NCBI GenBank assembly: GCA_947177575.1
Contig: CAMWVA010000015.1
Location: 1-33,883, forward strand
Reading direction: 5' to 3'
Length of the DNA stretch: 33,883 bases
Source of the DNA: an uncultured Porphyromonadaceae bacterium
GTDB taxonomy: Bacteria > Bacteroidota > Bacteroidia > Bacteroidales > Muribaculaceae
In this document: one piece after another, positions 1-33,883 of the stretch
How positions within the stretch are numbered: the stretch's first letter is position 1
How the letters are laid out: every line of letters starts with the position of its first letter
Notes under the pieces: generated by a model
Told to the model about the DNA's origin: nothing
Seen by the model: the letters and a program-made list of their open reading frames with translations, nothing else
The model's database searches: none
Position numbers and translations under genes: made by a program

Positions 1-24
1 CGGGAGAGTAGGTAATTGCCACCT
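1..24 (+). rRNA. rrf: 5S ribosomal RNA, 3' end only
   Basis: The first bases (GGGAGAGTAGG, then a short TGCCACC end) match the conserved 3' strand of bacterial 5S rRNA, where GGGAGAGUAGG closes helix IV/V and the last bases pair with the 5' end. The rest of the gene, and presumably the 23S and 16S genes, lie to the left of the window. A strong intrinsic terminator follows at once, as expected for the end of an rRNA operon. The exact last base could be off by one or two. Confidence 0.8.
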
Positions 25-32
25 TAAGCAGA

Positions 33-66
33 AGCGGCTTCCGAGCAATCGGGAGCCGCTTTTTTG
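33..66 (+). terminator. Intrinsic terminator of the rRNA operon
   Basis: A 10-bp stem (AGCGGCTTCC at 33-42, GGGAGCCGCT at 51-60, one G-U pair) with an 8-nt loop is followed by a run of T at 60-65. The stem-loop itself contains one unit resembling the array that follows: TCCGA at 40-44, then TCGGG nine bases later at 49-53. Confidence 0.9.
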
Positions 67-67
67 T

Positions 68-286
68 TTGTCCGACCAATCGGATTTCTCCGAATTATCG
101 GAGTCATCTGAATTATCAGATTTATCGGAGCAATCGGAGAAGTCGGAACTATCTGAATTATCGGAGCTATCAGATATAATCCGATAATTCAGATAACTCG
201 GATTACTCTGATAGTTCTGATAAATCCGATTACTCCGATAATTCGGATTATTCCGATTACTCCGATACTTCGGACAACTCCGATTT
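68..286. repeat. TCNGA 9-bp array 1, mirrored
   Basis: Twelve TCNGA cores start at 71, 80, 89 and so on to 170. Twelve more start at 180, 189 and so on to 279. The period is exactly 9 bp except for one 10-bp step at the centre (about 177). The four-base linkers flip orientation there: left of centre they read like ATTA or GCTA, right of centre TAAT or TAGT. The two 108-bp arms are therefore imperfect reverse complements and could fold into one long interrupted hairpin or cruciform. The array begins within a few bases of the rRNA terminator T-run and ends inside the -33 box of the next promoter. No function is known to me. Confidence 0.93.
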
Positions 287-315
287 GCAATGTTCGATTT
301 ATTTCTGTAATTTTG
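285..315 (+). promoter_or_regulatory. Bacteroidales-type promoter for the 355-1509 gene
   Basis: TTG at 285-287 and TAATTTTG at 308-315 are separated by 20 nt, matching the Bacteroidetes -33/-7 consensus. The -33 box touches the last array unit. Transcription should start near 320, giving a leader of about 35 nt before the ATG at 355. Confidence 0.75.
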
Positions 316-354
316 CGTGCTTTTTACTTTATTATCACACTTAATAGTTTTATT

Positions 355-1509
355 ATGAGAAATTTTTTACTTTCTGTTGGTCTGGTGTCTTTGTGCGCTT
401 TTGGTGTTGAGGCATCGGAAGTAACTCTGGAGATGGCTTCGGCCACTGATATCCAAGGCGATTGGGTAGACACTGTTCTTAAGGACGACGGTAGTGTACA
501 GGCCTATGAACATTATGACAATGTGACTTCGCTCAAACTCGGTGATTATCTGTTTGAGCTGACTACAGCTGAGGGTTCTAATGCTAATGCTTATTATAAG
601 GCTGCTGATGCTGCTGCTTATACCCTGCGTGTGTATCGTGGTAACTCTGTTACGATAACTGCTCCTGCCGGTGAACCGATGGGAACTATACAGCTGACAT
701 GCACTACCGTAAAGGCAGTGAGCGATCAGAATCCTATCATTGCTTCGGTTGGCGGAGTAAGTTATGATAACAAAGTGATAACATGGACTAACTCAGAGGC
801 AGTGGAGGCAGTGACTTTGACTTTGCCGAGTGACAAGCAGGGCTCTGACAATCCGCAGATACGTATTTGTGAAGTGTCTATTAGTTCTGATACCGGCACA
901 GTTCCCGGTCCTGTAGAGCCGACTGAAGGTGTAAAATTCAATTTGGCATCTTCTATTGAGAGTGGTCAGAAGTATGTTATAGTAGCTGATGGCCATATAG
1001 CCTCTCCTGTTCCTGCTGATAAGAAATACGGTTATCTGCAGATTGGTGAATGTACTGTTGAAGGAATTACAGTGACTGCTGTTGCTGATTATGCTTTCAC
1101 TCTTGAGGCTTCAGGTGCTGGTTATACTATACGTCAGGCTGACGGCCGTTACCTCTATCAGACAGGTAACTATAATTCCTTTAATGTATCAGAGGATATT
1201 GTAGAAGGATGTATGTGGTCTGTCGAGATTGCTGAAGACGGCGTGGCTACTATTAAGAACGAGAGTGTAGGAAAGACTATACAGTATGATGGCCAGTATA
1301 ATTCTTATGGTAGCTATGAGGATATTCGTGCTACTCTGCCCAGTCTTTACCTTATGGCTGATGACAGTCTCGTGGAGAGCATTGAGTCTGTGCAGACTTC
1401 TGAGGCTGTTTATTATGATATAAACGGACGTCGTGTCAATGGTATGCCTGAGCGTGGTCTCTATATCAAGATTGCTGATGGTGTAGCTGCTAAAGTAATG
1501 ATAAAGTAA
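355..1509 (+). CDS. Secreted protein with short C-terminal sorting-like tail, function unknown
   Basis: This 384-residue protein starts at the ATG at 355. An in-frame TTG at 313 lies inside the promoter and can be excluded. The N-terminus (MRNFLLSVGLVSLCAFGVEA) is a clear signal peptide. Two parts can be seen: an N-terminal beta-rich region (about 20-190) and, after a Pro-rich linker (TVPGPVEP), a region with a GQKYVIVADG start and GRYLYQTG motifs. The second part resembles small beta-trefoil or lectin-like modules of Bacteroidetes surface proteins; this is a weak resemblance. The last 30 residues (YYDINGRRV, then GLYIKIADG and a basic end) form the short tail also seen in four other proteins here. 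It lies alone between arrays 1 and 2. Substrate or partner cannot be told. Confidence 0.85.
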   Translation: MRNFLLSVGLVSLCAFGVEASEVTLEMASATDIQGDWVDTVLKDDGSVQAYEHYDNVTSLKLGDYLFELTTAEGSNANAYYKAADAAAYTLRVYRGNSVTITAPAGEPMGTIQLTCTTVKAVSDQNPIIASVGGVSYDNKVITWTNSEAVEAVTLTLPSDKQGSDNPQIRICEVSISSDTGTVPGPVEPTEGVKFNLASSIESGQKYVIVADGHIASPVPADKKYGYLQIGECTVEGITVTAVADYAFTLEASGAGYTIRQADGRYLYQTGNYNSFNVSEDIVEGCMWSVEIAEDGVATIKNESVGKTIQYDGQYNSYGSYEDIRATLPSLYLMADDSLVESIESVQTSEAVYYDINGRRVNGMPERGLYIKIADGVAAKVMIK

Positions 1510-1525
1510 TAATTCAGTAAGAATT

Positions 1526-1600
1526 GCAAAGTTTACCCCCTCATTTCTCTTCATTCAGAAGAGAAATGAGGGGGTAAACTTTGCCGGAGCAGAGCTCCGG
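1526..1600 (+). terminator. 27-bp perfect hairpin plus a second small hairpin after the 355-1509 gene
   Basis: The arms at 1526-1552 and 1558-1584 are perfect reverse complements over 27 bp, with a 5-nt loop and a C5/G5 block. The structure begins 16 bases after the stop codon. A second stem (CCGGAGC at 1584-1590, GCTCCGG at 1594-1600) abuts it. There is no T-run on either strand, so it is an atypical intrinsic terminator. It may act as a 3'-end stabiliser or a roadblock hairpin instead. Confidence 0.7.
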
Positions 1601-1633
1601 GCGGAAACCAGCTTCGCGTGGCTACGTAAAGAA

Positions 1634-1867
1634 TCGGATTTGTCTGAGGTATCGGAGTTATCAGAATCATCCGAACTGTCGGATAATTCCGCTTCCTCCG
1701 ATAGTTCCGATAATTCAGATAACTCTGATAGCTCCGACAGTTCTGATACCTCTGATAGCTCTGATAATTCAGATAATTCCGATAGCTCCGATACCTCGGA
1801 TAAATCTGATAATTCGGATGATTCTGATAGCTCCGAGAAGGCGGAGTTATCCGAGAAAAGCTTCCGA
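1634..1867. repeat. TCNGA 9-bp array 2, asymmetric mirror
   Basis: Positions 1634, 1643, 1652 and so on to 1850 (25 positions, 9 bp apart) carry TCNGA in 23 cases. The exceptions are TCCGC at 1688 and GCGGA at 1841. One further core is out of phase at 1863. Linkers flip near 1684, giving a short left arm (about 6 units) and a long right arm (about 19 units). The left arm has an exact 17-nt complement in the right arm (1659-1675 with 1813-1829). The array sits between the hairpin pair at 1526-1600 and the rplM promoter. Confidence 0.92.
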
Positions 1868-2001
1868 TTGCTGGAAGGAGAGGATGCTAGTGAGGAACTG
1901 AAGCCAAAAAGAGATGTAAGGGGAGAAGGAGAGAAAAGAGGGAAGAGAGGTGGAAAAGAAAATAAAAAAAGCCAAAAAGTCAAAAAAATAAGTATAAGGG
2001 G
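1868..2001. other. Purine-rich spacer without a recognisable gene
   Basis: From about 1873 to 1990 the plus strand is dominated by G and A, ending in A-rich tracts just upstream of the rplM promoter. Open frames run through it from array 2 on both strands, but they have no independent start signals and no recognisable domain. The A-rich part could act as an upstream promoter element. Confidence 0.5.
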
Positions 2002-2032
2002 TTGCGTAGGAATGATAAAAGTTGTAATTTTG
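2002..2032 (+). promoter_or_regulatory. Promoter of the rplM-rpsI operon
   Basis: TTG at 2002-2004 and TAATTTTG at 2025-2032 are separated by 20 nt. This is the Bacteroidales consensus, preceded by an A-rich stretch. It predicts a 5' leader of about 115 nt before the GTG start at 2155. Confidence 0.78.
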
Positions 2033-2054
2033 CAAGCCGATTATATCCAGTTGT

Positions 2055-2120
2055 AATTAGCGGCTGTTGGACAGGCCGAGCTATTTGGCCTTAGCTACGG
2101 TATGTTTTTAGCCGCAAATG
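2055..2120 (+). promoter_or_regulatory. Structured 5' leader of rplM, probable L13 autoregulatory leader
   Basis: A closing stem GCGGCT (2060-2065) with AGCCGC (2110-2115) encloses an internal AGGCC/GGCCT hairpin. L13-type leaders bound by the ribosomal protein are known in several phyla, and I recall one described for Bacteroidia. Assignment to that class is inference from position and fold. Confidence 0.5.
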
Positions 2121-2154
2121 AACCAATAATCACCTTTAAAGCATAGAAATCCAA

Positions 2155-2634
2155 GTGGATACATTAAGCTATAAGACGCTGTCAGCCACCCCTGAGACTA
2201 TTAAGAAGGAATGGGTGGTAATTGATGCGACCGGTCAGGTACTGGGTCGTCTCTGCTCAAAAGTTGCCAAGATACTTCGTGGCAAATATAAGCCCGATTT
2301 TACTCCGAATCTGGATATGGGCGATAATGTAATCATTATCAACGCCGACAAGGCTATAATGACTAACGGTAAGATGGAAAAGCGCGAATATCTGCGCTAC
2401 ACGGGCTATCCTGGCGGTCAGCGTGCTTATAATCCTGCCTCGCTGATGGCTAAATCCTACAAGAAGACCATCAAGGCCGGTCGTCATCCTCTCTATATAA
2501 AGATAGTAAAGGGTATGCTTCCTAAGACTAAGCTCGGTGCTGCCCAGCTGCGCAATCTTTATGTTTATAATACACCAGAACATCCCCATGCTTCGGTGAA
2601 TCCTACAGTAATTGATATCAACAAACTGAAATAA
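2155..2634 (+). CDS. rplM: 50S ribosomal protein L13
   Basis: L13 is an early-assembly protein of the large subunit that binds 23S rRNA. The 159-residue product matches the family throughout: WVVIDATGQVLGRL near the start, the GDNVIIINADK segment, YTGYPGG and the KGMLPK motif. The start codon is GTG. It gives MDTLSYKT, the usual Bacteroidales N-terminus, and no better ATG exists. It opens an operon with rpsI only 9 bases downstream, the near-universal L13-S9 pair. Confidence 0.98.
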   Translation: MDTLSYKTLSATPETIKKEWVVIDATGQVLGRLCSKVAKILRGKYKPDFTPNLDMGDNVIIINADKAIMTNGKMEKREYLRYTGYPGGQRAYNPASLMAKSYKKTIKAGRHPLYIKIVKGMLPKTKLGAAQLRNLYVYNTPEHPHASVNPTVIDINKLK

Positions 2635-2643
2635 GAGAAGACG

Positions 2644-3030
2644 ATGGAAAAAGTAAATGCACTTGGTCGCCGTAAGGCAGCTGTAGCGAGAGTTTATCTT
2701 TCGGAGGGCAACGGTACTATTACAATCAATAAGCGTGCTCTCGATGTATATTTCCCCTCGTCGATACTGCAGTATGTTGTGAAGCAGCCGCTCCACAAGC
2801 TCGACGTTGTTGAGAAATATGATATTTACGCACATCTTGATGGTGGCGGTTATAAGGGTCAGGCCGAGGCTCTTCGTCTGGCTATAGCCCGCGCTCTTGT
2901 TAAGATCAATCCCGAGGACAAACCGGCTCTGCGTGCCGAAGGCTTCATGACCCGTGACCCTCGTACTGTAGAGCGTAAGAAACCCGGTCAGCCCAAAGCT
3001 CGTAAGCGTTTCCAGTTCTCGAAACGTTAA
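2644..3030 (+). CDS. rpsI: 30S ribosomal protein S9
   Basis: S9 reaches the decoding centre with its C-terminal tail, which contacts P-site tRNA. The 128-residue protein shows the family start (NALGRRKAAVARVYL), the GGGYKGQAEALRLAIARAL helix region and the basic SKR end that touches tRNA. The ATG follows rplM after 9 bases, so the two are translated from one message. Confidence 0.98.
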   Translation: MEKVNALGRRKAAVARVYLSEGNGTITINKRALDVYFPSSILQYVVKQPLHKLDVVEKYDIYAHLDGGGYKGQAEALRLAIARALVKINPEDKPALRAEGFMTRDPRTVERKKPGQPKARKRFQFSKR

Positions 3031-3207
3031 TATACGGTCGGTATGCAGTCCGATGGCATATACCGTCGGTCTTTGCCGCAGTTTAGTATCAAAACCGTCT
3101 GGATGGACACGTTCCCTACCTGACGGTTGCATGTCCCCCATTAGCGGTCACGGCCGCTGCAGGGCAGCGAATGTAAAAGAACGTAAACAAATCACACAGA
3201 CACACAA
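3031..3207 (+). promoter_or_regulatory. Structured leader upstream of rpsB
   Basis: This 177-nt gap is rich in inverted repeats: an ACGGT/ACCGT stem with inner ATGC/GCAT near 3034-3066, ACCGTC/GACGGT near 3090-3128, and GCGG/CCGC near 3144-3157. I find no good -7 box in it. That fits a regulatory mRNA leader for S2 and EF-Ts inside a longer transcript, or a processing site after rpsI. S2-binding rpsB leaders are known in other bacteria; for this lineage it is an inference. Confidence 0.45.
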
Positions 3208-4035
3208 ATGGCAACACCCACATTTGAACAGCTTCTCGAGGCCGGCTGTCATTTCGGCCACCTCAAACGTAAATGGAATCCTGCCATGGAGCCGTACATC
3301 TTCATGGAGCGTAACGGTATCCATATCATTGACCTCTATAAGACAGCCGCTAAAATCGATGAGGCCGCTCAGGCTCTCAAGCAGCTTGCCAAGACCGGTA
3401 AGAAAGTGCTCTTTGTAGCTACAAAGAAGCAGGCTAAAGAGACAGTAGCCGACAAGGCTGCCTCAGTAGGCATGCCTTTCGTAATAGAGCGCTGGCCGGG
3501 CGGTATGCTTACCAACTTCCCCACTATCCGTAAGGCAGTCAAAAAAATGACTACTATCGATAAGATGACCAAAGATGGTACTTTCGATAATCTGTCAAAG
3601 CGTGAGAAGCTGCAGATCACACGTCAGCGTGCCAAGCTTGAGAAGAACCTCGGCAGTATAGCTGATCTGAGCCGTCTTCCGTCAGCTCTGTTTGTAGTCG
3701 ACGTTATGAAAGAGCACATTGCCGTTGCTGAGGCTAACCGTCTTGGTATTCCTGTGTTCGCTATCGTTGATACCAACTCTGATCCTGAGAACGTAGATTA
3801 CGTTATTCCTGCTAATGACGATGCTTCCAAGAGCATAGAGCTTATCCTTGATGCTGTATGCAGCGCTATGGCTGAGGGTCTGGAAGAGCGTAAGGTAGAG
3901 AAACTTGATACACCCGAGGATAAGGAAGAAGGAGAAACTCCTGCCGCTGGCAAGCGTCGTCGTGTACGTCGTAACGATTCAGCTGCTGCAGCTCCTGCTC
4001 CTGCTCCCGAGGCTGAGGCTGAAACTGAAGCCTGA
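3208..4035 (+). CDS. rpsB: 30S ribosomal protein S2
   Basis: S2 binds late to the small-subunit body near S1. The 275-residue product has the classic LLEAGCHFGHLKRKWNPAM start, the IIDLYKTAAKI segment, RWPGGMLTN and the IPVFAIVDTNSDP motif. The last 40 or so residues form a charged, Ala/Pro/Glu-rich tail (RRRVRRND, then alternating Ala, Pro and Glu). This tail extends beyond the E. coli protein and is common in Bacteroidetes S2. tsf follows after 30 bases, the usual rpsB-tsf pair. Confidence 0.98.
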   Translation: MATPTFEQLLEAGCHFGHLKRKWNPAMEPYIFMERNGIHIIDLYKTAAKIDEAAQALKQLAKTGKKVLFVATKKQAKETVADKAASVGMPFVIERWPGGMLTNFPTIRKAVKKMTTIDKMTKDGTFDNLSKREKLQITRQRAKLEKNLGSIADLSRLPSALFVVDVMKEHIAVAEANRLGIPVFAIVDTNSDPENVDYVIPANDDASKSIELILDAVCSAMAEGLEERKVEKLDTPEDKEEGETPAAGKRRRVRRNDSAAAAPAPAPEAEAETEA

Positions 4036-4065
4036 TAACATTAACACTGACAGCATATCATAAAG

Positions 4066-5058
4066 ATGGCAGTATCAATAGAAGATATAAAGAAGCTCCG
4101 TACTATGACCGGAGCTGGCATGATGGACTGCAAGAACGCTCTGGCTGAAACCGGCGGCGATATTCAGGCAGCTATCGAAATCATACGTAAGAAAGGTCAG
4201 GCCGTTGCTGCCAAGCGTGAGGATCGCGAGGCTGCCGAAGGCTGTGTGCTGGCTGCTACAAAGCCCGGTTTCGCAGCTATCGTGGCTCTGAAATGCGAGA
4301 CTGACTTCGTTGCTAAGAACGAGTCTTTCCGCGCTCTGACCAAGTCTATTCTTGATGTAGCTTTAGAGGCCGGTGCCAAGACTCTTGACGAGGTTAAAAA
4401 TCTCCAGCTCGACGGTCGTACAGTTGCTGAGAAAATCACTGACGAAATCGGTAAGACCGGTGAAAAGATGGAACTTGGCGCTTACGAGTATGTAGAGGCT
4501 CCTTCAGTAGCTGCATACGAACACCTCGGCAATAAGCTTGCCACTATCGTAGGTCTCAGCGCAGAGGGTATCGACGAACATGTAGGTCGCGAGGTTGCTA
4601 TGCAGGTAGCTGCTATGAATCCTGTATCAGTTGACCGTGACCATGTTGCTCCCGAGGTTATCGAAAGCGAAAAGGCTGTAGCCGTTGAGAAGACCAAAGA
4701 GGAACAGGTACATAAGGCTGTAGAGGCAGCTCTTAGGAAAGCCGGTATCAATCCTAACCTTGTTGATTCGGAGGATCACATTGCTTCGAACATCACTAAG
4801 GGCTGGCTTACAGAAGAGGATGCTGAAAAGGCTCGCGTAATCATTAAGACTACTGCTGAAGCTAAGGCTGCCAATCTGCCTGAGCAGATGATTCAGAATA
4901 TCGTTAAGGGCCGTCTGGAGAAGTTCTTTAAGGAGAACTGCCTGATGGAACAGGAATATCACCGTGACGCCAAGCTCACTATCGCTCAGTATCTGAACGG
5001 TGAGCAGGAGGGTCTGGTTGTTGTTGAGTTCAAGCGCGTCAACCTCAATCAGGACTGA
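4066..5058 (+). CDS. tsf: Elongation factor Ts
   Basis: EF-Ts is the nucleotide exchange factor that releases GDP from EF-Tu. The 330-residue protein carries the N-terminal UBA-like helical module (IKKLRTMTGAGMMDCKNAL), the TDFVAKN exchange motif near residue 85, and two core subdomains with a coiled segment. It is longer than the E. coli protein (283 residues), mainly through an extra charged helical stretch around 200-270. It is the last gene of the operon and is followed by two hairpins and array 3. Confidence 0.97.
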   Translation: MAVSIEDIKKLRTMTGAGMMDCKNALAETGGDIQAAIEIIRKKGQAVAAKREDREAAEGCVLAATKPGFAAIVALKCETDFVAKNESFRALTKSILDVALEAGAKTLDEVKNLQLDGRTVAEKITDEIGKTGEKMELGAYEYVEAPSVAAYEHLGNKLATIVGLSAEGIDEHVGREVAMQVAAMNPVSVDRDHVAPEVIESEKAVAVEKTKEEQVHKAVEAALRKAGINPNLVDSEDHIASNITKGWLTEEDAEKARVIIKTTAEAKAANLPEQMIQNIVKGRLEKFFKENCLMEQEYHRDAKLTIAQYLNGEQEGLVVVEFKRVNLNQD

Positions 5059-5104
5059 TAAACGGCAGCACGGATAAGGAAATACCCAAACATCCCTATC
5101 CCCC

Positions 5105-5188
5105 TCAAGGGCTTCAATGCCCTTGAATAATATCCCAAATCAACCCCTGGAAGCCCCGGAGTCGTGAGACTGTGGGGCTTTGTTTTGT
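5105..5188 (+). terminator. Double hairpin terminator of the rpsB-tsf operon
   Basis: The first hairpin is a perfect 8-bp stem (TCAAGGGC at 5105-5112, GCCCTTGA at 5119-5126). The second is AAGCCCC (5151-5157) with GGGGCTT and an inner AGTC/GACT stem, followed by TTTGTTTTGTT up to 5189. The second is a standard intrinsic terminator. Array 3 starts directly at its T-run. Confidence 0.87.
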
Positions 5189-5436
5189 TCGAGTAATCGG
5201 ATTTCTCCGAATTATCCGAGTAATCGGATTTCTCGGAATAATCGGAGTAATCAGAACTGTCGGAGCTATCGGAGTAATCGGAAAATTCCGATCGCTCTGA
5301 TAATTCCGACAGTTCTGATTACTCCGATAACTCTGATTATTCTGATTACTCCGATAAATCCGATAATTCGGAGAAATCGGATAATTCGGAGAAATCAGAT
5401 AATTCGGAGAAATCCGATAAAATCCGATTATTCGGA
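5189..5436. repeat. TCNGA 9-bp array 3, mirrored, between convergent genes
   Basis: TCNGA cores occur at 5197, 5206 and so on to 5413 without a break (25 cores, 9 bp apart). Two more follow after a one-base slip, at 5423 and 5432, and a degenerate TCGAG sits at the left edge. Linkers flip at about 5284, the centre of a CGGAA/TTCCG palindrome. An exact 24-nt complement lies across the centre (5241-5264 with 5305-5328), including the irregular linker CAGT. The last unit overlaps the final codons and TAA stop of the minus-strand CCA gene. No known function. Confidence 0.94.
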
Positions 5437-6849
5437 GTCACGTGTTGCTTCGGGCAGCGTCATCATGTAGTCCCAGGCGGCATCGTGTTCGTAGGGTATG
5501 CGGCCGTCGAGTATGGCTTCTTTGACGGCGTCTTTGAGTGTCTGGATACGTTTACCTGTCTCCACAGAACGTTCAAGACCGAGACGTTCGATGATTTCAT
5601 TACCGTTTATCGGATGTTTCCAGTTGCGTAGGGCGTCAGCATCGTTAATCTGCTCCATACGTTCGCGTAAGGCAGCGAAACCAGCCAGCTGGCGACGTAC
5701 CTTATCGGGATTCTTTGAAGTAATGTCAGCCTCGGCCAGAGTCATAAGGTCGTCAAGTTCGGCACCAGCATCTGTTATGAGACGACGTACACCGCTATCT
5801 GTAACGCCATTATCAGCTACTCCCTGAGGGCGCATGTGCATACCCACGAGTTTGGCTACATACTTCATCTTTTCATTAAGGGGCATTTTCATCTGGCGAA
5901 AGATACGCCCTACCATCTTTTCGCCTACGGTATTGTGATTGTGAAATGTCCAGCCAAGACGTGGGTCATAACGTTTGGTTACAGGCTTTGCTATATCATG
6001 CAGCAGAGCCGCCCAGCGCAGCCACTCGTTATCGCTACGTGCAGCGACTTGATCAAGTACCTGCAGAGTATGTGCAAAATTGTCTTTGTGGCCTCTGCCT
6101 TCTACACTTTCGACACCTTTAAGAGCTATAAGCTGTGGGAAAATGAGTTCAAGTAAGCCCGACATATCAAGCAGGCGCCAACCTACGGAAGGCTTGGAAG
6201 TGCGCATTATTTTGGAAAGCTCGTCGTTGATACGCTCACGCGTTATGATGCTTATACGCTCACGGTTGCGTGAGATGGCCTTGAATGTTTCAGGCACTAT
6301 ATGGAAGCCGAGGCGTGTGGCGAAACGTATGGCCCGCAGCATACGCAGCGGGTCATCGCTGAAGGTTATATCAGGGTCGAGAGGTGTGCGTATCAGACGG
6401 CGGTGCAGATCATCGAGACCGTTAAAAGGGTCTACCAATTCTCCGAAGCGATCTGCATTAAGGCATATAGCCATAGCATTGACTGTAAAGTCACGACGTG
6501 CCTGATCATCTGCCAAAGTGCCATCTTCCACTATAGGATTACGGCTTTCACGCTGATAGGATTCGCGGCGTGCCCCTACAAATTCGAGTTCGAGACCATC
6601 ATGTACCACCTGTGCTGTGCCATAGGTGGCAAATACCGTCAGACGGTTGTGATGTCCGAGAGCTTCCGAGACACGGCGGGCCAGCTCTATGCCGGACCCG
6701 ACGGTGACGAAATCAATATCATCAGAAGGTATGCCCAACAGCAGGTCACGTACAAAACCGCCTACTACATATACTTCACGGCCCATTTTGTCGGCTATGT
6801 CACCGACAAGACGGAATATAGGATTGGAAAGTTGTTCAGAGAGGTTCAT
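5428..6849 (-). CDS. cca: tRNA nucleotidyltransferase (CCA-adding enzyme) with HD domain
   Basis: The enzyme adds or repairs the 3' CCA of tRNA without a template, using CTP and ATP. The 473-residue protein has the class II nucleotidyltransferase head: VVGGFVRDLLLG (residues 28-39), the metal-binding DDID at 43-46, RRDFTVNA (118-125) and DDPLRMLRAIRFA (165-177). An HD domain with H260 and H284-D285 follows. The fold also fits poly(A) polymerase, but full length plus the HD part is the usual Bacteroidales CCA enzyme. It starts 39 bases after the M24 peptidase stop, at the end of the rny-side operon. Its last codons (Asp-Ser-Glu-stop) lie in array 3, so the array has fixed or replaced the original 3' end. 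Confidence 0.93.
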   Translation of the reverse strand: MNLSEQLSNPIFRLVGDIADKMGREVYVVGGFVRDLLLGIPSDDIDFVTVGSGIELARRVSEALGHHNRLTVFATYGTAQVVHDGLELEFVGARRESYQRESRNPIVEDGTLADDQARRDFTVNAMAICLNADRFGELVDPFNGLDDLHRRLIRTPLDPDITFSDDPLRMLRAIRFATRLGFHIVPETFKAISRNRERISIITRERINDELSKIMRTSKPSVGWRLLDMSGLLELIFPQLIALKGVESVEGRGHKDNFAHTLQVLDQVAARSDNEWLRWAALLHDIAKPVTKRYDPRLGWTFHNHNTVGEKMVGRIFRQMKMPLNEKMKYVAKLVGMHMRPQGVADNGVTDSGVRRLITDAGAELDDLMTLAEADITSKNPDKVRRQLAGFAALRERMEQINDADALRNWKHPINGNEIIERLGLERSVETGKRIQTLKDAVKEAILDGRIPYEHDAAWDYMMTLPEATRDSE

Positions 6850-6888
6850 TTATTTTTCGGTTTAGCCCTTCGCCGGGACCACAAGCCG

Positions 6889-8073
6889 TCAGAGTTCCTG
6901 TATTTCCTCCGGGAAAGGTGTAAGACACTCCAGACCCGCAGGACGTACGACATAAGTGTTCTCCACTCCGACAGGTCCTACCGAGGGTATGACAAATTTA
7001 GGCTCTATGGCGATAGTCATAGAGCCCTCCAGAAGGTCCTTGCTGCGTGGTGTAAGTACGGGCTGTTCGTTGAGTTCGATACCCACACCATGACCGATGA
7101 AAGCCGCTTTCTGTTTATGACCCATAAAATAAGCATCGAGACCTTCGGATTTTGCGATTTCCACGGCTACTTCATAGAGACGTGAACATTTCTCGCCCGG
7201 CACACCGATACGTTCAAGTTCGCGCAGTATCTGGCGTGAGCATTCGTGTGCCTTTAGTGCAAGTTCGGGCAGTTCGCCCAGACCCCACACGCGGCTCATA
7301 TCGGTCTGATAACCGTTAAATGAACCGTTCATATCTACCATTACCGTAGTACCAGGTCGTATGGTAGTACCGTTAGCTCCGACCGGCAGTGAGGAATCAG
7401 CTCCGGCACCACCCATTGCAAAATCGTATGGTGTGGGATTGTCAGCATTGTTACCGGCTATGACCGAGCCCATATTTATCTCCATCAGATTGCCGGCAGT
7501 GCGGTAAAAACCAAGACATCCCTCAAGACGTAAGGTACGTTCGATTTCGATCTGAAACTCAACATCGGTCATATCCTTACGGTAAAGCCTGGTGATACGG
7601 TGATAAGCCTGTGCCTGATGCAGACCGTCCTGACGCATTTTCTCAATCTCATAAGGAGTCTTTATCATTCGTGCATGTCGCAGTAGGATTGACGAATCAG
7701 TGATCTGAGCGTCAGGGAAAATCTTACGCAACCGTTCCACATCGCTGTAGAAAAGATCATTGAACTCCAATCCTAACCGAGCCGGAAGCTGATAGTCGTT
7801 ATCTTTAAGCCAGTCAGCTATCTGTTCCGGTTTACGTATGTAGGTAAAATAGTCTGCCTCCTCGAAATCATTAGGACGTATTACAAAGAAATGTAATTCA
7901 CCCTCCAAGGGGAGATATAAGTAACCTCGGAATATACGTCCGCTGAGATAATAGATATTCGTATTGCCGGCTACCAGAAGGGCATCTATTCCCCGGTCAG
8001 CCATCATGGTACGTATACGTTCGGTTCTAAGCCGAAGTTCAGAATCGAAATCGTGAGATATGAAGTGTGTCAT
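6889..8073 (-). CDS. M24 family metallopeptidase (Xaa-Pro aminopeptidase type)
   Basis: A dinuclear-metal aminopeptidase of the pita-bread fold, probably cleaving Xaa-Pro bonds of peptides in the cytoplasm. Of its 394 residues, the first 130 or so form a creatinase N-domain (GIDALLVAGNTNIYYLSG). The catalytic domain keeps all five metal ligands: D247 (VMVDMNG), D258 (QTDMSRVW), H328 (FIGHGVGIELNE), E357 (IAIEPKFV) and E371 (GVENTYVV). The extra His of GHK (H319) fits the prolidase/APP group. It begins 28 bases after gldH. The exact substrate cannot be told from sequence. Confidence 0.92.
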   Translation of the reverse strand: MTHFISHDFDSELRLRTERIRTMMADRGIDALLVAGNTNIYYLSGRIFRGYLYLPLEGELHFFVIRPNDFEEADYFTYIRKPEQIADWLKDNDYQLPARLGLEFNDLFYSDVERLRKIFPDAQITDSSILLRHARMIKTPYEIEKMRQDGLHQAQAYHRITRLYRKDMTDVEFQIEIERTLRLEGCLGFYRTAGNLMEINMGSVIAGNNADNPTPYDFAMGGAGADSSLPVGANGTTIRPGTTVMVDMNGSFNGYQTDMSRVWGLGELPELALKAHECSRQILRELERIGVPGEKCSRLYEVAVEIAKSEGLDAYFMGHKQKAAFIGHGVGIELNEQPVLTPRSKDLLEGSMTIAIEPKFVIPSVGPVGVENTYVVRPAGLECLTPFPEEIQEL

Positions 8074-8101
8074 AACAGAAATGAATGTGTTTTTATCGGT
8101 A

Positions 8102-8680
8102 TTATAATTTTATATGTGGTATGGGAATAACCGATTTTTCTCCTGATCTGCGCAGCAACAGACCTATGTCTATGACTCCGCGTGGTGACGGAGACCCTTC
8201 GGGCAGCGAACAGGTAACGGTATATCCCGGTGGGGGACTAAATCTACGGTGCAGTGTATCGGTCACCTCGTAGACGGCATAACTGCCTCGACCCATCGGT
8301 TTGTGCAACTCATTGAAGAGATAGATTTCCTGCATCCGTGTGCTGGGCACATCAGAAGTATCACATTCCTCGCTAATCGTGAGTGTCAGTACGCTCTGCG
8401 GAGCATCAGCCTTGTATCGCAGACATACCACTACATCATAGACTCCCGGCCATGGATACACCGAATCCGGAGGCAGAGGTGTAAATTCGGCTGACATCAT
8501 AGGCGACCAGCCGGCAGGATCGACTGAAGCAAATTCGGACCATTCCACAGGCGACAGACGGGTACAGGCTGAAGCTGTCAGTAGCACAAAGGTACTAACT
8601 ATGAAATGCCGAGCGACAGATACGCCCGGACGCCGCAGAGCAGCACCCGGACGATACCTGTTATAATCACTGATTCTCAT
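8102..8680 (-). CDS. gldH: GldH-like lipoprotein
   Basis: GldH is a lipoprotein first linked to gliding and type 9 secretion in Flavobacteriia, and it is widely kept in non-gliding Bacteroidales. The chosen start (8680) gives 192 residues. It overlaps the ricT stop by 14 bases, while the longer frame to 8764 would run far into ricT. A basic N-terminus leads into a hydrophobic segment (FIVSTFVLL) and a lipobox with Cys39 (TASAC). The rest is beta-rich, with the segment RMQEIYLFNELHKPMGRGSYAVYEV typical of the family in part (IYLFNELHKPMGRG). Position directly after ricT supports the name. Confidence 0.78.
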   Translation of the reverse strand: MRISDYNRYRPGAALRRPGVSVARHFIVSTFVLLTASACTRLSPVEWSEFASVDPAGWSPMMSAEFTPLPPDSVYPWPGVYDVVVCLRYKADAPQSVLTLTISEECDTSDVPSTRMQEIYLFNELHKPMGRGSYAVYEVTDTLHRRFSPPPGYTVTCSLPEGSPSPRGVIDIGLLLRRSGEKSVIPIPHIKL

Positions 8681-10004
8681 CTGAGGACGGTTTTTGCGGT
8701 CCGCGACGTTGCTGCTGCCGTTGTTTACGCGGAGGCTGCATGTTAGATACCTGCTGTTGCGCATCGCCCTGTGGCTTAGGCTGCCGCTGACGTTGCTGAG
8801 GCTGCTGCCGCTGTTTCTGATTCTGGACGTTTTTAGGCGGTTGCTCGCCCTCAGGCTGACGTGTGGCGGCCTGACGAGTTTTCTTCTTGCGATTCTTGGT
8901 CTTATCGAAGCGAGTCAGCGAGTCCTGTCCTACAATCTCTATGAAACCAGGTTGCGGTTTACTATCGTCAGCTTCTATAGCCAGAGAATCTACCTTGATT
9001 CCTGATTTATTGAGAGCTATAATTTCAAAAGCACGCCGGGCATCGATAGTGACAAGATTGGCCGGTACGTTACGTTCGGTCGAATATGTCACAGTGCGCG
9101 AAAGTATGTCGGGTTTGAAGTAGTAGTACAGAGCATCTTTTGTTTCGAGTACAGCATCTTTCGGCGGCATTTTCTTATGAGACTCTGCGTAGGCATCGAC
9201 TTCAAAATTCAGGCAGCACTTCAGTTTGGCACATTGTCCGGCAAGTTTCTGCGGATTCATCGAAAGGTCCTGCAGACGAGCGGCCCCTGTACCTACCGAC
9301 ACGAAATGAGACATCCATGTGGAGCAGCACAGCGGACGTCCGCATGGTCCGATGCCACCTATACGGCCTGCTTCCTGACGTGCGCCGATTTGTTTCATTT
9401 CGATACGTATCTTGAAAGTATCAGCTAAAATACGTATGAGTTTACGGAAGTCTACCCGCTCGTCGGCTATATAGTAGAAAATAGCTTTGCCGCCGTCACC
9501 CTGAAACTCGACATCTCCTATTTTCATATCGAGTTTCAGTTCCTCGGCTATACGGCGTGACTTAATCATCGTGTCATGTTCGCGGGCGCGGGCTTCTTCA
9601 AATTTCTCGATATCGGTCTGACGTGCTTTGCGGTACACACGTTTCAGCTGTGTTTCGGGCTTGATACCGGCCTTACGCATCTGTATGTCTACAAGCGGGC
9701 CGATCATCTCGACAGTACCCACATCGTGACCCGGCTGTGCTTCGACCACTACCAGATCCCCTATAGCGAGCGGAATACGGTCAGGATTGTTGTAGAACCC
9801 GACGCGGGTATTTTTAAACATGACTTCGACCACATCGTCAGCCTGCGTGTCAGCTATGTCGGCAAGCCAGTCGGTAGCATAGAGCTTGCCTCGCGGTTCG
9901 CGGCGCGAACAGCCTCCGCTCCCGTTGGCAGCGCCTGTACATCCATGTGCGCATGAGGCGCACTTATCGGCCTGTTCCTGCGTATGGTCATTATTCTTAT
10001 CCAT
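8667..10004 (-). CDS. ricT: PSP1-domain protein RicT (YaaT family)
   Basis: In Bacillus, RicT works with RicA and RicF to steer RNase Y maturation of mRNAs. Here it lies 10 bases after rny, so the physical link to RNase Y is kept. The 445-residue protein has a Cys-rich N-terminus (CASCAHGC and GGC, residues 15-32, a possible metal or Fe-S site). The PSP1 core follows (about 40-330, with RIGGIGPCGRPLCCSTWM and CAKLKCCLNFEVDAY). The last 75 or so residues are a Gln/Arg/Lys/Pro low-complexity tail that could bind RNA. The Cys pairs of the core are complete. Confidence 0.93.
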   Translation of the reverse strand: MDKNNDHTQEQADKCASCAHGCTGAANGSGGCSRREPRGKLYATDWLADIADTQADDVVEVMFKNTRVGFYNNPDRIPLAIGDLVVVEAQPGHDVGTVEMIGPLVDIQMRKAGIKPETQLKRVYRKARQTDIEKFEEARAREHDTMIKSRRIAEELKLDMKIGDVEFQGDGGKAIFYYIADERVDFRKLIRILADTFKIRIEMKQIGARQEAGRIGGIGPCGRPLCCSTWMSHFVSVGTGAARLQDLSMNPQKLAGQCAKLKCCLNFEVDAYAESHKKMPPKDAVLETKDALYYYFKPDILSRTVTYSTERNVPANLVTIDARRAFEIIALNKSGIKVDSLAIEADDSKPQPGFIEIVGQDSLTRFDKTKNRKKKTRQAATRQPEGEQPPKNVQNQKQRQQPQQRQRQPKPQGDAQQQVSNMQPPRKQRQQQRRGPQKPSSDENQ

Positions 10005-10014
10005 AGGAAGTGGC

Positions 10015-11571
10015 TTACTTAGCGAAGGCCACGGCGCGAGTCTCGCGTATGACGGTTATCTTGACCTGGCCGGGATAAGTCATCTCGTCCTGTATCTTCT
10101 TGGCAATCTCTGCCGACAGGCGTTCTGTCTCCTCGTCGCTTATCTTATCGGCGCCTACTATGACACGCAGTTCACGGCCGGCCTGTATAGCGTACGTCTT
10201 AAGCACACCGGGGTAGGAGAGAGCCAGCTGTTCGAGGTCGTTGAGGCGTTTGATATAAGCTTCGACAATCTCGCGTCTTGCTCCGGGACGGGCTCCCGAT
10301 ATAGCATCGCATACCTGTACGATAGGTGCTAACAAGGATGTCTGTTCCACTTCGTCATGATGAGCACCTATGGCGTTGCATATCTCGGGTTTCTCCTTGA
10401 ACTTCTCAGCCAGTTTCATACCGAGTATGGCGTGTGGCAGTTCCGGTTCGTCATCAGGCACTTTACCTATGTCATGCAGCAGGCCGGCACGGCGGGCTTT
10501 CTTAGGATTCAGACCAAGTTCCGAAGCCATTACAGCACACAGATTTGCTGTCTCACGCGAGTGCTGAAGCAGATTCTGACCATAAGACGAACGATATTTC
10601 ATTTTGCCCACCATACGTATGAGTTCCGGGTGCAGACCGTGTATACCGAGGTCTATAGCTGTACGCTTGCCAGTCTCGATGATTTCTTCCTCAACCTGTC
10701 GGCGTACTTTAGCTACCACTTCCTCAATGCGAGCCGGATGTATACGTCCGTCTACTACAAGCTGATGCAGAGCCAGACGTGCTATCTCGCGTCGTACGGG
10801 GTCAAAACCGGACAATACGATTGCCTCCGGTGTGTCGTCAACGATAATCTCTATGCCTGTCGCAGCTTCAAGAGCACGTATGTTGCGTCCCTCACGGCCT
10901 ATGATACGTCCTTTGATTTCATCGTTGTCGATATGGAATACAGTCACTGAGTTTTCGACAGCTGTCTCGGTGGCCACACGCTGTATCGACTGTATGACTA
11001 TGCGTTTTGCCTCTTTAGAGGCTGTAAGCTTGGCATCGTCCATAATGTCGTTGATGTAGCCTGCCGCTGCTGTCTTGGCTTCGTCTTTGAGACTTTCCAC
11101 AAGTTTGTCACGTGCTTCTTCGGCTGAAAGACCTGAAATCTTTTCAAGCTGTTCCTGTGCCTGAATTAACAGAGCGTCAGCTTCCGCATGACGGGCTTCG
11201 GCAGATGCCTCGCGATTGTCGAGAGCTGTGGTGCGCTGGTCAAGTTCTTTCTTACGGCGGCTCAGGTCACCCTGCTGCTGATTTAGCTGAAGCTCACGCT
11301 GCCGGTTGCGTGTCTCGGCGCTTTGGAGTTTCTGGTTACGCTGATTAATCTGGCGCTCGGCCTCGGCGAGCAGACGCATCTCCTCTTCCTTAGCTTCGAG
11401 AATCTTCTTTTCTTTGATGACCTCGGCCTCACGTCGAGCTTCGTCAATTATGGTATTGGCGGCTGAGGAGGCATTGCGCCTGCTGGTCCTTAGGGCCATG
11501 ATATATCCGGCGCCACCTCCTAAGAGTGCAAGCACCACCATGGCTACGATCCAGATGGCTATACTATCCAT
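10015..11571 (-). CDS. rny: Ribonuclease Y
   Basis: A membrane-anchored endoribonuclease that starts mRNA decay. The 518-residue protein has the full family layout: an N-terminal transmembrane helix (about 4-26), a long coiled coil rich in Glu, Gln and Arg (about 30-200), a KH domain ([17 protein letters not shown] with [17 protein letters not shown]) and an HD domain with AGLLHDIGK and AHHDEVE. Length equals that of B. subtilis RNase Y (520). It heads the run rny-ricT-gldH-M24-cca, with gaps or overlaps of at most 39 bases. Confidence 0.97.
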
Positions 11572-11629
11572 TGTGTAGTTGATATAAGTAAATTTAAAAG
11601 TATGATTAGTAAAAGATAAAATTAATATT

Positions 11630-11754
11630 TACACATAACGGTCCGGGCGGAGGGCGCCGTCCCTTCTGCCGCAGACATTAAGTCGCCGTCTGAAGCCTTC
11701 ATGGCATCGCGGCGGACGTCGGTGATGATTGATGAGGATAGGTAGCCGAAGTAT
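11630..11754 (-). ncRNA. ssrS: Candidate structured RNA between zapA and rny (possible 6S RNA)
   Basis: The 183-bp gap between zapA and rny holds a GC-rich island (about 11640-11745) beside an AT-rich stretch (11580-11635). On the minus strand it can form GCCGC/GCGGC, GCC-ATGAA-GGC and AGAC/GTCT hairpins within a GTCCG/CGGAC closing pair. 6S RNA is encoded next to zapA in many bacteria, and I recall it between zapA and rny in Bacteroidales. I could not trace a convincing 6S fold by eye, so this rests mostly on position. It could instead be just the rny leader. Confidence 0.4.
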
Positions 11755-12063
11755 TCAGATTGTATCGCGCATCTTGTCAGTCATGGTATCGAGGCGAGTA
11801 CAGGCTTCTTCAGCCGCAGTGCGAGCGCGGCGCGTGTAGTCTGCCAGTTCGAGATAGTAGGAAGCGAACTGATATGTCACCATTGCCAGCAGTTCACGGT
11901 CCGACTTCTTTGGAAACCTCTGTCTCCATAAATCGTAGAGGTCGGCCACACAGGCCTCTGTGTCGCGTACGAGGTCCTGTCGGTCGAAAGGTACGGTCAG
12001 AGGCAGAACCTCACCGCCTATGTGTATTATCATTCTGACTGTCTTGGAGTCTTTCTTCATCAT
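11755..12063 (-). CDS. zapA: Cell division protein ZapA
   Basis: ZapA bundles FtsZ filaments at the division site. The 102-residue product has the family shape: an N-terminal beta part (VRMIIHIGGEVLPLTV), then helices including AMVTYQFASYYLELA and a C-terminal coiled coil. It starts with two ATGs in a row; either could be used. The upstream coiled-coil gene ends 25 bases before it, so both come from the promoter at 12396-12426. Confidence 0.88.
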   Translation of the reverse strand: MMKKDSKTVRMIIHIGGEVLPLTVPFDRQDLVRDTEACVADLYDLWRQRFPKKSDRELLAMVTYQFASYYLELADYTRRARTAAEEACTRLDTMTDKMRDTI

Positions 12064-12088
12064 CAGCGTCCGCCCCGCTTTGGGGCGT

Positions 12089-12379
12089 TTATTCCTTGAG
12101 CATATTGATGCACAGGTCGAGAGAGCGTATCAAACGGGCTATATGTCGGCGTGTCTCGATTACCGCTTCCGGAGTGTCGGCCAGCCGGTGCGACATTGTC
12201 AGAAACTCGACATCGAGTTCAGCTTTATGAAGCCGTGCCCGTGTCTCGTCGAGCTCCTGCGACAGGTCGTCGTTGAGGCTGCGGAGTCTCGCTATTTCGT
12301 CCAGCATCTCCTGCTGCCGCTGTGCAAGGGTATCAATCTTGTCGTTCAGCTCGGTGAGCGTTTCGAGTAGTTTAGCCAT
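12089..12379 (-). CDS. Small coiled-coil protein upstream of zapA
   Basis: This 96-residue protein starts at MAKLLETLTELN. The longer frame to 12418 would include the promoter and is excluded. Almost the whole chain is predicted coiled coil: heptads in NDKIDTLAQRQQEMLDEI and in NDDLSQELDETRARL. Small coiled-coil genes directly before zapA are common in Bacteroidetes and may be a division partner in the manner of ZapB, but this is inference from context. The 5' leader is only about 10 nt, so initiation is nearly leaderless. Confidence 0.78.
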   Translation of the reverse strand: MAKLLETLTELNDKIDTLAQRQQEMLDEIARLRSLNDDLSQELDETRARLHKAELDVEFLTMSHRLADTPEAVIETRRHIARLIRSLDLCINMLKE

Positions 12380-12395
12380 ATAAGCCAATTTTGCA

Positions 12396-12426
12396 CAAAA
12401 GTAATAAAATATTCCCACCTGAGCAA
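12396..12426 (-). promoter_or_regulatory. Promoter of the coiled-coil gene and zapA
   Basis: Read on the minus strand, TTG (12424-12426) and TACTTTTG (12396-12403) are separated by 20 nt. The predicted start of transcription is near 12390, about 10 nt before the ATG at 12379. Confidence 0.72.
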
Positions 12427-12466
12427 ATATGCCGCTTGTGCCGTCATTATGGCAGGTAGGGAGGGC

Positions 12467-15367
12467 TCAGTACCAGTTGATACCGTTCTGGGCCGATGAA
12501 CGCTTGTCCCACTTGAGGTCCTGCAATAACGACGACTTGACAGCTATGTGGAAGTTATAGCTTTTGTACGGACCGACAGGCACGAACGAAGCGGTCATGG
12601 TGAAACAGTGTATGTCACGTGACATCGAACAGTTCATGTATGCTATCTTCTTCAGGTCAAAATTATATGAGGCCGAGAAGGAGAAGTTCCAGTTCTTGGT
12701 GGGGCGTATGTTGCCGCTGAACGAAAGGTTCTGAGTGAATTTGCCACGGAAGTCGAGGCGGTCGTAGTCAAATTCTCCGTATCCGTAATTGACCGAATAA
12801 TTGAGCGACAGGCTCCAAGGACAGCTCCATGATGCATACCCGTCTACATCCGCACTGTTTGTTTCATCTTCCTGACGGCGTCCGGCACGTGCACGGTTGT
12901 TGAAGGCATCTTCTTCTTCGGTGTCCGGCTCTTCGTCTGTGCCGTCGGTATTATTGCGTGAGTTATCGCGTGAGCTGTCTTTCTTCCTGCGGAATGTATC
13001 GTTATTGAAGGTATATGAGAACGAGGTTCCGGTCGATGACAGTTTGGCCAGACCCTTACCGTGAGCTATACGCAGACGGTCTACTTTAACAGGTGAGCCC
13101 GATGGCGTCAGAGCATAGCAGTAGGGGTCCCATGTGGCGTTGAGGTTGAGGTTGAAACTCTTGGTGAGGCGGAGCAGTATCGAAGTGTTTATATTCGACA
13201 GTCGCATCGAGTCGGCCGCAAAGTTGTAACTCTGACCTATCGACAGATTCTCGATGAGAGATATTTTCTTGATTCCGGTTGAGTCCGAATTGCTTTTGAC
13301 CTTCATCTCGAGGTTATTGGCCAGCTGTACAGTCACTGTGCCTGACTTTCCGGCCGAAGGAGCTCCTAACACACCGTGACTGAAGTATGAATAACGGCGT
13401 GATATAGGATTACCGTTTGAGTCGAAATACGAATAATTACCGAAATAACCCCAGAAAGGTTCCGAGAAGTCGGGTGAGGCTGAGAATGATACTGTCGGTG
13501 TCAGTACGTGACGTATCATCTGCACCTTGTCGCCAAGGAACTTCATTGGCTTGAAGAAGCCGTACACTTTGGTGTCGAAAGACAGCGAAGCGTTAAAGTC
13601 GAAGAGATTATAAAAACCGTATATAGTATCGAGTACCTCGCGTGAAGCCTGCGAGTCCCACTCGCGGCGTATCTTCGAAGTGTACATACGGTCATTCAGG
13701 GTTATCGATGGCGAGACGTTTATGTACTTCAGCAGCGAGAAGGTCGCCGATACCGGTATGTAGTGTTTGATACCGTTACGCCAGTCACGTATCAGGCTTT
13801 TCTTGAAAAATACGTCCTGACGTGCCGTAAGCGAATTCTGGAACTGTCCTGAATATGAAAGTTTGATTTTCTCGTACCAGCGTTCACCTCCTACAGCGCG
13901 TTTGCGCTTGAACGGAGCTGTCTGACTCATCGTTACCGTCAGATTAGGAAATGATACGGCTAATGTGGAGTCCTGAGTACGCTGTGCTATATTGGCTGTA
14001 GCCGAGGCACTCCATTTCGTGCCCGGGAAACGGTAGGTGAGGTTGACAGTAGATGACTTGGTGTTTTCGGTAAACGAATTGTTGTAATACGAGTTGAGGT
14101 CGTTGCGTGTATAACCTGAGGTAGCGAAGTTGACCGAGGCCGAAAGATTCATGTTCGGATTGGCCTTAGCGTCCTGACTGTGACTCCATACTACCTGAAA
14201 GTTATTCTGTTTTACATAGTCGTCCGAACCTTTGTCACCTGTGATAGTGGTGAGATAGGAGATATTGAAGTTACCCGAATATTTATAGCGCTTGCGATAT
14301 GTGGAGTGTCCCGATACACCCCACGAACCTTTCGTATATATCTCGCCGCGTACGGCTAAGTCGACGTAATCGTTTATGGCAAAATAGTAACCGCCGTCAC
14401 GCAGATAGAAACCGCGATTGTAGTCGTCGCCGAATGTAGGGAAAATAATACCTGACGAATAGTCTTTTGTGAAAGGGAAGTAACCGAACGGCAGAGCTAT
14501 GGGCAGCGGAACATCGGCCAGCACCATATATACCGGTCCGGTAACAATATCCTTCTTAGGACGCATTTTGCCGCGTGTCACCTGAAAGTAGAAGTGCGGA
14601 TGTTCATGGTCGTCACAGGTGGTATATTTACCGTCGGCTATGAAAAACGACCCGTCTTCCATCTTTTTTGTTCTGCCGCCGGTCAGATAACCCTCGCCTT
14701 GTTCCGTGATGACATCGGTGATGTATCCGCGCTCGGTACGGAAGTTATACTTCATCTGCTTCGACTCGTACTCGGTACCTCCGTCCTGAAATACAGGAGT
14801 GCCTGACAGGTTGCCTAATGAGTCATACACACCGGTAGCGTAGACAGTAGATGAGTCGAGCTCCATGCGTATCTCGGCCGAAGCAAGTTTGAAGGCTTGA
14901 TATTCTACTTTACCGTCACCGTAAAGATAGGCATTGTTATTGCCTAACATTATGAGTGAGTCTTTGGCCGAAAACTGCACACTGCCGTCAAGGTCAACTT
15001 TGTCTCGCACTATCTTCGACAGGCGTGTGCGGCCATCGGTACCCGGCAGACTGTCATCACCGGCAAGCGAGTAACGGTCATTTGGCAGTTGCCATCCCAT
15101 ACTGTCAACGTAGGCAGTACTGTCATTATAGAATAGGGTATCTGTCAGAAGGCTGTCAGCTGCTAAATACTCCTTCCCCCATACACTGTCAGCGACGTTG
15201 AGCGGTCCGTCAGAAGGCATAGCAAAAGCAGCGGCAGAATCGGTTTCTGTCGCCTTGCCTTGCATGTCATCGGAAGCGATCCGGCGGTAAGAGGGCGCTC
15301 CGAAGTGTCCGGCGTATGCAGCGGCCATCAGTGGCAGAGCCGCTATATATATCAGTAGTCGCCTCAA
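12467..15367 (-). CDS. lptD: LPS-assembly outer membrane protein LptD
   Basis: LptD forms, with LptE, the outer-membrane gate that places lipopolysaccharide in the outer leaflet. The 966-residue protein has a signal peptide (MRRLLIYIAALPLMAAAYA), an OstA-like periplasmic beta-jellyroll (about 115-260: NNNAYLYGDGKVEYQ, KYTTCDDHEHPHFYF) and a long C-terminal barrel with alternating aromatic strands. An acidic, Asn/Arg-rich insert (about 795-840) lies within the barrel and is probably a loop. It is longer than E. coli LptD (784), as usual for Bacteroidetes. It has its own promoter at 15433-15462. Confidence 0.93.
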   Translation of the reverse strand: MRRLLIYIAALPLMAAAYAGHFGAPSYRRIASDDMQGKATETDSAAAFAMPSDGPLNVADSVWGKEYLAADSLLTDTLFYNDSTAYVDSMGWQLPNDRYSLAGDDSLPGTDGRTRLSKIVRDKVDLDGSVQFSAKDSLIMLGNNNAYLYGDGKVEYQAFKLASAEIRMELDSSTVYATGVYDSLGNLSGTPVFQDGGTEYESKQMKYNFRTERGYITDVITEQGEGYLTGGRTKKMEDGSFFIADGKYTTCDDHEHPHFYFQVTRGKMRPKKDIVTGPVYMVLADVPLPIALPFGYFPFTKDYSSGIIFPTFGDDYNRGFYLRDGGYYFAINDYVDLAVRGEIYTKGSWGVSGHSTYRKRYKYSGNFNISYLTTITGDKGSDDYVKQNNFQVVWSHSQDAKANPNMNLSASVNFATSGYTRNDLNSYYNNSFTENTKSSTVNLTYRFPGTKWSASATANIAQRTQDSTLAVSFPNLTVTMSQTAPFKRKRAVGGERWYEKIKLSYSGQFQNSLTARQDVFFKKSLIRDWRNGIKHYIPVSATFSLLKYINVSPSITLNDRMYTSKIRREWDSQASREVLDTIYGFYNLFDFNASLSFDTKVYGFFKPMKFLGDKVQMIRHVLTPTVSFSASPDFSEPFWGYFGNYSYFDSNGNPISRRYSYFSHGVLGAPSAGKSGTVTVQLANNLEMKVKSNSDSTGIKKISLIENLSIGQSYNFAADSMRLSNINTSILLRLTKSFNLNLNATWDPYCYALTPSGSPVKVDRLRIAHGKGLAKLSSTGTSFSYTFNNDTFRRKKDSSRDNSRNNTDGTDEEPDTEEEDAFNNRARAGRRQEDETNSADVDGYASWSCPWSLSLNYSVNYGYGEFDYDRLDFRGKFTQNLSFSGNIRPTKNWNFSFSASYNFDLKKIAYMNCSMSRDIHCFTMTASFVPVGPYKSYNFHIAVKSSLLQDLKWDKRSSAQNGINWY

Positions 15368-15432
15368 GAAGTCAGGTGTGTACGTTGCTTATAAATAGGC
15401 CAGCCTTTATTTGTGGAGTGGCTGACAGCCTG

Positions 15433-15462
15433 CAAAGTTAACAATAACTTCCGATATGACAA
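15433..15462 (-). promoter_or_regulatory. Promoter of lptD
   Basis: On the minus strand TTG (15460-15462) and TAACTTTG (15433-15440) are separated by 19 nt. This gives a leader of about 60 nt before the lptD ATG. Confidence 0.75.
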
Positions 15463-15586
15463 TTTAAAAAATCTTAACGCCTCTGTTCGGTGTTCTAAAC
15501 TATTCATATTTAATACTGTCCCTGCTAAGTACAAAATTAAAATACTATATACGATCTGAACGCGGATTCAGGTGACAATACAGGCC

Positions 15587-15618
15587 GGACCGACACTGAC
15601 ATCTGACAGTGCCGGTCT
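15587..15618 (-). terminator. Hairpin after the YD-repeat-like gene
   Basis: A 12-bp stem (15587-15598 with 15607-15618, one mismatch or G-U pair) and an 8-nt loop lie 26 bases after the stop codon at 15645. The T-run is weak. Confidence 0.65.
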
Positions 15619-15644
15619 GGATGAAGTATGCGTGAGAACCGGAA

Positions 15645-17537
15645 TCAGAGCATTACCTTGCGGCTTGTGCCGTCAGAGTAGATGATGATATTTATACCCC
15701 TGACAGGAGCGGAAAGACGGCGGCCTGCCACATCGTAGCGTGCCACTTCCACAGCATCAGGATTAATGATTGCTTCCACACCTGTCTGACGTGCCGAATA
15801 GTAGTAGTCGAGATGTGAGGAAATAGCAAGGTTCCATTCATCTGTTCCGTCATAATATGCCAGATTGTAGTAGGTATTGCTTGAGAGATTCTTGTTTTCG
15901 TAGAAGGCTGCGCCTTTATTGGCATCGGGCCACATGAAAATCTTTGAGCAGTCGGCCGAGAAATCATACTCTACGTCCCAGCCGTATACTCTAAGAGGTG
16001 TGCCTGAAGTGCAGTCATAGTCTATGTACTCGGTCATGACGTCTCGCGGTCCCCATGTAAACCGGTCGATAGTAGTGAGTACAAGTCCTTCGGGTCCGCG
16101 ACGGTAGTGACGGCCTTCGTATGGAGTTTCGTAACCTGCGGCAGGATCGAAATCATCAGCGTAAAGGAATTCTTCTTTGCCGGAAGGTACTTTCTTTCCG
16201 TCCTCATAGCGGAAGCTCTCAAAGCCAAGATACCAGTTGTATTCAGGCATCAGGTAACGGAATATTTCCTCTTCCGGAGTTAACTCTCCATCTATAGCAC
16301 GATATGTGGCATAATAAATTTCATATCCATCAGCAGTGTTGTGTTCCACTGTCTTTCTTTCAGGACTGAATACTCCGCTTGAAGGTATGTTGGCCTCAAG
16401 AGATATTTTCTCAGTCACATTATCGCCGAGGGGATTATATTCATATACAGCGCGCCAGATATTGATATAATCATCAGTTTTCTTTTTACGGTAGAAATCA
16501 TTGAGTACTACGCGGCCATATTCATCATATTCGTAGCAGTCTCTGGAGTTGTACTTCTTATCCCCCCACTGACCGTAACCGTCGTCGCCGCTCCAGTCCT
16601 GTTTTTCACGGTTCCAGTACAGTTCCTCGCGGAGGGTAAGGAGTGCGGCATCGTTGTAGGTATAATCGATATGTTTATACTCAAGCCAGTCATTGTTTTC
16701 CCATGTGTAATCAATCTGCTGGGCGTCATCACCGTTCTGGGTATAAGCGAATCTCTGACCTTCATAGAATCCGGTCTGGTTTCCCACCCATGTATTACCG
16801 TCCCAGATATAGGGGAAATAGGACGTCATACGGTCCATCTCATCGTAGGTAGCTTCATTACGCAAGGCCGGTACCCAATCCATGTCGGGACCCCATGAAT
16901 AGAATGTCTCACGTGTGGTATTGTAATTTGCATCTACCTCGTACTCACCTTTCTGGAACGGCACCCATTCGCCCGTAGAATCGGGCATGTAGGCTATCTG
17001 CATACTGTATACGGGCATGTCGCCTTCGTAGACATACTCCATCATCACGGAAGTATCGGTAGCGGATACTTTTGTGGCTGTTATGAGTCGTCCCTGATTG
17101 TCATACTCATAAGCGTAATAACCGTCAAGCTGGTACGATTCACCGTCGGGTGCGGCGGTATAATTACGGCATACGAGAGGACGACCCGTCTCGGTGTATT
17201 CAAATGTCTGTTTGCTCATCAGTCTTCCGTCGAGATAATGTCCTACTATGGAGTCCATCTTCTCTCCACCTTCGTTTACTTGACGTGGCGCGAGCATGGG
17301 ACGTGCCGGGTCCGCCTCGTTCCAACCCACAAACATTGTCGGGGTGGTGTTACGCTGAGCCTGCTTATGCAGTCTCTCTGTCGGGCTGGCCGGTATATGG
17401 CGGTCCGAAGTCCGGATTTCAGTCTGACACGGTTCCACATGCTTTACAAAACCTGTGAAATCGAATTGTGCCTGTGCAGCAGCCGAAGCAACAGTAAAAG
17501 CTACTAAGGCAAGGGTGGTAAATGTTCTGCTCATCAT
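15645..17537 (-). CDS. Secreted YD-repeat-like protein with short sorting-like tail
   Basis: The 630-residue protein has a signal peptide ending near AAAQA. Several repeats of the form YxYDxxGRLxxxT occur, for example YEYDNQGRLITATKV, YEYDEYGRVVLNDF and YEYNPLGDNVTEK. These resemble RHS/YD beta-hairpin repeats but are spread over about 400 residues, not packed into a toxin shell. No toxin domain or core (hyperconserved) Rhs motif is seen. The C-terminus (VARYDVAGRRL, then RGINIIIYSDGTSRKVML) is the short tail shared with neighbours. It lies 34 bases after the M6 protease gene, so the two are co-transcribed and both exported. Its role is unknown. Confidence 0.8.
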   Translation of the reverse strand: MMSRTFTTLALVAFTVASAAAQAQFDFTGFVKHVEPCQTEIRTSDRHIPASPTERLHKQAQRNTTPTMFVGWNEADPARPMLAPRQVNEGGEKMDSIVGHYLDGRLMSKQTFEYTETGRPLVCRNYTAAPDGESYQLDGYYAYEYDNQGRLITATKVSATDTSVMMEYVYEGDMPVYSMQIAYMPDSTGEWVPFQKGEYEVDANYNTTRETFYSWGPDMDWVPALRNEATYDEMDRMTSYFPYIWDGNTWVGNQTGFYEGQRFAYTQNGDDAQQIDYTWENNDWLEYKHIDYTYNDAALLTLREELYWNREKQDWSGDDGYGQWGDKKYNSRDCYEYDEYGRVVLNDFYRKKKTDDYINIWRAVYEYNPLGDNVTEKISLEANIPSSGVFSPERKTVEHNTADGYEIYYATYRAIDGELTPEEEIFRYLMPEYNWYLGFESFRYEDGKKVPSGKEEFLYADDFDPAAGYETPYEGRHYRRGPEGLVLTTIDRFTWGPRDVMTEYIDYDCTSGTPLRVYGWDVEYDFSADCSKIFMWPDANKGAAFYENKNLSSNTYYNLAYYDGTDEWNLAISSHLDYYYSARQTGVEAIINPDAVEVARYDVAGRRLSAPVRGINIIIYSDGTSRKVML

Positions 17538-17571
17538 TGTGATGTGTTTGGAAGGGTATATATGTGTTTAT

Positions 17572-20166
17572 TTATTTAATTATTTTGGTTGTGCGGTTGC
17601 CCTGACGCCGCAGATAAAGACCCGGTGCCGTGATATTGCTGCTGATGCGGCAGCCGGTCAGATCATAGAATGTTGTCGGTTCAGCGGTAGGGATGGGGGC
17701 TATAACGTCCACTGAGCTTTCACCGCTCAGGTATCCGGTGGATACCGCTTCGGAACTTTGTGAGATTTCGGCTCCGCTGATGCCCCGCACGGTGAAGATA
17801 TAGTCGCCCGGGATGCTTATACCTCCGACAGTTATGAGCGTATCGGTACTTGGCAGATTTTCAAAACCGGCTACCGGTACAGCTTCGTATGAATGAAATG
17901 TAAGCGTTATGTCATCAATGACGATATATCCTCCGTTGCGGTTAAAGGTAAGTATGACACCTATGACTTCGGCAACGAAGTCATAGGTGTCGACAGCACC
18001 TTTCGCCGATACTTCAGTCACTGCTGTTTCAGCAGTTGTACCGTCAGGATATATTGCTGTCACGGTCAGTGTGTTGCCTGTTATCTGCGAACGGCTGAAG
18101 AACGTCAGTCGCTCGATACCGACATCGGTGTAATGTATTTCGAAGGTATCCCCGTCGTCAGACATACGCAGTGCCGGAGATGCTGTGCCGAACAGAGGCT
18201 GTGACAATGTGGAAGAAGTAGTGCTCCAGCCCCCGGGGAGATTATCGAGTCCGTTCGTAAAGTCATAATTTATTGTTTCGGTTTCTCCTGCCTGAATGGT
18301 GCTAAGTGTACAGAGATAGCCGGTTGCATTTTCAAGCGGTTGCCATGAAGCTGTGAAACCGTCGCCTCGCAGGTCGCTGATGATAACCCCTGTCGGACGG
18401 CTTTCAAAAAATTCAAGGGCGCCGGTAGTGACTGTCACAGGAACCGGAGCAGAGGTATAGGAGCCGGCAACTGCCTGAAGCTTCACACTATAGGAAGTGT
18501 TTGGTGTAAGATTGCCGATTGTCAGTGTGGCAGCATCGTTGAATGTAAGATTTTCGTAATCTGTGAGCGGTCTGTCTTTGGCATCTGTTACTGTGAGTGC
18601 ATAGCCCAGGGCATCTTCCTGTGCGGACCATGACAGCACGAACGAGCTGCCGTGTATGCTATCGATGTTAAGTGCCGGTGCTGCCGGAATAAACTCCGTA
18701 TCACCAAGTATGAGAAGCGTACGTTCTTCAAGGGGGTCTATATAATCGAAAGCAAATACTTCCTCACCGTTCCAGCCCTTGAATGAGAATGTTGTTACTT
18801 TTGCTGTACCGGGAAATACATCGCCATACATTGTAGAGGTGTTTTCGGTACCGTCGGCTTCCACTATGTCTATGTGCTGGTGTATGGCGTCGGTGTTGAT
18901 GCGGTTTGTTTCCCACAGAGTTTCGTCCTCATCTATATGCCATACTATAAGTCCTTCTGCGGGCAGGAAGCGGTCCCAGCCTTCTCTGCGGCGTGACTCC
19001 ACGAAGAAACATTCGCGTCCTTCAGTATCAGGAACCTCGATACGCAGCGCCGACCCTCCGGCTGTCAGAGGTGCGACAGACAGAATCCCCGGCTGTCGGG
19101 GCGCTGTCTCATCTGGTGTAAGCCAGCCGAGTACAGCACGTTCGTAGGCTGAGAAGGAAAGGGGTGTGTTCTGGTTATTGAGGTATGAGGCAGTGGCCAT
19201 AGTATCCCATTGTTCTACACCGCTTCGTCCTGAGGAGTAAAGTGTATCGTAATGATCGGCTAGACCGAGCACATGTCCGAATTCATGTACGAAAGTACCG
19301 ATACCGACAGGCTGCCACAGCGGAGCAGTGTTAAAACGTATCTCATTGCTGCAGGCATAGTTGTTGATGCGTTTGCCGTCAAGTACAAGGTCTACTCCCC
19401 AGTTGTCGAGCAGAAGACCGTTATGTGGCCATATTGCTTCTCGGCGTGAACTGTCAGCTTCACCGAAACCAGCATAGAAGAAATAGATGCTGTCTACATT
19501 GCCGTCGCCGTCGGCATCGAAATCCGCAAAGTTGATATCGGCATCAATAGCTTCACACGCTTCGACTACCATGCTCCATGCGTTAGGGTCAAGTTTATTG
19601 TCAGTGTCATCACCGTAAAACTGTGTTGTCCCTGAAAGCTGTACGGGACCGACCACTACAAATTCCGGGTCAAACAGTCCGCGTGAGCTATCGATATAGA
19701 AATCACGGGCTGAGCCGTCGGCACCGTTAGCGTGTGTGAAGCCCGGTTCGTTAAGCATGCGGTCATAATAATCATAAGCGTTCTCAACAGTGGTAAACTT
19801 ACAATCCGCAAACTCCACAAGTACGACCAGAGCCTTCTGATGACCCAGTGTTGGATAATTTGAGATACGTATATAAGGCGCAGTGCTTGCCGAGAGGTTG
19901 CGTCGCGGACTGCGTATAAAGTGTGCCGGTGACTGCGGTGTGGCAGGTTCGTAAAAACCGGCTTTATTAAGTGCTACCGGCCATCCGGATTGGTCAAATG
20001 TGCGGAAACCGTTTTCGTCCCCCACCATATAGAGAGTTATGACCGAGCCATCGGGCTGGGTTACCTTAATGGGGTCGGTTATCGCCGGCACCGCTTTGAG
20101 TTGCAGACTGCCTGCAGCCAGACAGAGCAGCAAGGTGATAAGGGTTGGTAAAGTGGTTTGCTTCAT
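17572..20166 (-). CDS. Secreted M6-family metalloprotease with fibronectin-like domains
   Basis: A zinc endopeptidase of the immune inhibitor A (M6) type. The 864-residue protein has a signal peptide and the catalytic motif H294-E295-F-G-H298, followed by GLADH (D304, H305). A DADGDG motif at 217-222 looks like a calcium loop. After the catalytic domain (about 100-480) come fibronectin-III-like segments (about 490-580 and 585 onward). A beta-sandwich insert follows with GLDNLPGGW and a FEIHYTDVGIERLTFFS stretch. The end is the tail YDLTGCRI, then GLYLRRQGNRTTKIIK. It leads an operon with the YD-repeat-like gene. The substrate may be a host or dietary protein; the sequence does not tell. Confidence 0.9.
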   Translation of the reverse strand: MKQTTLPTLITLLLCLAAGSLQLKAVPAITDPIKVTQPDGSVITLYMVGDENGFRTFDQSGWPVALNKAGFYEPATPQSPAHFIRSPRRNLSASTAPYIRISNYPTLGHQKALVVLVEFADCKFTTVENAYDYYDRMLNEPGFTHANGADGSARDFYIDSSRGLFDPEFVVVGPVQLSGTTQFYGDDTDNKLDPNAWSMVVEACEAIDADINFADFDADGDGNVDSIYFFYAGFGEADSSRREAIWPHNGLLLDNWGVDLVLDGKRINNYACSNEIRFNTAPLWQPVGIGTFVHEFGHVLGLADHYDTLYSSGRSGVEQWDTMATASYLNNQNTPLSFSAYERAVLGWLTPDETAPRQPGILSVAPLTAGGSALRIEVPDTEGRECFFVESRRREGWDRFLPAEGLIVWHIDEDETLWETNRINTDAIHQHIDIVEADGTENTSTMYGDVFPGTAKVTTFSFKGWNGEEVFAFDYIDPLEERTLLILGDTEFIPAAPALNIDSIHGSSFVLSWSAQEDALGYALTVTDAKDRPLTDYENLTFNDAATLTIGNLTPNTSYSVKLQAVAGSYTSAPVPVTVTTGALEFFESRPTGVIISDLRGDGFTASWQPLENATGYLCTLSTIQAGETETINYDFTNGLDNLPGGWSTTSSTLSQPLFGTASPALRMSDDGDTFEIHYTDVGIERLTFFSRSQITGNTLTVTAIYPDGTTAETAVTEVSAKGAVDTYDFVAEVIGVILTFNRNGGYIVIDDITLTFHSYEAVPVAGFENLPSTDTLITVGGISIPGDYIFTVRGISGAEISQSSEAVSTGYLSGESSVDVIAPIPTAEPTTFYDLTGCRISSNITAPGLYLRRQGNRTTKIIK

Positions 20167-20197
20167 AATCGTATTATGTCGTTCTGTTAGACGCCTG

Positions 20198-20228
20198 CAA
20201 AGTTATACAGTGGTTATAAAGCTGTCAA
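20198..20228 (-). promoter_or_regulatory. Promoter of the M6 protease operon
   Basis: On the minus strand TTG (20226-20228) and TAACTTTG-type box (20198-20205, reading CAAAGTTA on the plus strand) are separated by 20 nt. Leader about 30 nt. Confidence 0.75.
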
Positions 20229-20233
20229 AAAAA

Positions 20234-20272
20234 TCAATTCCCGATTTTTTAATTTAAAAAATCGGGAATTGA
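20234..20272 (-). terminator. Terminator of the TPR/AraC regulator gene
   Basis: A perfect 17-bp stem (20234-20250 with 20256-20272) has a 5-nt loop and an A6/T6 top. On the minus strand it ends in a T-run, 60 bases after the regulator's stop codon. It sits immediately next to the -33 box of the protease promoter. Confidence 0.85.
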
Positions 20273-20335
20273 GAGTATTGATTATTAGTATTTTAAGTCG
20301 CGGAGTAAAATAAGTATATATTTATCTGATCCCTG

Positions 20336-22021
20336 TCATATATTGAGCAGCGACCTGCGGTATGCCGATGGTGACAGACCTGTGGCCTGTTGGAAAAGCT
20401 TGTAGAAAGTAGTCAGTGAGTTACAGCCTACCTCACCGGCTATATCTTTGATAGGTGTCTCGAGGCGTGAGCGGTCGGAAAGAATCCTTACGGCTTCTCG
20501 CATACGGAATGAATTTATAAACTGGGCATAGTTCATATCGGCGTTTTCTTTTATTGCCTGTGCCAGATAGGTGGGATTGGTACCCAGCCGTTCTATAACT
20601 GCCTCGCGCGTAAGGTTGGCATCACGATACAGAGCTTCATCAGTCATGAGCTGCTGCAGGCGGTTGAAAAGCTCACGGGATTTCGATTCGCGGTTGGCTG
20701 CCGCCTGTCTGTCACGTTCGTTATGGTCCGATTGTTGTGTTTCGAGTTCTTCCAGCCGGTGACGGTAACGTTCCTCTTCAGCCAGCATGTTGAGGTTTTG
20801 TTGTACGATGTGTTCATACAGTCTGTTACGCCGGCGCAGTGTGACTATTACGTGGACTATGGCCGCAGCCGCTATGGCAAGCAGCAAAGCGAGCACGATA
20901 TTGAGACGCCGGCTTTCGCGGGCTTTCTGTTCTGCAAGGGTGCGCTCCTGTTCCTTATGTACCGCCTCAAGCATAAGCCGGCGTTCGTTCATCATACGTT
21001 TGCGTTCGGTACGTCCGAAATTTTCAGCTGCCTCCAGAGCTTTCGTCATATAAGAAGCCGCCAGTCTGTAATCTCCCAGATATTCATAATTCTGGGCTGT
21101 GATTTTATAAAGTTGCGGAAGGTAGTCGTTCGATGAGGCTGACTGTGCTTTCTCTATACCGGCGGCAAGCAGGCTGATAGCGTCATTGTAGCGATGCTCT
21201 TTTTCGGCATTCTTGCCGAGCACCATATACAGTTCAGGAACATAGATCGGGAAGTCTGATTCTATCTTTGGTTTTATACGCAGCAGTATTTCGGTTGATT
21301 CTGTTGTGTGACCTTCATAACTGAGTATTAGGGCTTCAAGAAAATCGAGTGTGTCGCGGTCATGGTAACCGTATTTATCGGCTATATCATACGCCTGAGC
21401 AAGATACTTACGTGCCTGTTCATACTCCTCACGCAGTATACTGAATTCCGCCAGTGATTTCAGACCGCTGTATAGATAATGTCGTTCTCCCGTACGCAGC
21501 CCGTAGTCGTAACAGTGCCGTGCATACTCTATACCGGAGGTATCGCGTTGCAGACGTGCTACCTGTGCCAGATTGCTGTAAGCGCTTCCCTCCATACCGG
21601 GATAGTCCTTACACTGCATAAGATAGTGCTGTGCCAGATAGTAATTTGAATTGGCATTACCCTCATAGATAGCAAGGCAGTTGAGTACGTTGCCGGTCAG
21701 TGTGTCATTGTCAAGATACTTTGCCAGTCTGTAAGCCTCATTCAGTAATTCTCCGGCTTTCGGACTGGCGCCTAAAAACATCTCGGCGCTGCCGAGGTAA
21801 TAGTCGGCATATCCTAAATAATAATCGTTACCTTCACGTTGACTTATGGTTCTCAGGCAGCTGGCGTGGCTACGTGTACTGTGAAAGTCACGTCTTTCCA
21901 TAGCTTCTGAACACAGTTTCAGCAAATACGCCGGATCATTTGGAATTGTGTCTTGCCGCTGAGTGGCGAAGGCGGTAAGGCTTGTCAGCATTATTATATA
22001 CAGGATAATAGTTTTCGACAT
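20336..22021 (-). CDS. TPR-sensor membrane regulator with AraC-type DNA-binding domain
   Basis: A single-chain signalling protein: a signal peptide or anchor at the start, a periplasmic array of TPR-like helices (about 25-340), one transmembrane helix (IVLALLLAIAAAAIVHVIV, about 375-395), a coiled coil (about 400-450), and a cytoplasmic AraC double helix-turn-helix (about 460-561). The last part includes NPTYLAQAIKENADMNYAQFIN, partly quoted, and IKDIAGEVGCNSLTTFYKLF. The layout resembles Bacteroidetes hybrid regulators but lacks histidine kinase and receiver parts. The likely input is a periplasmic signal. The M6 protease operon next to it is an obvious candidate target. Confidence 0.88.
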   Translation of the reverse strand: MSKTIILYIIMLTSLTAFATQRQDTIPNDPAYLLKLCSEAMERRDFHSTRSHASCLRTISQREGNDYYLGYADYYLGSAEMFLGASPKAGELLNEAYRLAKYLDNDTLTGNVLNCLAIYEGNANSNYYLAQHYLMQCKDYPGMEGSAYSNLAQVARLQRDTSGIEYARHCYDYGLRTGERHYLYSGLKSLAEFSILREEYEQARKYLAQAYDIADKYGYHDRDTLDFLEALILSYEGHTTESTEILLRIKPKIESDFPIYVPELYMVLGKNAEKEHRYNDAISLLAAGIEKAQSASSNDYLPQLYKITAQNYEYLGDYRLAASYMTKALEAAENFGRTERKRMMNERRLMLEAVHKEQERTLAEQKARESRRLNIVLALLLAIAAAAIVHVIVTLRRRNRLYEHIVQQNLNMLAEEERYRHRLEELETQQSDHNERDRQAAANRESKSRELFNRLQQLMTDEALYRDANLTREAVIERLGTNPTYLAQAIKENADMNYAQFINSFRMREAVRILSDRSRLETPIKDIAGEVGCNSLTTFYKLFQQATGLSPSAYRRSLLNI

Positions 22022-22054
22022 TGCTGTATGGACCAGAAGAGTGATGGTTTAGAT

Positions 22055-22597
22055 TCAGATGTGCCCGAAGCGACGGTGCATTTCGAGGAAGCGGGCGAGG
22101 GTGTCGTTGCCGTGACGCTCCATTGAGCGCAGTACGCGGTCAAGCGGTTTTTCGGCTGTAGGGTCGCCTGACTTGGAGTAGAATTTATCGGCATAGCAGA
22201 TAAGCTGTTCTTCGACTGTGACCGGACACATATCGCGGTGTGGCAGCGGCAGTTTCTGCTTCTCTATGTCGGCTACGGTCAGCCCGGCGCCGGTGTGTCG
22301 TTCGCACACCATCGCGTGTCGCGGCAGGCCGATGGCTTCGAGCATACGCCTCCCCTCGATGCCGTGACAGATGTAGGGCAGCGAGCCGTGACAAAGTATA
22401 CCCGGAGCGTCAGTATTTATAATACCTATATCATGCAGCATGGCGGCCTCGCGCACGAAGTCGAGGTCGCACTCCACGCCACGGTCGTGTGCACATGCCA
22501 GCGCCTTGCCGGCCACACACTCCGAGTGTGTGAGCAGCAAGGCGCGTAGTGCAGGACTTGAGGCGTAATACAGATTGATTACCTCAAGGGGTGTCAT
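22055..22597 (-). CDS. HD-domain phosphohydrolase, substrate unknown
   Basis: The 180-residue protein starts at MTPLEVINLYY (22597). A longer frame to 22630 overlaps ilvE. The HD signature is complete: H23 (LLTHSECVAGKAL), H55-D56 (AAMLHDIGI), CHG and CERHTGAG, and a late D near ICYADKFYSKSG. This is the HDIG-type group of small metal-dependent hydrolases, often active on nucleotides or cyclic nucleotides. The start lies 8 bases past the ilvE stop, so it is in an operon with ilvE. The pairing with amino acid synthesis does not define a substrate. Confidence 0.85.
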   Translation of the reverse strand: MTPLEVINLYYASSPALRALLLTHSECVAGKALACAHDRGVECDLDFVREAAMLHDIGIINTDAPGILCHGSLPYICHGIEGRRMLEAIGLPRHAMVCERHTGAGLTVADIEKQKLPLPHRDMCPVTVEEQLICYADKFYSKSGDPTAEKPLDRVLRSMERHGNDTLARFLEMHRRFGHI

Positions 22598-22605
22598 ATT
22601 CTTTC

Positions 22606-23637
22606 TTAGTCGAAGTCGATTATTTCGCACCAGCCGTGGATGTCGTCAGCTTCGCCGTATTGTATGGCGCGAAGGGCGTTGTAGAGTTTTTCACTCCATG
22701 GACCCGGTTTGCCGTCGGCTGAGAATACATACTGGCGGCCGGTGTCAAGGTCGTCTATCTGACCGATGGGCGAGATAACGGCAGCTGTACCGCAGGCACC
22801 TACTTCTTCGAATGTCTCCAGTTCCTCTACAGGTATATGGCGGCGCTCAACCTCCATGCCGAGGTCTTTGGCTACCTGAGTGAGACTCATGTTGGTGATA
22901 GAAGGAAGGATAGATTCGGAGTGGGGAGTAATGTATTTGCCGTCGCGTACGCCGAAGAAGTTAGCGGCTCCACATTCGTCAAGATATTTCTTCTCTTTAG
23001 GGTCGATATACAGCATCACGGAGTAGCCGAGGTCATGAGCTTTCTCACCTGCTACGAGCGAAGCAGCATAGTTGCCGCCCACTTTGATTGAACCAGTGCC
23101 TTTAGGTGCAACGCGGTCATACTCGCGGCTCATGCACACTTTGGTGGGTTTGAAGCCGGACTTGAAGTAAGGACCTACCGGAGTTACAAGCATAATGACC
23201 ATATACTCATCGGCAGGCTTTACACCTACACGGGGTGAGATACCGATCTCGAGGGGTCGTATATACAGTGAGGCGCCGGTGCCGTAGGGAGGAATGAAGC
23301 GTTCGTTGAGCTTCACTACCTTGCGCACCATCTCGCAGAAGAGTTCTACGGGCATGGGCTGCATCTTGATGCCTTCGGCCGAACGGATGAAACGCTTGGC
23401 GTTCTCTTCCATACGGAATACACGTACTTTGCCGTCTTTGCCACGGAAGGCCTTAAGACCTTCGAACGACTCCTGTCCGTAGTGCAGACATGAAGCTGCT
23501 ATGTGCATGGGTATGTATTCGGAGTCTGAAACTTCGATTTCGCCCCATTTTCCGTCTTTGTAAGTGCAACGTACGTTGTAGTCGGTAGGCATGTAGCTGA
23601 ATGTCAGATTTGCCCAGTCGATTTTTGTTTCTTTCAT
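22606..23637 (-). CDS. ilvE: Branched-chain amino acid aminotransferase
   Basis: A PLP enzyme that makes or breaks down leucine, isoleucine and valine with glutamate/2-oxoglutarate. The 343-residue protein has the fold-type IV signatures of the longer (eukaryote-like) BCAT group: LHYGQESFEGLKAFRG (51-66), YIRPLEIG, the PLP-binding Lys185 in GTGSIKVGGNYA and YLDECGAANFFG. The last motif carries the cofactor-binding Glu. Length fits that group (E. coli IlvE is 309). It is followed by the HD gene. Confidence 0.96.
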   Translation of the reverse strand: MKETKIDWANLTFSYMPTDYNVRCTYKDGKWGEIEVSDSEYIPMHIAASCLHYGQESFEGLKAFRGKDGKVRVFRMEENAKRFIRSAEGIKMQPMPVELFCEMVRKVVKLNERFIPPYGTGASLYIRPLEIGISPRVGVKPADEYMVIMLVTPVGPYFKSGFKPTKVCMSREYDRVAPKGTGSIKVGGNYAASLVAGEKAHDLGYSVMLYIDPKEKKYLDECGAANFFGVRDGKYITPHSESILPSITNMSLTQVAKDLGMEVERRHIPVEELETFEEVGACGTAAVISPIGQIDDLDTGRQYVFSADGKPGPWSEKLYNALRAIQYGEADDIHGWCEIIDFD

Positions 23638-23696
23638 GTGTTCTGGTAGATATAATGGTTAGATGTCTGTCTGTGTGAAGTTAGCGGCTTTTGCGG

Positions 23697-24050
23697 TTAT
23701 ATAGCCACTTTGCAAGTGAAGTCGTCGACTTTGACTATGTAGACTCCGTGTGTGGGCAGTTGTAGCTGGTGTGTTCCCGGCGCGAGTGTCTGCTGAGACA
23801 CCTGTCGGCCTATGATACTGAATACCTTGATTTCGACCTGTCGGCCCGTAGTGACTATAATGACTCCGTTGGCGGTCTTGATTTCGATTTCAGCTTCTTT
23901 AGCTACCTGCCGTGTATCGGCCCTCTCGGTCTTAAGAGTCTCCCACGTGTGCTGTTGCGCTCCCTGCGGGTTGTTGGCCCGTAAGTCGGCGACCGCCAGT
24001 ACCAGAATGGCAGCGGCTATACAAGCGAGTCGGTGGGTTCGGCGTCTCAT
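23697..24050 (-). CDS. Small secreted protein made almost only of a C-terminal tail domain
   Basis: A 117-residue protein with a signal peptide (hydrophobic IAAAILVLAVADL, cleavage near LRA). A polar linker (about 27-50) leads to a beta-rich end with VKVFSIIGRQV-like and GTHQLQLPTHGVYIVKV segments. This end resembles type 9 sorting domains and fills most of the mature chain. No cargo domain is present. It may be a decayed or minimal surface protein. It lies 59 bases before ilvE. Confidence 0.65.
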   Translation of the reverse strand: MRRRTHRLACIAAAILVLAVADLRANNPQGAQQHTWETLKTERADTRQVAKEAEIEIKTANGVIIVTTGRQVEIKVFSIIGRQVSQQTLAPGTHQLQLPTHGVYIVKVDDFTCKVAI

Positions 24051-24112
24051 AGACTTTCGGCTGATAGGGTTGTGGTCAAAGAGTGTTTAGATTTCACACG
24101 GTAAAATTATAA

Positions 24113-24149
24113 AAAAAATGCCATACCCAAAAAGAGTATGGCTTTTTTT
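24113..24149 (-). terminator. Bidirectional intrinsic terminator
   Basis: A 7-bp stem (GCCATAC at 24120-24126, GTATGGC at 24136-24142) is flanked by A8 on the left and T7 on the right, so it works on either strand. It closes the small membrane-peptide gene. Confidence 0.88.
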
Positions 24150-24176
24150 AATACTACGATGAGCTAATTTAACTTT

Positions 24177-24389
24177 TTAAGGAGTGTTACGCGATATAAG
24201 GTAGAGTATCAGTATAGCGATACCACACATTACCAAGCTAATTAGAAATATTTTGAAGCGAAAATTATTCCGATGCTCATCATCCGCAAACTTGTTGCCT
24301 GGCTTACGTCTCTGATAGGCACTGTACAGAACACTGGCAGGGATAAGCAGCAACGGTATAAGAATAATTATAAATATAATTATGTTCAT
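24177..24389 (-). CDS. Small two-helix membrane peptide
   Basis: A 70-residue protein with two transmembrane helices (about 2-22 and 48-66). A short basic/acidic loop (YQRRKPGNKFADDEHRNN) lies between them. The start at 24389 is chosen because the promoter at 24483-24514 excludes the longer frame. Low-GC coding, its own promoter and its own terminator suggest a stand-alone gene. The charged loop and size recall small membrane modulators. I recognise no family. Confidence 0.62.
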   Translation of the reverse strand: MNIIIFIIILIPLLLIPASVLYSAYQRRKPGNKFADDEHRNNFRFKIFLISLVMCGIAILILYLISRNTP

Positions 24390-24482
24390 ATTATATAAAT
24401 TTATATTAGTTCGATGAAAATTAAGTATCAATAACTTAAGAATTTTATAATTAATACAAAAAGTTGAGTTTAGATTCTGGCG

Positions 24483-24514
24483 CAAAGTTAGTGTAGAATG
24501 TATATTAATGTCAA
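24483..24514 (-). promoter_or_regulatory. Promoter of the small membrane-peptide gene
   Basis: On the minus strand TTG (24512-24514) and TAACTTTG (24483-24490) are separated by 21 nt. The decamer AAGTCTAATC occurs three times nearby on the plus strand (24521-24530, 24586-24595, 24606-24615). The third copy overlaps the stop codon of the upstream regulator gene. Confidence 0.7.
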
Positions 24515-24609
24515 GAAAAAAAGTCTAATCCTATTAAATTTTTTTAATTTGTAAATCAATTATTTATGAAATATGAAAATACCTTAAGTCTAATCTGGAG
24601 GTAAAAAGT

Positions 24610-26376
24610 CTAATCATGACTAACTTTATTGTCCTGAAGAAGACGTTTGACATAGTGACTTAGGTAAGTAGTCTCATTGTTAAGTCCTAATTTGCGTCGT
24701 ATCACACTGCTTATATTATAATGACCGGCAATATTAAGATAGTGTCCTGTCTCTTTACCGGAAAGCCCTAAAGCATGTAGACATACAAAATTTATTTCGT
24801 CAGTTGTGAGATTATGTTCTTCAAGATGTCTGATAAATGCCGAATGAGATGCCTGAAAAGCAAGACGTGTAGAGTGTAAAAATTTTTCTTTATCCTTGCG
24901 TAAGGACTCTATCCATTCTCTATAGGGTTTTGCATGAGAGTCATTGGCCGAAATTTCTTTTGCCAGCAGACTGTTGAGCATATTAAGACGAGTCTTAAGT
25001 ACATCTTCTAAAGGCTTGTCTAATTCGTTACGCTTTTCCAGTAACTGTTGTAGCCGCCTGCTTTCTGTTTCTAACTGGCTTACTTCGAGCCGTAGATTTT
25101 CATTTTCCAGAAGTTAGCGGTCACGTTCCAGTTCTAAAGTTTGTTTTTCTTTTTCTGTAATTATCTTTTTTATACGTGTGCGTTCATAAAAGTAGTATAT
25201 AACTCTACTAACTAATATAAGAAGCAAAAAAGAGTATCCTAATATAATACGGTCTTTATTTTGTAATTTAATAAGTTTATCTGTTTCGAGCGCATGACGC
25301 TGTTCGGCAAATAACAAGTCGTTTTTGAACAGTTCATGGTGCCACTCATCGACCGTACTGTAATACTCCCGGCAAATTTTATAAGCTTCCTTATAATTAC
25401 CTTTGCCCTCAAAAGCCTCCATTTTAAGAATCAGATATTTATGAAACCGGTACTTGTTATTTTCCGGATTTATGACACTCTCTATATAATTCATAGCTTT
25501 ACCCGGGTTATTAAGCTTTAGATAGGCTCGTGCGACGTTGAGCTTAATATCATTATCCGAAAGCTCTGTATTAGTTACACTATCCAGAAGAGCACTGAGT
25601 TCTTTATCAGTACCATATTCGATAAGATAAGAGATAAGGTAATTTGTCAGGTCTGTACTGTCATCATGTTTATACTTAAAATGTGACTGTTTCAGAATAT
25701 TCATGATACTGTCGGCACCTGCTTTGTCTTCGAGTATAAAATATCCTTCTAAAGCCGCTAAGTATCTATCTGATTCCTCTTCTTTCATGCCTTTGGCTTT
25801 ATATATTTCTGCCGCATGAAGATTATTTGCAATAAATTCAGAAGCTTTATATTCGTTATAATATATAACAGCCTGTGCGATAAGCAGACGGGCGATAGCC
25901 AGAGAATCCGTAGCCTGATCTTTGAAGTCGAGGGCCTTGACAAATGCTGTCATGGCAGGTGTGTATTCCTCACGATTCTGGAAAATGCGTCCCTGATAGT
26001 AGTATGTGCGCAGTTTCTCATCGGGAGTACCGTGAGTGGAATAGTAATCGATAGCTGGTTGCAATGTGTTGAAGTCAGTAGTATCGATACCGTTTTTATC
26101 GATAGCCATAGATGTAAGCAGGGCATAACGGGCTTTTACAGCCTTATCGTCAGATAAGTTCTGACGAATGCTTTCAAGCAGTGTCAGAGCCGAATCCGGG
26201 TGTTCTTCCATAATATTTTCAGCTATGTCGAGATAGCAGTCAGCTTCGGTATTGTGCCGGCAGGCTGTGAAAACCATCGAAATGACGAGCAGTATTAATG
26301 TAACGGCTGAAAAGACGGTACTTTGTCTGATACTGTATGGAGTCACAGCTGACAGAGCGGAGCGTATAAAGTACAT
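24610..26376 (-). pseudogene. TPR lipoprotein/HTH regulator interrupted by one in-frame stop
   Basis: Two open frames (26376-25114 and the frame reaching 24610) are in the same phase, parted only by TAA at 25114-25116. Reading through gives 588 codons without any other stop. The protein would have a lipoprotein-like signal (lipobox Cys after VFTA), TPR-like helices (about 45-360), a membrane helix (IILGYSFLLLILVSRVIYYF) and a coiled coil that crosses the stop (LELERDR, stop, LLENENLRLEV). The C-terminus is a LuxR-like HTH (NLTTDEINFVCLHALGLSG). TAA is one base from Glu, Gln or Lys codons, all fitting the coiled coil. As it stands the DNA-binding half is lost, leaving a membrane TPR protein. 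A sequencing error is possible. Confidence 0.85.
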
Positions 26377-26447
26377 GGTCTATAAGAAATGTTTATGTCA
26401 GGGGTGACTGCAAAGTTAACATAAAAGTAACTTTAAGACAAGAAAAT
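26252..26447 (-). repeat. Duplicated 5' cassette, copy A (promoter plus signal peptide)
   Basis: This segment matches 30777-30973 nearly base for base, with about a dozen differences and one 1-base gap. It covers the promoter, the leader and the first 40 or so codons of the TPR regulator. Identity drops sharply after the lipobox region. The copies are in direct orientation about 4.5 kb apart. Confidence 0.92.
26411..26441 (-). promoter_or_regulatory. Promoter of the interrupted TPR regulator
   Basis: On the minus strand TTG (26439-26441) and TAACTTTG (26411-26418) are separated by 20 nt. Same architecture as the paralogue's promoter at 30937-30967. Confidence 0.78.
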
Positions 26448-26529
26448 CGAAGCTCGTCGTAGTATCCACCTCTCAGGAGCTATTTCATGAGTTTTTATTA
26501 TTAAAATCCATAAAATTAGGTAATATTTA

Positions 26530-26590
26530 GGATTATAATCCAAAATTTATATGAAAATTTTGGATTAGGAAAGTTTGTTGCTTAATTTTG
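26530..26590 (+). promoter_or_regulatory. Promoter of the AAA/DUF4143 gene with overlapping palindromes
   Basis: The promoter is TTG (26560-26562), 20 nt, TAATTTTG (26583-26590). A perfect 12-bp inverted repeat (26537-26548 with 26555-26566, 6-nt spacer) covers the -33 box. It is preceded by the 12-bp palindrome GGATTATAATCC (26530-26541), which shares its right half. Three GGATT/AATCC half-sites in 37 bp look like an operator, regulator unknown. Confidence 0.7.
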
Positions 26591-26617
26591 TATCTCAGCT
26601 AAGCGTATAGAATAGAT

Positions 26618-27748
26618 ATGTATATAAAAAGAAAATTAGGTAAGCTTGTCGAAGAACACTTTTTCAGACATAAAGCCATAATCATCTTAGGTGCCAGACA
26701 GGTTGGTAAAAGTACTCTTATGGCACATGTTACCGAACAGATGAATTTACCGATTTTGAATCTGAATTGTGATGATCCTGAAGTACGGTCGCTACTTACA
26801 GAAATCAATTCTGTAAATCTTCGTCTGTTACTTGGTCAGAATAAAACGGTGATAATAGATGAAGCTCAGCGTGTGGCAAATATAGGGTTAGTGCTTAAAA
26901 GAATTGTAGATGGTTATCCGGAGGTACAGGTATTAGCCAGCGGTTCATCATCTCTGCAACTGAAGGATTCTATTAATGAACCGATGACGGGACGTAAATA
27001 TGAATATATAATGTATCCGGTTTCCACAGGTGAACTTTATGACACTATGGGCCTGTTGGAAACCCGACAGTTGCTTGAGGCGCGCCTGATATACGGATCA
27101 TATCCCGACATACTGACTCATTTAGATGAAGCTAAAGAACTCTTACGCGCCTTAGCCGACAGTTATCTCTATAAGGATATACTTGAGCTGGAGGAAGTAC
27201 GTAAACCTGTAGTATTGCAGAAAATACTGATAGCCCTTGCATTACAATTGGGGAGTGAAGTAGCTTACAGTGAGGTCGCACGAACTGTCGGAAGTGACCC
27301 TAAAACTGTGGAGCGGTATATTGATTTGCTTGAGAAATGCTATGTTCTGTATTCGCTTCCGGGTCTGAGCAGGAATATGCGTAATGAATTGAAAAAGACC
27401 CGTAAGATATATTTTTATGATAATGGAATACGTAATGCTGTGATTCAGCATTATGCACCGGCGGCTCTTCGTAACGATATGGGTGCATTATGGGAGAATT
27501 TTTTTATAATGGAGCGTATCAAGCGTAACGCTTACGACGGTCGTCACGTCAATTATTACTTCTGGCGCACTACCGGTCAGCAGGAAATAGATCTTATTGA
27601 AGAGAGTGACGGAAAGTTTACGGTTTTCGAGATGAAATGGAATCCGGCCAAATCATCTGTAAAATTTCCGCAATCTTTTATAGAGGCATATAAACCTAAA
27701 CATACTTACATAGTCACTCCTGAGAATTATCTGGAATTTCTATTGTAG
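26618..27748 (+). CDS. AAA ATPase with DUF4143 domain
   Basis: A member of the ATPase/DUF4143 family, common in gut Bacteroidetes and of unknown role. The 376-residue protein has a Walker A (GARQVGKST, residues 25-33), a Walker B (TVIIDEAQ, D81-E82), a sensor-like LASGSSSLQL, and a winged-helix part (SYSEVARTVG-like, SDPKTVERYIDLLEKCYVL). The C-terminal DUF4143 part has RTTGQQEIDLIEE and FEMKWNP, a PD-(D/E)XK-like pattern (E, D, then ExK). The nuclease-like motif suggests nucleic-acid contact, but activity is not shown for the family. It is the only plus-strand gene in the right half and is divergent from the interrupted regulator. Confidence 0.92.
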   Translation: MYIKRKLGKLVEEHFFRHKAIIILGARQVGKSTLMAHVTEQMNLPILNLNCDDPEVRSLLTEINSVNLRLLLGQNKTVIIDEAQRVANIGLVLKRIVDGYPEVQVLASGSSSLQLKDSINEPMTGRKYEYIMYPVSTGELYDTMGLLETRQLLEARLIYGSYPDILTHLDEAKELLRALADSYLYKDILELEEVRKPVVLQKILIALALQLGSEVAYSEVARTVGSDPKTVERYIDLLEKCYVLYSLPGLSRNMRNELKKTRKIYFYDNGIRNAVIQHYAPAALRNDMGALWENFFIMERIKRNAYDGRHVNYYFWRTTGQQEIDLIEESDGKFTVFEMKWNPAKSSVKFPQSFIEAYKPKHTYIVTPENYLEFLL

Positions 27749-27762
27749 GGGATAAATATAAA

Positions 27763-27827
27763 AACAGGTGGTCTTTGCGTGACGGTACAGAGAATTTAAT
27801 AAACCGTCCCATACATGACCACCTGTT
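27763..27827 (-). terminator. Nested inverted repeat between convergent genes
   Basis: The outer arms AACAGGTGGTC (27763-27773) and GACCACCTGTT (27817-27827) are perfect over 11 bp. Inner arms GACGGT (27781-27786) and ACCGTC (27803-27808) also pair. On the minus strand the outer stem ends in TTTTTATATTT, so it should terminate the 27991-28947 gene. Its right half (AATAAACCGTCCC, then GACCACCTGTT) recurs at 32187-32215. Confidence 0.75.
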
Positions 27828-27990
27828 GCGGAAATTTACATCTCTTATTTCCTGTTTATGTTTTTATGAGCCACCTGTTGAGAGTATATGAAGCAGCTTT
27901 GTTTACCTACATAAGTGCAGCTTATGTGGGTCTGTAAGTCCGATATTATTAGTAAGAGACAGACTTATAGTAAGTTATAGACAGAGACTT

Positions 27991-28947
27991 CTATAATTTA
28001 TCTGATATCTCGATACATTCTATGAAAAATGGCATTGCAAAAGGACATCGTAGCCATTTATCTTCCGACAAAATTTTTGACCAGGTTCTCTCATCTACCA
28101 GATTGCATCTGTACCATAACTTTTCTTCATTCAGATCCTCAAGCATTTCGATTTCCACCATAGCGTCCTTAGGAAGTATAATCTGTTGTGGAAGCTCGTA
28201 CTCGAATTTTTTTTCACTGTCATCCGTGAGTACGTAATCGAAATATACCGGTTTATTAAGCACACTGACAAAATCCTTCGAAGGGTCCGTCGTCACTTTA
28301 CTCATGTCGTAGACATTGATACGGAATTTCATTTTTGTCATACGGTTATAACCGTCGCAACAGAAGAAACCTACTTTGTCCAGAACAAGTGTTTTATTTT
28401 TCTTTGCATGGAATTCGTAACCGAAAGTTTCTCCGGCTGTCTTACCGTCCATGAATCCTTTTAACAAACCCCAGCTATAGTTTTTCCCTTTTTTCTTTGT
28501 TTTTGTCTTGTTTTTCTTACCGGGATATACGGAGACTTCCTTCAGCATAGTCGGGGCCGGAGACAATTCAAAACTGAGTGGAGCTTCTTCTCTTAGCTGC
28601 CTTAAAGGTATTTTCTTGGTTTCGTATCCGAGATATGATATTAACAGTGTATCGTTTTTATCGTTGAGGCCTTTTACATGCAGACTGAATCTGCCTGTGC
28701 TATCGCTCAGACAGCCAATCTTTCTGTTCATGATACGGACAGTAGAGTAGGGCAACGGCTGTTTATTTTCATCCGTTACCAGACCTGTAATATTTTCTGC
28801 CCATGTATCTAATCTTATAGGTTTATGCTGAAGAAGGGTTGTTTGTTTATCATTCACTAATGGTACATTCTCATCTGCGTAGCTTTGTACAGCAATTGAT
28901 AAAGAAAGACCACAAAAGAATGTTGTAATGCTCTTAAGGTACTTCAT
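27991..28947 (-). CDS. Secreted protein with carboxypeptidase-regulatory-like domain
   Basis: A 318-residue protein with a signal peptide (cleavage near SYA, residue 23). A CarboxypepD-regulatory-like beta domain (about 53-130: ITGLVTDENKQPLPYSTVRI, cut here, then DTLLISYLGYETKKIPL and LKEVSV) follows. This is the module that opens TonB-dependent receptors. There is no plug or barrel; instead a Lys-rich linker (KKNKTKTKKKGK) leads to a second beta-rich domain with FRINVYDM and a C-terminal PFFIECIEI. The second domain is a known companion in Bacteroidetes surface proteins, function unknown. A remnant of a second copy is at 32232-32279. Confidence 0.82.
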   Translation of the reverse strand: MKYLKSITTFFCGLSLSIAVQSYADENVPLVNDKQTTLLQHKPIRLDTWAENITGLVTDENKQPLPYSTVRIMNRKIGCLSDSTGRFSLHVKGLNDKNDTLLISYLGYETKKIPLRQLREEAPLSFELSPAPTMLKEVSVYPGKKNKTKTKKKGKNYSWGLLKGFMDGKTAGETFGYEFHAKKNKTLVLDKVGFFCCDGYNRMTKMKFRINVYDMSKVTTDPSKDFVSVLNKPVYFDYVLTDDSEKKFEYELPQQIILPKDAMVEIEMLEDLNEEKLWYRCNLVDERTWSKILSEDKWLRCPFAMPFFIECIEISDKL

Positions 28948-28973
28948 AATGAAATCTAAATTTTATTTATCGG

Positions 28974-28981
28974 CAAAGTTA
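28974..28981 (-). promoter_or_regulatory. -7 box for the 27991-28947 gene
   Basis: TAACTTTG on the minus strand, about 27 bases before the start codon. No clean TTG lies at the expected -33 distance (the sequence there reads TTTAG), so the promoter may need an activator. The remaining gap to 29203 is AT-rich and holds nothing I recognise. Confidence 0.5.
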
Positions 28982-29203
28982 AGACCAAATAAGGTGTAAA
29001 TCTAAATTTTTTAAGTAAAAAACGTTTGTTTTTTAGATAATTATTAAAGATTTAAATTATTGTAAATCAAGTATATATATCATACAACAAAAGGTATAAA
29101 TTTGTGGTGCTTTTATATGACTTAAAAATGTTTGATTATTAGGTATTTAATAATGGTGTGAAAAGAGAGAAAGAGGAGAAAAAACAAATAAAAATTTGCT
29201 ATA

Positions 29204-30901
29204 TTAATTCAGAAAAGCAAGATAGCGCTCACTTTTTATCGGGTCAAGAGCCTTTATCTTACCCTTCAGACGACGTTTACGTTCATATACAGCGGTGATT
29301 TTTTTCTCTTTCAAAAATACAGCAATGGCGGGAATTGAGAAACCTAACAGTGAAAAAAGGAAAAGACGGTAGTCTGCCTCTTTCATTTTAGGCAGATCGG
29401 TGTGCAGGGCTGTCAGTATATTGTCGTAGGTTTCGTTTACCTGAGTTTCCAACAGACTGATACTATCCCCGTCTATAGAAAACTCGTCTATGATATTTTT
29501 TACTGTACCAAGTAGTTTTTCAGAGATTGTGTTAGTCGAGCCGTATTGATTTATGACATTATTTAGATCGGAAATCACGTTCTGCTGTGAACCTAAAACC
29601 TTTTTAAGAACCGTTGAAGTCTGTATAGACTTTTCACGGTTTTGCTGGAGTAATGTTTCAAGTTCGTTGGCTATCTGAAGATTTCGTTCCTTATATTTTT
29701 GTTGGTGCCGATAAATACTTATAACCAGACCTGTTATCCCTGCAAGTAATAATAAAGCTATAACTATTATTAGCCACAGGCGTGTGGTAGTAGCATTAGC
29801 ACGTGTATCGGCCAGTTCCTTTTCTAACTCCAATTGGTTGGTAACTGTTGAAATCAGGCCTAATTGCATACGTTCGCGTATAAATTTATAGAATAAGCTG
29901 TCATATTTGACTGTTTCATAAAATGCACGTTGAAAATCACCTTTGCGGCTGTATATCTCCTGACGTACATATTGACCGGTGAGATTCTCTTTATCACCGA
30001 TGCAATCTAAAATCTTCAATGCCTCGGAAGTTTTTCCCTGCTTTGCAAGGCTCAAACTGAGGTATATAGAGTCAATAGACTCTGCAAAGTTACTTGTGCA
30101 AATTTTTCGATATATGGATTCTGCCTTTGGAAAAAGGTTTTGTCTTAGTTTTATTAGACCTATATACTGCCGCACTCCATACAGTAGATTGTTATCCTTG
30201 CTTACAATTGCTGAATCTAACAGTGCCTCACAAAGTCTTATAGCCTCATCATAAGCATCATTATCTATGTATGCTCCTGCAAGGTCTAAGGTCGCATAAT
30301 TGATATATGGCTGGCGTCCGCTTTTTTTGATATAATTGTATCCCTGTTTGGCAAAGGTTAATTCCTCAACATTGTTATACGAACTGTTGTATATATCCGC
30401 GATACTCCGGCATGACATTCCAGCCCAGAAATGGAGTCCCTGCTGTTCGGCAATTTCTTTGGCTTTATAGAAATGACGTATTGCCTCTGTCGGATTGTCG
30501 TTCAGATAAAGTTCGCGTCCGCGATAGTAATTAGCCATAAGCAGCTGGAGCGGATTGTCGGTGTGGCTGTAGAATCTGATGGCGTCCGTAATCAGTGAAT
30601 CCTGCGGCAGCCGGCAGTGGCGCTTATCAAGTACTTGCAGCCGCAGTATGGCATACAGGGCTCTGTCGGCTTCGGACATTTCAGCCGGAGTCATGGCTTC
30701 AATAATTTTCAGTGCCGAGTCAGGGTACTCGTCCATTACATTTTCAGCCGTGGCGAGTGACCTGCGAATCTCCGTGTTGTGCCGGCAGGCTGTGAAAACC
30801 ACCGAAATGACGAGCAGTATTAATGTAATGGCTGAAAAGACGGTACTTTGTCTGATACTGTATGGAGTCACAGCTGACAGAGCGGAGCATATAAAGGACA
30901 T
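29204..30901 (-). CDS. TPR lipoprotein regulator with C-terminal HTH-like domain
   Basis: The intact paralogue of the interrupted gene at 24610-26376. Its 565 residues hold a lipoprotein-like signal (lipobox Cys after VFTA, residue 39), TPR-like helices (about 45-340), a membrane helix (LWLIIVIALLLLAGITGLVISI, cut here) near 375-395, a coiled coil (about 400-440), and a C-terminal helical domain. The last part includes DYRLFLFSLLGFSIPAIAVFL and a basic end, read as a LuxR/sigma-like HTH. The signal peptide and promoter are almost identical to the paralogue's, but the sensor and output parts have diverged widely. Likely a sensor that carries a periplasmic signal to DNA or another partner; the target is unknown. 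Confidence 0.82.
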   Translation of the reverse strand: MSFICSALSAVTPYSIRQSTVFSAITLILLVISVVFTACRHNTEIRRSLATAENVMDEYPDSALKIIEAMTPAEMSEADRALYAILRLQVLDKRHCRLPQDSLITDAIRFYSHTDNPLQLLMANYYRGRELYLNDNPTEAIRHFYKAKEIAEQQGLHFWAGMSCRSIADIYNSSYNNVEELTFAKQGYNYIKKSGRQPYINYATLDLAGAYIDNDAYDEAIRLCEALLDSAIVSKDNNLLYGVRQYIGLIKLRQNLFPKAESIYRKICTSNFAESIDSIYLSLSLAKQGKTSEALKILDCIGDKENLTGQYVRQEIYSRKGDFQRAFYETVKYDSLFYKFIRERMQLGLISTVTNQLELEKELADTRANATTTRLWLIIVIALLLLAGITGLVISIYRHQQKYKERNLQIANELETLLQQNREKSIQTSTVLKKVLGSQQNVISDLNNVINQYGSTNTISEKLLGTVKNIIDEFSIDGDSISLLETQVNETYDNILTALHTDLPKMKEADYRLFLFSLLGFSIPAIAVFLKEKKITAVYERKRRLKGKIKALDPIKSERYLAFLN

Positions 30902-30973
30902 GGTCTATAAGAAATGTTTATATCAGGAGGTGACTGCAAAGTTAGCATAAAAGTGCCTTTAAGACAAGAAAAT
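30777..30973 (-). repeat. Duplicated 5' cassette, copy B
   Basis: Direct repeat of 26252-26447 (see there). It covers the promoter, leader and first 40 or so codons of the intact TPR regulator. The one-base length difference is in the leader (CAGGAGGTG here, CAGGGGTG there). Confidence 0.92.
30937..30967 (-). promoter_or_regulatory. Promoter of the intact TPR regulator
   Basis: On the minus strand TTG (30965-30967) and TAACTTTG (30937-30944) are separated by 20 nt. Confidence 0.78.
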
Positions 30974-31218
30974 TAGATTCGGCCATAATAATCACATCTC
31001 GTAAAGCTATTTTACCGGCCGCTCAACAGCTATTTTGAAAGCTGAATATCAAAAAAATATCTGTATCAATCTGTGTCTTAGTTTCTGTGTTATTCTGTGT
31101 CCCCTTGCGGCGACGTTCTCGGCGAGCAAAGCGAGCTGTTCCCGTGTTGTTCCAACTACCGGGGAATTTAAAATTCATGAGATGATTCTCTATGCATGAT
31201 TTAGATTAAAGTCGATAT
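30974..31218. other. Intergenic stretch without a recognisable gene
   Basis: No supported reading frame is seen. It holds a short motif, CGACGTTCTC followed by GCGAG and AAAGCGAG (31111-31136), which has a degenerate direct copy at 32143-32165 on the far side of the higBA module. Confidence 0.5.
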
Positions 31219-31264
31219 AAACAACAGCGCTCGGAACTATAATGTGTCCCGGGCGCTGTTGTTT
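31219..31264 (-). terminator. Terminator of the higBA operon
   Basis: A perfect 12-bp stem (31219-31230 with 31253-31264) has a 22-nt loop with CGG/CCG inside. It lies 12 bases after the higA stop. The minus-strand end is TTGTTTATAT, a moderate T-run. Confidence 0.82.
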
Positions 31265-31276
31265 AAAAATAGATTG

Positions 31277-31630
31277 TTACCAGAGTGCTATTTCTCCTGT
31301 GTCTCCTAATTTTAATACTCCTGAGTTGATTCCAAGAGCTTTAAAGACCTTGCTTATTGTTGGTAGTGTTATTATACTTTTACCATGTTCGAGCCGAGAT
31401 ATCTGAGCTTTCTTGACACCGATTCTTTCACCTAATTGTTCTTGTGTCAGGTGTTGTTCTAATCTGGCTTTCTTTATAGCTTCGCCCAGAAAATAGGCGT
31501 TAATTTCCTCTTTCAGGCGAGCTTCCATTTCGTCGCGTTCCGGTGTTCCTGTTTTTCCCCAGATTTCATCGACGAGATCTTCAAAAGGAGTAAGTTCCAT
31601 TTGTTTCATTTTTTCCGGAGTAAGTGCCAT
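31277..31630 (-). CDS. higA: HigA-type antitoxin, XRE-family HTH
   Basis: The antitoxin binds and silences its toxin and represses its own operon. The 117-residue protein has an acidic helical N-terminal half (about 1-50) and an XRE helix-turn-helix (about 58-105: LTQEQLGERIGVKKAQISRLEHG, cut to its two helices LTQEQLGERIG and AQISRLEHG). It lies 49 bases after the toxin gene. The toxin-first order is typical of HigBA. The extended N-terminus is a feature of this HigA subgroup. Confidence 0.85.
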   Translation of the reverse strand: MALTPEKMKQMELTPFEDLVDEIWGKTGTPERDEMEARLKEEINAYFLGEAIKKARLEQHLTQEQLGERIGVKKAQISRLEHGKSIITLPTISKVFKALGINSGVLKLGDTGEIALW

Positions 31631-31679
31631 TTCTTAGTTTAATAGTTGATTGTTTATTAGTAAATATAGATTCGTATAA

Positions 31680-32009
31680 TTATTCTTTCTTTTGTCGGAA
31701 GTATTCTTGTCGGAGGTTTTCAGCCTTTTTAATCTCTTTTTTAGGTGTTTTCTGAGTTTTCTTAATAATTCCGTGTGTAGAAACTATCAAGGTTCCTTCT
31801 TCAGTGTCCCAGAAAGAGAACAATCTATATCGTAGGCCTTCATAAGTAACTCTTATTTCCCATATATTATCGTTTAATTTCTTAAAGATTTCATTATTTC
31901 TCTCCCCGTTTTGAATTTTAAGGATAGTATAAGCTACTTTCTTTCTAACCTTATCAGAAAGTGATTTTATGAAATCTTTGGCCTCTTTCTGTAAAATGAT
32001 TTGGGGCAT
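31680..32009 (-). CDS. higB: HigB/RelE-type toxin (Gp49-like)
   Basis: A small basic protein of the RelE superfamily that would cleave mRNA on the ribosome. The 109 residues show the family's core strands: FKKLNDNIWEIRVTYEGLRYRLFSF (WEIRV and YRLFSF being the key parts), STHGIIKKTQKTP, then a Lys/Arg-rich C-terminal helix. The phage Gp49-like (HigB) group fits best because of the WEIR and GFxKKTxKTP-like pattern. It is the first gene of the module, with an operator upstream. Confidence 0.85.
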   Translation of the reverse strand: MPQIILQKEAKDFIKSLSDKVRKKVAYTILKIQNGERNNEIFKKLNDNIWEIRVTYEGLRYRLFSFWDTEEGTLIVSTHGIIKKTQKTPKKEIKKAENLRQEYFRQKKE

Positions 32010-32034
32010 ATATTCTGTTTTATAATTTATACTG

Positions 32035-32070
32035 CAAAGTTAGTAAAAGTTTACATGTAACGAAACTTTT
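32035..32070 (-). promoter_or_regulatory. higBA promoter with nested operator palindromes
   Basis: The -7 box TAACTTTG (32035-32042 on the minus strand) is 26 bases before the higB ATG. Between it and the -33 region lie a perfect 10-bp palindrome (TTACATGTAA, 32051-32060) and an 8-bp inverted repeat around it (AAAAGTTT 32045-32052, AAACTTTT 32063-32070). This is where a HigA repressor would block transcription. Confidence 0.72.
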
Positions 32071-32186
32071 AAAATATATTTTTTGCTACTGTCTAAATTC
32101 TATATTGTGCGGTGAAAAGACTGTTTAGTGTTCCTCTAGTGACGACGTTCCCAGCGAGAAAGCGACGGGAACACGGAACTTATTGA

Positions 32187-32279
32187 ATAAACCGTCCCTT
32201 TCAGGACCACCTGTTAGAGAAATTTATATCTATAATTTATGACATACTCCATAAAAAACGGTGTTGGAATAGAGTAACG
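32187..32279 (-). pseudogene. Remnant of a second carboxypeptidase-like gene with its terminator half
   Basis: Read from 32279 to 32232 on the minus strand, the frame gives RYSIPTPFFMEYVINY. It aligns with the C-terminus of the 27991-28947 product (RCPFAMPFFIECIEIS), and the DNA around it is also alike (for instance CTATAATTTAT). Directly next to it (32187-32215) are AATAAACCGTCCC and GACCACCTGTT, the right half of that gene's terminator. About 16 codons are left, with no start. Confidence 0.6.
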
Positions 32280-32303
32280 GTGTACGGGTCAGGTGTATAA
32301 AAA

Positions 32304-32385
32304 TAGGACAGACGGCTCACACATGGTACAGACTATGAACGGATTGAAGAAATCCGTATCGGTCCGGTGTGAGCCGTCTGTCCTA
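32304..32385 (-). terminator. Long nested terminator hairpin of the LRR gene
   Basis: The outer arms (32304-32322 with 32367-32385) are perfect over 19 bp, and an inner ACGGATT/AATCCGT hairpin (32339-32345, 32351-32357) sits in the loop. On the minus strand the outer stem is followed by TTTTTATA. The gene ends 28 bases upstream. Confidence 0.87.
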
Positions 32386-32413
32386 GGACAAGCCGGTAAA
32401 GTAAATGTGCGTA

Positions 32414-33883
32414 TTATTTATTCCAAAGTATTTTCTTACCGTTACGGATATATATCTGTCCTTTTACGGGCTTTTGCACTCTGCGTCCGTATAGGTCGTA
32501 GAGATGTGTATTGTGCGTCGGGTCTGTACCGACACTCATAACACCGACACCGGTGCCGGGGAAGTCAGCAGTCTCGATAAAGTCCGTAAAATAATCCCAG
32601 CCCCATACACTCCGGTATGCTTCAGCCGTACCTATGGGCACATATACCGGTATGTCACGCGGAGTGCCCTGAGCGCCGTCGTATAGGCCGAAGGGTGTGA
32701 AATCGCTGCCCCTGACTTCCTCGCAGAAAGGAGGCACCGGTGCCGCACAGTACAGACAGCGCAGCGAACTCAGCCCCACACAGCTCTGTGTACCGGCATA
32801 AGCGAATGTGGAGGGGAAGTGCAGTTCCTCAAGTTCCGCACAGCCTTCAAGGGCGTTATATTCCAGTATTTCGAAGCCTTCGGGAAAATGAAGTTCACGG
32901 AATGCGCAGCGGCTCAGCGCGTAAGGTCCGACATATTTCAGTTCCGCAGGCAGTGTTATTTCCCGCAGGGCATTGTCGGCATAGAACAGGCGCTCGGGAA
33001 TCTCCTCCAGTCGTTCCGGAAGCTGTGCCCGTTTCAGATAACGGTTGAAGGCAAACGCTTTATCTCCTATATACCTGCAGCTTTGCGGAAGAACGGCTTC
33101 CTCAAGATAGCACTGTTCAAAGGCACGTGCTCCTATGCTCTCAAGTCCTTCCTGAAAGCTGACTCCTGTCAGCGGTGTGTCATAAAAGGCATCGGTCCCT
33201 ATGCTCGCCAGTGTCGGCGGGAATTCCACACGGTTTCTGAGTCCGATACAGTATGAGAAACAGCCGTTGCCGATACGCTCCAGTCCGTCGCCGAACACAA
33301 TGTCTCCGTGCAGTGACTGGCAGAAGCTGAAACTCTCTGTGCCGATAGACTGAATCCCTGCGGGAAAGTTGATTTCCTCAAGAAGAACAGACCATGCGAA
33401 GGCGAAATCGTCAATCACCGTAATACCGTTAGGCAGAATGACGCGCCTGAGCAATGTAGGTATAAAACCCTCATCCGTGAACTGCTCGTCAATATTGATA
33501 AAGGCATACTGAGGTATAATTCCCTCCTCAACCGAGGCATTCTCCAGATTTATGACCTCAAGACCGCCGTAAAAAGTTGCCTCCCAGAGCGTACTGAAAT
33601 CCTCGACACCGATAGGTCCGTGAACAGCAACCGAATCCGTCCGCATCAGTACCGACTCCAGCCACTGTGACAGCTGTCCGGGTTCTGTGACGTGGATGTC
33701 GTACGTTTCCGGTATTCTTGCGGAAGTATTGGCACTGCGTTGTAGAATACTTATACTCTTGGGGGAGGAAATATCCTGCACCCCGGCTTTGCCAGCCAGT
33801 CTGGACTCAGGCCTTCCGATATATATACCATTACTTCCTATAACAGGAGTTTCCCTACCTTCACTTCCGAACAAAGGTAAACA
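32414..33883 (-). CDS. BspA-type leucine-rich-repeat surface protein, N-terminus outside the window
   Basis: At least 489 residues; the frame stays open to the right edge, so the start and signal peptide lie beyond it. From about residue 130 to 400 it carries some ten repeats of the BspA/Treponema LRR type, of the form IGxxAFxxCxxLxxxxLP (for instance IGTESFSFCQSL, IGARAFEQCYLEEAVLP, VGPYALSRCAFRELHFP). A segment with PVYVPIGTAEAYRSVWGW follows, usual at the end of such proteins. The tail is YDLYGRRV with GQIYIRNGKKILWNK. BspA-like proteins bind host matrix proteins or other bacteria; which ligand applies here is unknown. Confidence 0.9.
   Translation of the reverse strand, partial: CLPLFGSEGRETPVIGSNGIYIGRPESRLAGKAGVQDISSPKSISILQRSANTSARIPETYDIHVTEPGQLSQWLESVLMRTDSVAVHGPIGVEDFSTLWEATFYGGLEVINLENASVEEGIIPQYAFINIDEQFTDEGFIPTLLRRVILPNGITVIDDFAFAWSVLLEEINFPAGIQSIGTESFSFCQSLHGDIVFGDGLERIGNGCFSYCIGLRNRVEFPPTLASIGTDAFYDTPLTGVSFQEGLESIGARAFEQCYLEEAVLPQSCRYIGDKAFAFNRYLKRAQLPERLEEIPERLFYADNALREITLPAELKYVGPYALSRCAFRELHFPEGFEILEYNALEGCAELEELHFPSTFAYAGTQSCVGLSSLRCLYCAAPVPPFCEEVRGSDFTPFGLYDGAQGTPRDIPVYVPIGTAEAYRSVWGWDYFTDFIETADFPGTGVGVMSVGTDPTHNTHLYDLYGRRVQKPVKGQIYIRNGKKILWNK

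Follow-up and report, generated by a model that had tools for sequence, protein, structure and literature searches.

Among known repeats, the nearest to the TCNGA arrays described here are the Rickettsia palindromic elements (RPEs) and the REP-like repeats, and the arrays fit neither definition. RPEs are palindromic elements of about 150 bp, grouped in families with a conserved peptide, and occur in intergenic DNA and also, in frame, within genes that are unrelated (PMC10969869, PMC2996958). The arrays are likewise palindromic and found in both settings; they are set apart as arrays of 9-bp units, about 50 to 310 bp long, which follow a rule instead of one alignable sequence of ~150 bp with a conserved peptide per family. 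REP-like palindromes are single, extragenic and 20-40 bp long, with proposed roles at mRNA ends and in supercoiling; the arrays resemble them as many dispersed palindromes near gene ends and differ in being long and lying also inside genes (PMC3733652). Arrays of TAACTGA direct repeats occur in Beggiatoaceae, Cyanobacteria and some Bacteroidetes and are also short units in spacers, some of them long, some near start or stop codons and occasionally genic, whereas their 7-bp unit is fixed, only directly repeated and mostly just upstream of start codons (PMC4679880); the TCNGA arrays have neither the 7-bp unit nor the purely direct orientation. The PARCEL coding palindromes are tandem protein-coding repeats with DNA dyad symmetry, but with an amphipathic 75-bp unit (25 residues) and in coding sequence only (PMC2996958). 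BrickBuilt of Porphyromonas gingivalis, with about 19 copies, is another repeat array in a Bacteroidales genome; it differs in its 23-bp unit, its leader and tail and its always intergenic position, 49-591 bp from genes (PMC4596501).

In a literature search of open-licence papers, no published description of such arrays was found. CRISPR arrays have repeat units two to four dozen bases long, set apart by unique spacers, and the period here is 9 bp; the initial annotation of this DNA had called the unit too short for CRISPR and unlike REP, and both statements stand, the arrays not being the single 20-40 bp extragenic palindromes of REP/BIME type.

The window, that is the whole stretch of 33,883 nucleotides analysed, contains three arrays, and a recount confirmed their 24, 23 and 27 cores (Table 1). 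The longest exact 9-bp chain in the window has 25 cores, while 300 first-order Markov resamples gave chains of at most three; the three arrays are real and far beyond chance. Spacing of exactly 9 bp had been claimed; this holds as a rule, with one 10-bp step at the centre of array 1 (170 to 180) and one near the end of array 3 (5413 to 5423). Outside the arrays TCNGA is near the expectation from base composition (147 observed, 127.6 expected). It was correct that all four bases occur at the core's centre, but they are unevenly used: from the array middle outward the frequencies in this genome are C 0.56-0.57, G 0.18-0.24, T 0.15-0.21 and A 0.04. The linker bases, in the same direction, lean to T, A/T, A/G and C/T. 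Unit number and free positions vary between arrays.

Table 1. Coordinates of the arrays and neighbouring features in the window.
Feature	Position	Strand	Remarks
Intrinsic-terminator-like hairpin + T run	30-63	+	just before array 1
Array 1	71-283		24 TCNGA cores
Array 1, left arm	71-174		12 cores, units mostly GTTATCGGA-like
Array 1, right arm	180-283		12 cores, units TCCGATAAC-like
Promoter-like site	284-315	+	TTTG, 20 bp, TAATTTTG; starts at the last unit of array 1
Array 2	1634-1854		23 cores; two 9-bp slots empty
Array 2, left part	1634-1683		6 cores, the last one already right-pointing
Array 2, right part	1697-1854		17 cores, empty slot before the last one
Gene left of array 3	4066-5058	+	query for finding relatives
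Array 3	5197-5436		27 cores
Array 3, left arm	5197-5282		10 cores
Array 3, right arm	5287-5436		17 cores, outer ones of mixed direction
Convergent gene right of array 3	5428-6849	-	poly A polymerase head, RNA-binding and HD domains

The site at 284-315 is promoter-like by the Bacteroides consensus, and to judge from its sequence the gene left of array 3 probably encodes elongation factor Ts. The stop codon of the convergent gene falls in the edge of array 3. A search of the window against Rfam 15 gave no match at or above a family's gathering threshold, a tRNA search found none, and array 1 had no BLAST match among phage and plasmid records, simple repeats being masked by BLAST.

The suggestion that TC-N-GA every 9 bp defines a family proved right genome-wide, with at least 40 arrays in this draft genome of a gut bacterium; a sister species has at least 26, and elsewhere in the bacterial family their presence in other genera is patchy. 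Their restriction to this DNA, or to genes in a single frame, had been named as evidence against such a family. Neither is the case, since other genomes of the bacterial family have arrays as well, and arrays are found both between genes and within them. The family is nevertheless not purely intergenic, as had been supposed, since several arrays run in frame in genes. The two-armed layout, these in-frame genic arrays and the runs up to stop codons had escaped the initial annotation.

Most arrays are two-armed, GTTATCGGA-like units being followed by TCCGATAAC-like units, and the order was the same in 48 of the 48 two-armed arrays read (30 of this genome's 40 arrays and 18 of the sister's 26). 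The remainder are one-armed and none is reversed. Since a GTTATCGGA-like block meets a TCCGATAAC-like block, the arrays are able to fold into long hairpins. The folding z-scores were -11.3 for array 1 alone (without the neighbouring terminator), -9.1 for array 2 and -15.1 for array 3, which has the best mutual arm match among the arrays of this genome. With array classes (convergent, tandem, in-gene) assigned by hand, the arrays between convergent genes matched their own arms better than swapped arms (n = 14, mean z 1.15; p 0.004 versus 33 others). In-register arm pairing over all 47 two-armed arrays was not significant (p 0.16), a duplex-energy test of arm pairing on 30 arrays was (p 0.0008), and own against cross-species arms gave a trend only (p 0.07-0.08). 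On the transcript strand no excess of G-U over A-C was seen, one of three positions leaning the opposite way (p 0.03), and hence the data do not favour pairing of RNA over that of DNA.

The explanation we prefer, tentatively and at somewhat less than even chances, is that the arrays are coding-compatible, register-tolerant hairpin spacers at gene ends, mirror-symmetric and with a period of three codons. In favour of it are the single polarity, the strong folds, the arm match between convergent genes, the places shared with the sister species, the conservation of TC and GA, the arm-dependent silent base in genes and the nearness of stop codons. They would act as long hairpins in the transcripts of abutting genes, at 3' ends and in spacers, and might protect or separate transcript ends. 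Because each unit is able to pair with many units of the other arm, units can be gained or lost in 9-bp steps while the fold is retained. The presence of arrays within genes and operons speaks against plain terminators. Intrinsic terminators have a GC-rich stem with a T run directly behind it; no such site was found around one convergent array (L035), and in the window the sole array-linked match is a short minus-strand stem (5436-5423). That L035 has no terminator-like site other than its array favours the hairpin spacers.

To what extent the unit is conserved can be read from 21 array pairs aligned between the two species, 16 of them from the 16 array places with both flanks matched and five matched on one flank (the array at 71 in the window, L037, L039, L045:3 and L046). 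At TC and GA about 2% of sites differ, against about 38% at the centre. Core positions were taken from the TCNGA sites of this genome, and the aligner may favour matching cores; as an independent check, 34 of the 926 9-bp slots in this genome and 21 of the 516 in the sister species have no core. The result stands without the five one-flank pairs. In the 12 both-flank pairs of non-gene arrays, 1.6% of 933 core sites and 39.5% of 233 centres differ; the corresponding rates in genes are 2.2% (second codon positions) and 34.8% (four-fold sites). In arrays closed to translation in both species, the core differs at 1.8% of 1035 sites (nine both-flank pairs, 1.8% of 733). The core thus evolves at the pace of second codon positions and the centre at that of silent sites, even in arrays that cannot be translated through, and the comparison shows that TC and GA, already described as hardly varying, are under purifying selection at the nucleic-acid level. 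Dispersed palindromes are common; here two species give a clean readout of selection on four of nine bases, and selection on a short repeated rule becomes visible before its function is known.

Units are barely more alike within an array than between arrays (0.508 versus 0.482), and neighbours in an arm (lag 1, 0.500) are no more alike than units at lags 2-6 (0.507-0.545); local slippage was rejected as the main force on these grounds. The small difference within and between arrays would suit a selfish or neutral palindromic repeat, spread by copying and homogenised by exchange between arrays, as would the patchy presence in the family, the fixed polarity, which would reflect descent from one two-armed element, and the similar elements known in Rickettsia (PMC10969869). 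We consider this origin rather unlikely: exchange should affect all nine positions alike, yet the same four are fixed and five vary in both species. Moreover, for 24 of the 40 arrays a flank matches the surroundings of an array in the sister species (16 were not placed), so recent spread is not evident; only array-bearing places were compared, and losses would not show. No pattern linking the arrays to Y1 transposases was seen: Y1_Tnp is matched in 27 of 37 genomes, with two weak matches in this genome and none in two array-bearing genomes (G006 and G019). At four loci tried, no array-free site was found in the sister species; at L035, L043 and L036 the matched sister contig ends before the array place, so that an array there is not proven, and at L047 one sister piece runs into the array's tail. 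The synteny of other tsf loci gave no array-free counterpart of the gap that holds array 3 between matching neighbours near tsf, apart from distant ones with a different gene order.

Within ordinary genes (OstA-, BirA- and HU-like) the arrays run in frame and are read as Ser-Asp/Glu-X, the free centre being the silent base of the Ser codon, and they provide a case of palindromic repeats in frame within conserved proteins. The unit gives Ser-Asp/Glu-X in one frame on both strands, and thus an array could also serve in proteins as a soluble acidic linker. This frame, and the match of TC-N-GA-N to the look of Ser-Asp/Glu codons, could mean that the arrays are or were such linkers, with TC and GA fixed as codon positions one and two. 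Selection at the protein level is, however, highly improbable as the general cause. Where stops or frameshifts close an array in both species, the core is kept equally well, and the frame relative to the preceding gene is random (14, 9 and 13 of 36), for which reason reading through the upstream gene's stop into the Ser frame was rejected too. The silent Ser base, furthermore, follows the arm and not codon usage: it is a purine in 69 of 89 units of the five-prime arm and a pyrimidine in 62 of 87 units of the three-prime arm (p 1e-4 in this genome alone). On these three grounds a coding-only explanation was rejected for the intergenic arrays. Between genes, taken as longest open frames and not as trained gene calls, the arrays often run up to a stop codon, the distance being 0-9 bp in 31 of 36 cases.

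The fixed TC and GA with a drifting centre, and the absence of the reverse polarity, are not accounted for by pairing alone. The main rival to the hairpin spacers is a putative DNA- or RNA-binding protein which would recognise TCNGA or the directional unit and coat the array in 9-bp steps, the mirror layout forming a two-way site. Four fixed bases around a drifting centre are the imprint expected of a recognition site, a directional reader would account for the polarity, and the strand-symmetric base use at third positions is in keeping with such a protein; still, we regard it as possible rather than probable. TCNGA is not depleted or enriched much outside the arrays, and the base preference at the centre depends on the arm, something that a symmetric site would not call for. 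The earlier proposal of a two-fold symmetric protein thus keeps its basis in TC and GA, while the directional unit and the two opposed blocks are not required by a symmetric site.

It is also conceivable, if doubtful, that the arrays form a second nucleic-acid code over many loci, overlying the protein code where they lie in genes. Its word would be 9 bp long, directional and mirrored about a centre; a putative factor, or the folding of the transcript itself, would read it, and it would persist at the same gene ends despite the turnover of its units. Arms, centre and polarity give precise predictions for bench tests in cultivable Bacteroidales.

An assembly artefact might be considered, as both assemblies are drafts, 11 of the 40 arrays are no more than 400 bp from a contig end, and the two genomes do not agree on what flanks array 1 on its right side. 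Its probability is negligible, given that chance is excluded, that arrays are present in other genera and that flanks on both sides match at the 16 places shared by the two genomes.

The three TCNGA arrays of the window lie where the initial annotation had placed them, as a count of the cores confirmed (table below). The 9-bp step, described there as exact, holds nearly throughout, with a single 10-bp step in array 1 and likewise in array 3. The longest exact 9-bp chain in the window has 25 cores; resampling the window 300 times under a first-order Markov model never yielded more than 3. By eye, GTTTACCCCCTCATTTCTCTTC and its complement form a long and seemingly perfect hairpin at 1534-1584, in the interval that separates the first gene from array 2.

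Arrays of the window and the second species with arrays (sister)
Feature	Location	Cores	Remarks
Array 1	71-283	24	
Array 2	1634-1854	23	two empty slots
Array 3	5197-5436	27	
Sister genome (G061)	L057, record CAMWKC010000053.1		61 matches; 26 arrays at 25 fetched places

In its own assembly (3.2 Mb, 210 contigs) array 1 had at least 102 matches; because scoring covered 40 of 64 candidates, the counts are minima. The fetched places held 40 arrays with 892 cores, and 11 of these arrays had a contig end no more than 400 bp away. Two of the 40 are identical (1212/1212 bases) copies within one locus (L030:1789-3000 and 3890-5101, G000:C148), each an array plus the start of a FabG-like gene; the pair may be either a duplication or an assembly fault, and the second copy was left out of the duplex-energy, gene-divergence, arm-identity and stop-distance analyses.

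Over both genomes, 1233 of 1321 steps between adjacent cores were exactly 9 bp. The unit has a direction. When the arrays are read from the middle outward, the right-arm units unchanged and the left-arm units reverse-complemented gave near-identical profiles (T, C, C>G/T, G, A, T, A/T, A/G, C/T; based on the units of clear direction, 419 right and 344 left in the own genome and 247 and 208 in that of the sister), and an array therefore consists of two opposed blocks. Two arms were present in 30 of 40 own-genome and 18 of 26 sister arrays, the other 10 and 8 being one-armed, and the reverse polarity occurred in none of these 40 and 26. The mirror pattern is general across arrays. Its fixed polarity fits a directional reader, and also descent from one element.

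A flank matched sequence beside a sister array for 24 of the 40 own-genome arrays, and both flanks did so for 17, the L030 copy being counted twice. The flanks of 21 aligned array pairs were 12.3% different (877/7148). In 17 non-gene pairs, differences were found at T in 4/331, C in 9/333, G in 8/337 and A in 2/330 cases, at the centre in 126/333, and at the linker positions in 75/310, 96/300, 87/313 and 98/316. Genes compared between the species (49, with a mean protein identity of 94.6%) were 34.8% different at four-fold sites (2811/8074) and 2.2% at second codon positions. Stops or frameshifts close 13 of the array pairs in both species; among these, 1.8% of 1035 core sites and 36.3% of 259 centres differed; the values were 1.7% of 1209 and 41.7% of 302 in 16 both-flank pairs, and 1.8% of 733 and 38.3% of 183 in nine closed both-flank pairs. 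Centres of orthologous arrays were hardly more alike than those of unrelated ones (difference 0.378 versus 0.445). These rates show our central result: shared places persist, change at the free positions is close to saturation, and TC and GA are conserved. It is clear that selection acts on the nucleic-acid rule. A bound factor recognising the arrays would explain fixed TC and GA beside a drifting centre as well as, or better than, a spacer. To the left of array 1, 63 bases (window 1-70) match the left flank of a sister array (L138:600-670), whose right flank carries the gene of L031 and not the one right of array 1; either recombination or mis-joining at an array in one of the two genomes may be responsible.

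The arrays had been called intergenic, which holds for many, but several lie in frame within genes, in the own and other genomes. Our genome has them twice in an OstA-like gene and once in a BirA-like biotin ligase; further ones form the ends of a tyrosine recombinase, a HipA-like and a GH35 gene. In other genomes, arrays occur in an HU-like gene and in a metallo-beta-lactamase-fold frame, there towards the N-terminus. They translate as Ser-Asp/Glu-X, except in one frame (L056). Across the genus, the BirA protein had a match in 52 of 61 genomes, counting our own. For each of the 51 others, the first aligned segment ends at or before residue 161, before or at the array edge. None of the 27 congeners readable across the site (29 fetched) has an array there, and the sister site has one of different sequence. 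Nine in-gene arrays with two arms, drawn from four genomes, had a purine as the silent Ser base in 69/89 5'-arm units and a pyrimidine in 62/87 3'-arm units (p 9e-11, with units not independent and orthologues counted apart), arms being assigned from linkers, independently of that base. The four in-gene arrays of our genome alone gave 30/41 and 30/43 (p 1e-4); its Ser codon usage is TCA 0.34, TCC 0.14, TCG 0.27 and TCT 0.24. This arm dependence is not predicted by a protein-level rule. By eye, orthologous-looking proteins of two genomes (L049:2212-2802, L162:2441-3136) share the position of an array, which has one arm in one genome and two in the other. In four genomes, arrays adjoin or lie in the tail of a small 23S-intervening-sequence-protein-like gene (L037:3471-4491, L166:3134-3274, L167:3079-3202, L213:1806-2746), assigned for L213 by a Pfam match below cut-off and for the others by likeness.

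Arrays occupy convergent gaps, same-direction gene gaps, terminator/promoter-like gaps (arrays 1 and 2 are flanked by a terminator and a promoter-like site) and gene interiors; one (L037:4290) lies between divergent frames. Pooling both genomes, there were 36 cases of a long frame whose stop codon lay directly 5' of the array, 0-9 bp from the first core in 31 of them, and array frame relative to these genes was random (14, 9, 13). Where the stop fell inside the array, the Ser frame was used in 8 of 12; in L038 the ATG of the downstream frame lies inside the last unit. The window arrays fold far more strongly as single strands than shuffles (z -11.3, -9.1 and -15.1 for arrays 1, 2 and 3). In 30 arrays, duplex energy was -74.0 kcal/mol for own and -69.7 for swapped arms (permutation p 0.0008). 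By identity score, arm pairing was not significant over 47 arrays (p 0.16), but the 14 in convergent gaps stood out (mean z 1.15; p 0.004 versus the other 33, orthologous pairs not being independent). Own versus cross-species pairing showed a trend (p 0.07-0.08, 17 pairs). In-register pairing is retained chiefly in convergent gaps. The transcript strand showed no sign of tolerating G-U pairs, and RNA pairing of the arms is not favoured over DNA pairing. Because of the mirror layout, the convergent-gap pairing and the abutting stops, we prefer, and infer as function, that the array would be a foldable spacer at the ends of genes.

Matches to array 1 occurred in 10 of 36 congeners, while 24 genomes representing other families in the order had none. 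In a family sample with two candidates scored per genome, 14 of 297 genomes and 8 of 30 genera, own included, gave a match. Among genomes from the BirA genus search and family sample, 15 of 16 fetched places held a chain that follows the rule; some of these chains have two arms (G288, G228), others one. Relaxed cores such as TCCAAT occurred in three genomes (G015, G010, G032), so conservation of the core is not universal. The nearest known kinds are the Rickettsia palindromic elements (PMC10969869, PMC2996958), REP-like palindromes (PMC3733652), TAACTGA arrays (PMC4679880), PARCELs (PMC2996958) and BrickBuilt (PMC4596501). With the Rickettsia elements, TCNGA arrays share the in-frame palindrome, but they are not a fixed element, and we therefore do not file them there. 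One relative carries a different 9-bp tandem repeat, TTATAAGAT (L071:9800-9842 and 12844-12876).
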